Shown here: piece after piece, positions 1 to 64,000 of the stretch | Layout of the letters: each line of letters begins with the position of its first letter | How positions within the stretch are numbered: the first letter of the stretch is position 1 | Origin: Desulfuromonas sp. CSMB_57 | GTDB lineage: Bacteria > Desulfobacterota > Desulfuromonadia > Desulfuromonadales > Syntrophotaleaceae | DNA: 64,000 nucleotides | Assembly: GCF_020194955.2 (NCBI RefSeq) | Contig: NZ_JAFCIY020000019.1 | Span: 62,001-126,000 of the forward strand | Reading direction: 5' to 3' | Notes under the pieces: generated by a model | What the model saw: only the letters and a program-made list of their open reading frames with translations | What the model was told of the DNA's origin: nothing | Database searches by the model: none | Position numbers and translations under genes: made by a program

Positions 1-2915
<2,915 letters not shown>

Positions 2916-2966
2916 CACGGGCGATTTCCGTCGCGCCAGGGGGAAGGGGACTGCAGGAAATACCCC

Positions 2967-3440
2967 ATGTCGAGCCTCTTACTCCAGAGTTTGACCGAGC
3001 GCCTGTTCGCCGCCATCCCCATGGCGCGGGTCATGGGGGTTGAAGTCGTCGCCTGGGATGGGCGGGCCCTGCTCCTGGGCGCGCCCCTGGCGCCCAACCA
3101 CAACGACAAGGGGACCGGTTTCGCCGGTTCCCTGGCAACCCTGGCGACTTTGGCCGGCTGGGCCCTGGCCACCCTGCTGGCCGAAAAATTGGCCGGTCCT
3201 TGCCAAGTGGCGATCTTCGAAAGCGAACTGCGCTATCTGCGTCCCGTCACCGGGGACTTCACGGCGCGCTGCACGGTGCCGGACGAGGTGGCGTGCGAAA
3301 GGTTATCCACAACCTTGAGAGCGCGCGGACGGGGCCGGGTGGCCCTGACCGTGGAGGTGCTGCAGGGGGATGAGGTCAAGGTGAATTTTCGCGGTCGTTA
3401 TGCGGTGTGGAAGGCTGATCAAAGGCAGGCTGAAGACTGA
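2967..3440 (+). CDS. YiiD C-terminal-type thioesterase-fold protein
   Basis: This 157-residue protein resembles the hotdog-fold thioesterase domain found at the C-terminus of YiiD. The recognisable block is NHNDKGTGFAGSL (residues about 44-56), followed by a hydrophobic helix and a beta-rich second half (FESELRYLRPVTGDF, VKVNFRGRYAVW). The family is predicted to act on acyl thioesters, but the substrate is unknown. It starts 51 bp after carB and may be co-transcribed. The 3' end runs into a short copy of the GGCTGAAG-type repeat that is much longer at 6.0 kb. Confidence 0.75.
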   Translation: MSSLLLQSLTERLFAAIPMARVMGVEVVAWDGRALLLGAPLAPNHNDKGTGFAGSLATLATLAGWALATLLAEKLAGPCQVAIFESELRYLRPVTGDFTARCTVPDEVACERLSTTLRARGRGRVALTVEVLQGDEVKVNFRGRYAVWKADQRQAED

Positions 3441-3460
3441 TGACTGAAGGTTAACCTCCG

Positions 3461-4054
3461 ATGGCTGCCATGTTTTTACAGGTCTATCTCAAACTGTTCG
3501 TCATCCTGACGCCGTTTTTCGTCAGCTCGGCCTTTCTGTCCCTGACCCGGGGCATGTCGCCGGGGGAGCGGCAGCGCATCGCCGGCAAGGTGACGGTGGC
3601 CATCATTGCCGCCCTGTTCGTTCTTTACCTGTTCGGGCAGCGGATTTTCGCCCTGTTCGGCATCACCCTTGATGCCTTTCGCATCGGCGCCGGGGCGGTG
3701 CTGTTTCTGTCCGCAGTGGGCATGGTGCGCGGACCGGCCTCGGTGACGCCGCCCGGTCCGGGCGAGGATGTGGCCGTGGTGCCCCTGGCCATCCCCATCG
3801 CCGTCGGTCCCGGCACCATCGGCGCCCTGCTGGTCATGGCGGCCGAGCCCCTGACACTGGCCGAGCGCCTGGTTTCGGCCGGCGCCATGCTGGCGGCGGT
3901 GCTGACCGTCGGCCTGCTGCTGGTTATGGCCGGACGTCTGGAGCGTCTCATCGGGCAGCAGGGGTTGAACATCCTGACCAAGCTCACCGGCCTGTTCGTG
4001 TCGGCCATCGCCGCGCAGATCTTCTTTACCGGCCTGAAAAATTTTCTGGCTTGA
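3461..4054 (+). CDS. MarC family integral membrane protein
   Basis: A 197-residue protein with about six hydrophobic segments, matching the MarC/UPF0056 family in length. Characteristic features are the N-terminal LFVILTPFF segment, where most family members have NP or DP, a GAVLFLSAVGMVRG helix, and the conserved PLAIPIAVGPGTIGALL block (residues about 107-124). MarC proteins are inner-membrane proteins of unclear function; the early link to multiple antibiotic resistance was not upheld. It begins 20 bp after the thioesterase gene and is probably in the same transcript. Confidence 0.85.
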   Translation: MAAMFLQVYLKLFVILTPFFVSSAFLSLTRGMSPGERQRIAGKVTVAIIAALFVLYLFGQRIFALFGITLDAFRIGAGAVLFLSAVGMVRGPASVTPPGPGEDVAVVPLAIPIAVGPGTIGALLVMAAEPLTLAERLVSAGAMLAAVLTVGLLLVMAGRLERLIGQQGLNILTKLTGLFVSAIAAQIFFTGLKNFLA

Positions 4055-4096
4055 TGCGGCTTTGTCGCTGCCTATTAAGAACGGCAATGGTTTACA

Positions 4097-4128
4097 AAGG
4101 GTCTCGGTGTGGGGGGCGCGAGACCCTT
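4097..4128. terminator. Hairpin after marC-like gene
   Basis: A perfect 10-bp inverted repeat (AAGGGTCTCG / CGAGACCCTT) with a 12-base loop lies between the MarC gene and the aldolase gene. No T run follows at once, so it could be a weak terminator or an attenuating structure. Confidence 0.45.
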
Positions 4129-4185
4129 CTCCACCGCTGCTGAACGGTTAAAAAAAATATCGACATCCAGGTTTGAGGAGAACGC

Positions 4186-4854
4186 ATGCGCCTGCAACCC
4201 CAGCGGGAAGCCATCGTCCGTTTTGGACGCAAACTCATCACCTCGCAGCTGACCACCGGCGCCGGCGGCAATTTGAGCGTTTGCGACCGGGCCGCCGGCC
4301 TTATCGCCATCAGCCCGAGCGGCATCGACTATTTCGATCTGCAGGCCAAGGACGTGGTGGTAGTCGACGGCGACGGCTATGTGGTGGAGGGACGTTGCAA
4401 GCCGTCCAGCGAACTGGATTTTCACCTGGCCCTGTACCGCAGCCGGCCCGAGATCGCGGCCGTGGTGCATACCCATTCCGTCTATGCCACCACCATGGCC
4501 TGTCTGGGCTGGGAGATCCCGGCGGTGCATTACCTGGTGGGATTTTCCGGGCACAAGGTGCCCCTGGCGCCCTATGCCACCTTCGGTACCCCGCAACTTG
4601 CGGAGCATGTGGTGCGCGGCATCGGCAGCTTCAATGCCGTGCTGCTGGCCAACCATGGCTTGGTGTCGGTGGGGACGGACCTGGCGCGGGCCTTCAACGT
4701 CGCCGAGGAGATCGAACTGGTGGCGCGCATCTATTATCAGGCGCGGTCCGTGGGCGAGCCGGTGATTCTGCCCGAAGCGGAGATGGAGCGGGTGCTGGCC
4801 AAGTTCGCCAGCTACGGCCAGCCGCAGCGAGGTTTCGGTGACAACCAGATTTGA
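4186..4854 (+). CDS. Class II aldolase/adducin family protein (fuculose-phosphate aldolase type)
   Basis: A 222-residue zinc aldolase of the FucA/AraD/MtnB superfamily. Visible active-site parts are the phosphate-binding GAGGNLS and SPSG loops (residues about 26-46), the catalytic Glu in SSELDFHL, the zinc ligands in VHTHS (about residue 97) and the third ligand in LLANHG. Length and motifs suit cleavage of a ketose 1-phosphate to dihydroxyacetone phosphate and an aldehyde. Candidate substrates are L-fuculose 1-phosphate or, as in the DHAP shunt, 5-methylthioribulose or 5-deoxyribulose 1-phosphate; the sequence does not decide. A good ribosome site (GAGGAG) precedes the ATG. Its 3' end overlaps the next gene by 17 bp, so the two are translationally coupled. 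Confidence 0.85.
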   Translation: MRLQPQREAIVRFGRKLITSQLTTGAGGNLSVCDRAAGLIAISPSGIDYFDLQAKDVVVVDGDGYVVEGRCKPSSELDFHLALYRSRPEIAAVVHTHSVYATTMACLGWEIPAVHYLVGFSGHKVPLAPYATFGTPQLAEHVVRGIGSFNAVLLANHGLVSVGTDLARAFNVAEEIELVARIYYQARSVGEPVILPEAEMERVLAKFASYGQPQRGFGDNQI

Positions 4855-5986
4855 TTTCAACCGCCTCGTCGACCGTCGGGGCACCGGTTCCCTCAAGTGG
4901 GATCGCTATGCCGGCCGCGACGTGCTGCCCCTGTGGGTGGCGGACATGGATTTCGCCTCGCCGCCGGCGGTTATCGAGGCCTTGCAGGAGCGGGCCGCCC
5001 ATGGCGTTTTCGGCTACAGCCATGCTCCCGCCGCCTTGGTGGAAGCGGTTCAGGCCTGGCTCCTGGAGCGCTACGGCTGGCGGGTTGCGGCCGAGGAACT
5101 GGTCTGGTTGCCCGGTTTGGTGGTGGGGCTGAACGTGGCCTGCCGGGCGGTGGGCGGCGAGGGCGCCGAGGTACTGACCCTGACCCCCATCTACCCGCCC
5201 TTTCTCTCCGCTCCGGAATTGTCCGGGCGCCGCTTGGTTACGGTGCCCATGGTACGTGAGGCAGAACGCTGGGGCATCGATTTCGTCGCCCTGGAAAGGG
5301 CCCTGACGCCGGCCAGTCGGCTGTTGCTCTGGTGCAGTCCCCACAATCCCACCGGCCGGGTCTGGTCTCGGGACGAATTGGAACGCCTGGCCGATTTATG
5401 CCTGCGCCACGACCTGGTGCTGTGCTCCGACGAAATTCACGCCGATCTGGTCCTGGAGCCGGGCTGCAGGCACTTGCCGACGGCCACCCTTGATGCGGCC
5501 GTGGCGCGGCGTACCATCACCCTCATGGCACCCAGCAAGTCTTTCAATCTGCCGGGCCTCAACTGCGCCTTCGCCCTAATTCCCGACCCCGCCTTGCGGG
5601 CCCGGTTCCGGCGGGCCATGGCCGGCATCGTCCCCCACGTCAACCTGTTCGGGTACGCCGCCGCCCTGGCCGCCTACCGCGACAGCGCCGACTGGCTCGC
5701 CGCCCTGCTCGACTACCTGCGCGGCAACCGCGATCTGGTGGAAGCGGCCGTGGCAACCATGCCTGGCTTGCGCACCACGCCCGTAGAGGCCACCTACCTG
5801 ACCTGGATCGACGCCCGGGATACGGGCTGGGAAAACCCGGCACAGGTTTTTGAAGAAGGCGGCGTGGGGCTTTCCGATGGCCGCGAGTTCGGCGCTCCCG
5901 GTTTCGTACGCCTCAATTTCGGCTGTCCCCGTCCGGTTCTGCAGGAAGCTTTGGAGCGGATGGCAAGAAGGTTAAGGGCAGGCTGA
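4838..5986 (+). CDS. patB: MalY/PatB family PLP-dependent C-S lyase
   Basis: A 382-residue fold-type I PLP enzyme of the MalY/PatB (cystathionine beta-lyase) group. Family signatures are LPLWVADMDF (residues about 29-38), HNPTGRVW, CSDEIHADL for the cofactor-binding Asp, and the Schiff-base Lys in APSKSFNLPGL. These enzymes cleave the C-S bond of cystathionine or related cysteine S-conjugates, giving pyruvate, ammonia and a thiol. The start is a GTG inside the aldolase gene (17-bp overlap), giving MTTRFDF, the usual N-terminus. Coupling to a sugar-phosphate aldolase hints at a shared sulfur-compound salvage role, which is inference only. Confidence 0.88.
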   Translation: MTTRFDFNRLVDRRGTGSLKWDRYAGRDVLPLWVADMDFASPPAVIEALQERAAHGVFGYSHAPAALVEAVQAWLLERYGWRVAAEELVWLPGLVVGLNVACRAVGGEGAEVLTLTPIYPPFLSAPELSGRRLVTVPMVREAERWGIDFVALERALTPASRLLLWCSPHNPTGRVWSRDELERLADLCLRHDLVLCSDEIHADLVLEPGCRHLPTATLDAAVARRTITLMAPSKSFNLPGLNCAFALIPDPALRARFRRAMAGIVPHVNLFGYAAALAAYRDSADWLAALLDYLRGNRDLVEAAVATMPGLRTTPVEATYLTWIDARDTGWENPAQVFEEGGVGLSDGREFGAPGFVRLNFGCPRPVLQEALERMARRLRAG

Positions 5987-6002
5987 AGGATGATAAGGCA
6001 GG

Positions 6003-6079
6003 CTGAAGTCTGAAGCCTGAAGCCTGAAGCCTGAAGGCGGAAGGCGGAAGGCGGAAGGCGGAAGGCGGAAGGCGGAAGG
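6003..6079 (+). repeat. Eleven tandem heptamers (CTGAAGN then CGGAAGG)
   Basis: Directly after the patB-like gene come five CTGAAGN units (6003-6037) and then six exact CGGAAGG units (6038-6079). The two blocks differ by one or two bases and look like a heptamer that mutated and re-expanded. A single stray relative of the motif occurs at about 3424-3450. Such arrays change copy number by slippage. Confidence 0.9.
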
Positions 6080-6169
6080 GCGCGTTGGTTATGACAGTTT
6101 CAAGAGGTGCAAAGATGAATAAAGGCTATCCATTCGTTGCAATCAGGCAGCAGGTAGGGCACGTATCCT

Positions 6170-6241
6170 GCCTTTACTTCAGCCTTCGGACTTCAGCCTT
6201 CAGTCTGATTATGCCCTTCAGCCTTCGGACTTCAGTCTGAC
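6170..6241 (-). repeat. Inverted counterpart of the heptamer repeat
   Basis: The stretch repeatedly reads CTTCAGCC, CTTCAGTCTGA and CTTCGGA, the reverse complement of the CTGAAG-type units at 6003-6037. Together with the left array it could pair as a long imperfect hairpin around a 90-bp centre. It ends just before the ATG of the next gene and may affect its expression. Confidence 0.7.
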
Positions 6242-6243
6242 CC

Positions 6244-7359
6244 ATGCCCCTATACCGTGACGTTATCAGCGATCTGACCGTGGACCTGCCGCGTCGGGAT
6301 TTGCGCACCATGCTGCGCACCGTGCGAACCCTGTTCCGCCTTAGCGGGCTGCCGGCCTACCGGGCGACGGTGCTCCCCCTGGTGCCGGAATCGGCCCGTT
6401 TCGACCCCGGTCACGACGCAGTCATGATGGGCTACGATTTTCACCTGACCGCCGACGGACCGCGGCTCATCGAGGTCAATACCAATGCCGGCGGCGGCCT
6501 GCTGGCCGCCCTCGCCCATTTCCCCTCGCTGCAGGACGCGCGACGGGCCACCGGTCGGTTGCGGCGAGCCTTTCTGGAACCCTTCGCTGCCGAGATGGCC
6601 CGTTTCAGTGGCGGGGCGCTGGCGCGTCCGCGCCGCGTCGTCATCCTGGACGAAGAGCCGGAGACGCAATTCCTGTATGCCGAAATGCAGGCCTTCGCCG
6701 AGCTGTTTCAGGAATGGGGCACGGCGGCCCAGGTGGTCGATCCGGTTCGACTGCATGCCGATGGCGGCGGTGTCTGGCTGGACGGCGAGCGCATCGACCT
6801 GATTTACAATCGGCATTGTGATTTCTATCTGGAAAGCGCCGCCATGGCGGGTATTCGGGCCGCCTACCTGACGGGCGAGGTGTGTCTGTCACCCAATCCC
6901 TTCGTCTACGGGCTGTTGGGGGACAAGCGGCGTATGGTCCTGTGGTCCGACGTGGAAATTTTGGCGCAGTTGGGCTTGAGTCAGACGGAACAGGAGTTGT
7001 TGCTTCAGGTGGTGCCGCGCAGTCGCCTGCTGGCCGATCTGGCGGCGAACGAGCTGTGGCCGCAGAGAAAGTCGCTGGTATTCAAGCCAGTCGATCGCTA
7101 CGGCAGCCGCGGCGTGCTGGTGGGGGACAAGCTGACCCGGGGTCGTTTCGAGGCGCTGCCGGCGGATCAGACCCTGGTGCAGGATCTGGTGCCGCCTTCC
7201 CTGACCCCCGGCGGTTCCCATGGCGAGCCGATGAAAACCGATCTGCGGCTTTATGCCTATCGCGACCAGGTGCTGGGATTGGGCGCCCGGCTGTATCGGG
7301 GGCAGGTGACCAACCTGCGCACTCCCGGCGGCGGGTTCGCCCGGGTGCGGGTGGTTTGA
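6244..7359 (+). CDS. Conserved protein with ATP-grasp-like features
   Basis: A 371-residue protein without a family I can name with certainty. Features recall ATP-grasp ligases of the glutathionylspermidine-synthase or circularly permuted kind: an acidic LIEVNTNAGGG block (residues about 76-86), DLIYNRHCDFY, and a late phosphate-loop-like VFKPVDRYGSRGV followed by VQDLVPP and MKTDLRLYAY. The order, with the metal-binding LIEVN block early and the Lys/Gly loop late, suggests permutation. No signal peptide or membrane segment is evident. The ATG follows the CTTCAG repeats directly and has no good ribosome site, so a later start is possible. A strong hairpin terminator follows the stop codon. 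Confidence 0.6.
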   Translation: MPLYRDVISDLTVDLPRRDLRTMLRTVRTLFRLSGLPAYRATVLPLVPESARFDPGHDAVMMGYDFHLTADGPRLIEVNTNAGGGLLAALAHFPSLQDARRATGRLRRAFLEPFAAEMARFSGGALARPRRVVILDEEPETQFLYAEMQAFAELFQEWGTAAQVVDPVRLHADGGGVWLDGERIDLIYNRHCDFYLESAAMAGIRAAYLTGEVCLSPNPFVYGLLGDKRRMVLWSDVEILAQLGLSQTEQELLLQVVPRSRLLADLAANELWPQRKSLVFKPVDRYGSRGVLVGDKLTRGRFEALPADQTLVQDLVPPSLTPGGSHGEPMKTDLRLYAYRDQVLGLGARLYRGQVTNLRTPGGGFARVRVV

Positions 7360-7391
7360 AGGGCTGCCGAAAGGCAGCCCTTCTGCGTTTT
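7360..7391. terminator. Rho-independent terminator (GNRA loop)
   Basis: A 9-bp stem AGGGCTGCC / GGCAGCCCT closed by a GAAA tetraloop begins at the stop codon of the plus-strand gene and is followed by TTCTGCGTTTT. It separates two convergent genes and could serve both. Confidence 0.8.
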
Positions 7392-7400
7392 ACAGGAACA

Positions 7401-8714
7401 TTACTGCTGCCCGGCGGCTTGTCCCATGGCCTGGTCCCACTTGGCGGTGAAGTTGTTGGTCACCCAGCCGGCATCCCACCATTCCCGGGGATGTACCGAC
7501 AGGCCGCCCACCAGCATTTCGTAATGGAGGTGATCGCCGGCGGCCATGCCGGTGGCTCCGGTGTTGCCGATAATCTGGCCCTTTTCCACCTGGTCGCCGA
7601 CTTTCACCGCCATGCTGCTAAGGTGGGCATACAGGCTCTGCAGACCCAGTCCGTGATCGATGACGATGCATTGGCCGTAGATGCCCAGATCCTCGGTCAT
7701 GACCACCACGCCGCTGTTGGCGGCCGGCACCGGGGAGTTGGCCAGGGACGCCAGGTCGATGCCCATGTGGGTCTGTTCGTCGATCAACTGGCCGTCCAGG
7801 TAGTAGCTGCGCCGGTCGGCGAAATCGGCCCTTTGGGCGGAGTTGGGCAGGCGCAGAAACGGACCCTGCCAGAGGGGGCGCGGCGCGGTCTGGGCCGCCA
7901 ACTTGTTGAGTCGGGCCCGGTTGCTGTCGCGCATTTCCCGGTTGACGCGCAGGAAGAGTTCCAGAGAATCGGTGGTTCCCGGGAAATAGTGCTGGAATTC
8001 CGGCATCTTGTTGTCCAGGAACTGGCGGCTGATGTTGATCCGGTCGGCGCGCGCCGGACGCCCCAGGGTATTGTAGAAAAAGCCGCCGGTGCGTTCGTTG
8101 CCGGCCAGGTCCGTTGCCACCAGGCGGGGGACGAAATCGCCGCGCTCCAGGTCATGGGGAAAGGGGAACAGGCAGGCCCAGACCCCGTTTTCTTGCTGGA
8201 AGGCGGGGAAAAAATGCTTGCCGATCTGCACCCCGGTGCGTTCGACCTCCTTGGAAACACGATACAGGACCAGCCCGCTGCCGCCCTGATAGACATTGTG
8301 GGCGGTGGACAGCACCGAAATGCTGGGCGGGCGCAAATCGCTCTTCAAATCGAGGCGCTGGCTGGTTTTGTTCCTCCAGAAAGCATGATCCCGAGCCTCC
8401 ACCTGCAGGCTGAAGGGTCCTTCCTGGATGCCGGATTTGGCCAGATCCAGGGTGACCTGATGGCGCTCCGTGCCCTTGGCAAAGGATTCATTGACCAATT
8501 CGGTGACCTTGCCGTTCTGGGACAGGGTGATGGCCAGGCTTTTCAGTCCGGTACCCGGGTCCTCGAGGGTCAGCACCGGCGGGCGGCGAACCGAAACCAG
8601 ACCGTTCTCGGGCTGCAGGGTGAGGGCGGGGGCGTGCTTGTCGCGCAGGAACAGAAAGCCGGTCCCCAGACCGATAACCATCAGGATCAGGATCGACAGA
8701 GCTTTTTGTTTCAC
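7401..8714 (-). CDS. M23 family metallopeptidase (LytM-type), membrane-anchored
   Basis: A 437-residue cell-wall endopeptidase. Residues about 5-24 form a single N-terminal membrane anchor, so the rest lies in the periplasm. A beta-rich middle region (about 30-290) has Ig-like character. The C-terminal LytM domain keeps its zinc and catalytic motifs: HMGID (His and Asp ligands), LYAHL, and HLHYE (HxH). It should cleave peptide cross-links in peptidoglycan or activate amidases. Because all ligand positions are present, it is probably an active enzyme rather than a degenerate NlpD/EnvC-like activator. The ribosome site reads GGAGG in minus-strand sense. Confidence 0.9.
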   Translation of the reverse strand: MKQKALSILILMVIGLGTGFLFLRDKHAPALTLQPENGLVSVRRPPVLTLEDPGTGLKSLAITLSQNGKVTELVNESFAKGTERHQVTLDLAKSGIQEGPFSLQVEARDHAFWRNKTSQRLDLKSDLRPPSISVLSTAHNVYQGGSGLVLYRVSKEVERTGVQIGKHFFPAFQQENGVWACLFPFPHDLERGDFVPRLVATDLAGNERTGGFFYNTLGRPARADRINISRQFLDNKMPEFQHYFPGTTDSLELFLRVNREMRDSNRARLNKLAAQTAPRPLWQGPFLRLPNSAQRADFADRRSYYLDGQLIDEQTHMGIDLASLANSPVPAANSGVVVMTEDLGIYGQCIVIDHGLGLQSLYAHLSSMAVKVGDQVEKGQIIGNTGATGMAAGDHLHYEMLVGGLSVHPREWWDAGWVTNNFTAKWDQAMGQAAGQQ

Positions 8715-8813
8715 TTTTACCTCCAGGTGTTTGGCTCAAAAAGTGTGGCGCCGGGTCGGCCTCGGCGCCAGTCGAAGGGTATAAGGATTGGAGCATTGGC
8801 TCCAACGCGGGCA

Positions 8814-9209
8814 TCAGCGCGCCGCCTGCCGGTTCCAGAAGGCGGCCACCAGACCCCACAGCAGGCTGATGGCCAGCAGCACGACCGGGGTCATGCGGCC
8901 GTAGCCGGTGCCGCCGAGGCCGCGGCCATGGCGCGGCAGATAATACAGCAGCAGCCAGGCGGCCAGGATTCCGCCGGCCAGCAGGCCGCGCCAGACCGGG
9001 CGGTTTTTCCAATAGGGCGGCGCCAGCAGCAGACCCCAGAGACCGCCGATGATCAGTCGTTGGCTGAGGGAGGCAAAATCGAGGGGCAGCCGCAGGCTGA
9101 TGCCCAGCCAGGCCGTGACCCCGTCACGGACCAGTTCCCAGTACAGCAGGGAAACCGTCAGGGCGCCGAGGATGCCGCCGGTAAAGGCAGCGCTGAGGGA
9201 ACGAAACAT
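8814..9209 (-). CDS. Small integral membrane protein, unknown function
   Basis: A 131-residue protein with four predicted hydrophobic helices (about residues 6-27, 44-62, 72-91 and 106-126). I set the start at the ATG with AAGGA six bases upstream (MFRSLSAAF); a longer frame exists but its extra 19 residues are proline-rich and lack a ribosome site. No family is recognised. It lies between the M23 peptidase and a holin-like gene on the same strand, so an envelope role is likely. Confidence 0.6.
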   Translation of the reverse strand: MFRSLSAAFTGGILGALTVSLLYWELVRDGVTAWLGISLRLPLDFASLSQRLIIGGLWGLLLAPPYWKNRPVWRGLLAGGILAAWLLLYYLPRHGRGLGGTGYGRMTPVVLLAISLLWGLVAAFWNRQAAR

Positions 9210-9266
9210 GACGAATCCTTGCTTACCGGCAGGTGGGCTTGGAGTTGGGGACCGGCGTGGGGCCAA

Positions 9267-9659
9267 TCATTGCCAGCGTCCCCGACGGTTGCGCAGTACG
9301 ATGACCTCGATGCGACCCTGGTCGTTGATCAGGGTGGACAGCAGCCAGCTGACCGCGCTGATAATCAGGGAGCCGAACACCGCCCACCAGAAACCGGCGA
9401 CATGAAAGCCGCCGATGACCCCCGAGGCCATGAGCAGCATCAGGGCATTGATGACGAAGGTAAACAGCCCCAGGGTCAGGATGTTCAGGGGCAGGGTCAC
9501 CAGCAGCAGAAAGGGCCTAAGCAGCGCATTGAGGATGCCAAGGATGGCCGCGGCGAAGAAGGCCGAGAAAAAGCCCGCTACGGATATGCCTTCCACCAGG
9601 TAAGCCGCCGCCAGAATGGCCAGGGTCAGAACCAGCCAGCGGATGAGCAGACCGCGCAT
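9267..9659 (-). CDS. YvlD / phage holin family IV-like membrane protein
   Basis: A 130-residue protein with four hydrophobic segments, of the family often named mycobacterial four-TM phage holin (PF04020, YvlD-like). The conserved LGILNALLRPFLLLVTLPLNILTLG block (residues about 40-64) and FVINALML are clear. Despite the name, most bacterial members are not phage lysis proteins, and no phage genes lie nearby. It is the first gene of a minus-strand group with the small membrane protein and the M23 peptidase. Confidence 0.82.
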   Translation of the reverse strand: MRGLLIRWLVLTLAILAAAYLVEGISVAGFFSAFFAAAILGILNALLRPFLLLVTLPLNILTLGLFTFVINALMLLMASGVIGGFHVAGFWWAVFGSLIISAVSWLLSTLINDQGRIEVIVLRNRRGRWQ

Positions 9660-9830
9660 GGATTACCTCCGATCCTTGCTGTAAAAAAATAAAGTCGCAT
9701 GCCGGGCATAATGCCCTGCTGTCAAGGGAATTTGAAGGATAGCCTAAAACGATGGGGGAGGGAAGGGGGTAGGGGGACGGCAGCGGCGACGAACAGCGTT
9801 GGCCAAGGAACTGTGGTACTCTTGTATTCC

Positions 9831-11105
9831 ATGAGGGTACTGCTGATTTCCATTAATACGGAACCGATTGCCATGGCGCCCCTGCCGCTGGGGCTCAACT
9901 GCGTGGCCGTGGCGACCCGGAATGCCGGGCATGCCGTGCGGATGCTCGATCTGATGGGGGGTGACGACTGCCCGTCCCTTATCAGGGAGGCCGTTGCTGC
10001 AAGCGCTCCCCAGGTGATCGGCATTTCCGTTCGCAACATCGACGACCAGAACCGGGCACAGCCGCGCTTCCTCCTGGAAACGGCCCGCACCACCATCGCC
10101 ACCTGCCGAGCCCTGTCCGCGGCGACCATTGTCGTCGGCGGTGCCGGCTACAGCATCTTTCCCGAGGCGGCGCTGCGCTATCTGCGGGCCGACTTTGGAA
10201 TCTGCGGCGACGGGGAAGAGGCGTTTCCGGCCCTGCTTCGGGCCCTGGAGCGGGGCGAACCCCCAGGCGGCATCGCCGGTCTCTGGCGCCCCGGGGCGCT
10301 ACCCCAAAACGGCGCCGCCGCGCGTTCGGAGCTTGCCGCCCAGCCGCTGCCCGATCCGGCGCTCTGGACCGTACCCGCCGGTCTGCGGCCGGAGATCTGG
10401 CTGCCGTTCCAGACCCGGCGCGGCTGTCCCATGGACTGCAGCTACTGCAGCACCCCGGCCATCGAAGGGGCGGTCATCAGGCAGCGTCCCATTGCCGGGG
10501 TCCTGCAGGGGATTGCCGCGCATGTGGCCGCCGGTTTCCAGCACTTCTACTTTGTCGACAGCACCTTCAATTTGCCCCCAGCCTACGCCCGTGAACTCTG
10601 CGCGGCTCTTGGCGCCGCCGGGCTTGGCATCCGCTGGCGTTGCATTCTCTATCCGGGCTCGGTGGATGCAGATCTGGTGACAAAGATGGCGGCGGCAGGC
10701 TGCGTCGAGGCGAGCCTGGGCTTCGAAAGCGGCTGCCCCGCCATGCTGAGAAATTTCCACAAACAGTTTGACCTGGACCAGGTACGGACGGCCGCGGCCC
10801 TGCTCAGGGACCATGGTATCCGCCGGACCGGCTTTCTTTTGCTGGGCGGACCCGGCGAGACCAGGGAGTCCATAGAGGAAAGCCTGGTTTTCGCCGATTC
10901 CCTGGCCCTCGACCAGCTAAAGCTGACGACGGGAATCCGCATCTATCCGGGAACGGCCCTGGAGCGGACGGCTCGGAAAGAAGGCGTGATAACCCCCGGT
11001 GACGACCTGCTCCTGCCCCGTTTCTACCTGGCTCGGGGGCTTGAGGGTTGGATTGAGCCGATGTTGCGCGATTGGATGCAAGAACGACCCTGGTGCACGA
11101 CCTGA
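9831..11105 (+). CDS. Radical SAM protein with N-terminal B12-binding-type domain
   Basis: A 424-residue protein. Residues 1-150 or so form a Rossmann-like cobalamin-binding-type domain (LPLGLNCVAVA, VVGGAGYSIFPE, DFGICGDGEEAFP). The radical SAM core follows, with the 4Fe-4S motif RRGCPMDCSYCSTP (about residues 190-203) and later ASLGFESGC and GFLLLGGPGET. This is the BchE/P-methyltransferase-like architecture, whose members perform methylations, cyclisations and other radical chemistry; the substrate is unknown. A longer frame opens at 9699, but the ATG at 9831 gives the expected MRVLLIS start. The last 80 bases recur as a fragment at 16.8 kb. A strong terminator follows. Confidence 0.85.
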   Translation: MRVLLISINTEPIAMAPLPLGLNCVAVATRNAGHAVRMLDLMGGDDCPSLIREAVAASAPQVIGISVRNIDDQNRAQPRFLLETARTTIATCRALSAATIVVGGAGYSIFPEAALRYLRADFGICGDGEEAFPALLRALERGEPPGGIAGLWRPGALPQNGAAARSELAAQPLPDPALWTVPAGLRPEIWLPFQTRRGCPMDCSYCSTPAIEGAVIRQRPIAGVLQGIAAHVAAGFQHFYFVDSTFNLPPAYARELCAALGAAGLGIRWRCILYPGSVDADLVTKMAAAGCVEASLGFESGCPAMLRNFHKQFDLDQVRTAAALLRDHGIRRTGFLLLGGPGETRESIEESLVFADSLALDQLKLTTGIRIYPGTALERTARKEGVITPGDDLLLPRFYLARGLEGWIEPMLRDWMQERPWCTT

Positions 11106-11115
11106 CGGCACGGCA
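11029..11115 (+). repeat. 3' end of the radical SAM gene, parent of a duplicated fragment
   Basis: These 87 bases, covering the last codons and stop of the radical SAM gene plus ten bases, recur at 16802-16888 with about five or six mismatches and no gaps. This copy is the intact one. Confidence 0.9.
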
Positions 11116-11157
11116 CCTGGAGTTGCTTCCCGTGATTCGGTGCCGGGGTCATGAAGT

Positions 11158-11191
11158 CAGCCACCTGGCATTCTTGCCGGGTGGCTGTTTT
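11158..11191 (+). terminator. Rho-independent terminator of the radical SAM gene
   Basis: A 13-bp stem including one T-G wobble (CAGCCACCTGGCA / TGCCGGGTGGCTG) with a TTCT loop, followed by TTTTGCGTTT. Confidence 0.85.
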
Positions 11192-11280
11192 GCGTTTCCG
11201 GGTAGCAATTCTAATGGGGGTGGAAAATTGTTATCGGAATTATTAGAAATATTGACTTAACTTTTCATCGGCGCAATATA

Positions 11281-11330
11281 ACGCTTCAGAGTTTTGGCGG
11301 CGCTCTGCCGCCGCCAAAACTCTGAAACGT
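11281..11330. repeat. Large near-perfect palindrome (REP-like hairpin)
   Basis: An 18-bp perfect stem (11285-11302 with 11309-11326) closed by a CTCTGC loop extends by three more pairs across one mismatch. It lies directly after brnA. No T run follows on either strand, so it is not a standard terminator. It may be a REP or MITE-type element; decayed REP-type transposases lie 1.6 kb and 3.8 kb away. Confidence 0.75.
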
Positions 11331-11337
11331 GAGCGCA

Positions 11338-11613
11338 TTATCGCGCATGGCGGCTTTCTTCCACATCTTCTGCGAGCCAAGCCTTGATAAGCGACTGATA
11401 AGGCATATCACGTTTGTTCGCTTCGATTTTGATGCGATCAAGCAGAGCTTCCGGCAAGCGGAGCGATATTGTTTTGGTTGAGGGCTTCAGGTTTGGAAAA
11501 GAAGCGGGCCGAGCCTGGCTCCAATCCACGTAGTCGGTGGAATCATGGCTTTCCCAGAATGCTCTTTCCTCTGCTTCAGATTTAAACTCGGGCATCTTTT
11601 TTAATTTGCTCAT
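11338..11613 (-). CDS. brnA: BrnA family antitoxin
   Basis: A 91-residue type II antitoxin. The C-terminal half (TISLRLPEALLDRIKIEANKR, DMPYQSLIKAWL) is the ribbon-helix-helix dimer that binds operator DNA; the acidic N-terminal half (EFKSEAEERAFWESHDSTDYVDW) should wrap the toxin. I chose the ATG that gives MSKLKKMPEF, the usual start, over an upstream ATG. It overlaps the toxin gene by 32 bp in the order toxin then antitoxin, typical of brnTA, and probably represses the shared promoter. Confidence 0.88.
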   Translation of the reverse strand: MSKLKKMPEFKSEAEERAFWESHDSTDYVDWSQARPASFPNLKPSTKTISLRLPEALLDRIKIEANKRDMPYQSLIKAWLAEDVEESRHAR

Positions 11614-11899
11614 AAATTGCTCTCTCTTTACGGTGCATATCACGAGCGGAAATCACTCGGACCAGAGTGCCGTTACCTCGCAATGTGAAGGTAATATGCA
11701 GCATGCGTGCATCGTCGGTTTCACCGAGGGCGTGATAGCGAGTCTCTCTTTGACTATGCTTGCTATCTTCTAGTACCAGCAGTGGTTCATTGAAGAAAAT
11801 TTGCTCAGTTTCGGATTGGATAACACCATGTTTTTTCGCGTTCTTACGCGAATTTCCTTGGTCCCAGTCAAAGCCCGTTATCTGCGCCCAGTCGATCAT
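11582..11899 (-). CDS. brnT: BrnT family ribonuclease toxin
   Basis: A 105-residue toxin of the RelE-fold BrnT family, which cleaves mRNA and halts growth under stress. Recognisable parts are FDWDQGNSRKNAKKHG near the N-terminus, the ETRYHALGET core strand, and VRVISARDMHRKERAIYE at the end, where the Arg and conserved acidic and basic residues for RNA cleavage lie. The promoter is so close that the transcript would begin at or near the ATG, so translation may be leaderless. No Shine-Dalgarno sequence is visible. Confidence 0.9.
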   Translation of the reverse strand: MIDWAQITGFDWDQGNSRKNAKKHGVIQSETEQIFFNEPLLVLEDSKHSQRETRYHALGETDDARMLHITFTLRGNGTLVRVISARDMHRKERAIYEQIKKDARV

Positions 11900-11903
11900 G
11901 GTT

Positions 11904-11933
11904 GTATATTATCAAAATATACACAGTTGTCAA
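11904..11933 (-). promoter_or_regulatory. brnTA promoter with overlapping palindromic operator
   Basis: On the minus strand TTGACA (11928-11933) is separated by 16 bases from TAATAT (11906-11911), a strong sigma-70 promoter. The palindrome GTATATT-N5-AATATAC (11904-11922) covers the -10 region and is the natural BrnA operator candidate. Only six bases separate the -10 box from the brnT ATG. Confidence 0.75.
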
Positions 11934-12015
11934 TCGGCGCTAAACACGGCATTGAACAGGACGCGCAGAAAGCCGCGCGCCTCTCATGCCAAACGTTCGG
12001 TAAAGGAAATCTTCC

Positions 12016-12678
12016 ATGATTCATAACGTGCTTTTTGATCTGGATGGTACTTTAACTGACCCCAGGGAAGGGATAACTCGTTGTATTCAATTCTCTCTTG
12101 CGCGGCTTGGCAGGGTACCGCCATCTGAAGATGATCTTTTATGGTGTATTGGTCCGCCTCTGAAAAATTCCTTCGCCCGATTGCTCGAAAGCAATGATGG
12201 TGCATTGTTGGATTTGGCTTTGAGCCACTATCGGGAAAGATACACGGAATCTGGAATTTACGACAACCAGGTATATCCAGATATTGATCAGACTCTTCAA
12301 AAAATACGAGAATCAGATTGCCGGTTGTTTTTGGCCACCTCCAAGCCGACAATTTTTGCCACCCGAATTCTTGAACATTTTGGTCTGACGCAGTTTTTTC
12401 ATGGAATTCACGGCAGTGAACTGGATGGTCGCTTATGTGACAAAGGCGATCTGGTGGCGCATATTATCCAAGTATGGAATTTAGTTCCCAGCTTGACTCT
12501 TATGGTGGGCGACCGGATACATGATGTGATTGGAGGAAAAAGAAACGGTATAATGACCGCAATCGTGAAATACGGTTATGGAAGCCCGCGCGAGCTCGAA
12601 GCGGCAGAGTCCGATTTTGTTTTTGAATTTCCATCTGATATTTGGAATTTTTTTCAGACAAGACGAGACCTGAATTAG
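12016..12678 (+). CDS. HAD family hydrolase (phosphoglycolate phosphatase-like)
   Basis: A 220-residue HAD-superfamily phosphatase with motif I FDLDGTLTD (residues about 7-15), a helical cap (about 20-80), motif II FLATSKP, and motif IV MVGDRIHDVIGG. This layout matches the Gph/PpaX group, which dephosphorylates small phosphometabolites. Base composition is clearly more A+T-rich than that of the core genes on either side of the accessory region. It starts about 115 bp from the divergent brnT gene. A split hairpin (TAGGCGCT / AGCGCCTA with an inner GCCAG / CTGGC) begins at the stop codon and may terminate transcription. Confidence 0.85.
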   Translation: MIHNVLFDLDGTLTDPREGITRCIQFSLARLGRVPPSEDDLLWCIGPPLKNSFARLLESNDGALLDLALSHYRERYTESGIYDNQVYPDIDQTLQKIRESDCRLFLATSKPTIFATRILEHFGLTQFFHGIHGSELDGRLCDKGDLVAHIIQVWNLVPSLTLMVGDRIHDVIGGKRNGIMTAIVKYGYGSPRELEAAESDFVFEFPSDIWNFFQTRRDLN

Positions 12679-12756
12679 GCGCTAAGCCAGACGAGTATCC
12701 CTGGCACCTTTTTGAGCGCCTACGTTGATGTTTCTTGCTACGTTATCCGGATGCCC

Positions 12757-12832
12757 TAATGCTTATGTGTGCACGGACATGGATGAAAAATTGGTTGTCA
12801 TAGCTGAATATCGCGGCCTTCCTCAGGCGGGA
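12757..12832 (+). repeat. Truncated copy of the 5' end of the DUF2007 gene
   Basis: These 76 bases match 17764-17838 with roughly ten differences. They read MDEKLVVIAEYRGLPQAG and then stop, against MDGKLVVIAEYRDLPQAG in the intact gene. The rest of the gene is absent here. Confidence 0.85.
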
Positions 12833-12850
12833 TGAGTGAGCAGTAGGAGT

Positions 12851-12892
12851 GAACAATAGGAACAATAGGGTCGTAGGAACAATAGGGTCGGG
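12851..12892 (+). repeat. Short tandem repeat upstream of transposase relic
   Basis: GGAACAATAGGGTCG occurs at 12859-12873 and 12876-12890 (17-bp period), preceded by a partial GAACAATAG. It is followed by GGGACCTGATAG. This kind of sequence commonly lies just upstream of REP-type transposase genes. Confidence 0.6.
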
Positions 12893-12928
12893 ACCTGATA
12901 GCTTGAATATCCCGGATATCATCTTGCC

Positions 12929-13135
12929 ATGGCACGAAAACCACGCATACACGCGCCGGGCGCAACATACCACGTAATTCTTTGAGGGGGGGGGCGTGCA
13001 AGAGCTCTTCGTCATCACATTCCAGGCTGCATCTGGCACATCACCCATTGCTGCCGTAAAAAAGAGTTTTTGCTGAAGTTGGCCCACGATCGCTCCCGGT
13101 TCGTTGCCTGGCTCCTCGAAGCTCGCAAGCGGTTC
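12929..13135 (+). pseudogene. Decayed Y1 (IS200/REP-type) transposase, N-terminal part
   Basis: The frame opens with MARKPRIHAPGATYHVIL, the usual N-terminus of Y1-type REP-associated transposases, then stops at TGA followed by a run of nine G. In another frame it continues as HHIPGCIWHITHCCRKKEFLL and LLEARKRF, also typical of this family, including the HIT/HVT strand. Similarity fades after ARKRF. The expected next segment, with the HxHLL metal motif, appears 1.9 kb downstream at 15.07 kb. The gene is not functional. Confidence 0.75.
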
Positions 13136-13534
13136 TCCCCGCAAATCCTGAACCACCTCCAACCATATTCCATTCTCGACCGTTTGCAGCACCATTGCCG
13201 GGTCGTCAAGATCAAGGGTCACAGCTCCTGACTTCGATCGGGACCATGTCTTTGCCATAACTAAGTTGTTGATAATTAGAAAAAGATGTGATACTTACCT
13301 GTCTACTTGCCTGTACCAGATATTTTGAAGAGAAGCTCCTCGGGCTCTCCATGATGCCTTATCCCCTGACTTCAGCCAAAGAGAAAATCAGAGGCGGTGC
13401 TGGGGTTGTCGACTCGGCCCCCTCTTTCCTGGCCCAGGTAACCGATGAATCGCAACGAAAACAGGAGAATTCGAAAAGGGCCCTGTTGCGGATTCCAGGA
13501 ACGGAATGGAAGTGGATTCGAGGAGGATGTGGGT

Positions 13535-14209
13535 ATGAATCGTGTTACGCGTATTTTCCTGGCACTGCTCCTATTGGGGACTTTTTTGTCTGGCTGCATC
13601 GGCAAGCAGGCACTTTCAGGTCTTCCAAGCTGCGAGGGTAGTGCCTGCTATGAGGTCGCGCAGCCAGCACCTTGGCCTGTCTTGCTGCGTGATGGACGCT
13701 ATTTAGTTGATATAGACCAATTCAGTTTTACCCTGCCGTATCCACCTAAGCGCATCTATAGACTGCTTGGCGGTGATCTCTACATCTTCAGTGAAGACGG
13801 TAGCTTTATCAGTTTCAGTTTGGACTCTGAGGGTTTATTGGCTGACGGCGCTTGGCCTGCGGATAGCCAATATTCAGTCGCCGACTACAGCCGATTTATT
13901 TTTGACAAGACAAATGACGATTTAGATAAAGCTACAAACTCTCAAGACGCTTGGGTAATAAAACGAGCCTTGCTAATCAAGGAGCAGGTGTTCGGCAATA
14001 ATCGAAAAGTTTATAAATCAGAAAAGGGTGGCCAAGTTATATTTTATTGCTCTGACTTCCCGGTAAGTGGAATGCATTTCGCCCACGTTATATCCGATTT
14101 GATTGACAATAGGTACATCAGGATTGCTTCTAATGGCATGACTTTTGATGGTTTTAAGCAAATACTGAGTACGGTTAAAACAACTAATGTACAAAGTGAG
14201 GTGGAGTAA
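13535..14209 (+). CDS. Lipoprotein of unknown function
   Basis: A 224-residue protein with a lipoprotein signal peptide (MNRVTRIFLALLLLGTFLSGC, lipobox LSGC with Cys21). The ATG was chosen because AGGAGG lies 9 bases upstream; an in-frame ATG 30 codons earlier has no such site. The mature part contains YLVDIDQFSFTLPYPP, LYIFSEDGSFISFS and FYCSDFPVSGMHFAHVISDL, with no domain I recognise. The next gene starts immediately after the stop (TAA ATG), so the two are coupled. Composition is A+T-rich, suggesting transfer. Confidence 0.75.
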   Translation: MNRVTRIFLALLLLGTFLSGCIGKQALSGLPSCEGSACYEVAQPAPWPVLLRDGRYLVDIDQFSFTLPYPPKRIYRLLGGDLYIFSEDGSFISFSLDSEGLLADGAWPADSQYSVADYSRFIFDKTNDDLDKATNSQDAWVIKRALLIKEQVFGNNRKVYKSEKGGQVIFYCSDFPVSGMHFAHVISDLIDNRYIRIASNGMTFDGFKQILSTVKTTNVQSEVE

Positions 14210-14539
14210 ATGGCTGAGCTGACAGAAAGAGAACAAAAAGACTTGCGTATTATATTAGTTCATATCTTTGGTCAGGAAGCCAACACCTGGAAGATGAACA
14301 TGGGAACGCTCAGTGCGACCGGGAAAATGCTTGCGGCTAGTAAAACCTGTTCTAAAGCAATAGATGTTACGCCGCGTCCCGCAGGATTTATGCCGGACTT
14401 ATCCTATTTGCGTCGCCAACTGCGCGACATGGCTAGGCGAGCCATGAATCATGAGGGGATATATGAGGCGTGCCAATACGGCGGCGCTTACAACTGGAAG
14501 CAAACCATATATCTGGCATCGGAAGGCATGTACCCATAG
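14210..14539 (+). CDS. Hypothetical protein coupled to the lipoprotein gene
   Basis: A 109-residue soluble protein of unknown family. The ATG abuts the lipoprotein stop codon and has GAGGTGGAG just upstream, a good ribosome site. The sequence is helical and basic near the middle (LSYLRRQLRDMARRAMNHEGIYEACQ) and ends YNWKQTIYLASEGMYP. No membrane segment or signal peptide is visible. With the preceding lipoprotein and the following frameshifted gene it forms a three-gene unit. Confidence 0.6.
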   Translation: MAELTEREQKDLRIILVHIFGQEANTWKMNMGTLSATGKMLAASKTCSKAIDVTPRPAGFMPDLSYLRRQLRDMARRAMNHEGIYEACQYGGAYNWKQTIYLASEGMYP

Positions 14540-14561
14540 CGGGGAAGGGAGGTACGGACGA

Positions 14562-15009
14562 TTGTCTATGGAATACTTGGGGTTGCACTACGAAAGCACC
14601 AAAGAGGCCCTGATCGAGGCATTTGAAGCCTCGGCAATGACAGATTCCGAAACCAACCGAGAAGAAGCTTTTTTTTTGGGCATCGGAACTGCGAGTGGCC
14701 ATTTTTTTTGGTGCGACTCTGGTGGATGGAAGTTTTGACCAACAGCTTCTGGTCCAGCGTTGCGACAGACTGATTGAGGAAATGGAGCAACGCTTCCCCG
14801 AAGAGGAAAAATGCCGGGTGATCCATGCCGCTTTCAGATACCTGGCCAGATCCCGCCCCGAAAGAACGGATACCATTGCCGGCGTAACCTACGATGGCGC
14901 CGCGAAACTACTCGCACGTCACGGCTTTTGTTCTGAAAACTTCCCCCTGCCCGATCCACCGGTCCATGGCGGCAACTACATGTTCGTGGCGCGAAAAAAA
15001 TCATTTTAA
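14562..15009 (+). pseudogene. Unknown gene disrupted by a +1 shift in a T9 tract
   Basis: AAGGGAGGT lies eight bases before a TTG (14562) and 14 before an ATG (14568), which opens MEYLGLHYESTKEALIEAF. The frame meets a run of nine T (14669-14677). Read as written it ends after 14730; with one T removed it continues smoothly through WASELRVAIFFGATLVDGSFDQQ to RCDRLIEEMEQRFPEEEKC and ends at 15009, about 149 residues in all. The coherent joined protein argues that the two halves were one gene. The T9 and a T8 tract 24 bases later are also classic slippage sites, so productive transcriptional slippage is possible. Function is unknown. Confidence 0.6.
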
Positions 15010-15063
15010 CGATTCCGGTGCCCTGGAATCTGCCAATGATTCGGCTCAGTGGGGTAGGTTGAA

Positions 15064-15349
15064 TCAACAGCTACCTCTTACCACGTCCATCTGTTGGTAA
15101 GAGATGGAGGGCGCAACGAGATTGCCACAAGCATGCAGTTGGCGGCTGGGCGAGTTGCGCAGGAATTCAATCAGAGAAAATAAAACAAAGGGGCTTTGGA
15201 ATTTTGGAGAAGGCCGCTATCATGCGACGGCCGTTTTTGCCGATTGCCATTTGGCCCGTTGTATGATGTACATCGATTTAAACATGGTTCGCGCCGGAGT
15301 TTTATCAAACGCCTACAGACGGATTGCCAACAGCGCTGGCGCGCTATAG
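15064..15349 (+). pseudogene. Decayed Y1 (IS200/REP-type) transposase, middle and C-terminal part
   Basis: Translation gives ATSYHVHLLVRDGG, containing the HxH metal-binding motif of Y1 nucleases, then EIATSMQLAAGRVAQEFNQRK with the region of the catalytic Tyr, then a TAA. In another frame it continues GEGRYHATAVFADCHLARCM and MYIDLNMVRAGV, the conserved C-terminal block. At least one frameshift and one in-frame stop disable it. It begins where the N-terminal relic at 12.9-13.1 kb leaves off, so both may come from one gene split by the intervening DNA. Confidence 0.75.
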
Positions 15350-15391
15350 GCAAAGGCTGAGCCGTGTCGTTATGGCAAAAAAGGAATGTTT

Positions 15392-15967
15392 ATGAAAAGG
15401 ATATGCGTCAATTGTGGTTCAAACCCTGGTTCCTCTCCTGTTTACATGAAAGTTGCGGAAGAACTGGGTTCTGTTTTGGCTAAAAGAAATATCGGTCTTG
15501 TATACGGCGGCGCGGATGTTGGCCTGATGGGCAAGGTAGCGGACACTGTTTTACAGGCAGGAGGAACCGTCGTTGGGGTCATACCTAAATCATTTGCCCA
15601 CAAGGTCTCTCATCGGGGGCTGACGGAGTTGCATGTTGTTGATTCAATGCATGACAGAAAAGCAATGATGTTTGAGCTGTCAGACGGGTTTATCGCCCTT
15701 CCTGGGGGATATGGGACAATAGAAGAAGTGACGGAATTATTGACCTGGTCTCAGCTTGGTTTGAGTAGCAAACCATGTGGTATCATAAATGTAAGTGGCT
15801 ACTTTAATTCGCTACTTTCGTTTTTTGATTTCGCTGTCAAGGAAGGGTTTATCAAGCAAGAGCACAGGGATATGCTTTTGGAAGACATTTCTCCAGAAGG
15901 AATATTGAATAAAATCAATGATTACAATGTTCCATCCGTAGAGAAATGGTTATTATTTTCGGACTAA
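15392..15967 (+). CDS. LOG family protein (TIGR00730, nucleoside 5'-monophosphate phosphoribohydrolase)
   Basis: A 191-residue Rossmann-fold protein of the LOG (Lonely Guy) family, which releases the base from nucleoside monophosphates such as cytokinin ribotides or AMP. Signatures are VNCGSNPGSSPVY at the N-terminus, LVYGGADVGLMGKVAD and the catalytic PGGYGTIEEVTE motif (residues about 109-120). I chose the second in-frame ATG because AAGGA is six bases before it, while the first ATG touches AAGGA. Composition is A+T-rich. It is followed 29 bp later by an MBL-fold gene and is probably co-transcribed with it. Confidence 0.9.
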   Translation: MKRICVNCGSNPGSSPVYMKVAEELGSVLAKRNIGLVYGGADVGLMGKVADTVLQAGGTVVGVIPKSFAHKVSHRGLTELHVVDSMHDRKAMMFELSDGFIALPGGYGTIEEVTELLTWSQLGLSSKPCGIINVSGYFNSLLSFFDFAVKEGFIKQEHRDMLLEDISPEGILNKINDYNVPSVEKWLLFSD

Positions 15968-15996
15968 ATTTATAATTAGCAGGAATAAAAATCTAT

Positions 15997-16758
15997 ATGA
16001 ATGATTGGTTTACAACAAATCAAATTGACAAGGAAACATTTATCATAAGCGAATATCGCCACTGGGAGGAAACGCATTGTTATCTCTTGAATGGCTCTGA
16101 GCGCAGTTTGTTGATTGATACAGGCCTTGGAATCTGTGATATTAATGAACAGGTCATAAAGATGACTGATAAGCCAATTGTTGCTGTAGCGACCCACATT
16201 CACTGGGATCATATTGGTGGTCATAAATTTTTCCCAGACTTTTATGCTCATAAGAATGAACTGAACTGGCTGAGTGGAGAATTTCCTCTGACGTTGGAAC
16301 AGATCAAGGGCATGGTTGTTGATCGCTGTGATCTGCCGGAAGGTTATGATGTAAACAGGTATGAATTTTTTCAGGGAAAACCAAAAAAGGTACTTGATGA
16401 TAATGAAATTATTGATATTGGAGATCGCTTTGTGCAAATAGTACATACGCCCGGCCATTCGCCGGGGCATATGTGTTTTTTGGAAAGGGAGCGTGGCTAT
16501 CTTTTTACCGGTGACTTGGTTTATAAAGACACGCTTTTTGCCTATTTTCCATCCACTGATCCAGAGGCGTATCTCAACTCTCTGGAACGGGTGTCGGCAC
16601 TGCCAGTGAAACAGGTTTTTCCAGCGCATCACACTTTGAATATTAAGCCTGAGATTCTGGTTCAAATGCGTGATGTTTTTCGGCAGTTGCGGGACGAGGG
16701 AAAATTGCACCATGGCAGCGGAACATATGACTACGGCGACTGGTCTGTATGGCTATAA
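15997..16758 (+). CDS. MBL-fold metallo-hydrolase
   Basis: A 253-residue metallo-beta-lactamase-fold enzyme. The metal-binding signature is ATHIHWDHIGGH (HxHxDH, residues about 66-77), followed by HTPGHSPGHMCF and FTGDLVYKDTLF with the bridging Asp, and PAHHT near the C-terminus. All ligands for a two-metal site are present, so it should be an active hydrolase. Substrates in this broad family range from thioesters to phosphodiesters, and nothing here identifies which. No signal peptide is seen. It is A+T-rich and lies just after the LOG gene. Confidence 0.88.
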   Translation: MNDWFTTNQIDKETFIISEYRHWEETHCYLLNGSERSLLIDTGLGICDINEQVIKMTDKPIVAVATHIHWDHIGGHKFFPDFYAHKNELNWLSGEFPLTLEQIKGMVVDRCDLPEGYDVNRYEFFQGKPKKVLDDNEIIDIGDRFVQIVHTPGHSPGHMCFLERERGYLFTGDLVYKDTLFAYFPSTDPEAYLNSLERVSALPVKQVFPAHHTLNIKPEILVQMRDVFRQLRDEGKLHHGSGTYDYGDWSVWL

Positions 16759-16801
16759 AAGGAAAGATGCCTAGCAATGCAAATTAACTCGGTTGCAACG
16801 T

Positions 16802-16888
16802 TGGCTCGGGGGCTTGAGGGTTGGATTGATCCGATGCTGCGCAATTGGATGCAAGACCGCCCCTGGTGCACGACCTGACGGCACGGCA
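16802..16888 (+). repeat. Relic copy of the radical SAM gene 3' end
   Basis: These 87 bases match 11029-11115 with about five or six substitutions and no gaps, including the codons for ARGLEGWI, the tail PWCT and the stop codon. Sequence on both sides is unrelated to the parent locus. It is not a gene. Confidence 0.9.
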
Positions 16889-17185
16889 GCCTTGGCCAGA
16901 GAAAAGGGATGGAGTATGGAAGAATTGATAAACGCATAATTTGATGTGCGGCCCCCTTGGTTGCTTATTCCCGCCGCCAACCTGTCCTATAATGACGGGG
17001 TCCACCTCTCTGCACCTTAACACTGTCCGAAAGTCGGGGACCACCTCTCTCCTCGATGATCAGCAACCCACTAGGCCGTCACAGAACGTCGTCCCCGCTT
17101 GTTTTTAGTCGTTAGGCGAAAAAAGCATCGTTGCGTCACCTGTCTCCAAGTGATACTCTTAGACGTATAATAGGAGGTACGTCCA
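16889..17185. other. Non-coding stretch with repeated 16-mer and antitoxin upstream region
   Basis: No gene is seen. A 16-base motif, CGGGGTCCACCTCTCT, occurs at 16996-17011 and again with one change at 17035-17050. AGGAGG (17172-17177) before the antitoxin ATG is its ribosome site. TATAAT at 17166-17171 touches that site, so a promoter there would start inside or after it; GATACT near 17150 is a better -10 candidate. Confidence 0.5.
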
Positions 17186-17464
17186 ATGCCAAAAACACCG
17201 AAAATTATCCCTATCTCAGATCTCCGCCAGGACGCCAGCGGTGTCATCAAGCGTATATCCGCTTCCCGCGAACCCCTGTTCATCACGCAGCGCGGAAGAG
17301 CCGCTGCCGTTATGGTCAGCATGAAAGAGTATGAGAATACGCAGCATGAACTCGAAATTCTGCGCTTGCTTGCTCGCGGCGAGAAGGACATCGAGGCAGG
17401 GGTTGGCTTCAGCTTAGAAGAAGTAATGGCCGAAGCCGATGCTTTGCTCGCGGAACAACAATGA
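17186..17464 (+). CDS. Phd/YefM family antitoxin
   Basis: A 92-residue antitoxin. The N-terminal half has the Phd/YefM DNA-binding fold (IIPISDLRQDASGVIKRISASREPLFITQRGRAAAVMVS), and the C-terminal helical part (EEVMAEADALLAEQQ) should bind the toxin. It has an AGGAGG ribosome site eight bases before the ATG and shares a 4-bp ATGA overlap with the toxin gene. It probably represses its own promoter, with the toxin as co-repressor. Confidence 0.92.
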   Translation: MPKTPKIIPISDLRQDASGVIKRISASREPLFITQRGRAAAVMVSMKEYENTQHELEILRLLARGEKDIEAGVGFSLEEVMAEADALLAEQQ

Positions 17465-17766
17465 AGATCCTTTTTACCCCATCAGCCCGCGATCAGTTTC
17501 TGAGAGCATTAGCCTATATCCGCCGCGACAAACCGTCCGCGGCGATTTCTTTTCGGCAAAAGGCTGAGAAGGTTCTCTTGCGCCTGCAGGACCATCCCGA
17601 ATCTGGGCGGACCCTTCCGGAGTTTCCAGACATTCACTTTCGCGAGGTCATCGTTACACCCTATCGGTTTTTCTACCGGGTCAAAGATAATACCGTCTGG
17701 ATTGTGGCAGTATGGCACGGCGCACAGATGCCCGAAGAGCCACCAGATGAACCGGCTAACACTTAA
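17461..17766 (+). CDS. RelE/ParE family toxin
   Basis: A 101-residue toxin with the RelE/ParE fold: FTPSARDQFLRALAYIRRDKP at the N-terminus, then HPESGRTLPEFPDIHFREVIVTPYRFFYRV, in which the REV...YRFFYRV strands are diagnostic, and VWIVAVWHGAQ. ParE-like members inhibit gyrase and RelE-like members cut mRNA on the ribosome; the extended GR.LPE..D...RE pattern is closer to ParE. Translation is coupled to the antitoxin by the ATGA overlap. Confidence 0.92.
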   Translation: MKILFTPSARDQFLRALAYIRRDKPSAAISFRQKAEKVLLRLQDHPESGRTLPEFPDIHFREVIVTPYRFFYRVKDNTVWIVAVWHGAQMPEEPPDEPANT

Positions 17767-17838
17767 TCTTTATGCGTGTGCGGACATGGATGGAAAATTG
17801 GTTGTTATAGCTGAATATCGCGACCTTCCTCAGGCGGG
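17764..17838 (+). repeat. 5' end of the DUF2007 gene, parent of a duplicated fragment
   Basis: This stretch corresponds to the truncated copy at 12757-12832. The match runs from about 22 bases upstream of the ATG to codon 18. This copy continues into an intact gene. Confidence 0.85.
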
Positions 17839-18193
17839 TTTAGCTCAGTCCAAGCTTGAGGCAAACGGCGTCCAAAGTTTCCTTGAAAATCAGTATATGG
17901 TTGGTGTTAATTGGTTGTACTCGACAGCTGTCGGCGGCATTAAACTGAAGGTTCATGAGGATGATGTGCCGCGGGCAAACGAAATTCTTAAAACTTTCGA
18001 GATGGGTTGCTCTGAAGAATTGGACGAGGAGACATTGACCTCCGAGGCAACTTGCCCCGTTTGTGGTTCATCAAAAATCATCACCAAAAACTACACGCGA
18101 AAATTTGCCGCGATTAGCCTTTTGCTTTCATTGCCCCTATTCTTCTTTTTGAAGAGGAATAGCTGCCAAGAGTGCGGTCACAAGTGGAAATGA
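17786..18193 (+). CDS. DUF2007 domain protein with C-terminal zinc ribbon and membrane segment
   Basis: A 135-residue protein. Residues 1-72 or so form a DUF2007 (putative signal-transducing) domain, with KLVVIAEYRDLPQAGLAQSKLEANG and LYSTAVGGIKLKVHEDDVPRANEIL. A Cys pair in CPVCGS (about residue 93), a hydrophobic segment (AAISLLLSLPLFFF) and a second Cys pair in CQECGHKW follow, suggesting a split zinc ribbon interrupted by a membrane anchor. I set the start at the ATG matching the domain; an in-frame ATG at 17747 would overlap the toxin gene. Function is unknown. Confidence 0.75.
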   Translation: MDGKLVVIAEYRDLPQAGLAQSKLEANGVQSFLENQYMVGVNWLYSTAVGGIKLKVHEDDVPRANEILKTFEMGCSEELDEETLTSEATCPVCGSSKIITKNYTRKFAAISLLLSLPLFFFLKRNSCQECGHKWK

Positions 18194-18261
18194 GTCGCGC
18201 ATATCCATTCCAGCGGATCGTTGACGCGCCCGCTTAAGCCCCCCAGTTCGGCAAGCGAGAG

Positions 18262-19071
18262 ATGAAACAATCTTTGAGCATAATCTTTCTGTGCGTGATG
18301 CTGGTGCCGGCGTTGTTGGCCTCGTGTCGCACCGCTCAGTTCTCGGAATCCCTGCATGAAGAAATCTTTGGCGGGCTCGACGGCGCCTTGGTGGTGATTG
18401 ACTGTTCGTCCGGCCATACTAAGACGTACCGGCCCGAGGTTGCCGACACACCTCTTCCGCCGTGCTCCACTTTCAAGATAGTCAACGCGCTCATAGGGCT
18501 TGAAACTGGCATCATCGGTGCTCCGGACGAGCGGTTCTACCAGTGGGACAGCGTTGAGAGGTCGATCCCCGCATGGAATCGGGATCTTTCCCTTCGGGAT
18601 GCGTTTCAGGTTTCCTGTGTCCCTGCGTTCCAGAACCTGGCGCGCCAGATCGGGGCAGAGCAAATGCGGAACTGGATTGCCAGGATTGGCTACGGTAATC
18701 AAGACATCTCGGCGGGGATTGATGTCTTCTGGCTTCCGTCGAAGGGAAGGCGAACCATCCTGATCTCGCCGACGGAACAAGCCAGAATGGTTCAGAGGAT
18801 CATCAAAGGTGACGTGGCATTTTCCAGGCAATCGCTTGCCGTGCTGAAAAATCTCATGTTCATCAAGGCGACCGATAACGGGCGTCTCTATGGCAAAACC
18901 GGGTCGGGTACGGATGAATACGGTACCTTCGTTCTGGGCTGGTTCGTTGGTTACGTCGAGAGCAAAGGCAAGACCTATGCCTTCGCCTGTGCCGCATCGG
19001 GCGACCATGTCATGGGCAAGGACGCCGGCGCGATAGTCGAGCGTTTTTTCCGGCAGGCAGGGCTCCTGTAA
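18262..19071 (+). CDS. Class D (OXA-type) beta-lactamase, predicted lipoprotein
   Basis: A 269-residue serine beta-lactamase homologue. A lipoprotein-type signal peptide ends at LLASC (Cys22). Active-site motifs of class D enzymes are all present: STFK with the nucleophile Ser69 and Lys72, SCV at 118-120, YGN in the GYGNQDI block, and KTG at 212-214, followed by LGWFVGYVE. The spacing suits OXA enzymes rather than BlaR sensors, since no long membrane domain is present. It should hydrolyse penicillins in the periplasm, although some members of this group have other or weak activity. It follows the DUF2007 gene by 68 bp in the accessory region. Confidence 0.85.
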   Translation: MKQSLSIIFLCVMLVPALLASCRTAQFSESLHEEIFGGLDGALVVIDCSSGHTKTYRPEVADTPLPPCSTFKIVNALIGLETGIIGAPDERFYQWDSVERSIPAWNRDLSLRDAFQVSCVPAFQNLARQIGAEQMRNWIARIGYGNQDISAGIDVFWLPSKGRRTILISPTEQARMVQRIIKGDVAFSRQSLAVLKNLMFIKATDNGRLYGKTGSGTDEYGTFVLGWFVGYVESKGKTYAFACAASGDHVMGKDAGAIVERFFRQAGLL

Positions 19072-19586
19072 GCGATGAATGGCTGCCCTTGATCTGCTGG
19101 AAGGCTGCGAACATGGCCGGCGGCAGCGCTTCGGGCAGAATGACAGCAAGCTGCTTTCCCCGCCTTTTGCCCGATATCGGTCCCGAACCACCACCTGTTC
19201 CCGCACCCGCTTGCGAGCGTTGTTGCCATCGCCGTGCTTGCATCCGAAACCGCCGCTTTTGGCTTGGCCCTCCCGACAAGCAATATAAGGTACTTGACTT
19301 GTTGAATTGTTGATACCTGCTGCTACACTGAGCTGCATGTCAAGGACAGCCCGAACCCATCTGCCGAACCCTCTGCAATACGTTCCGGACGTCCACGAAA
19401 AAACGCGTTCCTTTTCCGTTTGCAGTCTTTCCATCGCTACCTGCGTTTCGGCATCGCGATTTTCCCTGGACCGTGGATTGCGAAACCCTGCGGCGGTGCA
19501 ATTTTCATGAATGATTCGTCTCTGCCGAGGCGTGAGACGGACCTAAGGGCAGTTCACTCTTTTCAGCTATTACTGGGAGGAATTAT
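19072..19586. other. 515-bp stretch without a recognisable gene
   Basis: No credible gene is seen. A short frame at 19337 reads MSRTARTHLPNPLQYV, which faintly resembles the N-terminus of a Y1-type transposase but breaks off. The last bases hold the GGGAGGA ribosome site of the NADH oxidase gene. No clear promoter was found. Confidence 0.4.
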
Positions 19587-20969
19587 ATGAAAGTTATTGT
19601 CGTTGGCATCAATCATGCCGGGACGTCGGCCATCCGGACCCTGCTTACGCAAAATCCGGAACTGAAGGTTACCGCCTATGACCGGAATACCAATATTTCC
19701 TTTCTGGGGTGCGGTATCGCTCTGGCTGTCGGAGGAATGGTAAAAAATATGCAGGATCTGTTTTACTGCGATCAGATCCGACTGGAAGACATGGGTGCCG
19801 AAGTACATATGGAGCATGATGTCACATCCATCGATTATCGAAACAAAACGGTCACGGTTGTGGATTTGAAGACCGGAGCGGCCAAGCAGGACTCCTATGA
19901 CAAGCTGATCTACGCCGCCGGTTCGTGGCCCATGGATATCCCCGGTATCCCGGAAAAAAATGCCCATCTGGAAAATGTGATGTTGTGCAAGCTCTATCAG
20001 CACGCGGCGGAGTTGGTTAAAAAGGCCGATGAACCGGAAATTCGCAGTGTCGCGGTTATCGGTGCCGGGTATATCGGAATCGAACTGGCTGAAGCTTACC
20101 GCCAGAAAGGCAAAAAGGTCACTCTCATCGACTTTGAAAACCGGGTCACCGCCCGCTATTATGACCCGGAGTTTACGGACCGCCTGGAGGAAGATATCCG
20201 GGCGTCGGGTGTGACCTTGGCCTTGGGTGAACGGGTGGTTGATTTTCGGGGCGAAGGGGGCCGGGTTGCGGCCGTTGTCACCGACAAAGGGGAGTATCCG
20301 GCCGACCTGGTGGTCAAAGCCATCGGCTTCAAACCCAATACGGAACTGCTCCCCGATGCTGAAAAAGTGTCCAACGGGGCCATCAAAGTCAATGGCCGCA
20401 TGGAAACCAGCCTGCCTGATATCTATGCCATCGGCGACGCGGCGGCCATGTACCATGCGGCCCTGCGGCAGCCCATGCAGGTTGCCCTGGCAACCAATGC
20501 GGTAAAATCCGGCCTGGCCGCGGCCTGTGCCGTCAACGGCGTTGCGGGCGTGCAGATTGAAAGCGTTGCCGGAACCAATGCGCTCTGTGTTTTTGGTAAC
20601 AACCTGGCCAGTACGGGTTTGTGCGAAACGGTGGCGAAAGCCATGGGAATGGATGTGGGCTCCAGTTTTATCGAAGATGCCGACCGGCCGGAATTCATGC
20701 AGGATTATGGCGTAACCTGGATCAAGCTGGTCTATGAAAAATCCACCCTGCGGCTGGTAGGCGCCCAAATCGGCTCCCGTGGCGAGGTGAATCACACGGA
20801 GGTCATTTACTTTCTGGCGCTGGCTATTCAGAAAAGCATGGGCCTTTTGGACATCGCCTTTACGGATGTCTACTTCCTGCCGCACTTCAACAAGCCCTTC
20901 AATTTTATCCTGACCGCCATCCTGAAGGTGGTCGGCCTGGATTATGAGGCGGTGAAGAAAAGGGTTTAG
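19587..20969 (+). CDS. nox: NADH oxidase (water-forming type) / CoA-disulfide reductase family flavoprotein
   Basis: A 460-residue FAD enzyme of the peroxide reductase family. The N-terminal FAD loop is VIVVGINHAGTSA; the redox-active Cys lies in ISFLGCGIALAVGG (Cys about 43); the NADH loop is VAVIGAGYIGIELAEAY; and the second FAD motif is DIYAIGDAA. The C-terminal dimer domain ends YFLPHFNKPFNFI. A single active Cys in this context fits Nox, which reduces O2 to water, or CoA-disulfide reductase; I favour Nox from the CGIAL context. In an anaerobe it would remove oxygen. GGGAGGA precedes the ATG. The last 139 bases are part of a 252-bp repeat found again at 26.7 kb. Confidence 0.85.
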   Translation: MKVIVVGINHAGTSAIRTLLTQNPELKVTAYDRNTNISFLGCGIALAVGGMVKNMQDLFYCDQIRLEDMGAEVHMEHDVTSIDYRNKTVTVVDLKTGAAKQDSYDKLIYAAGSWPMDIPGIPEKNAHLENVMLCKLYQHAAELVKKADEPEIRSVAVIGAGYIGIELAEAYRQKGKKVTLIDFENRVTARYYDPEFTDRLEEDIRASGVTLALGERVVDFRGEGGRVAAVVTDKGEYPADLVVKAIGFKPNTELLPDAEKVSNGAIKVNGRMETSLPDIYAIGDAAAMYHAALRQPMQVALATNAVKSGLAAACAVNGVAGVQIESVAGTNALCVFGNNLASTGLCETVAKAMGMDVGSSFIEDADRPEFMQDYGVTWIKLVYEKSTLRLVGAQIGSRGEVNHTEVIYFLALAIQKSMGLLDIAFTDVYFLPHFNKPFNFILTAILKVVGLDYEAVKKRV

Positions 20970-21082
20970 GGTGATTTGTTGTCGGACGATCACCATCAGC
21001 TCAAAAACCGGGACGGCGGACCGCCTAAGCGGTCCGCCGTTTTAGCCTCAGCAGCAGGCACAATACCAGCCGGAGAACTGCG
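20831..21082 (+). repeat. 252-bp direct repeat, left copy
   Basis: No mismatch to 26676-26927 was seen by eye. It contains the last 45 codons and stop of the NADH oxidase gene, the intergenic terminator, and the final ten codons plus stop of a convergent fasciclin gene (21048-21082). At its right edge the fasciclin sequence breaks off, so this copy carries only a fasciclin fragment. Confidence 0.95.
21013..21043. terminator. Bidirectional terminator after NADH oxidase
   Basis: A 12-bp perfect stem (ACGGCGGACCGC / GCGGTCCGCCGT) with a CTAA loop, with TTTT on one side and AAAAA on the other, so it can work on both strands. It lies in the 252-bp repeat, and the second copy is at 26858-26885. 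Confidence 0.9.
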
Positions 21083-21173
21083 TCAGTGCGCCCCGGATTA
21101 AAGTCGCGGGTGCGGGGCAACGTTGGCACGGCATGAAAATTTTCCCCCAAAATACCCTTGCTTGAACAATCAA

Positions 21174-21204
21174 AGCCCGCTTGGCAAACCGAGCGGGCTT
21201 TTTT
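21174..21204 (+). terminator. Rho-independent terminator inside the insert's left edge
   Basis: An 8-bp stem AGCCCGCT / AGCGGGCT with a 10-base loop followed by six T. It follows no intact plus-strand gene, so it is probably the leftover end of a lost gene or a guard on the insert border. The remaining sequence of 21083-21400 shows no gene. Confidence 0.75.
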
Positions 21205-21400
21205 CAATGACCAGGAAAAAGGTGATAGCTCAAATTCCCGTAGCTGCCAACCGAAGAGCCTCCTGACCGTTGGCGATGAGCAGCACATGCCGGGTGCCTA
21301 CCTGTTGGTCGTGAATCAGCGGCAAGGCAGCAGCATCGGGGATGAATGGAAGCAGCCATTGCCAATCTTATTATGATCGAAAAATGTCGAAGTTTTCAAT

Positions 21401-21481
21401 TCATTCCAGGCCACCCGGATTACAGGCTCGCGGCTGGTTCTCGTCAAGGGCGATAGTCCAAGGTTTTCTTTCGCAGATCCG
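21401..21481 (-). pseudogene. Relic of a sensor histidine kinase C-terminus
   Basis: In minus-strand sense this reads RICERKPWTIALDENQPRAC and then NPGGLE and a stop. It closely parallels the end of the kinase at 24.6 kb (RICEREHWTVALEQNQPRGC). It is fused directly behind the 3' end of the MFS gene and has no upstream kinase body. The divergence from the intact kinase suggests it came from a related gene, not a recent copy. Confidence 0.7.
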
Positions 21482-21487
21482 GAACAG

Positions 21488-22681
21488 TTAACCGGCCGAA
21501 CGACGGACCATGGCCAATCCCAGCAGCGCCAGCAGACAGAACCCCGCTCCGGCGTAAAAGGTGAAGGAAGCACCGAGCCGATCCCAGAGCAGGCCGGCTA
21601 TGACGCTGGCAAGCAGCATGGCGATCCCGCTGAGCAGATTGAAAAACCCGTAGGCGGTGCCCCGCAAATCCGCTGGTGCGTTATCGGCAATCATTCTTGC
21701 CAGCAGGCCCTGGGTGATTCCCATGTGAACGCCCCAGAGGACGACGCCGACCAGTATCACGCCCCAGTGATTGTTGACGGCCAGGACCAGATCCGCGCCG
21801 ATCAGGATAACGAGCCCGAGCCGCAGGAGGCAGGTATGGCTCATTCGGTCGGATAGCCGCCCGAAGGGGTAGGCCGTCGCAGCGTAGACCAGGTTCATCG
21901 CCACCATGACGAGCGGCACCAGGGCCAGGGGAATTCCCGCTTGACGGGCGCGCAGGACCAGAAAGGCCTCACTGAATCGGGCCAGGGTAAATACCGCACC
22001 GATGCCGACCACCCACCAATATGAGGCGCCGAGCCGCTTCAGGTTTTCCCGGCGGATCGGATTGATGCGCCGGCCAGCCTCTTGCCGTTGCGGTTCGCGT
22101 ACGCCGACCAGCAGCAGGCCGACGGCGGCCAGCCCGGGGAGCACGGACACCCAGAAGACGGCCCGAAAATTGTCGGACCACAACAGCATCAGGCCGACCG
22201 CCACCAGTGGCCCGAGAAAGGCGCCCACGGTATCGAGGGATTGGCGCAGGCCGAAGGCGGCACCACGAAGATGCTGCGGGGCGATATCCGCAACCAAGGC
22301 GTCTCGCGGTGCCCCGCGTATCCCTTTGCCGATCCGATCGAACAATCGGGCCGTCAGTACGACCCCGGTGGAGTTAGCCAGGGCGAAAAGCGGTTTCGTC
22401 AGCGCCCCCAGGGCATAGCCGAACACTGCCAACGTTTTGCGCCGGCCGATGTAATCGCTGAAAGCCCCGGAAAATACTCTGACGATCAAGGCCGTGGCCT
22501 CGGCCATCCCCTCAATTAGGCCGACGGTGAGGGCACTCGCCCCCAGGGTGGTAACCAGAAAGAGGGGGAGTAGACTGTGGATCATCTCCGATGAGATGTC
22601 CATCAGGGCACTGACGAAGCCGAGCACCCACACGCCGGCAGGGATTTGGCCAAGTGTGATTTTAGACGTTGCGCTGCTCAA
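21488..22681 (-). CDS. MFS transporter
   Basis: A 397-residue major facilitator protein with about twelve membrane segments. Typical signatures are GAFSDYIGRRK between helices 2 and 3, RLFDRIGKGIRGAPRDALVAD, and FGRLSDRMS in the second half. The length is usual. The RIGKGIRGAPRDAL block is shared with a group of efflux-type transporters whose substrates are mostly unknown. It is the last gene of the response regulator, kinase, EptA and MFS group, 188 bp after eptA, and may have its own promoter. Its stop is followed by a relic of another kinase gene. Confidence 0.85.
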   Translation of the reverse strand: MSSATSKITLGQIPAGVWVLGFVSALMDISSEMIHSLLPLFLVTTLGASALTVGLIEGMAEATALIVRVFSGAFSDYIGRRKTLAVFGYALGALTKPLFALANSTGVVLTARLFDRIGKGIRGAPRDALVADIAPQHLRGAAFGLRQSLDTVGAFLGPLVAVGLMLLWSDNFRAVFWVSVLPGLAAVGLLLVGVREPQRQEAGRRINPIRRENLKRLGASYWWVVGIGAVFTLARFSEAFLVLRARQAGIPLALVPLVMVAMNLVYAATAYPFGRLSDRMSHTCLLRLGLVILIGADLVLAVNNHWGVILVGVVLWGVHMGITQGLLARMIADNAPADLRGTAYGFFNLLSGIAMLLASVIAGLLWDRLGASFTFYAGAGFCLLALLGLAMVRRSAG

Positions 22682-22869
22682 TGCCTTGTACCAGGTGGGA
22701 AAGGGTTGCCATGGATGACCTCGCGGTTAACCCCCGTCCAGGAATGCATTGAGGTATCCTGAGGAATCAACAGAGGGGAAATACCGTGTCCGTCGATCAA
22801 TAAGGTCAATGAGGAGAGACGAACCTATTCAAGCCAGTTTGTCAAGGACGGGTTCGCAGAGGAAAAAGC

Positions 22870-24501
22870 TTAGCCAGGGGTGCGGCAGGCAGAAAAAATA
22901 TCCAGATCCTGGCGATAAATTTTGCTATCGATGTCGAACAGCCCGAAAATGCTGTGGAATATGGTGTCATGGCTGTAGAACGCAGCGCGATGGGCATTGA
23001 GCTCCGCAATATTGAGGGATTTTTGGGCCACAAAACTGTCGGAGGCCCAGAAGATCATCGGCACCTGTTTCTGCTCGTCGGGGGCCAGTGCGTAAGGGAG
23101 GCCGTGCAGGTACAACCCGTTTTCTCCCAGTGATTCGCCATGGTCGGATACGTAGAGCATCGCGGTGGCGAAATTCTGCGATCGCAGCAGGTCAATGAGT
23201 TTCGCCAGAACCTGGTCGGTGTAGACGATCGTGTTGTCGTAGGCGTTGACGATCGTCTGCTGCGGACAATCCTGAATGTTGTCTTGGGTGCACTCGGGGG
23301 AAAAGATCTTGAAGGCAGCCGGGGTCCGCTTGTAATAAGAGGGGCCGTGACTTCCTTTCATGTGCAATACGATGAGCATGTCCCCCGTGGTTTCCGTCAG
23401 TCGCCGGTCAAGGTCCTGCAGCAGGATTTCGTCGAAACAGTTGTCGCTGCTGCAGAACTCGGCGTCGGTCTGCCGGGACAGATCCTCGTAGGCGATGCGG
23501 TCGGCGATGCCTTTACTTCCCGAGTTGTTGTCCCGCCATAAGACCTTGACTCCAACCCGTTGGAGGATATCGAGGAGGTTTTCCTGCCGGGCCGCCTTTT
23601 CCCTGCTGAAGTTTTTCCGCTCAAGGGCTGAAAAGATGCAGGGAAGAGATTCGGCGGTGGAGGTGCCGCACGCCTGTACCTGGGAAAAATTGATGATGCC
23701 ACGGTTAGCGAGTTGCGGGTTGGTATTGCGCTCATATCCGTTGAAGGCGAATTGCCGAGCCCGGGCGGTTTCTCCCAGCGCCAGAACCACAACCGTTCTG
23801 GGGCCCTCTTGGCTTTTGACCGCATCGGGCGCAACAGCGTGCAGCGGTTCTTGGGCTAAGACAAAATTTTTCTCGCAAAGGACCTTTTGCAGGGAATAAA
23901 TGGGATAGGAGGGGTTCAGGTACACCCTGAGGTCTAGGTTTTCCCGGCCGAAAAGGACGAACTTCTTGTATTGCGCCATGCCGACGCCCAATAGAATGAC
24001 CAGGCTGCCGAGAACAACACCGCTTCGGATCAGAAATTCCCTTTTTCCGGAGCGGATCCGTATTCTCGTCAGGCCGACCAGGGCGGCCGGTAGGACGCCG
24101 AACCACAGCATGTGCCTGAACAGCGGCCAGGTCAGAAGCTCGGAGGCTTCGTTGGGGTCGGTTTCTAGGACATTGTGAATCATCGATTTGTCGATGACCA
24201 CGCCGTAAGTCGCGGCGAAATAGCTGATGGCGGCCGTGAGCACCAACAGGGTGATCAGGAATGGCTTGAAGACCGGACGGAAAGCGAACAAGGAGATGAG
24301 AACGTTCAGCAGCAGAATGAAAACCGTGGCCACGGCGAGCAAGAAAGTCCAGTTTTCGAAGGAATCCAGGCCGAGCCGGGAGATGAACAGGTTCCAGAAA
24401 AGACGATTGTCCGCCAGGGCAATGAACAGGGCGGCGGTGAACGATACCGTGCTCGTGCTGAGCGATGGACGCTGAAATTTGCCTGCGAGGAAAGGATGCA
24501 T
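22870..24501 (-). CDS. eptA: Phosphoethanolamine-lipid A transferase (EptA/MCR family)
   Basis: A 543-residue inner-membrane enzyme that moves phosphoethanolamine from phosphatidylethanolamine to lipid A phosphates, reducing binding of polymyxins and cationic peptides. Five N-terminal membrane helices (to about residue 180) precede a periplasmic sulfatase-fold domain. Zinc and catalytic motifs are intact: LGETAR (Glu about 244), GTSTAES with the nucleophile Thr near 285, MKGSHGP, and SDHGESLGE near 470. Several Cys typical of disulfides in this family are present (ACGTST, LPCIFS, CSSDNCFDE, CTQDNIQDC). It lies 96 bp after the kinase gene in the same direction and is probably under that two-component system. 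Confidence 0.93.
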   Translation of the reverse strand: MHPFLAGKFQRPSLSTSTVSFTAALFIALADNRLFWNLFISRLGLDSFENWTFLLAVATVFILLLNVLISLFAFRPVFKPFLITLLVLTAAISYFAATYGVVIDKSMIHNVLETDPNEASELLTWPLFRHMLWFGVLPAALVGLTRIRIRSGKREFLIRSGVVLGSLVILLGVGMAQYKKFVLFGRENLDLRVYLNPSYPIYSLQKVLCEKNFVLAQEPLHAVAPDAVKSQEGPRTVVVLALGETARARQFAFNGYERNTNPQLANRGIINFSQVQACGTSTAESLPCIFSALERKNFSREKAARQENLLDILQRVGVKVLWRDNNSGSKGIADRIAYEDLSRQTDAEFCSSDNCFDEILLQDLDRRLTETTGDMLIVLHMKGSHGPSYYKRTPAAFKIFSPECTQDNIQDCPQQTIVNAYDNTIVYTDQVLAKLIDLLRSQNFATAMLYVSDHGESLGENGLYLHGLPYALAPDEQKQVPMIFWASDSFVAQKSLNIAELNAHRAAFYSHDTIFHSIFGLFDIDSKIYRQDLDIFSACRTPG

Positions 24502-24597
24502 GCCTGCGACTCCCTATGCTGGAAATGCAGGCATCTTAGAAATTCCGGCGTCGCGGAAAAGTGAAGAAAAGATCAAAAAAACGTCAAAAGTTGCAGT

Positions 24598-25860
24598 TTA
24601 TGCGAGATTGACCCTGAAACAACACCCTCGCGGCTGATTTTGCTCAAGAGCAACCGTCCAATGTTCCCGTTCGCAGATGCGCTGCACCAAGGATAACCCC
24701 AGGCCCAGACCTTCGCGTGGGGAATCCGGGCCGCGGTAATAGGGTTGAAAGACCTTTTGCATTTCATCTGCCGCAATTCCCGACCCGGTGTCCCGGACCT
24801 CAAAGCCCCCGGTTTTCAAGGCCAGGAAGATGTCACCTCCGGCCGTGTGATAGACGGCGTTGCGAACCAGGTTGTCCATGACCGTGCGCAGCAATACGGC
24901 AGGATACAAGGGTTCCCTTTGCGCCGGACTTCCTGTCTCCTCAAGAAGCAGCAGGCGATTGCCCTTGCGCATCGCCATCCGTTCCCAGTTTGGAAATTCT
25001 TCTTGAACGACGGCCTTCAGGGTGGCCGTTTCCGTTTGATTGTCCTTGCCTCGGGCGAGGGCCAAAAACGCCTCGATGAGCGACTTTATATCCTTCACTG
25101 CGCGCCGAATAGCTTCGATTTTCTGCCGGGAGTGATCGTCCAGTTCCTTTCCGGCAGCCAGGACCTCGCAGGTGCTTTGAATGACCATGAGGGGCGTGCG
25201 CAATTCATGACTGACATCGCTGGTAAACAGCGCTTCCCGGACCAGGGCCTGGTGCAGTCCGATGAAGGTTGCATCGAAAGCTTTGGCCAGGGCGCCCACC
25301 TCGTCATCGGCATACTCCGAAGCCAGAGAAGGCGGCACGGACTGCAGATCTTCCCGAAGGGCCACTTGTTCCGTCAATTTTCGCATCGGAGCGATAACCT
25401 GCCTGACCATGACCACGCCGATCACCAGCGAGGCGACTACAGATAGAACGAACCCCCCGCCAACTACTCTTTTCAGAAGAATTTCCGCCTTTTCGAAGTC
25501 CGTCTGGTCCTTGACCAAAAAATAGGATGTAGTTCCCTCCACTTGGTGAAAGACGTGATAGGCGCTGTCGCTTTCCTTCAGAACAATTTCTGTGTAACCC
25601 TCCGGGATGGCACACAGATATTCCGGCAGGTCTGGGCCGGCAGGGAAAAAGGCTTCTCCCTCATCCAGGCGCAGTTCCCGACCCTTCCTGTAATCCTCAA
25701 GGAGCCGTGAGAAATCCTTCTGTAATTCGTTCGTGACGAGGTTTTCTTCGACAAAGTCAATGGTGGTTATGAGGCCGACAGCGAAGAGGCCGCTCACGAT
25801 GCCGGTGAGCAGGACAAAAGACAGGATGATGCGTTGCGAAAGCCGAAGATTAAACTTCAT
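24598..25860 (-). CDS. Sensor histidine kinase of the EptA cassette
   Basis: A 420-residue membrane kinase. Two membrane segments (about 11-33 and 160-180) enclose a periplasmic sensor of roughly 125 residues, followed by HAMP, a HisKA domain with the phosphorylated His218 in SDVSHELRTPL, and an ATPase domain with NLVRNAVYHT, VRDTGSGIA and GLGLGLSLVQRI. I chose the ATG (MKFNLRL) that overlaps the regulator stop by 11 bp; a longer frame continues far upstream inside the regulator gene and is not credible. Linkage to eptA suggests it senses envelope stress, like PmrB, but the sensor domain is not clearly PmrB-like. Confidence 0.9.
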   Translation of the reverse strand: MKFNLRLSQRIILSFVLLTGIVSGLFAVGLITTIDFVEENLVTNELQKDFSRLLEDYRKGRELRLDEGEAFFPAGPDLPEYLCAIPEGYTEIVLKESDSAYHVFHQVEGTTSYFLVKDQTDFEKAEILLKRVVGGGFVLSVVASLVIGVVMVRQVIAPMRKLTEQVALREDLQSVPPSLASEYADDEVGALAKAFDATFIGLHQALVREALFTSDVSHELRTPLMVIQSTCEVLAAGKELDDHSRQKIEAIRRAVKDIKSLIEAFLALARGKDNQTETATLKAVVQEEFPNWERMAMRKGNRLLLLEETGSPAQREPLYPAVLLRTVMDNLVRNAVYHTAGGDIFLALKTGGFEVRDTGSGIAADEMQKVFQPYYRGPDSPREGLGLGLSLVQRICEREHWTVALEQNQPRGCCFRVNLA

Positions 25861-26542
25861 CGGCGTCTTCTTTGAAGGCTTTGAGGCAGTAGCCGATGCC
25901 ATGAACCGTGTGGAGCAGCGGCGTGTCGAAATGCTTGTCGATGGTGTGGCGCAACAGGTGGATATGACTGCGCAGGCTGTCGCTGTCCGGGACATCGTCG
26001 CCCCAAAGGATGCCTTGGAGAACCTCGCGCCGAACAACATGAGGGCTGCTTTTCATCAGCCTCTCGAGCAGTTTCAGTCCGATGGGACTTAGTTTCAGGT
26101 TCCTTCCCTGCCGGGTGACCTGCAGGGTATCGAGGTCGTAAAGCAAATCGGCGACCTGCAGTCGGTTGCCCTGGAAAGGCTGGCTGCGACGCAGCACTGC
26201 TTCCACCCGGGCGTGAAGTTCGGGTAACGAAAATGGCTTGACCAGATAGTCGTCCGATCCGGCCTTGAAGCCGGCCAATTTGTCTTCAAGACTGTCACGC
26301 GCCGTCAGAAAGATTACCGGGGTGTGAATTCCTGCTTCCTGGCGCAGTTTTCGGCAGAGAGTCAAACCGTCCATACCTGGAAGCATGATGTCAAGGATGA
26401 TCAGGTCGAATTCGAGAGTGACCGCTAAATGCAGGCCGCCTAGCCCATTTTGGGCGCAGTCCACCGTAAAGCCTTGCAGTTGAAGATAATCTGCAATATT
26501 TTGGAGGATTTCTTCCTGATCCTCAATGACCAAAATTCGCAT
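25850..26542 (-). CDS. OmpR/PhoB-family response regulator of the EptA cassette
   Basis: A 230-residue regulator. The receiver domain (1-120) has EDQ, the phosphorylated Asp in LIILDIMLPGMDG (about 51), the TAR switch Thr and KPF with the conserved Lys. The C-terminal winged helix (about 125-222) ends with SLRSHIHLLRHTIDKHF and TVHGIGYCL. The ATG giving MRILVIEDQ is chosen over one 19 codons upstream. It is the first gene of the minus-strand cassette, and its promoter must lie between 26543 and the repeat border at 26676. Confidence 0.92.
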   Translation of the reverse strand: MRILVIEDQEEILQNIADYLQLQGFTVDCAQNGLGGLHLAVTLEFDLIILDIMLPGMDGLTLCRKLRQEAGIHTPVIFLTARDSLEDKLAGFKAGSDDYLVKPFSLPELHARVEAVLRRSQPFQGNRLQVADLLYDLDTLQVTRQGRNLKLSPIGLKLLERLMKSSPHVVRREVLQGILWGDDVPDSDSLRSHIHLLRHTIDKHFDTPLLHTVHGIGYCLKAFKEDADEV

Positions 26543-26675
26543 GGCGTTATCAGGAATGATGGAGGTAAATACAAGTATATTCTCGGGGCATGATATCACC
26601 CTTCGGTCTGCAAGGCGAATATTTAGTCCAGGGCGGGGTTATTGAACCCTTGGCCCGGCCCAACCAGTTCGACTT

Positions 26676-26814
26676 GAAAAGCATGGGCCTTTTGGACATC
26701 GCCTTTACGGATGTCTACTTCCTGCCGCACTTCAACAAGCCCTTCAATTTTATCCTGACCGCCATCCTGAAGGTGGTCGGCCTGGATTATGAGGCGGTGA
26801 AGAAAAGGGTTTAG
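26676..26814 (+). pseudogene. C-terminal fragment of NADH oxidase
   Basis: This fragment encodes the last 45 residues of the NADH oxidase (from KSMGLLDIAF to KKRV and stop) as part of the right repeat. A short open frame from 26590 runs into it but has no family resemblance before the repeat and is not a real gene. Confidence 0.9.
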
Positions 26815-26927
26815 GGTGATTTGTTGTCGGACGATCACCATCAGCTCAAAAACCGGGACGGCGGACCGCCTAAGCGGTCCGCCGTTTTAGCCTCAGCAGC
26901 AGGCACAATACCAGCCGGAGAACTGCG
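26676..26927 (+). repeat. 252-bp direct repeat, right copy
   Basis: The same sequence as 20831-21082, offset by 5845 bp. Here the NADH oxidase part is truncated on its left while the fasciclin gene continues intact on its right. The bases just before the repeat (26590-26675) have no similarity to the left copy. Confidence 0.95.
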
Positions 26928-27315
26928 GCAGGAAGACGTTGTCGATGACGTGAATGATGCCGTTGCTGCATTGGATATCCTTGCGGGTGACGCCGGCATT
27001 GTCAATGCGGTTGACGCCGTTTTCCATGTGGACGGTCAGGTGTTTGCCGTTGAGGGTGTCGATATTTTCCGTTTTATCCACATCGGCCCAGGCCAGGTTG
27101 CCCGTCACCACATGGTAGGTAAGGATTCCGGAGAGTTTGTCCCGGTCGGCCAGGATTTCTTCGACGTTAATCTTGGTGCAGGCCTGGTCGTCGGGGGCGA
27201 ACAGGGTCAGGGATTCCGACCCCGCCAGTTTCTCCAGCAGGCCGGCCTGGTTCAGGCAGTGCAGCAGGGTTTCGAAATTTCCGTCCTCGCGTAGGGTGGT
27301 CAGAATGTCTTTCAT
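26893..27315 (-). CDS. Fasciclin (FAS1) domain protein
   Basis: A 140-residue single FAS1 domain: FETLLHCLNQAGLLEKLAG (H1 region), LTLFAPDDQAC, LSGILTYHVVTGNLAWADV, GKHLTVHMENGVNRIDNAGV and IQCSNGIIHVIDNVFLP (H2 region). It lacks a signal peptide, unlike most fasciclin proteins, and ends GWYCACC, an unusual Cys-rich tail. AGGAGA precedes the ATG chosen here; a longer frame starts 14 codons earlier. FAS1 domains mediate adhesion or protein contacts, but the role of cytoplasmic single-domain forms is unclear. Its last ten codons are duplicated at 21048-21082. Confidence 0.9.
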   Translation of the reverse strand: MKDILTTLREDGNFETLLHCLNQAGLLEKLAGSESLTLFAPDDQACTKINVEEILADRDKLSGILTYHVVTGNLAWADVDKTENIDTLNGKHLTVHMENGVNRIDNAGVTRKDIQCSNGIIHVIDNVFLPQFSGWYCACC

Positions 27316-27393
27316 GGGTATCTCCTGCGGTTGGCAAATGATGACCTTGTTTGTCAACTATTATACCACATCGCAGGAATCGGAAAAGGAGGG

Positions 27394-29427
27394 TCAGGTT
27401 GCCAGCTTGGCGCGCATTTTGGCAAAAAAGTCTTCCGCCATGCGATCCTGAGCCTGGTCGTCGGCCGCCGGCAGGGCGTCGCTGTCATGGCGCTTTAACA
27501 CCTCGGCGGGAATCTCCTCCAGGAAGCGACTGCCCGTGCGAGGCTGCATGACCCCGTATTTGCGGCGGCGGGCCGCTCCCAGCAGGGTGAGTTTGCGTTG
27601 CGCCCGGGTGATGCCGACGTAGCACAGGCGCCGCTCCTCCTCGAGATCGAAGCCTTCGCTCAAGGTCTTTTTGTGGGGCAACAGATCCTCTTCCATGCCG
27701 ACCAGAAACACCTGCTTGAATTCCAGGCCCTTGCTGGAGTGCAGGCTCATGAGCACCACCGCATCCCGCTGCAGCTTGCTTTCCTTGTCCTGACGCGGCG
27801 GCTCGTCCTGATCGAGCAGGGAAACCTTGTCAAGGAAACCTTCCAGGCTGGCCTGGGCCTCGCGGTCTTCATAGGAAGCCATGGCGTTGACGACTTCGGC
27901 GACGTAGGACAGGCGTCGTCGCGCCCGGTCCGGATCCTGGGCGGTGCGCAGCAATTCATCCTCGTATTTCAGCTCTTCGATGAGTTCCCGCCCGGTGGCG
28001 CTCAGGCTGCCGACCCGGAAGCGGTGGCGGAAGGAGTCCAGCAACTGCACGAACCCGGTGATGGCCGCCTGGGCCTTGTCCCCCAGTTCCGGCACCTCGG
28101 CGGGATTTTTCAGGACCTCCCAGAGGGGCAGCCGGAGTTCCGCCGAATGACGGATCAGGCGATCGGCGGTGGTGTCGCCGATGCCCCGGCGGGGCACGTT
28201 GAGGATGCGCAACAGGTTGACCTCGTCGCTCGGGTTGAGCAGCACCCGCAGGTAGGCAAGGATGTCCTTGACCTCCTTGCGGTCGAAAAACTGCTGACCG
28301 CCGATGAGCACGTAGGGGATGTTCTGATAGCGCAGCTGTTCCTCGAAGGGTCGCGACTGGGCATTGGTGCGAAACAGGATGGCGAAATCCCGATAGCCGA
28401 GGCCGTCGCGGAAGCAATCGGTCAGGATCCGGTCCACCACGGTACGGGCCTCGTCTTCATCGTCGGCGCAGAGGATGTAGTCGATGGCAACTCCGGGACC
28501 GTCGGCGGTCCACAGGGCCTTGGCCTTGCGCTTGCGGTTATGGCGGATGACGGCGTTGGCCGCCGTCAGGATGTTGCCGCTGGAGCGGTAGTTTTGTTCC
28601 AGTCGGATCACCCGGGTACCGGGGAAATCCTTTTCGAAATTAAGGATATTGCCGAGATCGGCGCCGCGCCAGCCGTAGATGGACTGGTCGTCGTCGCCGA
28701 CCACGCAGAGGTTGCGGTGGCCGTCGGCGAGCAGGCGCAGCAGGGTGTATTGGGCGGTGTTGGTGTCCTGGTATTCATCCACCATCAGGTAACGGAAGCG
28801 CTGCCGGTATTTTTCCAGCACTGCGGGATGCTCTCGCAGCAGGCGCACGCCCAGCAGGATGAGATCGTCGAAATCAAGGGCGTTGAAGGCCTTGAGGGCC
28901 CGCTGGTAGCGGGCATAAATACCGGCCAGGGCCGCCACCGCCGGATCCCCCTGGCCGGGGGTGATCTGATCGGCGGCAAGCAGCCGGTTTTTGGCGTCGG
29001 AGATGAGCCACAACATGCGCTCCGCATCGAGCCGCTGCTCGCCGCCCAGTTCCTGGATCAGATCGCGCATCAGGCGCAGTTGATCGGCGCTGCCGTAAAT
29101 GGAGAAGTTTTTCTTGTAGCCGAGCCGTTCGATATCTTCCTTGAGCATGCGGACGCACAGGGCGTGGAAGGTGGCGATGGTCAGGCCTTTGGTTCGGCGT
29201 CGGCCGGCCATGTCCTCCACGCGCTGGCGCATTTCGCGGGCGGCCTTGTTGGTGAAGGTCACCGCTAGAATCTGCTCCGGGGCGACTTGGCAGGTCTCCA
29301 GCAGAAAGACGATGCGGGTGGTGATGACGCGGGTCTTGCCCGAGCCGGCGCCGGCCAGCAGCAGCAGCGGTCCGTCCGTGTGTCGCACCGCTTCGATCTG
29401 TTGGGGGTTGAGCGAGGCAAGGTCCAT
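27394..29427 (-). CDS. UvrD/Rep/PcrA-family DNA helicase
   Basis: A 677-residue superfamily 1 helicase. Motifs in order are the Q-motif LNPQQIEAV, Walker A AGAGSGKT (about residues 25-32), VTFTNKAAREM, VDEYQDTN (Walker B), VVGDDDQSIYGWRGA, LEQNYRSSGNIL, and VVLMSLHSSKGLEF with a late CYVGITRAQRKL. The DDDQSIY motif and the C-terminal RKYGVMQPRTGSRFLEEIP block are closer to Rep than to UvrD, and the length agrees. It should unwind DNA 3'-5' in replication restart or repair. No strong ribosome site precedes the ATG; a TTG 12 codons upstream is an alternative start. Confidence 0.93.
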   Translation of the reverse strand: MDLASLNPQQIEAVRHTDGPLLLLAGAGSGKTRVITTRIVFLLETCQVAPEQILAVTFTNKAAREMRQRVEDMAGRRRTKGLTIATFHALCVRMLKEDIERLGYKKNFSIYGSADQLRLMRDLIQELGGEQRLDAERMLWLISDAKNRLLAADQITPGQGDPAVAALAGIYARYQRALKAFNALDFDDLILLGVRLLREHPAVLEKYRQRFRYLMVDEYQDTNTAQYTLLRLLADGHRNLCVVGDDDQSIYGWRGADLGNILNFEKDFPGTRVIRLEQNYRSSGNILTAANAVIRHNRKRKAKALWTADGPGVAIDYILCADDEDEARTVVDRILTDCFRDGLGYRDFAILFRTNAQSRPFEEQLRYQNIPYVLIGGQQFFDRKEVKDILAYLRVLLNPSDEVNLLRILNVPRRGIGDTTADRLIRHSAELRLPLWEVLKNPAEVPELGDKAQAAITGFVQLLDSFRHRFRVGSLSATGRELIEELKYEDELLRTAQDPDRARRRLSYVAEVVNAMASYEDREAQASLEGFLDKVSLLDQDEPPRQDKESKLQRDAVVLMSLHSSKGLEFKQVFLVGMEEDLLPHKKTLSEGFDLEEERRLCYVGITRAQRKLTLLGAARRRKYGVMQPRTGSRFLEEIPAEVLKRHDSDALPAADDQAQDRMAEDFFAKMRAKLAT

Positions 29428-29595
29428 GGTGCCGAGATAATGGCTGGTTGGGTCAATGGGCAACGGAGATAGGGCCGAGGGGGGAACATAGCACAGTGCA
29501 TTGACCGGGACAAGGGGGCGCCGGACGGCTTCCAGCCAGAATTTTGACCAATTTTCCCTCTTGATTTCTGTGACGGGTTCGGTTATGTTCCGCGG

Positions 29596-29712
29596 ATGTT
29601 TAAAACCGCCGTTATCCTTTTCAGTATTCTTTGGGCTTCACTGTTGCTGGTCTCCTGGAGTGGTGGGGATCAGACCGTCGTGGCGCCCAAGGCCGAGTTT
29701 GTGGACCGCTAG
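29596..29712 (+). CDS. Possible 38-residue membrane peptide
   Basis: A short frame in a 394-bp gap encodes MFKTAVILFSILWASLLLVSW followed by a short polar tail ending EFVDR. One membrane helix would fill residues 4-21. No good ribosome site is visible. The composition is far more hydrophobic than random, but the frame may be chance. Nothing else was recognised in the flanks at 29428-29595 and 29713-29821. Confidence 0.3.
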   Translation: MFKTAVILFSILWASLLLVSWSGGDQTVVAPKAEFVDR

Positions 29713-29821
29713 GGCGTCTTCGCCCTGCTTGTTCCCTTCTCCCAGTCTTACCCGCCGGCAGAGCCTTGGCGAGTGCCGGGTACGTGTCTGCTTTGTAATC
29801 TTTAAAAATTTTTTATCCTCA

Positions 29822-30733
29822 TTAAAAACGGCAGCCCTGATGGCTGTTGCGGAGCGCCATTTCGTTTTCGATGGCGTTGAGCACCTCCCATTTATCCAGG
29901 GACCAGAGGGGTGCCAGCAGCCGTTGGCGTGGCCCGTCGCCGGTGAGCCGGTGGATCAGGGTGGTCGCCGGCAGGCGTTCCAAGACATCCGCCACCAGTT
30001 GGATGTATGCGTCTCGCTGCAGAACGGGGACCTCCCCCCGGCGATACAGATCGCCTAAAGCCGTTCCTTCCAATATGTGCAGCAGGTGCAGTTTGACACC
30101 GTCCACCTGCAGGCGGGCCATTTCCGCAACCGTGTCCAGCATGTCGGCATGGCTCTCCCCGGGGAGGCCGAGAATCAGGTGCACGCAGACCCGCAGGCCG
30201 CGCTCCTTGGCCGCCTGGTAGGCTGCCAGGAAGGCGGCGTAGTCGTGCCCGCGCCGCAGGCGGGCCAGAGTGCGATCGTGGCAGCTCTGCAGGCCCAATT
30301 CCAGCCAGAAATAGGTGCGCCGGTGATACTCGGCCAGCAGGTCGAGGACCGGCGGCGGCAGGCAGTCGGGGCGCGTGCCGACCGCCAGGCCGACCATCCC
30401 GGTGACGTCGAGGGCTTCGTCGTACCGGGCGCGCAGCAGTTCCGGTGCTCCCCAAGTGTTGGAAAAGGGTTGAAAATAGGCCAGAAAGTGCTTGGCCTTA
30501 TATTTGCGGGTCATGATCTCCTTGCCGGCCTCAAGCTGCTCCGCAATCGACAGGTGGCGTTCGATGCCGACCGCTCCGGAGCCGTCCGGATCGCAGAACA
30601 GGCAGCCCGCTTCGTGGCGGGTGCCGCCGCGATTGGGGCAGGAAAAGCCCGCATCCACGGAAATCTTGTGTACCCGTCCGCCGAAGCGTTGTTTGAGATG
30701 TGCGGAAAAGGAATGGTAAGGTTTTTCACTCAT
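29822..30733 (-). CDS. TIGR01212 family radical SAM protein (YhcC-like)
   Basis: A 303-residue radical SAM protein. The N-terminus KPYHSFSAHLKQRFGGRVHKISVDAGFSCPNR is characteristic, and the cluster Cys lie in CPNRGGTRHEAGCLFC, the long CX(n)CXXC spacing of this family. Later blocks include LAYFQPFSNTW, VGTRPDCLP, LELGLQS and LILGLPGE. The biochemical role of this conserved family is not firmly known. The start is the ATG giving MSEKPYH; the longer frame upstream is not supported. It lies divergent from the sugar-nucleotide cluster across about 290 bp. Confidence 0.9.
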   Translation of the reverse strand: MSEKPYHSFSAHLKQRFGGRVHKISVDAGFSCPNRGGTRHEAGCLFCDPDGSGAVGIERHLSIAEQLEAGKEIMTRKYKAKHFLAYFQPFSNTWGAPELLRARYDEALDVTGMVGLAVGTRPDCLPPPVLDLLAEYHRRTYFWLELGLQSCHDRTLARLRRGHDYAAFLAAYQAAKERGLRVCVHLILGLPGESHADMLDTVAEMARLQVDGVKLHLLHILEGTALGDLYRRGEVPVLQRDAYIQLVADVLERLPATTLIHRLTGDGPRQRLLAPLWSLDKWEVLNAIENEMALRNSHQGCRF

Positions 30734-31021
30734 GGACCGACTATGCCACGTTCCACCGGCGGTGACAAGCAGCCGGTCCTGGTCGCCGCGGTCCGGCATT
30801 GAAATCACCTTGGGGCCTGCTATAATCTGCAGGCATTTCCGCATCAGACAACCTTGCCCTCCTGGGGCGTGACGGCGACACCGCCCGGGGCTGGTTTTCC
30901 ACACTGCACGTCGGCTGGACTGAAAGGAATCTGCCTACATATAATTCGAATTGGATGGGGAGCAGGCCTGGCCGCTGGTGCGGGCAGTCCTTTTTTGCGC
31001 ACTTTTCGAGGGAGATGTCCC

Positions 31022-31411
31022 ATGGCGAAATTGCTGATTGTCGATGATGAGCAGGATATCCGCTATCTGTATTCCTGTGAGCTGGAAGAGGCCGGTTATG
31101 AAGTCCGTACCGCCGGCTCCGGCAGCGAGGTGGCCGCCCGGCTGCAGGAGGAACAGTTCGATCTGGTTTTGCTGGACGTGCAGATCGGCGGCGAGAACGG
31201 CCTCGAAATCCTGCAGAACATCATCGGCCGGCAGAAGGATCTGCCGGTTATTTTATGTACGGCCTTCAGTTGCTACAAGGAGGATTTTTCCTCTTGGCTG
31301 GCCGATGGCTATGTAGTCAAAAGCTCCGATCTGACGGAATTAAAACAGGAGGTGGCACGGGTGCTGGCCAAGAAAGCGCAGACGGGTAAAACCGCCGAGG
31401 GGGCCCAATGA
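31022..31411 (+). CDS. Stand-alone receiver domain protein
   Basis: A 129-residue CheY-like protein with no output domain. The phosphorylation pocket is complete: DDEQD near residue 8, Asp in LLDVQIGGENG (about 53), a Thr switch in ILCTAFS and Lys in YVVKSSD. A ribosome site (GAGGGAG) lies before the ATG. It overlaps the next gene by four bases (ATGA), so its translation is tied to that of a sugar-nucleotide enzyme. It is a candidate for phosphorylation-dependent control of the polyglucan cluster by protein contact; the partner kinase is not adjacent. Confidence 0.88.
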   Translation: MAKLLIVDDEQDIRYLYSCELEEAGYEVRTAGSGSEVAARLQEEQFDLVLLDVQIGGENGLEILQNIIGRQKDLPVILCTAFSCYKEDFSSWLADGYVVKSSDLTELKQEVARVLAKKAQTGKTAEGAQ

Positions 31412-33927
31412 AGGCTGTCATCATGGCCGGCGGGTTCGGCACCCGCATGCAACCGTTGACCATCAATCTGCCCAAGCCCATGGTGCCGCTGCTCAATCGG
31501 CCCATCATGGCCCACATCACCGGTCTTTTGAAGCGCCACGGCATCTCCGAACTGGTGCTGTTGCTGTATCACCAGCCGGAGATTATCAAGAACTATTTCG
31601 GTGACGGCAGTGAATTCGGCGTGCGTATCACCTATGTCACCCCGTTGGAGGATTTCGGTACGGCCGGGGCCGTCAAGGCGGCGGCGGAATATCTGCAGGA
31701 GCGCTTCCTGGTCATCAGCGGCGACCTGCTGACCGATTTCGATCTCTCCGCCGTGGTGCGGTTCCATGAACAGCAAAACGCTCTGGCGACCATTACCCTG
31801 ACCACGGTGACGGATCCCCTGCAATTCGGCGTGGTCATCACCGATCGCGAAGGACGCATCACCAAGTTCCTGGAAAAACCGGGTTGGGGCGAGGTGTTTT
31901 CCGATACCATCAATACCGGCATTTATGTGCTCGAACCCGAGGTGCTGGATAGAATTCCAGAGGATACCAACCGTGACTGGTCGAAGGACATCTTTCCCGG
32001 CCTGCTGGCCGAAGGCGCCGCCCTCTACGGTTGCCGGCAAAGCGGCTATTGGGCGGATATCGGCAACACGGAGGCCTATCTCGAAACCTGCCGGGACATC
32101 TTTGCCGGTCGGGTAGCCGTCGAACTGGGGGAGCCGGTTGCCGGGCGCGGCGGTGCCCGCGTTTTTCTTGGCGCCGACACCCTGGTTGCGGCGGAGCAGC
32201 TGGCGCGCATGGAAGGCATGGTGGTGGTGGGGGACAACACCCAGGTGGTCGGCGGCGCCCGGCTTAAGAACTGCATCATCGGCCGTAACTGTGTTATCGA
32301 GGATGACGCGGAGTTGGTGGACTGCGTCCTGTGGGATAACGTCTATGTCAAGCCCGGCTGTCGACTTACCGGGGCCGTGGTGGGCAGCCGGGTGCGGCTG
32401 GGACGGGGAGTCACGGCGGAAGAAGGCACCGTCATCGGCGATGAAACGAACATCGGCGACGAGGCGCTGCTGCGCCAACATGTCAAGATCTGGCCGGGCA
32501 AATCCATCGAAAACGGCTCTATTGTCTCCGCCAATCTCATCTGGGGCGACAAATGGCGCAAGACCCTTTTTGAAGGGGCGACGGTGCGAGGCCTGACCAA
32601 TGTCGAGCTGTCTCCGGAATTCTGCGCCAAGCTCGGCGCGGCCTACGGCTCGACGCTGCCGCGCGGCTCCTTTATTCTGTCGGCGCGCGACGGCGTTCGG
32701 TCTTCGCGGATGCTGAAGCGCTCCTTTATCGGGGGACTGCTGTCGGCCGGCATCAACGTGCGCGATCTGAAGCAGTCCGCACTGCCCATGATGCGCTACA
32801 AGCTGAGTACCTTCGGCGAGGTTGGCGGGGTGCATTTCCGCCAGGCCGAGGACGACCCGGTGGCGACGGAAATCATTTTCTACGATGCCGACGGTCTGGA
32901 ATTGTCATCGTCCATGGCCAAGGGAATCGAACGGTTGTTTTTCAAGGAAAATTTTCGGCGAGTCCATTACGCCGAGCCGGGCGAAATCCGTGAATTGCCG
33001 CAACTGGCGGATTTTTACCGGGAGGGTTTCCTGCGGGCCCTGGATGTCGACCGGTTGCGTCGTCAGGCACCCAAAGTGGTGGTGGACCTGAATCATTCCC
33101 CGGCCGGCGAGTTGCTGCCGGGTTTGCTCAACAGCCTGGGCTGCGAGGCCATCGAGCTCAATTCCAACGTCGATACCGGCACCATCGGTCAGTCTCCCGA
33201 ACGGGCGGCCCGGGCCATGGAGCAATTGGCCCGGATTGTCCCGACCCTGGAGATGACGGCGGGCTTCTGGCTGGGCCCCTCGGGTGAAGAACTGCGTATC
33301 GTCGACGAAACCGGCGTGGTGCTGTCCCGGGTCGAAGCCCTTGCCGTGGTGGCGGCGCTGGCCTGCCGGACTGCCGGCGGCGGCAGCCTGGTCCTGCCGG
33401 TGGCGGCGCCGCGGGTAGTGGAAAGGGTGGCCCGTGAGTGGGGCGTTACCGTCAGGGTCACCAAGAACGATCCGCGAGCCTTGCTCGAAGTCGCCGCGGA
33501 GCGGCAGGTGCTGTTGGCGGCCACCTTGGACGGTCGGTTTGCCTTTCCCGCTTTCCAGGCCCATTTCGATGGATTGTTTACGGCGGCGAAAATTCTGGAA
33601 ATGCTGGCCGGCAGCGGCCAGACCCTGTCCGGCCTGCGTCGCAATCTGCCGGCGCGGGCCTATCGCCAGCAGCAGTTGCCCTGCCCCTGGGACCTGAAGG
33701 GCGGCCTGATGCGTAAGATGAGCGAACATTCCGTCGACCTCGAAGCCTCCTTCATCGATGGGGTGAAGGTTCATTTCGATGAAGACTGGGTACTGCTGCT
33801 GCCCGATCAATTCCGCCCCGTGGTGCATATCGTAGCCGACTGTACGGATGCCGCGCGGGCCGACCGCCTGCTCGAAGAATATCGCGAGCGGGTGGATGGC
33901 TGGAAAAAGGAGTTGTTGCAGGCTTGA
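31408..33927 (+). CDS. Nucleotidyltransferase / phosphomannomutase-like fusion protein
   Basis: An 839-residue fusion. Residues 1-235 are a sugar-phosphate nucleotidyltransferase (MAGGFGTRMQPLT with PKPMVPLLNRP, and DFGTAGAV). Residues 240-375 or so form left-handed beta-helix hexapeptide repeats. The remainder resembles the phosphomannomutase/phosphoglucomutase fold (LSARDGVRSSRMLKRSFIGGL). In that part the phosphoserine motif (TASHNP in active enzymes) is replaced by GGVHFRQAEDDP, and no DGDxDR metal loop is found, so the mutase half may be inactive or regulatory. Similar fusions occur in cyanobacteria and Geobacter. The product could be NDP-glucose or NDP-mannose. It overlaps its neighbours on both sides by four bases. 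Confidence 0.85.
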   Translation: MKAVIMAGGFGTRMQPLTINLPKPMVPLLNRPIMAHITGLLKRHGISELVLLLYHQPEIIKNYFGDGSEFGVRITYVTPLEDFGTAGAVKAAAEYLQERFLVISGDLLTDFDLSAVVRFHEQQNALATITLTTVTDPLQFGVVITDREGRITKFLEKPGWGEVFSDTINTGIYVLEPEVLDRIPEDTNRDWSKDIFPGLLAEGAALYGCRQSGYWADIGNTEAYLETCRDIFAGRVAVELGEPVAGRGGARVFLGADTLVAAEQLARMEGMVVVGDNTQVVGGARLKNCIIGRNCVIEDDAELVDCVLWDNVYVKPGCRLTGAVVGSRVRLGRGVTAEEGTVIGDETNIGDEALLRQHVKIWPGKSIENGSIVSANLIWGDKWRKTLFEGATVRGLTNVELSPEFCAKLGAAYGSTLPRGSFILSARDGVRSSRMLKRSFIGGLLSAGINVRDLKQSALPMMRYKLSTFGEVGGVHFRQAEDDPVATEIIFYDADGLELSSSMAKGIERLFFKENFRRVHYAEPGEIRELPQLADFYREGFLRALDVDRLRRQAPKVVVDLNHSPAGELLPGLLNSLGCEAIELNSNVDTGTIGQSPERAARAMEQLARIVPTLEMTAGFWLGPSGEELRIVDETGVVLSRVEALAVVAALACRTAGGGSLVLPVAAPRVVERVAREWGVTVRVTKNDPRALLEVAAERQVLLAATLDGRFAFPAFQAHFDGLFTAAKILEMLAGSGQTLSGLRRNLPARAYRQQQLPCPWDLKGGLMRKMSEHSVDLEASFIDGVKVHFDEDWVLLLPDQFRPVVHIVADCTDAARADRLLEEYRERVDGWKKELLQA

Positions 33928-36050
33928 TGGGCGACGAGAGCAGAACGATGCAGCCTCTTAAGGTAGCCATAATTTGGCACATGCACCAGCCCGACTACCG
34001 GGATCCCGCGACCGGGCAAGCCCTGCTGCCCTGGGTTTACCTGCATGCCGTCAAGGATTACGGAGAGATGCTGGCCACGGCCCGGGAAATTCCCGGCGTC
34101 CGCCTGACTTTCAACCTGGTGCCGATTCTGCTGGACCAGCTCGCTGCCTATGGCCGGGGCGAGTTGTCCGATCGCTGGCTGGACACGGCGCGCCGGGATC
34201 CGAAGGACATGGATGTCCAGGAACGGACCTTTCTCGTCGACTCTTTTTTTTCGGTGCATGGCGAGCGCCACATTCAGCCCTATGCCCGTTTTCGCGAACT
34301 GGCCGCCCTCAAGGAAGCCGGCGGCCGTCGGGCGGCCGAAGGTTTCGGCATTCAGGACCTGCGCGACCTGCAGGTTTGGTTTCTGCTGTCCTGGGCGGGG
34401 CATCACGCCCGCCGGGAGCATCGGCTCATCGAACGCCTGGTGGCCAAGGGCAGGGGCTTCACCGAACCGGACAAGGGCGCCTTGCTGAAGCTTTACGATC
34501 GGCTGGTGGCCGAGGTCCTGGCTGCCTATCGGGCGGCAGAAGCCAGCGGCAAGGTGGAACTGTCCATTACCCCTTACGCGCACCCCATCCTGCCGCTGCT
34601 GTGCGACACGGCCGTCGCCGCCCGGGCGCGCAGCGGCGTCCAGCTTCCGCAAATCCCCTTTGTGCATCCCGAGGATGCCCGCACCCATCTGCGTTTTTCC
34701 GCACGCTGCGCCGAACAGCATCTCGGCGTCGGCCGGCGTGGGGTCTGGCCGGCGGAAGGCGCCGTCAGTGAAGTCGCGGTTCGCCTGATGGCCGAAGAGG
34801 GTGCCCTGTGGGCCGCCTCCGATGAGGAAATCCTGGCCCGCAGCCTGACCGATGGTCTGCAGGATCGTCGCCGTCTCTACCGCCCCTATGAATACGCCGG
34901 TCTGCCGCTGTTGTTTCGGGACCGGGCTCTGTCGGACCGCATCGGTTTTGCCTATGCCCGGTGGCCGGCCGCCGAAGCCGCCGCCGATCTCCTGGATCGC
35001 CTGCAGGCTATTGCTCGCCAGGCTCCGGGCGGGATGGTGACCCTGATCCTGGATGGGGAAAACTGCTGGGAGCGCTACGAAGACAACGGCTATCCGTTTC
35101 TGAAAGCCTTGTATCAGGGTCTGTTGGATGCGCCCGAGTTGGCCATGGTGACGGTCAGTGAGGGACTTGCCGACCTGCCGTTGGAGCCGCTGTCGCGATT
35201 GAGCCCCGGCTCCTGGATTAACGGCGATTTCGATATCTGGATCGGCCACGACGAAGAAAATCGGGCCTGGGAACTGCTGGCCGCCGCCCGGCAGGCGGCC
35301 CTCGAAGCCGGCGGCCTGGATGGCAATCCGTCGGCGGCTCTGGAACACTTGCTGCATGCTGAAGGCAGCGACTGGTTCTGGTGGTTCGGCGAGCACCACC
35401 GAACGGAACAGGCGGACACCTTTGACCGCCTGTTCCGGCATCATCTCCAGGCGGTTTACCAGGCCAGCGGGCAGCCGGTGCCGGCCGAACTGCTGGTGCC
35501 GATCAAGGCACCGCAGCGCCGCAGCCGCGTGGTGGAGCCGGCCGCCCTGATTTCCCCGGAGATCGATGGGCGTATCACGGACTATTTTGAATGGCTGCTG
35601 GCCGGATCCGTGGAATTGGCCGGCGGCAGCGCCATGCATGATGCCAGTTGCGAGATGACCGGACTTTGGTTCGGCTACGATGAGTACTATTTTTATCTGC
35701 GGTTCGATTTTCGCCGTTGCCTGGTCAAGCTCGCCGGAACCTCCGGTCAGTTGGAAGTACGCCTGGACGCCGGCGAGGAGTGGCTGGCAACCCTGCCGAT
35801 AGGCGGTCAACCGTTGATCCTCCAGCGGCCCTCCGACGGGTTCCGGGCCGATGGCGGGTTGGGGGCGGTTGCCGCGATAGCCGAATTGGCCGTGCCCCTG
35901 CAATTGCTCGGGCTGCAGCCAGGCGCGCAGTTGGAACTGTCCTGGCGGCTGCTGGATGAAGGTCGCCAACTGGCCAGCTGGCCGGTGGATGGAGCAATAT
36001 TGCTGAATTATCTGGGCGCCGGGCTGGAAGATCTGCAATGGCCGGTTTGA
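33924..36050 (+). CDS. Glycoside hydrolase family 57 (alpha-amylase / 4-alpha-glucanotransferase type)
   Basis: A 708-residue GH57 enzyme acting on alpha-1,4-glucans. Conserved regions: HMHQPDY (region 1, about residue 20), GVWPAEGAV containing the expected nucleophile Glu278 (region 3), and LDGENCWERY with the expected acid/base Asp377 (region 4). A C-terminal beta-rich domain follows (about 530-708). Members of this group include amylopullulanases, alpha-amylases and glucanotransferases, and motifs alone do not separate them. The ATG overlaps the previous stop by four bases; an ATG at 33948 directly before the conserved start is equally possible. No signal peptide is seen, so it probably works on intracellular polyglucan. 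Confidence 0.88.
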   Translation: MMGDESRTMQPLKVAIIWHMHQPDYRDPATGQALLPWVYLHAVKDYGEMLATAREIPGVRLTFNLVPILLDQLAAYGRGELSDRWLDTARRDPKDMDVQERTFLVDSFFSVHGERHIQPYARFRELAALKEAGGRRAAEGFGIQDLRDLQVWFLLSWAGHHARREHRLIERLVAKGRGFTEPDKGALLKLYDRLVAEVLAAYRAAEASGKVELSITPYAHPILPLLCDTAVAARARSGVQLPQIPFVHPEDARTHLRFSARCAEQHLGVGRRGVWPAEGAVSEVAVRLMAEEGALWAASDEEILARSLTDGLQDRRRLYRPYEYAGLPLLFRDRALSDRIGFAYARWPAAEAAADLLDRLQAIARQAPGGMVTLILDGENCWERYEDNGYPFLKALYQGLLDAPELAMVTVSEGLADLPLEPLSRLSPGSWINGDFDIWIGHDEENRAWELLAAARQAALEAGGLDGNPSAALEHLLHAEGSDWFWWFGEHHRTEQADTFDRLFRHHLQAVYQASGQPVPAELLVPIKAPQRRSRVVEPAALISPEIDGRITDYFEWLLAGSVELAGGSAMHDASCEMTGLWFGYDEYYFYLRFDFRRCLVKLAGTSGQLEVRLDAGEEWLATLPIGGQPLILQRPSDGFRADGGLGAVAAIAELAVPLQLLGLQPGAQLELSWRLLDEGRQLASWPVDGAILLNYLGAGLEDLQWPV

Positions 36051-36091
36051 CGCCGATGCGTTGCCTCCGTCGCGAAAAGGAGTAAAGGGGA

Positions 36092-37132
36092 ATGTCGCAG
36101 TTGCGCTGGGATCCTTTGAAACTGCACTGGGTGATAATGGCCGATGAGCAGAGCCGCAAACCCCGTGATTTTTTTACTGAGTGGCGCACCGTTACGACAA
36201 CGTTGTGTCCTTTCTGCTATGGCCAGGAAGGCCGCACCCCGGCCGAGGTGTATGCCCTTCGTCCGGATGGCAGTCCGCCCAACCAGCCGGGCTGGCGGGT
36301 CCGGGTCATTCCCAACAAATATCCGTTGCTGCGCATCGAGGGCGAGTTGGCGCCGCGCGGTGTGGGTCTTTATGATGTGCTCAACGGCATCGGCGCCCAC
36401 GAGGTGATCATCGAAACCCCGGATCATCAGCGCCACCCGGCGGATTTTCGAGCCATGGAACTGGCCGATGTGTTTCGGGCCTTTCGGGCGCGGATCATGG
36501 ATCTGCGCCGGGACGGACGGTTTCGCTACATCATGCCCTTCAAGAATCACGGGCTGGAAGCCGGCGCGACCATCCCCCATGCTCATTCCCAACTGCTGGC
36601 CCTGCCCGTCATTCCCCCTCGCATGCGCCAGACCCTGCATGCCTGCCGGGAGTTTTTTCATCGCAAAGAGCGCTGTCTGCTCTGTGATTTGCTGGAGCAG
36701 GAACTCGCCGATGGCCGGCGCATCATTCATGCCGACCGCGACTTTGTCGCTCTGGCCCCTTTCGCCAGCCGCCATCCCTTCGAAGTGCTGATTGCACCGC
36801 GTCGCCACGGCCATGACTTCTGCCAGGCCACGGACGCGGTGTTGCTGGCCCTCGGCGAGGTCCTGCGGGAGGTACTGCGCCGGCAGCGGTCGGTGCTGCG
36901 CGATCCGCCTTTCAACCTGGTTTTGCATACCTCCCCGACCGCCGTGCCGCGCCCGGGGCGACCGGATCTTTGGCACTCCCTGGCCCAGGACTTTCACTGG
37001 CACCTGGAACTGGTGCCATGTCTGGCCCGGCCGGCCGGATTTGAATGGAGCAGCGACTTTTTCATCAATCCCACGCCCCCCGAAGACGCCGCCCGCTTTT
37101 TGCGCGAGGCGGAGATCTCGGCGGGCGTCTGA
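36092..37132 (+). CDS. galT: GalT-like nucleotidylyltransferase / NDP-sugar phosphorylase
   Basis: A 346-residue HIT-superfamily enzyme of the GalT group. The N-terminal zinc Cys pair is CPFCYG (residues about 35-40), and the nucleotidylated active-site His lies in GATIPHAHSQLLALP (HxHxQ). The C-terminal repeat half contains APFASRHPFEVLIAP and FHWHLELVP. No galK, galE or galM is nearby; the gene sits inside a polyglucan cluster next to GlgA, so it may act on ADP- or UDP-glucose rather than in galactose catabolism. It starts 41 bp after the GH57 gene with an AAGGAG ribosome site. Confidence 0.85.
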   Translation: MSQLRWDPLKLHWVIMADEQSRKPRDFFTEWRTVTTTLCPFCYGQEGRTPAEVYALRPDGSPPNQPGWRVRVIPNKYPLLRIEGELAPRGVGLYDVLNGIGAHEVIIETPDHQRHPADFRAMELADVFRAFRARIMDLRRDGRFRYIMPFKNHGLEAGATIPHAHSQLLALPVIPPRMRQTLHACREFFHRKERCLLCDLLEQELADGRRIIHADRDFVALAPFASRHPFEVLIAPRRHGHDFCQATDAVLLALGEVLREVLRRQRSVLRDPPFNLVLHTSPTAVPRPGRPDLWHSLAQDFHWHLELVPCLARPAGFEWSSDFFINPTPPEDAARFLREAEISAGV

Positions 37133-37153
37133 ACGGGAAACGGAACCTCAGGC

Positions 37154-40100
37154 ATGGCCGGCGTAATGACTCCTGATTTAAGCTCGAGAAGCGGAATGGA
37201 ACCTTATTTCACCCTCTCGGTCCAGTTTTCGGCTCGCTCGCGGCAGATCCTGGAACTGCCCGGACCCGGCAGCGGGCCGCAACCCGCCCCGCGGCTCTTT
37301 CGTTTGCGCCAGGTTGCGTCGCGGTTGCAGGCCGCACGGCCCGAACTGCCCGACTGTGCGGTGGATCTGGAGCTGCTGGCCCTGCTGAACGAGGCTCTGC
37401 GGGCGGTTGCCGACCGGTTTCTGGCTGCCCGGCACTGCCGTGTGGAGGCCTCCGGTCTGGCTCTCGACGGTGGTACCGTGACCCTGCCCGGTTTCGACGC
37501 GGTGCTGTCTTCCTTCGTCCGGCTTTTTCCGGCCGATGCCGTCCTGCGGGGACTGGCGCCCGAAATCCTGCTCGCCATGCCGCGCGGGCGCCGGCTGGCC
37601 TTGCTGGAATTGCCCCTGCTGTTGCTGCAGAACGGCAATCCGGCGGCCCGCCGCCTGCGGCCCTTGTTCGACGATGCCGAACTGCAGGAAAAAGTCGGTT
37701 ATCGAAGTCTGGTGACCGAGCTGGATCGGGTGCTGCTGCCCCCGACCGGCACGGACTGGCCGTCGGCCTCGCTGCTGGAACTGCTCGGACGGCCCCTGGC
37801 GGCCGCACCCGACAGCCTGGCGCAACAGCTGGCCTACGTGCGTCGCCACTGGCGGCAATGGCTGCCGCCCGAACTGCTGGATGCCATCGCCGTCGGCATG
37901 GCTGTGCTGGCCGAACAGAACCGGCCGCGCGGTTTCGGACCGGGGCCGTCCCTGGCGCCCCATCTGGGATACGGCCCCGGGGATGCGCCGCGATTTTCGG
38001 CGGATCAGGCCTGGATGCCCAACGTGGTCCTCATTGCCAAATCGATTTACGTCTGGCTCGATCAGTTGACCCGCATCTACCGGCGCCCGGTTCGCAGCCT
38101 GGCGGCGATTCCCGAAGCGGAGCTCGACCTGCTGGCCCGGCGGGGTTTTACCGCCCTCTGGCCCATCGGAATCTGGGAACGTTCCCCGGCTTCCCGACGC
38201 GTCAAACAGTTGCGCGGCAATCCCGATGCCATGGCCTCGGCCTATGCCCTGTTCGATTACCAGGTGGCCGAGGATCTCGGCGGGTGGGCGGAACTGGAAC
38301 AGTTGTGCGAACGCTGCCGGCAGCGGGGCATCCGCCTGGCCTGCGACGTGGTGCCCAACCATACGGGCATCGATTCCCGTTGGATGCAGGAGCATCCCGA
38401 CTGGTTCGTGCAATTGTCCTATCCGCCTTATCCCGGCTATTGCTTCAGCGGACCGGATCTTTCCCCGAATCCGGATCTCGGCCTGTTTCTCGAGGACGGC
38501 TATTGGGATCACAGCGATGCCGCCGTGGTTTTCAAGCATCTGGATCGACGTACCGGCCAGGAGCGCTACATCTACCACGGCAACGACGGCACCCACCTGC
38601 CCTGGAACGACACCGCGCAGCTCAATTTTCTGCTGCCTGAAGTGCGCGAAGCCATGATCCAGACCATTCTCCGGGTTGCGCGCAGCATGCCCATCATCCG
38701 CTTCGATGCCGCCATGACCCTGGTGCGCAAGCACTTTCAAAGGCTCTGGTTCCCTCTTCCCGGTGGCGGCGCCGGCGTGCCTTCCCGGGCCGAGCATTGG
38801 ATGAGTCGGGAGGAATTCGAACGTCTGCTGCCCAGGGAGTTCTGGCGCGAGGTGGTGGACCGGGTCGCGGCGGAAGCGCCGGATACCCTGTTGCTGGCGG
38901 AGGCCTTTTGGCTCATGGAGGGGTTTTTCGTCGGCACCCTGGGCATGCACCGGGTCTACAACAGCGCCTTCATGAACATGCTGAAGCGGGAAGAAAATGA
39001 AAAATACCGCCAGCTGTTGAAAAGCACCCTGGCCGCCAGCCCGGAAACCCTCAAGCGCTTCGTCAATTTCATGAGCAATCCCGACGAGGCGACGGCAGTC
39101 GAGCAGTTCGGCAAGGGGGACAAATATTTTGCCGCTGCGGTGCTGTTGGCAACCATGCCGGGTCTGCCCATGTTCGGCCACGGCCAGATCGAAGGCTTCG
39201 AGGAAAAATACGGCATGGAATTTTCCCGCGCCCAGCGGGAGGAGGCCCTCGATGAAGGTTTTGCGGCCTACCATGAACATTTGATATGTCCCCTGCTGCA
39301 CCAGCGCTATCTGTTCAGCGGCGTGGAGAATTTCGCCCTGTACGATTTCGTGGTCGAAGGCGGGGTGGATGAAGATGTGTTCTGCTACAGCAACCGGGTC
39401 GGCAGCGAGCGGGCCCTGGTCATCGTCCGCAATCGCTCCGGCAGCGGGTTCGGCCGCATTCACCAGGCTTGTCCCAAGGCCGGAGTCCTGACGGGCGCGG
39501 CGGAACCGACCGTTGCCCGCACCCTGGGCGAGGCCTTGGCCCTGAGCGGAGCGGACGGCGTCTTCTACCGCTTTCGTGATCTTGGCAGCGGCCTGGAGTA
39601 CCTGCGCAGCGGGCAGGAATTGTGCACCGGGGGAATCACCCTGGCGGTCGGCGATTACCAGTACCTGGTCTTGCGCGACTTCGCGGAATTGCATGATGAG
39701 GACGGCACCTGGCGGCAACTCTGGCAGCATCTCGCCGGGCAGCCCGTTGCCGACCTGGAGCGGGAAGTGCAGCGACAGCGCCTGCGGCCCCTGTTGGTCC
39801 TGTTTCGGGACCTGCTGCGCCGCGGCCTGCCCCCGCGCGAAATAGAGGGCGAAGAGCAGGTTGCGCTGGAGGCCGGTCTCGCCGATTGGGCGCAATTGTT
39901 GGGTCAGGCCCGCGGTCCGGCCAATGCCTGGCGCGGTCTGTCCGCTGAGATCCTGGCGCAGTGGTCTATGGTGGAACCATGGATGGCCGCGGCCGAAACC
40001 GCAGAGCCGGACGAGACGCAGGTTGATGCGCTGTTGCCGGAGGCGCGTCTGGCCTCTTTGCTCTGGCCCCTGTTGCTGATACGGCAGGTGGCTTTGCGCG

Positions 40101-40528
40101 GCAACGTGCCGTCGGCCAGCCGGGCCCTCGACGGACTTCTGGATATGTTGCTGGAGGAAGGGCTTCGGCCCGGCTTGCCGCCGGCTACGGCTGAAGAGGA
40201 TGCGGTCTGGCTGAAGCTGCTGTTGCGCTACGGTGGTGAGGGACAGGGCTGGCGCCAGGCTGCGCTGCACCTGACGGCCGACGAGGAACTGCGAACCTAT
40301 CTGCAGATCCACCTCTATCAGAACCATGAATGGTTCAACCTGGAACGGTTGGCCTGGCTGGCAGCCGGGCTGGCCTGGTGCGAAATATTTGACGCTGCGC
40401 GACCGTCGACGCAGCGTTCCGCCGCCCATGTCGAAGACCTGCCGGCCATTCGCAAGCGGGTGGCATCGATCCTGGCCAAGGCGGAACAGGCCGGTTACCG
40501 GCTGGATAAATTTATGGCCCTCCAGTAA
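37154..40528 (+). CDS. GH13 alpha-amylase-family protein, large
   Basis: A 1124-residue protein. The GH13 barrel spans roughly residues 315-760 with the four conserved regions: DVVPNH (I), IIRFDAAM with the nucleophile Asp518 (II), LLLAEAFW with the acid/base Glu583 (III), and NFMSNPDEAT with the third carboxylate (IV, changed from the usual NHD). Flanking N- and C-terminal regions of about 300 and 350 residues are helical and Leu-rich and carry no domain I recognise. No signal peptide is present, so it should act on intracellular glucan, perhaps as a glucanotransferase or phosphorylase-like enzyme. An ATG at 37196 is an alternative start. Confidence 0.85.
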   Translation: MAGVMTPDLSSRSGMEPYFTLSVQFSARSRQILELPGPGSGPQPAPRLFRLRQVASRLQAARPELPDCAVDLELLALLNEALRAVADRFLAARHCRVEASGLALDGGTVTLPGFDAVLSSFVRLFPADAVLRGLAPEILLAMPRGRRLALLELPLLLLQNGNPAARRLRPLFDDAELQEKVGYRSLVTELDRVLLPPTGTDWPSASLLELLGRPLAAAPDSLAQQLAYVRRHWRQWLPPELLDAIAVGMAVLAEQNRPRGFGPGPSLAPHLGYGPGDAPRFSADQAWMPNVVLIAKSIYVWLDQLTRIYRRPVRSLAAIPEAELDLLARRGFTALWPIGIWERSPASRRVKQLRGNPDAMASAYALFDYQVAEDLGGWAELEQLCERCRQRGIRLACDVVPNHTGIDSRWMQEHPDWFVQLSYPPYPGYCFSGPDLSPNPDLGLFLEDGYWDHSDAAVVFKHLDRRTGQERYIYHGNDGTHLPWNDTAQLNFLLPEVREAMIQTILRVARSMPIIRFDAAMTLVRKHFQRLWFPLPGGGAGVPSRAEHWMSREEFERLLPREFWREVVDRVAAEAPDTLLLAEAFWLMEGFFVGTLGMHRVYNSAFMNMLKREENEKYRQLLKSTLAASPETLKRFVNFMSNPDEATAVEQFGKGDKYFAAAVLLATMPGLPMFGHGQIEGFEEKYGMEFSRAQREEALDEGFAAYHEHLICPLLHQRYLFSGVENFALYDFVVEGGVDEDVFCYSNRVGSERALVIVRNRSGSGFGRIHQACPKAGVLTGAAEPTVARTLGEALALSGADGVFYRFRDLGSGLEYLRSGQELCTGGITLAVGDYQYLVLRDFAELHDEDGTWRQLWQHLAGQPVADLEREVQRQRLRPLLVLFRDLLRRGLPPREIEGEEQVALEAGLADWAQLLGQARGPANAWRGLSAEILAQWSMVEPWMAAAETAEPDETQVDALLPEARLASLLWPLLLIRQVALRGNVPSASRALDGLLDMLLEEGLRPGLPPATAEEDAVWLKLLLRYGGEGQGWRQAALHLTADEELRTYLQIHLYQNHEWFNLERLAWLAAGLAWCEIFDAARPSTQRSAAHVEDLPAIRKRVASILAKAEQAGYRLDKFMALQ

Positions 40529-40612
40529 TCTGGTCGGCCTGCAGCGGCAGGCCGTTGCAAACCCCTTTGGCACCCATTGCCGGGCGACCAAAAGCCGAGG
40601 GAGGAACCATCC

Positions 40613-42067
40613 ATGAAGATTCTGCTGGTCGCATCCGAAGTGGTGCCCTTCGCCAAAACCGGCGGCCTTGCCGACGTGGCGGGCTCCCTGCCCCATGCCG
40701 TGGCCGAACTGGGGCACGAAGTGCGGGTTCTGATGCCGTTGTATCGTATCGTTCGACAGCGTGCCACCCACCTGCAGCCGCTGGCGGCGGAGGTTTCCGT
40801 AGCCATGGCGGGCCGCGTCTACACCGGGCGGATTTGGCAGGGCGAATTGGAGGGCCTGCCGGTCTATTTTCTCGACGCGCCGGAATTTTTCGATCGGCAT
40901 GGTCTGTACGGCAACGAACATGGCGATTACGCCGACAATGCCCTGCGTTTCGGATTTCTGTGCCGGGCGGCCTTGGCGGCCCTGAAGGTCCTAGACTACC
41001 AGCCCGAAGTACTGCATCTCAACGATTGGCAGACCGGCTTGATTCCGGTGCTGTTGCGCACCGAATTGGCTGAAGATCCCTTCTATCGGGGGATGGCGAC
41101 CCTGCTGACCATTCACAACCTCGGCTACCAGGGGTTGTTTCCGCCCGCAGCCCTGGCGGAGCTCGGTCTCGACCCGGCCCTGTTTTCCATGCATGCCATG
41201 GAGTACTACGGGAAGATCTCCTTTCTCAAAGGCGGTATCGTGTTTGCCGATCTGGTCAGCACCGTTTCGGAAACCTACTGCCAGGAAATCCAGACTCCGG
41301 CGCACGGCCACGGTTTCGATGGGATCCTGCGGCAACGGGCCGGGCATCTGCTGGGGATCGTCAACGGCATCGATACCCGACTCTGGGACCCCGGGCACGA
41401 CAGCGTGCTGCCGGCGCACTACACGGCCACCGATCCGACGGGGAAGGGCAGCAACAAGCGGGCCTTGCAGCGCGGACTGGGTTTGACCTGCGATCCCGAT
41501 GTGCCGATCCTGGCCATGGTTACCCGGTTGGCCACCCAGAAAGGGTTGGATCTGCTGGAAGCGGCCTGGAGCGGGCTGCTGGATCGCCATCTGCAGTTCG
41601 TGCTGCTGGGCAGCGGCGAGAAGATCCACGAGGAGTTTTTCACCGGCCAGCGCGGCCGCCATCCGGGCCGGGTGGCTATCTGTCTGGGCTTTGACGACGC
41701 CCTGTCGCGCCATATCTACGCCGGCAGCGATCTGTTTCTGATGCCCAGCCACTACGAGCCCTGTGGCCTGGGGCAACTTATCGCCCTGCGTTACGGTACC
41801 ATCCCGGTGGTGCGTCGCACCGGCGGATTGGCCGATACGGTCCACGATCCCCTGGATAACGGGGAGCAGGCCAATGGTTTCTGTTTTCGGGAGCCGACCG
41901 GCCAGGCTCTGCTGGCGGCCCTGGATCGGGCCCTGGCCCATTTCGGCGATACTTCGGCCTGGCGGCAGATGGTGCGCCGCGCCATGAGCCAGGACTTTTC
42001 CTGGCGCCAGTCGGCCCGGCGCTACCTGGAGGTTTACCAGCTGGCCCGGCAGGTGCGAAATGGATGA
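40613..42067 (+). CDS. glgA: Glycogen synthase (ADP-glucose type, GT5)
   Basis: A 484-residue GT5 enzyme that extends alpha-1,4-glucan from ADP-glucose. Signatures: the KTGGLADV substrate loop (about residues 15-22), LHLNDWQTGL, TIHNLGYQG, GIVNGIDTRLWDP, and the C-terminal SHYEPCGLGQLIALRYG with the catalytic Glu. A clear GAGGA ribosome site precedes the ATG; 12 extra codons upstream are not needed. It is the last large gene of the polyglucan cluster. No glgC is in view, so ADP-glucose must come from elsewhere or from the nucleotidyltransferase fusion or GalT-like enzyme. Confidence 0.96.
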   Translation: MKILLVASEVVPFAKTGGLADVAGSLPHAVAELGHEVRVLMPLYRIVRQRATHLQPLAAEVSVAMAGRVYTGRIWQGELEGLPVYFLDAPEFFDRHGLYGNEHGDYADNALRFGFLCRAALAALKVLDYQPEVLHLNDWQTGLIPVLLRTELAEDPFYRGMATLLTIHNLGYQGLFPPAALAELGLDPALFSMHAMEYYGKISFLKGGIVFADLVSTVSETYCQEIQTPAHGHGFDGILRQRAGHLLGIVNGIDTRLWDPGHDSVLPAHYTATDPTGKGSNKRALQRGLGLTCDPDVPILAMVTRLATQKGLDLLEAAWSGLLDRHLQFVLLGSGEKIHEEFFTGQRGRHPGRVAICLGFDDALSRHIYAGSDLFLMPSHYEPCGLGQLIALRYGTIPVVRRTGGLADTVHDPLDNGEQANGFCFREPTGQALLAALDRALAHFGDTSAWRQMVRRAMSQDFSWRQSARRYLEVYQLARQVRNG

Positions 42068-42272
42068 GTCGTCTCCGGCGCCCGGCCGGGAGGAGCAGAC
42101 CGCGGCCGTCGACCGGCTGACGGAGCAGTTTCCGGAATTGGAACAGTTGCGCCGGGATATAGCGCGTCAGATCCGGGACAATCAGCGTTTCCTGGCCGGA
42201 TTGCTGGAAGAGGATGACGGGGCCGACGGCGAGGTCGACCCCGCAGAAGAGGAGTGCTGCGAAGAACTCTGA
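42060..42272 (+). CDS. Small acidic protein downstream of glgA
   Basis: A 70-residue frame overlapping the glgA stop by eight bases. It is strongly acidic at the end (LLEEDDGADGEVDPAEEECCEEL) and helical in the middle (QFPELEQLRRDIARQIRDNQRFLAGLL), consistent with a short coiled-coil or adaptor. No family is recognised. The overlap supports real translation, but conservation is unknown. Confidence 0.5.
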   Translation: MDESSPAPGREEQTAAVDRLTEQFPELEQLRRDIARQIRDNQRFLAGLLEEDDGADGEVDPAEEECCEEL

Positions 42273-42310
42273 CGGATATTTTCTTCCTCAACATCGGATT
42301 TGCGACTGGG

Positions 42311-42613
42311 CTAGTCTTCTTCCTTGACGCCCAGGCGGGACAGGTAAGCCTCCCATTCCACGGGCAGCAGGTGCTTTTTCTGGTTGTTGCATTCCTTGCA
42401 GGCCGGTACGCAGTTGCCGCGGGTACTGCGGCCGCCGCGAGCGATGGGCACCATGTGGTCCAAGGTCAGCTCGCGGGGCGGAACCCGATTGCCGCAGTAA
42501 TGGCAGATTCCGGCGGCGATGCGGTTTTTCCACCATTGGCTGCGGCGCAACTCCCGTGCTTTCTCCCGTTCCTGTCGTTCCTGCTGCTCCGAGACTTCCG
42601 GCCATTCCATCAT
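42311..42613 (-). CDS. HNH endonuclease family protein
   Basis: A 100-residue HNH nuclease-type protein. The zinc Cys pairs are CHYC (about residue 37) and CKEC (about 71), enclosing the core LTLDHMVPIARGGRSTRGNCVPAC with its His-His and Asn. A basic, charged N-terminal helix (EQQERQEREKARELRRSQ) precedes it. It begins 15 bp after the pgeF stop and is the last gene of a minus-strand group. Small HNH proteins like this occur widely outside mobile elements, and the target is unknown. Confidence 0.85.
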   Translation of the reverse strand: MMEWPEVSEQQERQEREKARELRRSQWWKNRIAAGICHYCGNRVPPRELTLDHMVPIARGGRSTRGNCVPACKECNNQKKHLLPVEWEAYLSRLGVKEED

Positions 42614-42627
42614 GTCGACCCCGCTGC

Positions 42628-43440
42628 TCAGGCCGCCTTGGACGGTGGTCCGAGGATCACGAAGCCCATCTGTCGGCCGGTGACGCCGCCATCGCGCCGG
42701 TAGGAGAAAAACAGTTCGCGGTGTTCGAAGGTGCACTCCTCGACCACGGCCGTCCGGCGCGGTTCGACCCCGGCCTGTTGCAGTTGCAGCTGGCAGCTGC
42801 GACCCAGATCCAGGCGCCAGCGGCCGAGGCTCTGTTCGCTGGCGATCTGTTCCCAGAAGCCGCTGCCCTGCCGGAAAGCATCCCGAACCGGTCGATCGAC
42901 CTCATAATGCTGCGGGCCGATGCCCGGCCCCAGGGCGGCCTGGAGGGCTTCGGGCCGGGAACCGAAGGTCGCCTGCATGGCCTGCACCGTTTTTCCCAAC
43001 AATCCTCCCGCCGCACCGCGCCAGCCCACGTGTATCACCGCCGCGACGTTCTGCACCGGATCGTGCAGCAGAACCGGGTAGCAGTCCGCTACCAGAATGC
43101 CGATCATGATGCCGGGTTGGTTGGTGATGATGGCATCGCATTCCACCGATTGAAAATGGGACAGGTCGTAGTTGGGCTGATCGACCACCAAAATATCAAG
43201 GCCATGGACCTGGCGCACGGTGAGTAACTGGTGGGGTTGCAACCCGAAGGCCCGCGCCAGGGTGGAGCGGTTGCCTTCCACGTTGTGCCGCGCATCATCC
43301 GTATGATAAGCCAGGTTGAGGGAATTGTAGGGCGGCCGACTGACGCCGCCGTTGCGGGTGGTGAATCCGGCCCGCAAGGTGTCGCCGGTGGCCCAGTCGG
43401 GCGCGAAATAGCTGATTTTTGCCTGACGAACGAGTTTCAT
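42628..43440 (-). CDS. pgeF: Laccase-domain purine nucleoside phosphorylase (PgeF/YfiH)
   Basis: A 270-residue member of the multicopper-oxidase-like YfiH family (peptidoglycan editing factor; purine nucleoside phosphorylase/adenosine deaminase activity shown for relatives). The zinc site is intact: His in RQVHG (about residue 79), Cys in ADCYPV (about 119) and His in HVGWRG (about 136). The N-terminus has GFTTRNGGVS and NLAYHTDD. It lies downstream of rluD on the same strand, an arrangement common in bacteria. Confidence 0.93.
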   Translation of the reverse strand: MKLVRQAKISYFAPDWATGDTLRAGFTTRNGGVSRPPYNSLNLAYHTDDARHNVEGNRSTLARAFGLQPHQLLTVRQVHGLDILVVDQPNYDLSHFQSVECDAIITNQPGIMIGILVADCYPVLLHDPVQNVAAVIHVGWRGAAGGLLGKTVQAMQATFGSRPEALQAALGPGIGPQHYEVDRPVRDAFRQGSGFWEQIASEQSLGRWRLDLGRSCQLQLQQAGVEPRRTAVVEECTFEHRELFFSYRRDGGVTGRQMGFVILGPPSKAA

Positions 43441-43494
43441 AAAGTCTGTGCTTTCCGCGCGGACGGCCGACGATGGCGGCGGGCGCTTGCAGGG

Positions 43495-44484
43495 TCATTT
43501 CGACCAGACGACGGGCGCCTGGTGATATTTGGTGGTCAGATAGTCGAGCAGCACGGTCAAGTCCCGGGGCGGCGGTGAGCTGAATTCCAGGTAGCGGCCG
43601 GTCTCGGGATGGACAAATCCCAGCAGGCGGGCATGCAGGGCCTGGCGCCCCAGGTCCTGTACCAAGCGGCGCAATTGGTCATCGACCAGATTCTTGCAAC
43701 GGCCGGCGCCGCCATAGACCGGATCGCCCACCAACGGATGCTGCTGTTCCGACAGATGGACCCGAATCTGGTGGGTGCGCCCGGTCTCCAAGGCCAGTTC
43801 GGCCAGAGTGAGCCGGTCGTCAACGAAACTGCGCAATACCTGCCAGTGGGTGACGGCGCGACGCCCGCTGCGGCAGGTGGTGCTCATTTTTTGGCGGTGC
43901 CGGGGGTGCCGGCCGATGGCCTGGTCGATAGTGCCGCGTTCCGTCGTCAGCAGGCCGTACAGCAGGGCCACGTAGCGCCGGTGAACGCTGTGATCCTTGA
44001 ATTGTTGTGCCAGATGGCCATGGGCCAGGTCGGTTTTGGTGGCCACCATGACCCCGGATGTGTCCTTGTCCAGACGATGAACGATGCCCGGCCGCAGTGC
44101 GCCGCCGATGCCGGACAGATCCCGGCAGTGAAACAACAGGGCATTGACCAGGGTGTCCTGCTGATGCCCCGGCGCCGGATGCACCACCATCCCGGCCGGT
44201 TTGTCCACCACGATGAGATGGCGGTCCTCGTAAAGAATGCGGAGGGGGATGTCCTGGGAAACCGTAGCGACGGGGATGGGGTCCGGTACCGTGACCTGCA
44301 GGCTTTCTCCGCCGCGCAGTTTGACCCCGGCTTTGGCCGGTATGCCCTGCAGCAGCACGCCACCCTCGTCGATAAGCTTTTTCAGTTGCGAGCGGCTCAA
44401 ATCGGGCAGTTGGTCGGCCAGAAACCGGTCCAACCGCTCCGGTGCCCGGCCGCGGTCGAAGGTGATGTGACGGACCGGCTCCAT
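43495..44484 (-). CDS. rluD: 23S rRNA pseudouridine synthase, RluD type
   Basis: A 329-residue enzyme with an N-terminal S4 RNA-binding domain (ERLDRFLADQLPDLSRSQLKKLIDEGGV, about residues 16-75) and a catalytic domain containing the Asp motif GIVHRLDKDTSG (about 135-146), GRTHQIRVHL and GDPVYGG. RluD makes pseudouridines in helix 69 of 23S rRNA; substrate assignment within the RluA family is by overall layout and length. The ATG abuts the stop of the preceding small gene. Confidence 0.92.
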   Translation of the reverse strand: MEPVRHITFDRGRAPERLDRFLADQLPDLSRSQLKKLIDEGGVLLQGIPAKAGVKLRGGESLQVTVPDPIPVATVSQDIPLRILYEDRHLIVVDKPAGMVVHPAPGHQQDTLVNALLFHCRDLSGIGGALRPGIVHRLDKDTSGVMVATKTDLAHGHLAQQFKDHSVHRRYVALLYGLLTTERGTIDQAIGRHPRHRQKMSTTCRSGRRAVTHWQVLRSFVDDRLTLAELALETGRTHQIRVHLSEQQHPLVGDPVYGGAGRCKNLVDDQLRRLVQDLGRQALHARLLGFVHPETGRYLEFSSPPPRDLTVLLDYLTTKYHQAPVVWSK

Positions 44485-44754
44485 TTACCAGATGGGGCTT
44501 TTGATACGGCCGGCCTGCTTGATCATGACATCGACGATGGCCCGGTTGAAAAGCGTCTCGCGGTTGGCGATATCGGTGGAAACCCGCGCCAGAAAGTGAT
44601 CCAGCCCCTCCTGAAGCTCATCGTTCAGCAGATCGAAGATGTTGTCGTGTTCGATGCCCTCCTGAACCTTGTTCTGATTGTATAGGGCGATATCTGAGAC
44701 AATGGCGCGCGCCAGGCGAAAGGCGAGCTGCGGGTTGTCGACGATTCGTGCCAT
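44485..44754 (-). CDS. Conserved small hypothetical protein between degQ and rluD
   Basis: An 89-residue helical protein of unknown function (FRLARAIVSDIALYNQNKVQEG, LLNDELQEGLDHFLARV, LFNRAIVDVMI). Its stop touches the rluD start, so the genes are translationally coupled. No signal peptide or membrane segment is evident. Confidence 0.75.
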   Translation of the reverse strand: MARIVDNPQLAFRLARAIVSDIALYNQNKVQEGIEHDNIFDLLNDELQEGLDHFLARVSTDIANRETLFNRAIVDVMIKQAGRIKSPIW

Positions 44755-44838
44755 GAGAACCTCCCGAATTACTGCTGTCTGGAGCTCGGCCGGCGGCCGT
44801 ATGGATGCTCCTGTAAGGGCCTCCCCGGTGCCAAACCG

Positions 44839-46266
44839 TCAGGAGGCGGGAAACGCCAGATAAAGAATGGAGTCGCCGCGCCGCAGCAGCAGGCGAACGT
44901 ACCGAGCCTGGTTGACGGCTTCCAGCGCCACTTCAAAGCTGGTCGCATCGGTGATGTCGACATCATTGATGGCCAGCAACAGGTCGCCGCGTCGCACCCC
45001 TGCCGCGGCTGCCATGGATTTGGGCGCCACCGCCGTAACCAGCACCCCGGCACCGGACTCCACCGGCGCCATGGTCAGGCCCAGGGCCTGCCGTTCCTCT
45101 CCCGAAGCGATGGCTGCGCGGGGACCCTTTTTCTCCTGGGCGGCGATGGTGACCGGCAGAGTCAGCCGGCGGTTGTTGCGCAGGACCTCCAGTTGTGACT
45201 GCTCGCCGGCCGGTGCACTGGCGACCAACAGTTGCAAATCGCGCACGTTACGAAGAGCCTTGCCGTTGAAGGACAGCAGGATATCGCCGCGCTGCAGGCC
45301 GGCCCGCGCCGCCGGAGACTCGGGTGCAACCTGGATGACCAGGGCGCCGGTGGCCCGATCCAGGCCGAAGGAGCGGGCCAGATCCGGGGTCAGGTTCTGC
45401 AGGGTGACGCCCAGCCAGCCGCGAATCACTTCGCCCCGCTCAATCAGCTGGTTGGCAATGACCCGGGCCAGGTTGATGGGAATGGCGAAGCCGATGCCCT
45501 GGCCGGCGGCGACGATGGCCGTATTGATGCCGATGACTTCGCCAAAGATATTGAGCAGCGGGCCGCCCGAGTTGCCGGGGTTGATGGAGGCATCGGTCTG
45601 GATGAAGTCCTCGAAATCCTTGATGTTGATGTCATTGCGGCCGGTTGCGGAAATAACACCGACGGTTAGGGTGCGGTCGAGACCGAAGGGGTTGCCGATG
45701 GCCAGGGCCCATTGCCCGACCTTGAGATTGTCGGAATCGCCGAGCACGGTCACCGGCAGCGGATCCTCGCTTTCAATTTTCAGCACCGCCACGTCGGTGC
45801 GCGGATCGGCGCCTACCAGTCGGCCGACATATTCGCGATTGTCGGACAGTTTGACCTTGATCTCCTCGGCGCCCTTGACCACATGTTCGTTGGTCAGGAT
45901 GTAGCCGTCGGTGGTGATGAGGAATCCGGACCCCATGCTCTGGGCGCGGCGTCGAGGTTGGACTTCTTCGGCAAACAGTTCACCGAAGGGGGAGCCGGAC
46001 ATGGGCATGAAGCCGGGTAACTGGCCGCTGCGCGCGGCCTGGATGTGGACCACGGCCGGCGTCACCTTTTCCGAGACCTCGATAAAGGCTTCCTGGGTGG
46101 CCACCAACTCCTTGGCCGGCTTTTCCACCGGTGGCCGCACCCGGGCGTCGCGCACCGAGATGGGGATGCGCGTCTCGGTCTGCCGCTCGCGGCAGCCGCT
46201 CAGCAGCAGGGCCAGGCAGAGCGCCGCGGCCGGCAGGCTGCGGCCAAGATGCGATAGGGGAATCAT
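44839..46266 (-). CDS. degQ: Do-like periplasmic serine protease (DegQ/HtrA), lipoprotein form
   Basis: A 475-residue HtrA protease for periplasmic protein quality control. The signal peptide ends at LLLSGC, a lipobox, so this form should be membrane-anchored rather than soluble. The trypsin-like domain has the triad His in TNEHVV, Asp in RTDVAV and Ser in GNSGGP. Two PDZ domains follow (about residues 285-370 and 385-470, with GLQRGDILLSFNG and GVRRGDLLLAIND). The ATG with GAAGGA upstream is preferred over one nine codons earlier. Gene order degQ, small unknown, rluD, pgeF, HNH suggests one transcript. Confidence 0.94.
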   Translation of the reverse strand: MIPLSHLGRSLPAAALCLALLLSGCRERQTETRIPISVRDARVRPPVEKPAKELVATQEAFIEVSEKVTPAVVHIQAARSGQLPGFMPMSGSPFGELFAEEVQPRRRAQSMGSGFLITTDGYILTNEHVVKGAEEIKVKLSDNREYVGRLVGADPRTDVAVLKIESEDPLPVTVLGDSDNLKVGQWALAIGNPFGLDRTLTVGVISATGRNDINIKDFEDFIQTDASINPGNSGGPLLNIFGEVIGINTAIVAAGQGIGFAIPINLARVIANQLIERGEVIRGWLGVTLQNLTPDLARSFGLDRATGALVIQVAPESPAARAGLQRGDILLSFNGKALRNVRDLQLLVASAPAGEQSQLEVLRNNRRLTLPVTIAAQEKKGPRAAIASGEERQALGLTMAPVESGAGVLVTAVAPKSMAAAAGVRRGDLLLAINDVDITDATSFEVALEAVNQARYVRLLLRRGDSILYLAFPAS

Positions 46267-46500
46267 AGAGCTGCGTCCTTCGTCGATATGCACGGTTCAA
46301 ACCTGGCCATCCAGCAAGCCTGGTGCCGTCAAAAAAAGTAACTATTCAGGGCCTGTAGCGAAGGGTCTGGCGCCCTCCACGCCGAGGTTTGCATGAAACC
46401 ACCCTTGGCGCTTGACGGTCGCCATCCGGGCAGGCCGCCGGACGCGGGCGCCACAAATCAGGCTAAGCCAGCGGAAGAATAGCGGAAATCGGCAGGGCTG

Positions 46501-47253
46501 TCAATCGCCTCCCGGACCCTTCAGTTGCCGGATAAAATGCAGTAGATCACGGTGTCCGCCGCGAAAATCCGCCTCCTTGGCGCGTTGTTCCTGATCGATC
46601 AGGCAGGTGTCCACCAGGTAGGTCAAGATCCCGAGTTGCCCGGCAGCCAGGTCGTAGTGGGTATCGTTGCCCACCATCAGGGTTTTTTCGGGGGTGAGAC
46701 CGAGGTCTTCAAGGATGTCTGCAAAAAACCGGGGATGAGGTTTGCAGAAGCGGCAGGATTCATAGCTGGCCACCAGGTGGAAGGGAAAGCGGTCGATGCC
46801 GGCCCAGCGCAGGCGGGCCTCGATCACCTGCAGGGGAAATACCGGATTGGTGGCCAGGGCGACCTTCATGCCTTGCTGGAAACAGTGCTGCAGGATCTCG
46901 TTGGTTTCCGGAAAGGGCTCGATGAGGGGCTCCAGGACATGCAGGCCGTTGCGGCAGAAATGCTCCAGGCGCCGTCGCAGTTCCGGAGTGGCTATGCCTA
47001 GCTGGCGCGCCACCAATTCCAGGAAAAATTGCTCGTTGGTCTGGTGTTCGTCTTCCACCGACAGCATGGCGTAAGCGGAGCTGACCAACACTTCGGCGAA
47101 CACCATGCGGTCGACCAGATCCTCGAAACAACGGGACAGGCCATCGATGTACCCATCGATATAGGGCTGCATCTGGATGTTCAGCAGGGTCCCATCCAGG
47201 TCGAACAAAATGCCATCAAGGCGCGAGGTGTCGGTTTTGTCGGTCATCTTCAT
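46501..47253 (-). CDS. HAD family hydrolase
   Basis: A 250-residue HAD phosphatase with motif I LFDLDGTLL (residues about 16-24), a large helical cap (about 40-120), motif II ALATNPVFP, Lys in CKPHPRFF and motif IV MVGNDTHYDLAAG. The motif I Asp pair, Lys and motif IV Asp needed for catalysis are present. The substrate is unknown. The 234 bp to the degQ start (46267-46500) show no gene. Confidence 0.88.
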   Translation of the reverse strand: MKMTDKTDTSRLDGILFDLDGTLLNIQMQPYIDGYIDGLSRCFEDLVDRMVFAEVLVSSAYAMLSVEDEHQTNEQFFLELVARQLGIATPELRRRLEHFCRNGLHVLEPLIEPFPETNEILQHCFQQGMKVALATNPVFPLQVIEARLRWAGIDRFPFHLVASYESCRFCKPHPRFFADILEDLGLTPEKTLMVGNDTHYDLAAGQLGILTYLVDTCLIDQEQRAKEADFRGGHRDLLHFIRQLKGPGGD

Positions 47254-47694
47254 TCAAGCTTTCCGGCAGGTAATTACCGGCAACATAGCATATCGGCCCG
47301 GGGGAGGAAAGCTCTGCCTGGTGTGCCACAGACCCTGCCTGGTACTGCTGTTGAAAAAAGATCTGCGTAAAGCGGAGAGAATATTTGGAGTTGCGGTGGA
47401 GGGCTTGGGGGCGTATAGTTTCCTATTTGGTATTTCTGTGAATAGCCTGCCGGAATTGCCCATTCCGGCGTGGAGGTGGGGGCGGCTTGGCTGCGGGTCG
47501 GCCCGTGCAGGCCCGGCCAGGGGGTTGCAGCCAAGGGTTGTGATCTTTTTTGATCCGAGTTTTTATTTTGTCTGCCGTGCTTGGGTTTTGCGGGCTGTTT
47601 TTTCAATCTGTTACGGCTCTTTGGTTGACATTGCTGATTTGTTGTACTAAATGTAAAAGATTACTTTGCTTTGCAAGAACAGGTCTTTAAGTCT
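47254..47694. other. 441-bp divergent intergenic region with hairpins
   Basis: No gene is seen between the HAD gene (minus) and the tetR gene (plus). It contains a hairpin GCCGGAAT-TGCCC-ATTCCGGC at 47451-47471 and a longer-range pair CTTGGCTGC (47486-47494) / GCAGCCAAG (47527-47535). The right part carries the likely tetR promoter. A small RNA or long leader is possible but unproven. Confidence 0.5.
47625..47653 (+). promoter_or_regulatory. Putative sigma-70 promoter of the tetR gene
   Basis: A consensus TTGACA at 47625-47630 is followed after 17 bases by TAAATG, a weak -10 box. GTAA-AAGA-TTAC just downstream is a small palindrome that could be an operator. Confidence 0.4.
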
Positions 47695-48471
47695 ATGGCG
47701 CCAGACCGGATCAGTATGACACAGCGGCGGGAAAGCCTGATTCTGGAGGTGACCCGGGAGTTGTTCGTCCAGCGGGGCTATCTCGGCACCAACATGGACC
47801 TGATTGCCCGGGCCGCGCGCTGCTCGAAGCCGACGGTCTATCGGCATTTCGCTTGCAAGGAAGAGATCGTCCTGGCACTGGCCATCGAGGGTGTGCGCAA
47901 GCGGGTCGAGTTGTTTCGGCGGGCCCTCATGCTGCCGGGTCTGGCGCGCGAGCGGATCATCGGTCTGGCGGTGGCGGATATGCTGTTCGGGGTTCTTTTT
48001 CCGCGTCATTGCAAGATGGAGCGGATTATCGGGGCCGCGTCCATTCGGGAGAAAACTTCCCTGGCACGGCGCCAGGAGTACGACGGCCTGCTGTTTCGGT
48101 GCCTTGAATTGGCGGCTGCGCCGGTGCGCGAAGCCTTGGCGGGTGGCGATCTGGTGTTGTCCGGGGACCGGACCATCGGCTGGGTCACGCACGGTTTCAG
48201 TGCCTTGGCCTATGGGGTGCGGATGCCGGTTTCCGGCCAGGCGCTGGACGAGGCGGCAATGGGCGGAATCATGGCCCGTTTGCAGGATTATTATCACGCG
48301 TTCATGGATGGCCTGGGCTGGCAGCCCCTCAGCGGTCAGTGGGATTACGCGGCAACCATCCGGCGAATTCGCGTTGATCTGTTCGCCGATGAATTCCATC
48401 GGCTGCAGGCCCATGGCGCGGACGCCGGGGTCGTAGCCGACTGGCTCCTGGTTTCAGGCATGGAGGGGTAG
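47695..48471 (+). CDS. TetR family transcriptional regulator
   Basis: A 258-residue repressor-type regulator. The N-terminal helix-turn-helix is typical: ILEVTRELFVQRGYLGTNMDLIARAARCSKPTVYRHFACKEEI (about residues 18-60). The remaining part is an unassigned helical ligand-binding domain, longer than average. Possible starts are a TTG at 47671 and ATGs at 47695 and 47716; I chose 47695, which has AGGT upstream. It lies 76 bp before the squalene-hopene cyclase gene on the same strand and is a candidate regulator of hopanoid synthesis. Confidence 0.85.
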   Translation: MAPDRISMTQRRESLILEVTRELFVQRGYLGTNMDLIARAARCSKPTVYRHFACKEEIVLALAIEGVRKRVELFRRALMLPGLARERIIGLAVADMLFGVLFPRHCKMERIIGAASIREKTSLARRQEYDGLLFRCLELAAAPVREALAGGDLVLSGDRTIGWVTHGFSALAYGVRMPVSGQALDEAAMGGIMARLQDYYHAFMDGLGWQPLSGQWDYAATIRRIRVDLFADEFHRLQAHGADAGVVADWLLVSGMEG

Positions 48472-48547
48472 GCCGACCAAGCGGATGGTTGGTGGAATGC
48501 TATTTATGATGCGGATATTGATGATTGATTGGATACGGGAGGCATAG

Positions 48548-50629
48548 TTGAACGTCATTCGGCAGCTCAAATCGGAAATTTCCACGGCAAGTGGGCTGGA
48601 TGATGGTATTGCGAGCGCCATCGACTGGTTGGCCCGCCATCAGGAAGAGGCGGGTTTCTGGGTCGGCAAGTTGGAATCCAATTCCTGCATTGAAGCAGAA
48701 TGGATTCTGCTCATGCATATCCTGGGCATCAAGGATGATCCCAAGTATTCCGGGGTGTTGCGTGCCATTCTCAATGAGCAGCGGGCCGACGGATCTTGGG
48801 AAGTGTACCACGATGCTCCGGCCGGTGACATCAATGCCACGGTGGAATGCTATGCCGCTTTGCGAGCGGCCGGTTTCAGCCGGGACGATGAGCGGCTGGT
48901 ACGTGCCCGGGAGTGGATTTTCGCCCACGGAGGATTGCGCCAGGTGCGGGTGTTTACCCGCTATTGGCTGGCTTTGATTGGCGAATGGCCGTGGGATGAA
49001 ACACCGGCTCTGGCCCCGGAAATCATCTATCTGCCGGCTTGGTGTCCCCTGAATATCTACGACTTCGCCAGTTGGGCCCGTGCCACTCTGGTCCCCCTGT
49101 GCATCCTCTCGGTACGCCAGCCGGTGCGGGCGCTGCCCGCCGAGCGGCGGCTGGACGAACTGTTCCCGGCCGGTCGCGAAAATGCCGATTACAGCCTTCC
49201 CGAGGTGGAAAAGGGCTTGATGGAGCGGTTTTTCCTGGTGGTGGACTGGCTCCTGAAGCGCTACAACCGTTTGCCGGTTCAGTTTGGGCGGGAAAAAGCC
49301 ATTCATCTGTGTCTTGAGTGGATCCTGCGGCATCAGGACTATGATGGCGGTTGGGGCGGCATCCAGCCTCCCCTTATCTACTCCCTGATGGCGCTGCACG
49401 GCGAAGGCTATGCCTTGGATCACCCGGTGATGGTCAAGGGCCTGGACGCGTTCAATCCGCCCTGGGCTTATGAAAAGAACGGGGGCACCTATCTGCAGTG
49501 CAGCGAATCCCCCATCTGGGACACCCTGTTCACCCTGTTGGCCATGTTCGAGTGTGGCCACACCCTGACCGACCAGCCCATGCTGGGCCCGGCCCTGGAC
49601 TGGGTGCTGAGCAAGCAGATCACCACCTGGGGGGACTGGCAGGTCAAGGTCCGCGGCGTGCCTTCCGGCGGCTGGGCCTTCGAACGGGCCAACACCCGCT
49701 ATCCCGATGTCGATGACACGGCCCTGGCGCTGATTGTGTTGTCCATGGCCCGCGAGCAGGTGGCCGATCCGGGTCCCATCGATGAGGCCATCGGCCGGGC
49801 CGAGGATTGGCTGTTGGGCATGCAGTGCCGCAACGGCGGCTGGGCCGCCTTCGACCGTGACAACTGTAGCGCCATCGTCACCAAGATCCCCTTCTGCGAT
49901 TTCGGCGAGGTTCTGGATCCGCCCAGTGTCGATGTCACGGCGCACGTCATTGAAGCCCTGGCAGCCCGCGGGCGCGGGATGGACGATCCGGCCGTGGCGC
50001 GGGCCCTGGCTTATGTGCGTCGTGAGCAGGAGCCTGAAGGCAGCTGGTTCGGGCGCTGGGGGGTCAATCATATCTATGGCACGGCCGCAGTGCTGCCGGC
50101 CTTGGCCGCTGTCGGTGAAGATATGTCGGCGCCCTATGTGCGGCGAGCCGCCCAATGGCTGGTCGAACACCAGAACGCCGATGGCGGCTGGGGGGAGAGC
50201 TGCGCTTCCTACATGGATGATGCCATGCGGGGACGGGGTGCCAGCACCGCTTCCCAGACCGGTTGGGCGATGATGGCCCTGCTGGCCACGGGCAGCCACG
50301 ACTATGATCCGGCTCTGCGGCGTGGCATGGAATTCCTGCTTGCCCGCCAGTCCGATGGCTCCTGGGCGGAGCCCGAATATACCGGCACCGGCTTTCCCGG
50401 TTACGGCGTCGGCGAGCGGACCAATCTGAAACAGGTCGGGTCCACCCTCGATCAGGGCGCCGAACTGGCCCGCGGATTTATGATCAACTACAATATGTAC
50501 CGGCACTACTTTCCGCTCATCGCCCTCGGCCGGGCTCGGAGCCATTTCGGCTTGGCGCCGCAAGGGCGGACCGAGCCGATTCCGATGGAGCACGCCTGGG
50601 TCAAGGGAGCGGTCGGCGGCGAGTGCTAG
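48548..50629 (+). CDS. shc: Squalene-hopene cyclase
   Basis: A 693-residue membrane-associated cyclase that turns squalene into hopene or hopanol, the base of hopanoid lipids. The catalytic acid motif DVDDTA lies at about residues 386-391. Several QW repeats are visible, such as QDYDGGWGG, QCRNGGWAAF, QNADGGWGE and QSDGSWAE. The C-terminal block GTGFPGYGVGERTNL is also typical. The start is a TTG with GGGAGG seven bases upstream, giving MNVIRQL. No other hopanoid gene is in view. Confidence 0.95.
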   Translation: MNVIRQLKSEISTASGLDDGIASAIDWLARHQEEAGFWVGKLESNSCIEAEWILLMHILGIKDDPKYSGVLRAILNEQRADGSWEVYHDAPAGDINATVECYAALRAAGFSRDDERLVRAREWIFAHGGLRQVRVFTRYWLALIGEWPWDETPALAPEIIYLPAWCPLNIYDFASWARATLVPLCILSVRQPVRALPAERRLDELFPAGRENADYSLPEVEKGLMERFFLVVDWLLKRYNRLPVQFGREKAIHLCLEWILRHQDYDGGWGGIQPPLIYSLMALHGEGYALDHPVMVKGLDAFNPPWAYEKNGGTYLQCSESPIWDTLFTLLAMFECGHTLTDQPMLGPALDWVLSKQITTWGDWQVKVRGVPSGGWAFERANTRYPDVDDTALALIVLSMAREQVADPGPIDEAIGRAEDWLLGMQCRNGGWAAFDRDNCSAIVTKIPFCDFGEVLDPPSVDVTAHVIEALAARGRGMDDPAVARALAYVRREQEPEGSWFGRWGVNHIYGTAAVLPALAAVGEDMSAPYVRRAAQWLVEHQNADGGWGESCASYMDDAMRGRGASTASQTGWAMMALLATGSHDYDPALRRGMEFLLARQSDGSWAEPEYTGTGFPGYGVGERTNLKQVGSTLDQGAELARGFMINYNMYRHYFPLIALGRARSHFGLAPQGRTEPIPMEHAWVKGAVGGEC

Positions 50630-50682
50630 GTCTCATGCCGTGCTTGTCGTTGCCGGGCCGCCGGTGAAGAGAAGGTTTTGGG

Positions 50683-50717
50683 AAAAGCCGTCTGCCAGGG
50701 TGCCGGACGGCTTTTTT
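50683..50717 (+). terminator. Rho-independent terminator after shc
   Basis: An AAAAGCCGTC / GACGGCTTTT stem with a 13-base interior part is followed by more T. It cleanly separates shc from the sigma-54 regulator gene. Confidence 0.85.
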
Positions 50718-50777
50718 CGTGGCAAGGCCAGGCCTTGGGGTCTGCTGGGGCGGGCCGATTATGGGAAAGGATAGGCA

Positions 50778-52238
50778 GTGACGGCAAGGCTGCGCAGCGC
50801 AGATGACTCACATCTTCCGGTTCCCGCTCCGGATTTGTTGGCGATTGAGGATCCGGGTGGGACGTGGCGGGTGCGCAGCGTCTCGCCACGGCTGGCTGAG
50901 GCCTTGGGCCTCGATCCGCTTGCCGCTCGCGGCAGTTTCTTGTCCCGGCTGCTGCCCCGCAGCGTGCCGTCGTTGGTCGAACTGGCGACGGAAGTGGCGC
51001 AGACCGGACAGGCTCTGTCCGATATTCGCACCTATCTGACGGATGGCGCGGCGCTCTGGTCGCTGGAAGTCCGGCCGGCCGGCAGGCAGGAGGACGGGAA
51101 ACGGTTGGTTGCCTTTTTTCTGAACCGGCCTCCTGCCGACGAACAGCTCAGGCCGCGGACCTTGCACGGTCTGGTCGGGGACAGCCCGGCCATGCGCGAG
51201 GTTTTTCGCAAGATTGCCCTCTATGCGCCGTCCCCGGCGGCGGTGGTCGTTACGGGAGAAACCGGAACCGGCAAGGAGTTGGTGGCGCGCGCCCTGCACG
51301 ATCAGAGCCTGCGCAGTGACGGACCCTTCATAGCCGTGAATTGCGCGGCCATTTCCGAAGAATTGCTGGAGTCGGAACTGTTCGGCCACGAACGGGGCGC
51401 CTTCACCGGAGCGGTGCGCAGCCATCATGGACGCTTTGAAAGGGCCGATGGCGGGACCCTGTTCCTGGATGAGATCGGCGACATGCCTTTAGCCACCCAG
51501 GCCAAGTTGCTGCGGGTGCTGGAGGAAGGCGTGGTCGAGCGCCTCGGCAGCGAGCGGGGGGTTCGCGTCGATGTGCGCATCGTGGCGGCCACCAATATTC
51601 CCCTGGAGCAGGCCGTCGGAACGGGGCGGTTTCGGGCCGACCTCTACCACCGTCTGTCGGTGCTGCGCATTCATCTGCCGCCCCTGCGCGAACGGCCCGA
51701 GGATATTCCCCTCCTAATTGAGCATTTCCTGCGGCTTTTCAGTCGCAAATATCAGCGGCGCATTCAGCGTCTGACTCCGGAGGCGGTCGGTCTGCTGCAG
51801 GCTTATCTGTGGCCCGGCAACATTCGTGAGTTGCGCAACGTTCTGGAGCGGGTGTTCATTGAAACCCAGGGCGAGGTCATCGGCAGCCGAGCCTTCCTGG
51901 AATGGGTCCGGGAGCGCCAGGATTTTGTCGGCAGTTCCTGGTCCTCCGAGGAGTCCCAACCCCGTCCGGCAACGGTAGTGCTGCCCTATGATCCGGCCCT
52001 GGCCGGCAGGTCGACACCCATGGATGCCGCCGAATTTTCGCGGCTGTCGGAACCCTTTCCGCCGGACCGCTCGCGACGGGGCCGGACGTCTCCGGTGCGT
52101 CTCGATGTCGCTGCCATCCGCGCCGCCATGCACCGCGCCAACGGCAATCTGACGGAAGCGGCCCGCTATCTCGGGGTGCATCGCGCCACCCTGTACCGCT
52201 ATCTTTCCAAGCTCGGTCTGTCTCGCGCCGATTTCTGA
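50778..52238 (+). CDS. Sigma-54-dependent transcriptional activator (enhancer-binding protein)
   Basis: A 486-residue activator. Residues 1-120 or so form a PAS-like sensory region without a receiver Asp. The AAA+ domain (about 130-360) has Walker A GETGTGKE, the sigma-54 contact loop GAFTGA, and LFLDEIGDM. The C-terminus has a Fis-type helix-turn-helix ([21 protein letters not shown]). It starts at a GTG with AAAGGA upstream. It lies directly before the hsp20 promoter, which has a -24/-12 element and multiple inverted half-sites, so it most likely activates the hsp20-hsp20-clpB genes. Confidence 0.93.
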
Positions 52239-52280
52239 AATTTTTCCCCATTTCCCACGTGGATGACTGGCGCCGCGAAT

Positions 52281-52343
52281 GTTGCAAGTGAGTCAACTTG
52301 CAACGTCGCAAACTTGTTTGCGACGCATTTGCGACGTTGCAAG
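52281..52343 (+). promoter_or_regulatory. Cluster of six half-sites, predicted enhancer (UAS)
   Basis: Six copies of GTYGCAAR or its complement lie within 63 bp: GTTGCAAG (52281), CTTGCAAC (52297), GTCGCAAA (52305), TTTGCGAC (52317), TTTGCGAC (52328) and GTTGCAAG (52336). Two form strong palindromes: GTTGCAAGT-N6-ACTTGCAAC, and GTCGCAAAC-TT-GTTTGCGAC, which is perfect. They lie about 70-130 bp upstream of the -24 element. Confidence 0.75.
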
Positions 52344-52412
52344 TTTTTTCAGCGCACCGGCCTTTTTCTGCTAACCTGTTAATACCACAAGAAAAACTTC
52401 TCAAAGCCGAAT

Positions 52413-52429
52413 TTGGCACGAAGGTTGTT
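52413..52429 (+). promoter_or_regulatory. Sigma-54 (-24/-12) promoter of the hsp20 genes
   Basis: TTGGCACG, four bases, then TTGTT. The -24 block matches consensus fully; the -12 block has T in place of C (TTGCW). It lies 60 bp before the first hsp20 ATG. Confidence 0.75.
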
Positions 52430-52488
52430 ATGACAAACAGTCGAAAAGACAAAAACCTCAGTCATCACCACCATTCAAGGAGGAGCAT

Positions 52489-52935
52489 ATGGCCAACTGG
52501 GATCTGTTCAGGGAAATGGATAATCTGCGCCGTGAAATCGATGAAGCGTTTCGTGGTTTTGGCGGGCGCGGCCTGCGGGGCGCCAGGCTGCTGCCGGCTG
52601 CCGGGCTGCGCCGGCAGGTGCGCCTGAACCTCTATGGCGACGCGGATAAACTCTATGTTGAAGCGCTGGTGCCGGGTGTGGCTCCGGAAAAACTGGACGT
52701 GACCGTGGAAGGCAACGTGCTGACCATATCCGGCGAACGCCAGGCCGTGGAAGAGCAGGGCCAGACGTGGCACCGTCGGGAGCGTGAAACAGGTCGCTTC
52801 ATGCGGACCCTGGAATTGCCCGTCGAAGTTGATGCGGATCAGGTCAAGGCCAACTATCGGGACGGCGTGCTCACCGTGACCTTGCCGAAGTCCATGGCGG
52901 CGCGGCCGAAACGCATTAGCATTCAGGCCGAGTAA
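52489..52935 (+). CDS. Small heat-shock protein, Hsp20/alpha-crystallin family (first copy)
   Basis: A 148-residue chaperone that holds unfolding proteins. The short N-terminal arm (WDLFREMDNLRREIDEAFRGF) precedes the alpha-crystallin domain (about 42-140), with VEALVPGVAPEKLDVTVEGNVLTISGER and the conserved GVLTVTLPK motif. It has an AAGGAGGA ribosome site. It is the first gene after the predicted sigma-54 promoter and precedes a second Hsp20 gene by 48 bp. Confidence 0.94.
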   Translation: MANWDLFREMDNLRREIDEAFRGFGGRGLRGARLLPAAGLRRQVRLNLYGDADKLYVEALVPGVAPEKLDVTVEGNVLTISGERQAVEEQGQTWHRRERETGRFMRTLELPVEVDADQVKANYRDGVLTVTLPKSMAARPKRISIQAE

Positions 52936-52983
52936 GGACCGTTCACGCGTCACGTTGCACCAGAACCATAAAGGAGAATGACC

Positions 52984-53388
52984 ATGGCCGAAAAAACCTA
53001 TGTTGCCAACCATAAGAATGAATCGGAAACCACCTCCCGCGAAGAAACCCGGGCTCCGGAACGCTATGCCGTGCCGGCCGTCGATATTCTCGAAGGGGCC
53101 CACGGTCTGACCTTGGTGGCGGATTTGCCGGGGGTCGCCAGGGAGGCCTTGACCATCGATGTGGATCAGGGCGTGCTGACCATCGAAGGGCCTGCCAATG
53201 GGGCGCCGCCGGCGGAGGAAGTGTACCGGGAGTTCAATTGGCCCCATTTCTATCGCCAGTTCCGGATTCCCGAGGGGATTGACGTGGAAAAGGTCAGCGC
53301 CGCTTTCAGCAACGGCGTCCTGACTTTGACCCTGCCCCGCATGGAGGCGGCCAAGCCGCGGCGAATCGAGGTCACTCCGGGGGAATGA
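52984..53388 (+). CDS. Small heat-shock protein, Hsp20/alpha-crystallin family (second copy)
   Basis: A 134-residue Hsp20. It lacks the WD-type N-terminal arm of the first copy and has a hydrophilic, Glu-rich start (NHKNESETTSREETRAPERYAVP). Its alpha-crystallin domain contains LVADLPGVAREALTIDVDQGVLTIEG and FSNGVLTLTLPR. The second of two close ATG codons is chosen because AAGGAGA lies seven bases before it. Paired divergent Hsp20 proteins often form mixed complexes or sort clients differently. Confidence 0.93.
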   Translation: MAEKTYVANHKNESETTSREETRAPERYAVPAVDILEGAHGLTLVADLPGVAREALTIDVDQGVLTIEGPANGAPPAEEVYREFNWPHFYRQFRIPEGIDVEKVSAAFSNGVLTLTLPRMEAAKPRRIEVTPGE

Positions 53389-53474
53389 GGGGCGCGGCGG
53401 GCCTGCCGTGCAGGCCCGCCAGAACCAACGGCCGCGGCTAACCGGGATCTGCCGGGAAGGAGCATCGAACCATT

Positions 53475-56108
53475 ATGGATATGAATAAAATGACCCAGAA
53501 AACCCAGGAAGCCCTGCAGGCCGCTCAGAACCTGGCGCTGAAGAGGGGCCATATCGAAGTCGACGGGGAACACCTGCTGGCCGCCTTGCTGGAACAGGAA
53601 GGCGGCCTGGTGCCGCGCTTGCTGGAGAAGATGGAGGTTTCCGTCTCCGGCCTGACCGCAGGCCTGCGGCAGGAACTGGACCGTCGGCCGAGCGTTTCCG
53701 GCCCGGGAGTCGAGGGGGGAAAAATCTATGTGACCCAGCGACTCAACCGGTTGCTGCTGAAAGCCGAGGAAGAGGCCAGGCACCTGCGGGATGATTACGT
53801 CAGCGTCGAGCACCTGTTGCTGGCCCTGGTCGAGGAGGGCGACGGCAGTCCGGCCGGGCGTCTGTTCCGTCAGTTCCATATCAGTCGTGATCGTCTGTTG
53901 CAGGCTCTCACCGCCATTCGGGGTCATCAGCGGGTCACCAGCCAGGACCCGGAAGGTACCTATGAGGCCCTGGAAAAATACGGTCGCGACCTGGTTCAGG
54001 AGGTACGCAAGGGCAAGCTGGATCCGGTCATCGGCCGCGACGCCGAGATCCGCCGGGTGATTCGCATCCTGTCGCGCAAGACCAAGAACAATCCGGTGCT
54101 CATCGGCGAACCCGGGGTCGGCAAAACCGCCATCGTTGAAGGGTTGGCGCACCGCATCGTGCGCGGGGACGTGCCCGAAGGCTTGAAGAACAAGACCGTC
54201 TTCGCCCTCGATATGGGGGCGCTGGTGGCCGGCGCCAAGTATCGCGGCGAGTTCGAAGAACGTCTCAAGGCGGTGCTCAACGAGATTCGGGCCAGCGAAG
54301 GCCGCATCCTGCTGTTCATCGATGAATTGCATACCATCGTTGGCGCCGGCAAGGCCGAAGGGGCCATGGATGCCGGCAACATGCTCAAACCCATGCTGGC
54401 TCGAGGCGAGTTGCACTGCATCGGTGCCACGACCCTGGACGAATATCGCAAATACATCGAAAAGGATGCCGCCCTGGAGCGGCGCTTCCAGCCGGTGCTG
54501 GTCGATCAGCCGACGGTGGAGGATACCGTCAGCATCCTGCGCGGTCTCAAGGAACGCTTCGAGGTCTATCATGGCGTGCGCATCCAGGACAATGCCCTGG
54601 TGGCGGCGGCGACCCTCAGCCACCGCTACATATCGGACCGATTTCTGCCGGACAAGGCCATCGACCTGGTGGACGAGGCCTGTGCCACCATCCGCACGGA
54701 AATCGATTCCCTGCCGGCGGAACTGGACGAGGTGACCCGACGGGTGATGCAACTGGAAATCGAGGAGGCCGCCCTCAAGAAGGAAAAAGATCCGGCCAGC
54801 AAGGCCCGTCTGGAGGCCCTGCGCAAGGAGTTGGCCGAGCACAAGCACCAGGCCGACGTGCTGCGCGCCCAGTGGGACAAGGAAAAGAGCGCCATCAAGG
54901 ACGTGCAGGCCCTGCGCGAGCAGATCGAGCAGGTCCGTCAGCAGATCGAGGTGGCGGAACGCAATTACGACCTCAACCGTGCCGCCGAACTCAAGCACGG
55001 CCAACTGCCCGAACTGGAGCGGCGCCTGCGCGACCAGGAGGAAGCCTCCGCCGGCGAAGGTGCCGGAGCGCGCCTGCTGCGCGAGGAGGTTACCGAGGAG
55101 GAGATCGCCGAGATCATCTCACGCTGGACCGGCATCCCCGTGACCCGGCTGGTGGAGGGCGAACGGGAGAAGCTGCTCAAGCTGGATCAGGTTCTGCACC
55201 GGCGCGTAATCGGCCAGGATGAGGCGGTGCAACTGGTGGCGGACGCCGTGATTCGGGCCCGTTCCGGCATCAAGGATCCGCGTCGGCCCATCGGCTCCTT
55301 TATCTTCCTCGGACCGACCGGGGTCGGCAAGACCGAACTGGCCCGCGCCCTGGCTGAATCCTTGTTCGACAGTGAGGACAACATGGTGCGCATCGACATG
55401 TCGGAGTACATGGAGAAGCACACCGTGAGTCGGCTCATCGGCGCGCCGCCGGGCTACGTCGGCTACGAGGAAGGCGGGCAGCTCACCGAAGCGGTGCGCC
55501 GCAAGCCCTATGCGGTGATCCTGTTCGACGAAATCGAGAAGGCCCATCACGATGTGTTCAATGTGCTGCTGCAGATTCTCGACGACGGCCGGGTGACCGA
55601 TGCCCAGGGCCGCACGGTGGATTTCAAGAACACCGTCATCATCCTGACCTCCAACATCGGCTCCCAGTATCTGCTGGAGGGCTTGGGCGAAGACGGCAGC
55701 ATTCGGGAGTCGGCCGCCAAGGCGGTCATGGGCGAATTGCGCCACCATTTCCGGCCCGAATTCCTCAACCGGGTCGATGACGTGGTGTTGTTCAAGCCTT
55801 TGACCCGCGAGGAAATCAAGCGCATCGTCGATCTGCTGGTGCAGGATCTGCGCAAACGGCTCGCCGGGCGGCGCATCACTCTCGAATTGACCGATGCGGC
55901 CCGCGATTTCGTGGCCCAAGAGGCCTTCGATCCGGTCTATGGCGCCCGACCTCTGAAACGTTATCTCCAGCACCATCTGGAAACCCGTCTCGGCCGGGCC
56001 CTCATCGGGGGCGATATCCGCGATGGCGCGACCATTACCGTCGATGCCCAGGGGGGAGAGTTGGTCGTCATCCCCCGCAGCGCCGAGGAGCAGGAGGGCC
56101 GCTCCTGA
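53475..56108 (+). CDS. clpB: ATP-dependent disaggregase ClpB
   Basis: An 877-residue AAA+ chaperone that pulls proteins out of aggregates with DnaK. In order: N-terminal Clp repeats (1-145), first ATPase domain with GEPGVGKT near residue 211, the long coiled-coil M domain (about 405-530, [19 protein letters not shown]), and second ATPase domain with GPTGVGKT near 613 and [10 protein letters not shown]. The M domain and lack of a ClpP-binding loop identify ClpB rather than ClpA. GGAAGGAG lies upstream at longer spacing. It follows the two hsp20 genes by 86 bp, a coherent disaggregation module. Confidence 0.96.
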
Positions 56109-56174
56109 GCCTGTCCCGGGGACCGGGGCCTGGTTTGCGGGACCCGAAAAGTTTTGCAAAAAAAACGAAAAGGC

Positions 56175-56202
56175 TTGGCATTTTCCGGGGACCGGATATA
56201 AT
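56175..56202 (+). promoter_or_regulatory. Sigma-70 promoter of the thioredoxin-fold gene
   Basis: TTGGCA and TATAAT are separated by 16 bases. The -10 box is perfect. Transcription would start near 56210, about 50 bases before the ATG, which has GGAAGGAG upstream. Confidence 0.8.
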
Positions 56203-56261
56203 ATAACCGTTAAGGTCATAATTAGCCGTCAAGCAGCAGATGTTCACGGAAGGAGCGAGCC

Positions 56262-56537
56262 ATGCGTATCGATATTCTTTGCAAGCCGGATTGTGGCGGA
56301 CGGTGCAGCCAGACCCTCTCCAACGTGCGTGAGGCCCTGGACGAGATGGGGGTGAAGGCCGAAGTTCATCTGTACCGAGATGGCCGCAAGCTCATCGACC
56401 ATCGGGTGTATGTCACGCCGGCGCTGTTGCTGGACGATGATCTGCGGGTGGCGGGCCGGGTACCGGATGTGTCGGAAATCAAATCCCTGGTGTTTGAAAA
56501 GTCCAGGTACCGGCGGCGTTATAAAGAGGCGGTATAG
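56262..56537 (+). CDS. Small thioredoxin-fold protein
   Basis: A 91-residue protein with a thioredoxin/glutaredoxin-like fold: an initial strand RIDILCKPDCGGRC carrying three Cys (CxxxCxxxC), an amphipathic helix (TLSNVREALDEMG), a second strand and the cis-Pro loop VTPALLLDDDLRVAGRVPD. The Cys spacing is unlike classic CxxC, so redox activity is uncertain; metal or cluster binding is an alternative. It has its own strong promoter and terminator. Confidence 0.7.
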   Translation: MRIDILCKPDCGGRCSQTLSNVREALDEMGVKAEVHLYRDGRKLIDHRVYVTPALLLDDDLRVAGRVPDVSEIKSLVFEKSRYRRRYKEAV

Positions 56538-56542
56538 CGAGG

Positions 56543-56577
56543 ACGGCAGATCCGGGAGCGGATCTGCCGTTGCTTTT
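56543..56577 (+). terminator. Rho-independent terminator
   Basis: A perfect 12-bp stem (ACGGCAGATCCG / CGGATCTGCCGT) with a GGAG loop, followed by TGCTTTTTT. It lies between convergent genes. Confidence 0.92.
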
Positions 56578-56585
56578 TTGAGAGT

Positions 56586-57119
56586 TCAGGCCTTGGTCCG
56601 CGCCTTGATTTTCGGCCTGCCATCTTCGATAACCACCCTGAATTCCACCTCCGTGACGCCATAACGGCTGCGAATGGCCTCCTTCTGTTTGGTCAGAAAT
56701 GCTGCGAAACGTTCCAGATCGGGAGGAGCGCCCCCCGAGGCGCAATGGCGATGAGCGTCGAGCAGGTCGGCATAGAGTTTTTCCTCCGGAGCGGCCGATT
56801 CCGCCGCCTTGGGAGAAGAGGTGTTGAGGCGGACCAACTGTCGCTGGTAGCGGCCCTCGTCAATGAGGCGGGTAATGCGGTTCCAGTAGGTGGCGTAGGA
56901 ATGGTAGCGGGCGGCCAGGGTCTCGTAACGAAACCGCAGGTCGGTCTGGATGATGCGCCGGTTGGCCAATTGCCGCAGGGACTGCTCGAGGGCGGCACGC
57001 TGAGGCAGGGGTTCCCGTTTTTCCTCCCCGGAGAAATACCGTTCGTAGAGGACTTCCAGGTCGCGCAGGGCTTTGGCCAAACCATCCATTTTCGCCAAAA
57101 AGATTTTTTTTTCTTGCAT
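56586..57119 (-). CDS. Conserved protein, MXAN_5187 C-terminal-like (tentative)
   Basis: A 177-residue, strongly helical soluble protein. Key segments are LRDLEVLYERYFSGEEKREPLP, then RRIIQTDLRFRYETLAARYHSYATYWNRITRLIDEGRYQR, then a Pro/Ala-rich linker, then a C-terminal helix-strand part (YGVTEVEFRVVIEDGRPKIKA). The YHSYATYWNRI..IDEGRY pattern is what I associate with the deltaproteobacterial MXAN_5187 C-terminal family, whose function is unknown. The ATG with GGAGT upstream is chosen over one 11 codons earlier. Confidence 0.65.
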   Translation of the reverse strand: MQEKKIFLAKMDGLAKALRDLEVLYERYFSGEEKREPLPQRAALEQSLRQLANRRIIQTDLRFRYETLAARYHSYATYWNRITRLIDEGRYQRQLVRLNTSSPKAAESAAPEEKLYADLLDAHRHCASGGAPPDLERFAAFLTKQKEAIRSRYGVTEVEFRVVIEDGRPKIKARTKA

Positions 57120-57282
57120 TTTGCCACTCCATTGAAGAACACTCATCATCATACGTCAGAGTCGTTGCAATGAAAAGCAAAAACCCTGACTTCGGGCCGG
57201 GGACGGCTCTTGACTGCCCCGTTTCTTTACAGGATACTGTGCCCCAATCAAGCCCGGTTCCGGGCGGTTTCTAGGAGTGACG

Positions 57283-58680
57283 ATGGACGGAACACAACTT
57301 GCGGCGGTAATTCTGGCGGCCGGAAAGGGTACCCGCATGCGCTCGGAGCAGCCGAAAGTGCTGCATCCGGTTGCCGGTTGGCCGATGGTCGCCTACCCGA
57401 CCCGACTGGCCGGTCAACTGGGCTGCCGACCGACGGTGCTGGTCGTCGGCCATGGTGCGGATCGCGTACGCGAGACCCTGGCGGACCAGGAGGTTCGTTT
57501 TGCCTTGCAGGCCGAGCAGCTTGGAACCGGTCATGCGCTGCTCTGCGCGCAGTCGGCACTGACGGGATTTGCCGGCACCCTGCTGCTGCTGTGCGGAGAC
57601 GTGCCGTTGCTGCGCCGGGAGACTCTGGCACAGTTGGTGGCGCGCCATCAGGCCTGCGGGGCCGCCGCTACGGTGCTGACCGCGGAACTGGCCGATCCCT
57701 TCGGCTACGGCCGGGTCCTGCGGCAGGGGGAGGAGGTGCTCGGCATTGTCGAGCAGAAGGACGCCACCCCGGAGCAGCAGGCCATACGCGAGATCAATAC
57801 CGGCATTTACGCCTTCGAGGCGCCCTTGGTCTTTAACCTGCTCGAAGGCTTGAACTGCGACAATGCCCAGGGTGAGTACTACCTGACGGATGTGCTGGCC
57901 GCGGCCCGCGCCGCCGGTCGCAAGGTGGCCGCCGTGACCCTCGCGGAGGCTACCGAGGCCATGGGTATCAACGACCGGGTGCAACTGGCCGAGGCGTCGG
58001 CCATCATGCGGCGTCGCATCAACGAGGCGCACATGCGGGACGGCGTCACGCTCATGGATCCGGCCTGCACCTACATCGATCCGCAGGTGGAGATCGGACC
58101 CGATACCGTGCTCCATGCCGGGGTGCACCTGTGCGGCGCCACCCGCATCGGCCGCGATTGCACTATCGAGCCTCACGCTGTGGTGCGGGACTGCCAAATC
58201 GGCGACGGGGTACGCATCAAGGCCGCCTCGGTGCTGGAAGGATCCCAGGTCGGGGAGGCCACCGATATCGGCCCCATGGCGCATCTGCGCCCCGGAACCG
58301 TGCTGGCCGGCCACAACAAGATCGGCAACTTCGTCGAGACCAAAAAAGCTCTCATCGGTGTGGGCACCAAGGCCAGCCATCTGACCTACATCGGCGATGC
58401 CGAGCTGGGTGCCAACGTCAATGTCGGCTGCGGCACCATCACCTGCAACTATGACGGTGTCAACAAGCACAAGACCGTCATCGAGGACGACGTGTTTGTC
58501 GGCAGCGACACCCAGTTTGTGGCACCGGTGCGCATCGGCCGCAACAGCCTGGTGGCCGCCGGCACCACGGTTACCAAGGATGTGCCGGCCGACTCTCTGG
58601 TCCTGTCCCGCGTGCCGCAGAAGATCATCGAAGGCTGGCGCCTGCGTGCGGGTAAAAAAGAGCAAAAATGTTCCGAGTAG
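57283..58680 (+). CDS. glmU: Bifunctional GlmU: GlcNAc-1-P uridyltransferase / GlcN-1-P acetyltransferase
   Basis: A 465-residue enzyme that acetylates glucosamine 1-phosphate and then makes UDP-GlcNAc for peptidoglycan and lipopolysaccharide. The N-terminal pyrophosphorylase domain has LAAGKGTRM, with PKVLHPVAG, and LLCGDVPLL. The C-terminal domain is a left-handed beta-helix of hexapeptide repeats with the acetyltransferase block HLRPGTVLAGHNKIGNFVE and YDGVNKHKT. AGGAG lies five bases before the ATG; a GTG two codons upstream is the alternative. glmS follows 81 bp downstream. Confidence 0.96.
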   Translation: MDGTQLAAVILAAGKGTRMRSEQPKVLHPVAGWPMVAYPTRLAGQLGCRPTVLVVGHGADRVRETLADQEVRFALQAEQLGTGHALLCAQSALTGFAGTLLLLCGDVPLLRRETLAQLVARHQACGAAATVLTAELADPFGYGRVLRQGEEVLGIVEQKDATPEQQAIREINTGIYAFEAPLVFNLLEGLNCDNAQGEYYLTDVLAAARAAGRKVAAVTLAEATEAMGINDRVQLAEASAIMRRRINEAHMRDGVTLMDPACTYIDPQVEIGPDTVLHAGVHLCGATRIGRDCTIEPHAVVRDCQIGDGVRIKAASVLEGSQVGEATDIGPMAHLRPGTVLAGHNKIGNFVETKKALIGVGTKASHLTYIGDAELGANVNVGCGTITCNYDGVNKHKTVIEDDVFVGSDTQFVAPVRIGRNSLVAAGTTVTKDVPADSLVLSRVPQKIIEGWRLRAGKKEQKCSE

Positions 58681-58761
58681 GCGTGCCCGGCGCGCCTGTT
58701 CTTTCATGAACCGAAGCGGGAGATTCCGCGGGAACCACCCGACAGAGAAGGAAATCGACCT

Positions 58762-60591
58762 ATGTGCGGCATTGTTGGTTATATCGGCCCCCAGGAGGCC
58801 ACGCCCATCATCCTTGAAGGTTTGCGCAAGCTCGAATATCGCGGCTACGATTCGGCGGGGATCGCCGTGTTCAACGGCCGCTGCATTGATGTGCGCCGCG
58901 CCAAGGGCAAGCTTTCCGAACTGGAGGCCCGGTTGCGCCAGGAACCGCTCAGCGGCGGGCGCGGCATCGGTCATACCCGTTGGGCGACCCATGGGCGGCC
59001 GTCGGAGAACAATGCCCATCCCCATTGCAACGGCAAGATCGCCGTGGTGCACAACGGCATCATCGAAAACTACCTGGACCTGAAACAGCGCCTGACCGCC
59101 CAGGGGCATGTCTTCCGTTCCGAAACGGATACGGAAATCATCGCCCACCTGGTGGATCACCATTTCGGCCAGTGCGGGGATTTCGAACAAGCGGTGCGAC
59201 TGGCCCTGGCCGAGGTGCGCGGTGCCTATGCGGTCGCCATCCTCTGCGAAGACGAACCGGATAAACTCATTGCCGCCAAACTCGGCTCGCCCCTGGTGGT
59301 CGGGGCCGGCAAGGATGAATTTTTCGTCGCTTCCGACATCCCGGCCATGCTGGCCCATACCCGCGAGATGTATTTTCTCGAGGAAGGGGAAATGGTGATT
59401 TTTTCCGGCGGCGGCATGCGGTTCACCGATCTGCAGGGTGCCGCCGTGACAAAGACCGCCAAGACCATCACCTGGAGTCCGCTGATGGCGGAAAAGGGCG
59501 GCTACAAGCACTTCATGCTCAAGGAAATCTTCGAACAGCCGCGCGCCGTGGCCGACACCCTGGCCGGGCGCGTCTTTCCCGAACGGGGCGAGGTGCATCT
59601 GGACGGCATCGGTCTCAGCGACGAGCAGTTGCGCTCCCTGGAGCGCATTACCATCGTCGCCTGCGGCACCTCCTGGCATGCCGGGCTGACCGGCAAGTTT
59701 CTCATTGAAAGCTTTGCCCGGTTGCCCGTCGAAGTGGATATCGCCAGCGAATTCCGCTACCGCGATCCTCTCGTCAACGACCGCACCCTCACCGTGCTCA
59801 TCAGCCAAAGCGGTGAAACCGCCGATACCCTGGCCGCCCTGCGCGAGGCCCGGGGCAAGGGCGGCCTGGCCCTGGCAGTCTGCAACGTGGTCGAGTCCTC
59901 CATTGCCCGGGAAAGCGACGGGGTCATCTATACCCATGCCGGACCGGAAATCGGCGTCGCCTCCACCAAGGCTTTCACCACCCAGTTGGTGGCCCTGTAC
60001 CTGTTGGCGCTGCATCTCGGACGAGTACGCGAGACCTTGGATATGGAGCAATGTCGCCGCCGCATGGAGGCCCTGATGGCTCTGCCCCGTCTGATGGAAA
60101 CGGCCCTGGAGGCGGACGGGCAGATTCAGCAGGTGGCCCGCGAGTTCATGGCAGCCCGGGATTTTCTCTACCTGGGCCGCGGCATCCATTATCCCATCGC
60201 CCTGGAAGGGGCTTTGAAACTCAAGGAAATCTCCTATATCCACGCCGAGGGCTATCCCGCCGGGGAAATGAAGCACGGTCCCATCGCCCTCATCGACGAG
60301 GACATGCCGGTGGTATTTCTGTGCCCGCGCAATGAAACCTTCGAGAAGGTGGTTTCCAACATGGAGGAAGTCCGGGCCCGCTCCGGCCGCATCATCGCCG
60401 TGACCAGCGACCCGCCCTCGGCCGCCATCGGGCCCGTCGACGCGCTCCTTACGGTGCCCGACTGCCCGGACGACATCGCCCCCGTGCTGACCGCCATCCC
60501 CCTGCAGTTGCTGGCCTACCACATCGCCGTACTCAAAGGCACCGATGTCGACCAGCCCCGCAATCTGGCCAAGAGCGTTACGGTGGAATAG
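58762..60591 (+). CDS. glmS: Glutamine-fructose-6-phosphate aminotransferase (isomerising)
   Basis: A 609-residue enzyme forming glucosamine 6-phosphate, the first step toward UDP-GlcNAc. The N-terminal glutaminase domain begins MCGIVGYIG, with the nucleophile Cys2 exposed after Met removal, and has HTRWATHG. Two SIS sugar-isomerase domains follow (about 285-425 and 455-600), with ACGTSWHAG and [10 protein letters not shown], and the C-terminal [13 protein letters not shown] tail is the usual ending. It lies directly after glmU. No glmS ribozyme signature was seen in the 81-bp gap. Confidence 0.97.
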
Positions 60592-60625
60592 GGGCGCGCA
60601 CGACGGCTTGTGAATATTGGAACAG

Positions 60626-60662
60626 CAAGGCCCGCCTGGCGACAGGGCGGGCCTTGTTTTTT
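60626..60662 (+). terminator. Rho-independent terminator after glmS
   Basis: An 11-bp stem (CAAGGCCCGCC / GGCGGGCCTTG) with a nine-base loop, followed by six T. Confidence 0.92.
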
Positions 60663-60841
60663 GAATGAGCACCACCGCTTGTCGCTGAGTCTTCCCCTCA
60701 AAGCCGATTGCCGGCCCGACCATTGACCTTTGCCACGGTAACGGTTACTATAGGGCGATTTTAATTTTAAATATTCTTACGGCCAGATAATTTTGACAGC
60801 AACTGGCCACAGCATGGGTCTCCTACTCAACGAGGCGCCTG

Positions 60842-62485
60842 ATGACCATGCCGGACTTCGAACACCTGGTCGACCTGGAGCGAATGCGGCTGCTTTTGGA
60901 GGCCCAGTCGCGAATTACCGGATTGCGTGCCGCGATCCTCGATGCACGCAACAACCCTCTGGTAGCCCTGCCGGGACCGGAGCTCTGTGAACGCTTTCAT
61001 CGCCCGCAGGCCGTTGCCGGAACCGACTGCTGCGAAATCGAATCCCTTATAAGGGAGTTTGCGGCAACTCATGCCGGTGATGAAGGCCAGGTTTTTCGCT
61101 GCCGCCACGGCCTGCGGGCCTTTGCGGTGCCCATCGTGGTCGACGGCCGGCGCTTGGCCACCTACTGCAGCGGCAAGTACTACCAGGCCAATGATAAACC
61201 GGATGCCGCCTGCTGGCGCGAACAGGCGCGGAACTTGGGCCTGGATGAGAACGCTTGCCTGGCGGCGGTGGATGGCGTGCCTGTTTTAACCCCTGAGCAG
61301 GAACGCGATCACATCGACTTTGCACGCAACCTGGTTCAATCGCTGGTGGAAGCCGGGGTAAAAAATCTCAGTCTGAGGGATGAAATCAGCCGGCGCCGGG
61401 CATCGGAGCAGGAAGCGTCCTTTTTCCGTACCCTGGTGGAAAAAACCGGGGATCCCATTTTCGTGCTGGACCCGGCCGACGGTTTTCGCATGGTCTATGT
61501 CAATCCCGCGGCCTGCAAACATTTCGGCATGGATCCGGAGACCATTTTGCGCATGCGCCTGCCCGATTGGGACCCCTTGTTCGACGAGGAACGGATTGCG
61601 GAGATGTTACGTGAAAAGACGTATCTCCAGCCGCTCCTGATCGAAACGGTACACAGGGTGGCATCCGGCAAGCTGGTGCCCGTGGAGGTGACCTCCAGCC
61701 CGCTGGAATATGGCGGCAGGCTTTTGACCGCCGGTTTCTTTCATGATATCAGCGAGCGCAAGGCCATCGAAGCGTCGCTGCGGGAGAAGGATTTACTGCT
61801 CCTGCAGCAGAGCCGTATGGCCGCCATGGGCGAGATGATCAGTTACATTGCCCATCAATGGCGACAGCCGCTGAATATTATCGGGCTCTTTGCCCAGACC
61901 CTGGAAATCGCCAGCGGCAAGCCGACCATTGATCGGGCCTATGTCACGACGGCGGTGGAAAAAATCACGGAAGTGGTGCAGCACATGTCGGCCACCATCG
62001 ATGATTTCCGTAACTTTTTTCGGACGGACCAGGATCCGCAGCTGTTCGACCTCAAGGATATATGCGGGAGGATCATCGCCTTTATCGCCGAGGCCCTGAA
62101 ACTGGAAAACATCGAAATAGTCTGCAGTGCGCCCCAGGCCGTGGTGGCCATGGGCTATCCCAACGAGTTCTGGCATGTTTTGCTGAACCTGCTCAATAAT
62201 GCCAAGGAAGCCTTGATCGAACGCGGTGTTGCCGCGCCCAGAATCGCCCTGGAAATAGGCCGGGAGGAGAATCGGGCCGTCGTCAGGGTGCGGGATAATT
62301 CCGGCGGTATTCCGCCCGATTGCATCGACCGGATTTTTGACCGCTATTTCAGCACCAAGGGGGACGGCACCGGTCTGGGTTTGTACATCTCGAAAATCAT
62401 CATTGAAAAGCGTATGGCCGGTTGCCTGACGGTCTGCAACGTAGATGGCGGCGCCGAGTTCCGTATTGAACTGCCGGTCGCTTGA
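60842..62485 (+). CDS. PocR-PAS sensor histidine kinase
   Basis: A 547-residue soluble kinase. Residues about 10-180 form a PocR-type sensory domain (LLEAQSRITGLRAAILDARNNPL, Cys-rich TDCCEIES and FRCRHGLRAFAVPIVVDGRRLATYCSGKY). A PAS domain (about 195-310) ends FFHDISERK. The kinase core has the His in SYIAHQWRQPLN (His338) and ATPase motifs LLNLLNNAKEAL, VRDNSGGIP and GTGLGLYISKIIIE. No membrane segment is present, so it senses a cytoplasmic signal; PocR domains are thought to bind small hydrocarbon-derived ligands. No partner regulator is adjacent. Confidence 0.92.
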   Translation: MTMPDFEHLVDLERMRLLLEAQSRITGLRAAILDARNNPLVALPGPELCERFHRPQAVAGTDCCEIESLIREFAATHAGDEGQVFRCRHGLRAFAVPIVVDGRRLATYCSGKYYQANDKPDAACWREQARNLGLDENACLAAVDGVPVLTPEQERDHIDFARNLVQSLVEAGVKNLSLRDEISRRRASEQEASFFRTLVEKTGDPIFVLDPADGFRMVYVNPAACKHFGMDPETILRMRLPDWDPLFDEERIAEMLREKTYLQPLLIETVHRVASGKLVPVEVTSSPLEYGGRLLTAGFFHDISERKAIEASLREKDLLLLQQSRMAAMGEMISYIAHQWRQPLNIIGLFAQTLEIASGKPTIDRAYVTTAVEKITEVVQHMSATIDDFRNFFRTDQDPQLFDLKDICGRIIAFIAEALKLENIEIVCSAPQAVVAMGYPNEFWHVLLNLLNNAKEALIERGVAAPRIALEIGREENRAVVRVRDNSGGIPPDCIDRIFDRYFSTKGDGTGLGLYISKIIIEKRMAGCLTVCNVDGGAEFRIELPVA

Positions 62486-62536
62486 AACACCCTCAGGGCA
62501 TCGGGGCGGGTCGGTGCCAGTCACGGGAGCGTTAGC

Positions 62537-64000
62537 ATGGAGCACAACCCTGACTGTCGGACGATTCTGGTTGCCGGTGCCACCGGATATGTCGGCTCGC
62601 GTCTGACCCGCCGGCTGCTGGCGGCGGGCTACCGGGTGCGGGCCCTGGCCCGGACTCCCGCAAAGATCATGGGACGCCCCTGGGCGGAGCACGAGCGACT
62701 GGAAGTGGTGCAGGGCGATGTTCTGGATCTGCCCTCTTTGTCCCGGGCCTGCCGGGGTTGCCAGGCGGCCTACTATCTGGTGCACTCCATGAATCCGGCC
62801 AACGCCGACTTTGCCGCCGCTGACCGCTGCGCCGCGCACAACATGGCCGCGGCGGCGGCCGAAGCAGGGCTGCAGCGGATCATCTATCTGGGCGGACTCG
62901 GCGAAGCCGGGGACGCTCTCAGCCCCCATCTGCGTTCGCGGGCTGAAGTGGCGGCCATCCTGCGTGCCGGGCCGGTGCCTGTTACCGTCCTGCGGGCCGC
63001 CATGATCATCGGTTCGGGCAGTGCTTCCTTTGAAATTCTTCGCTATCTGGTCGAGCGTTTGCCGGTCATTTTCACCCCTCGCTGGGTCGATACTCCCTGC
63101 CAGCCCATCGGTATTCGCAATGTGCTTTTTTACCTGAAGGGTTGCCTGGAATGCGAAGCCACGGTCGGTGAAACCTTCGATATCGGCCAACCGGAGGTTG
63201 TGACCTACCGGCGACTGATGGAACTGTTTGCCGAAGCGGCCGGCTTGCGCCGCCGTTTGATCATTCCCCTGCCCTGGTTGTCGACCCGGGTCAGCGCTTA
63301 TCTGATCCATCTCATCACCCCGGTGCCGGCGGCATTGGCGCGCCCTCTGGCGGAAGGACTGCGCAACCGGGTGGTCTGCCGGGACATGCGGCTTCACGAA
63401 TTGTTGCCGCAGCCTCTGCTGGATTGTCGCGAGGCCATTCGCCGGGCTTTACAGAGGATGCGCGAACACGATGTGGAAAGTTCCTGGCGGGATGCCGGGC
63501 GCATTCCCCCGGCGGAATGGGCCACTCCCGACGATCCGGCCTGGGCCGGCGGGACCCGCTACGATGATTGCCGGCGCATCGATCTGGCGGCAAATGTGGA
63601 TGAAGTCTGGAAGGCGGTCATCCGCATCGGCGGGACGGCGGGCTGGTACCATGCCGACCTGCTTTGGTCCCTGCGCGGAGGACTGGATCGCCTGGCGGGC
63701 GGGGTTGGGCTGCAGCGGGGGCGGCGCTGTCCGGTCGAACTGTACCCCGGGGATGCCCTGGACTGCTGGCGGGCCGGCCGGGTGGAACGGCCGTATTTTC
63801 TGCAACTGGTCGCCGAAATGAAAATGCCCGGGCAGGCGATCCTCGAATTTCGCCTCAGCGAACTGGCACAGGGGAGGACCCGGATTGAATTGGCGGCCCG
63901 TTTCATCCCCCGGGGCATGGGCGGCATGCTCTATTGGCATGCCGTATCGCCTCTGCACCACCTGGTTTTCAACGGCTTGTTGCGCGGGCTTGGCCGGCGC
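62537..64000 (+). CDS. NAD(P)-binding SDR-type protein with DUF2867 (3' partial)
   Basis: The frame runs open from the ATG (GGGAG upstream) to the end of the window, 488 codons so far. Residues 1-290 or so are an atypical short-chain dehydrogenase domain, with the nucleotide loop VAGATGYVGSRL (about 11-22) and VVQGDVLDLPSL, YLVHSMN and IIYLGGLGE. The remainder (from about 340: YDDCRRIDLAANVDEVWKAVIRIGG, WYHADLLWSLRGGLDRLAGGVGLQRG) is the START-like DUF2867 domain. Similar fusions are common and of unknown substrate. The 3' end is missing. Confidence 0.88.
   Translation, partial: MEHNPDCRTILVAGATGYVGSRLTRRLLAAGYRVRALARTPAKIMGRPWAEHERLEVVQGDVLDLPSLSRACRGCQAAYYLVHSMNPANADFAAADRCAAHNMAAAAAEAGLQRIIYLGGLGEAGDALSPHLRSRAEVAAILRAGPVPVTVLRAAMIIGSGSASFEILRYLVERLPVIFTPRWVDTPCQPIGIRNVLFYLKGCLECEATVGETFDIGQPEVVTYRRLMELFAEAAGLRRRLIIPLPWLSTRVSAYLIHLITPVPAALARPLAEGLRNRVVCRDMRLHELLPQPLLDCREAIRRALQRMREHDVESSWRDAGRIPPAEWATPDDPAWAGGTRYDDCRRIDLAANVDEVWKAVIRIGGTAGWYHADLLWSLRGGLDRLAGGVGLQRGRRCPVELYPGDALDCWRAGRVERPYFLQLVAEMKMPGQAILEFRLSELAQGRTRIELAARFIPRGMGGMLYWHAVSPLHHLVFNGLLRGLGRR

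Follow-up and report, generated by a model that had tools for sequence, protein, structure and literature searches.

A Probable Dedicated Sigma-54 Switch for the Chaperone Operon hsp20–hsp20–clpB

Organization of the Chaperone Locus

The locus lies in a 3.14 Mb draft genome, on bases 62001–126000 of contig 64, and this whole stretch of 64,000 nucleotides, which was analysed throughout, is referred to below as the window. Four genes follow one another on the + strand: the gene of a sigma-54-dependent activator (bEBP; 50778–52238), hsp20-A, hsp20-B and clpB. The activator consists of a PAS fold at about residues 18–116, an AAA+ domain with the GAFTGA motif and a C-terminal Fis-type HTH. The gene hsp20-A (52489–52935, + strand) encodes a small heat-shock protein of 148 aa (Pfam HSP20, E 7.8e-26) and has the ribosome-binding site AGGAGGA at 52478–52484, and hsp20-B (52978–53388, + strand) encodes another of 136 aa (Pfam HSP20, E 1.2e-19). 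The disaggregase gene clpB (53475–56108, + strand; 877 aa), whose product scores 1411 bits with NCBIfam TIGR03346 (chaperone_ClpB, cut-off 1232), is the last gene of the predicted operon, the two hsp20 genes and clpB probably being transcribed together.

Two neighbours were named from their translations. A squalene-hopene cyclase-like gene (48548–50629) lies just 5' of the activator gene, a position that it also occupies in 7 of 40 loci fetched from relatives, all of family f1. A few kb upstream, an open reading frame on the minus strand (44839–46293) was judged by eye to encode an HtrA/DegP-like periplasmic protease, a second protein-quality gene near the chaperone unit. After clpB and a gap of about 150 bp, in which a TATAAT-like box can be seen by eye, a small thioredoxin-fold protein is encoded at 56262–56537 (Pfam Thioredoxin_3); this gene is probably a separate unit.

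The Activator and Its Sensor Region

The activator matches Pfam Sigma54_activat with an E-value of 7.7e-71 (237.6 bits) and HTH_8 with 3.6e-9. In an alignment of 36 members, the window's protein included, the Walker A motif GETG.GKE is invariant and GAFTGA nearly so; HTH_8 is found in all 36, and the Fis-type HTH (motif starting AR) is strongly conserved. By its AAA+ and HTH domains the protein belongs to the bEBPs, and it is predicted to bind enhancer sites and to open the promoter by ATP hydrolysis; it reaches none of the NCBIfam cut-offs of NifA, NtrC, NorR, PspF and DhaR.

The original prediction gave the activator a PAS-like sensory region in place of a receiver, and this description holds. 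No receiver domain appears among its 24 Pfam matches at E up to 1, and a single-sequence structure model of residues 1–131 of the window's own protein shows the succession of elements typical of a PAS fold, two strands, helices and three strands (pLDDT 76.2, pTM 0.69). Most of the 50 PDB matches listed for this model (E 2e-4 to 3e-3) are PAS, LOV and FixL-type domains, and DhaR's sensor region, in its complex with DhaK, is among the matches (ranks 24 and 26). By sequence, PAS_4 is matched at E 7.6e-4, under the curated cut-off of that family, and reaches E 0.01 or better in 3 of the 36 members; in a profile search of the PDB, the best match is an unrelated chain (E 0.015), and a phytochrome follows at 0.039. 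Judging from the model, the N-terminal region adopts a PAS fold, an assignment that is weak by sequence alone.

The PAS region of the 36 members is nearly invariant only at prolines, leucines and single Asp, Trp, Gly and Val positions. No Cys or His column of this region is common to more than 9 of the 36 members, which makes sensing by haem, FeS or flavin-Cys unlikely. The input would be protein-folding stress, read by or through the PAS domain. Direct sensing of stress by this domain is a guess, and in our view the input is most likely to come from partner proteins, which might be the chaperones; the sigma-54 activator DhaR is controlled by its partners.

The -24/-12 Element and Other Promoter Systems

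A -24/-12 element had been predicted before hsp20 and was found in place: TGGCACGAAGGTTGTT (52414–52429, + strand, with GG at 52415–52416, TTG at 52425–52427 and the T of -12 at 52428) ends 59 bp before the hsp20 ATG and is the sole mismatch-free match to TGGCACGNNNNTTGYW in the window, so placed that the hsp20 transcript would start near 52440. A -24 GG with the right spacing to the -12 box was found in 35 of 36 upstream regions and in 14 of 14 held-out loci. The presence of GG and TG is no test of the promoter because the search pattern demands both; the base after TTG was left free. The upstream region without an element, before clpB of G033, was left out of the promoter counts.

It has been reported that the sigma-54 consensus at -12 is TTGCW (quoted in PMC2725144). 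In the 35 promoters the base after TTG is A in 19, T in 14, G in 2 and C in none, and C is likewise absent from all 14 held-out promoters, giving 49 of 49. The T that was originally considered unusual is therefore not special in itself; what stands is that C is missing, any other base being accepted. TTGC does occur in the order, before two PilA-like genes. The missing C is an order-wide feature and not a quirk of the window's copy. With its incomplete GC at -12, the element would act as a sigma-54 promoter that departs from the consensus; its use by sigma-54 polymerase is the probable reading, and low basal output from a -12 box without C is plausible.

In the genomes of the order, TTGGCACG-N4-TTGC gave 30 matches against 16 for the reversed control, and TTGGCACG-N4-TTG followed by A, G or T gave 108 against 63 (sums made by hand), 16 of the 108 being the chaperone loci described here, so that this comparison of TTGC with other endings is a weak one. 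The string TTGGCACG[AG]GAWTTGA recurs in G005, G006, G008, G010, G031, G032 and others beside TATA-like boxes; it mimics a sigma-54 promoter, but by eye it resembles the tail of one conserved gene rather than a promoter.

The control of heat-shock chaperones is usually attributed to sigma-32, HrcA or HspR. The CIRCE motif, TTAGCACTC-N9-GAGTGCTAA, has no match in the window with up to 3 mismatches, which bears out the earlier statement that no such element was seen. It is considered unlikely that hsp20 and clpB are driven mainly by sigma-32 or sigma-70, with the -24/-12 element in a secondary and minor role, as for E. coli ibpB, whose precedent speaks for this arrangement together with the presence of RpoH (343 bits against a cut-off of 323 in the window's own genome, and over the cut-off in 49 of the 58 genomes searched, own included) and with TTGACA-like boxes seen by eye before hsp20 in some activator-free relatives. 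However, a sigma-32-like site (CTTGA, 13–17 bp, C[CT][CT][CA]AT) occurs in none of the 36 upstream regions and nowhere in 52239–52488, the single sigma-70-like site found in 50600–53600 lies far upstream on the other strand, and what the copies share is the geometry of operators and -24/-12 element. Since RpoH is present, the sigma-54 control should be regarded as added to a sigma-32 system rather than known to replace sigma-32.

Operators Upstream of hsp20

Six half-sites between the activator gene and hsp20 had been pointed out. Six exact copies of GTYGCAAR are indeed present at 52281–52343 (14 in the whole window), and the 251 bp before hsp20 contain them in clear excess of chance (shuffle mean 0.16, maximum 3 in 5000 shuffles). 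They are better read, though, as two phased 12-bp palindromes of consensus TGCGACGTCGCA than as six loose half-sites. The distal palindromic operator, TGCAACGTCGCA (half-sites 2 and 3; 52299–52310), starts 116 bp above the -24 GG, and the proximal one, TGCGACGTTGCA (half-sites 5 and 6; 52330–52341), starts 85 bp above it. The exact matches also include an upstream auxiliary half-site, GTTGCAAGT (52281–52289, + strand), and one between both palindromes, GTTTGCGAC (52316–52324, - strand); minus-strand half-sites at offsets -96 to -93 number 15 in total over 35 loci.

The conserved unit in the intergenic regions of relatives is the palindrome TGCGACGTCGCA, usually in two copies. A slot being counted as filled at 10 of 12 letters or better, with a motif first derived from these same loci, the proximal slot (-88 to -78 from the -24 GG) is filled in 29 of 35 promoters (shuffle mean 0.025 loci), the distal slot (-130 to -110) in 28 of 35 (shuffle mean 0.05 loci) and both in 26 of 35. 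Neighbouring palindromes are spaced by 34 bp in 11 loci, 33 in 8, 31 in 3, 32 in 2, and 22, 43, 44 or 45 in one locus each, that is, by about two, three or four helical turns. A palindrome half followed after 64–94 bp by a -24/-12 element gave exactly one match per genome in 17 of 58 genomes and none in the reversed control.

In the window's own genome, the 11-mer GCGACGTYGCA has 3 matches, the two operators described here and one inside a gene, which leaves no wider regulon with the exact motif; the reversed control has 6 matches, so that the enrichment lies in how the 11-mer is arranged and not in the 11-mer as such. The gene containing the third match was judged by eye to encode lipoyl synthase.

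Between operators and promoter lies an IHF-like bend element, TAACCTGTTAATA (52372–52384), which agrees with the IHF consensus at 8 of 9 positions. Across the loci, the motif YAA-N4-BNRAWW, which is similar to the IHF consensus given in PMC7962754 when that is read as its reverse complement, occurs at -43 to -40 from GG in 23 of 35 loci and in 0–3 loci per other 4-bp bin; the best IHF-like score averages 7.40 of 9 against 6.82 in shuffled sequence (sd 0.10, max 7.03; 100 rounds). The motif was found after looking, and therefore mainly its fixed position is offered as evidence. This position fits the usual enhancer–bend–promoter layout, in which IHF itself would presumably act. In an IHF mutant of G. 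sulfurreducens, it has been reported that an Hsp20 gene, which may be unrelated to the hsp20–clpB unit, goes up, not down (PMC7962754).

Distribution and Co-Occurrence of Activator and Operators

Of the 58 genomes searched, the window's own among them, 42 contain the activator at least in part, mostly as full-length matches of about 53–65% identity with a few pieces cut by contig ends (G004, G024, G033 and others); the remaining 16 genomes have weaker matches only, which were taken for paralogues. A class-wide sample of 117 genomes at least 90% complete contained a match at E 1e-95 or better in 47, all of the same family or order. The 13 listed non-matches of that family or order include one genome (G076) later found to carry an interrupted activator. 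No orthologue was seen in 57 sampled genomes of other orders, 7 of which are listed as such and 50 of which were assigned by listing order, and the activator seems to be confined to one order. A search of named genomes for related loci kept 80 loci, which were set aside as paralogues, being mostly AAA+/HTH matches of 38–57% identity.

The order activator–hsp20–hsp20–clpB recurs in many relatives. An array was scored where a palindrome of at least 10 of 12 letters stands 50–140 bp above GG[CT]A[CT]N5[TG]TG and the start of hsp20 or clpB is no more than 170 bp away. Tallied by genome, some loci being one place fetched twice, such an array precedes hsp20 or clpB in 40 of 42 testable activator-positive genomes, among them the window's own and G076 (activator present, interrupted in the assembly), against 1 of 15 activator-negative ones (Fisher p 2e-10, kinship ignored). 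The tally left out G029, where no start was called, and G010, G012 and G019, where no start was testable; G029, an activator genome, has isolated half-sites only. The two positives without an array are G033, with activator and clpB, and G037, in which a contig ends within hsp20.

Absences are spread over the tree, and the activator and the array are lost together inside two genera, whose compared genomes are 99–100% complete: in g3, G002 has everything and G005 and G008 have clpB without the activator, the array or this hsp20, and in g29 the unit is present in G049 and missing from G041, G096 and G115.

For a held-out test, 16 further activator loci were fetched after the criterion had been fixed, from 18 newly found genomes less G105 and G111, where the activator lies at a contig edge. 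Each of the 14 loci with either chaperone gene contains a single array, which directly precedes hsp20 in 12 cases and clpB in 2; the two loci with neither gene have none. Stray arrays are rare: 4 were flagged in 1.5 million strand-bases, of which one (G017) is the hsp20 array cut by the end of the stretch, another (G039) is in our reading the same array seen from the opposite strand, and two are single 10-of-12 matches.

The activator encoded beside the array is probably the protein that binds the TGCGACGTCGCA sites. A different regulator might instead bind the array, the activator merely sharing the locus, and G040, the one activator-negative genome with an array, in an assembly of 640 contigs, could be read in this way; this is very unlikely, however, as several lineages lack both array and activator, as the two are retained jointly where they are dispersed, and as the HTH is so well conserved.

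The Array Follows the Chaperone Genes

The proposed binding of the array by the activator at chaperone promoters agrees with loci in which the genes lie apart. The end of the activator gene is about 2.8 kb from hsp20 in G032 and G023 and about 1.3 kb in G025, and it is 5.0, 4.0 and 0.8 kb from clpB in G020, G052 and G028, respectively; in all six of these loci, with the activator 0.8–5 kb away, hsp20 or clpB is immediately preceded by the palindromes together with a -24/-12-like element. In G026, G042 and G050 the activator gene is followed at once by clpB, which has its own array and promoter (the clpB operator copies of G050 are weak, at 10 and 9 of 12). Where clpB and hsp20 are split into separate operons, an array precedes each in G020, G026, G042, G050 and G056, the hsp20 operon with an array in G026, G042 and G050 being remote from the activator and clpB; hsp20 operons without an array are the pair of G052, two of three in G050 and the second hsp20 of the window's own genome. 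In G016, a more distant clpB (L245, about base 1304) with 60% identity to that of the window is preceded by a perfect palindrome and TGGCATGCCCCTTGAA; it lies on a different contig from the hsp20 locus of G016, whose array is degenerate.

The sites named in the original prediction are thus kept in orthologous loci, as palindromes that follow the chaperone genes, and a sigma-54 control unit for hsp20 and clpB is supported. Its description as self-contained is accurate here and does not extend to several relatives, in which the activator is 0.8–5 kb off or on another contig.

An 18-bp perfect inverted repeat (arms 52295–52312 and 52328–52345), which the two operators form and the original prediction leaves unmentioned, ends in six T at 52344–52349, so an intrinsic terminator of the activator gene spanning 52295–52345, with the likeness to operators incidental, had to be considered, and the RNA fold of 52236–52360 (-43.6 kcal/mol, z -3.45) would suit it; but this is hardly tenable as the main reading or as the reason for conservation, because the array follows the chaperone genes and not the activator end, being found 0.8–5 kb from the activator in the six loci above and at separate hsp20 and clpB loci, with a spacing fixed to the -24 element and a variable distance to the activator stop. 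In the window's own genome the inverted repeat may also end activator transcripts.

Proposed Mechanism

The genes, the operators and their spacing, the promoter-like element and the co-occurrence all come from sequence and comparison, and taken together they favour, with a probability of roughly 0.88, a dedicated sigma-54 switch for the holdase–disaggregase operon hsp20–hsp20–clpB. In this switch, dimers of the activator would most likely bind the two helically phased TGCGACGTCGCA palindromes, about 100–140 bp above the predicted start, where a hexamer would form. An IHF-like bend would bring this hexamer to RNA polymerase–sigma-54 at a -24/-12 element without the usual C, and ATP hydrolysis by the activator would then open the promoter. 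It is a point against the switch that the GC at -12, a hallmark of sigma-54 promoters, is incomplete in every one of the 49 copies.

A further conjecture, and a doubtful one, is that the order runs a separate sigma-54 response to protein aggregation beside RpoH. The Hsp20s and ClpB would hold off the orphan PAS activator through its PAS domain, by analogy with the control of DhaR by its partners; aggregates would titrate the chaperones away, and the activator would then fire promoters that must lack C at -12.

Comparison with Known Systems

In E. coli, a close precedent, sigma-54 serves the small heat-shock gene ibpB alongside sigma-32: it has been reported that a second, sigma-54 promoter lies upstream of ibpB within the sigma-32 operon ibpAB (PMC4316790, PMC4370416). 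Unlike the hsp20–clpB unit, a dedicated adjacent activator and clpB are unmentioned in the passages of these papers on ibpB (PMC4316790, PMC4370416). In Bacteroidota and Planctomycetota, genes for IbpA-type proteins, DnaK, GroEL and COG0542 have been reported behind predicted sigma-54 promoters (PMC12316311). These differ from the present case in belonging to other phyla and in being a statistical result over genomes, and the relevant part of that paper names neither this activator nor this operator nor an hsp20–clpB operon.

In G. sulfurreducens, over-expression of RpoN affected stress and chaperone genes that have no recognisable RpoN promoter, according to the account in PMC2725144. This is suggestively the outcome to be expected if promoters depart from the consensus, and the species may lack the activator. 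By keyword search, the words Hsp20 and ClpB are absent from the main text of a paper on the Desulfovibrio sigma-54 regulome (PMC4641369).

PAS–AAA+–Fis activators such as DhaR have the same domain order as the hsp20–clpB activator. In fold, the modelled PAS domain is close to DhaR's sensor region. DhaR-type activators differ from the activator described here in their targets and inputs, and the DhaR family cut-off lies above its score. In searches of the literature outside subscription journals, no description was found of the activator, its operator or a link to hsp20–clpB, and the operator string gave unrelated matches only. Placing small heat-shock genes under sigma-54 is thus not without precedent, and a dedicated activator–operator module for hsp20–clpB appears to be new as far as these searches go.

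Biological Significance

The disaggregation branch, Hsp20 with ClpB, appears to own an ATP-driven and tightly gated sigma-54 switch that is conserved across the order. Strict searches with the TTGC consensus would miss such promoters, and 49 natural promoters that never have C at -12 offer a direct way to ask what this base does. The unit can also serve as a compact model for how a sigma-54 activator could sense protein aggregation.
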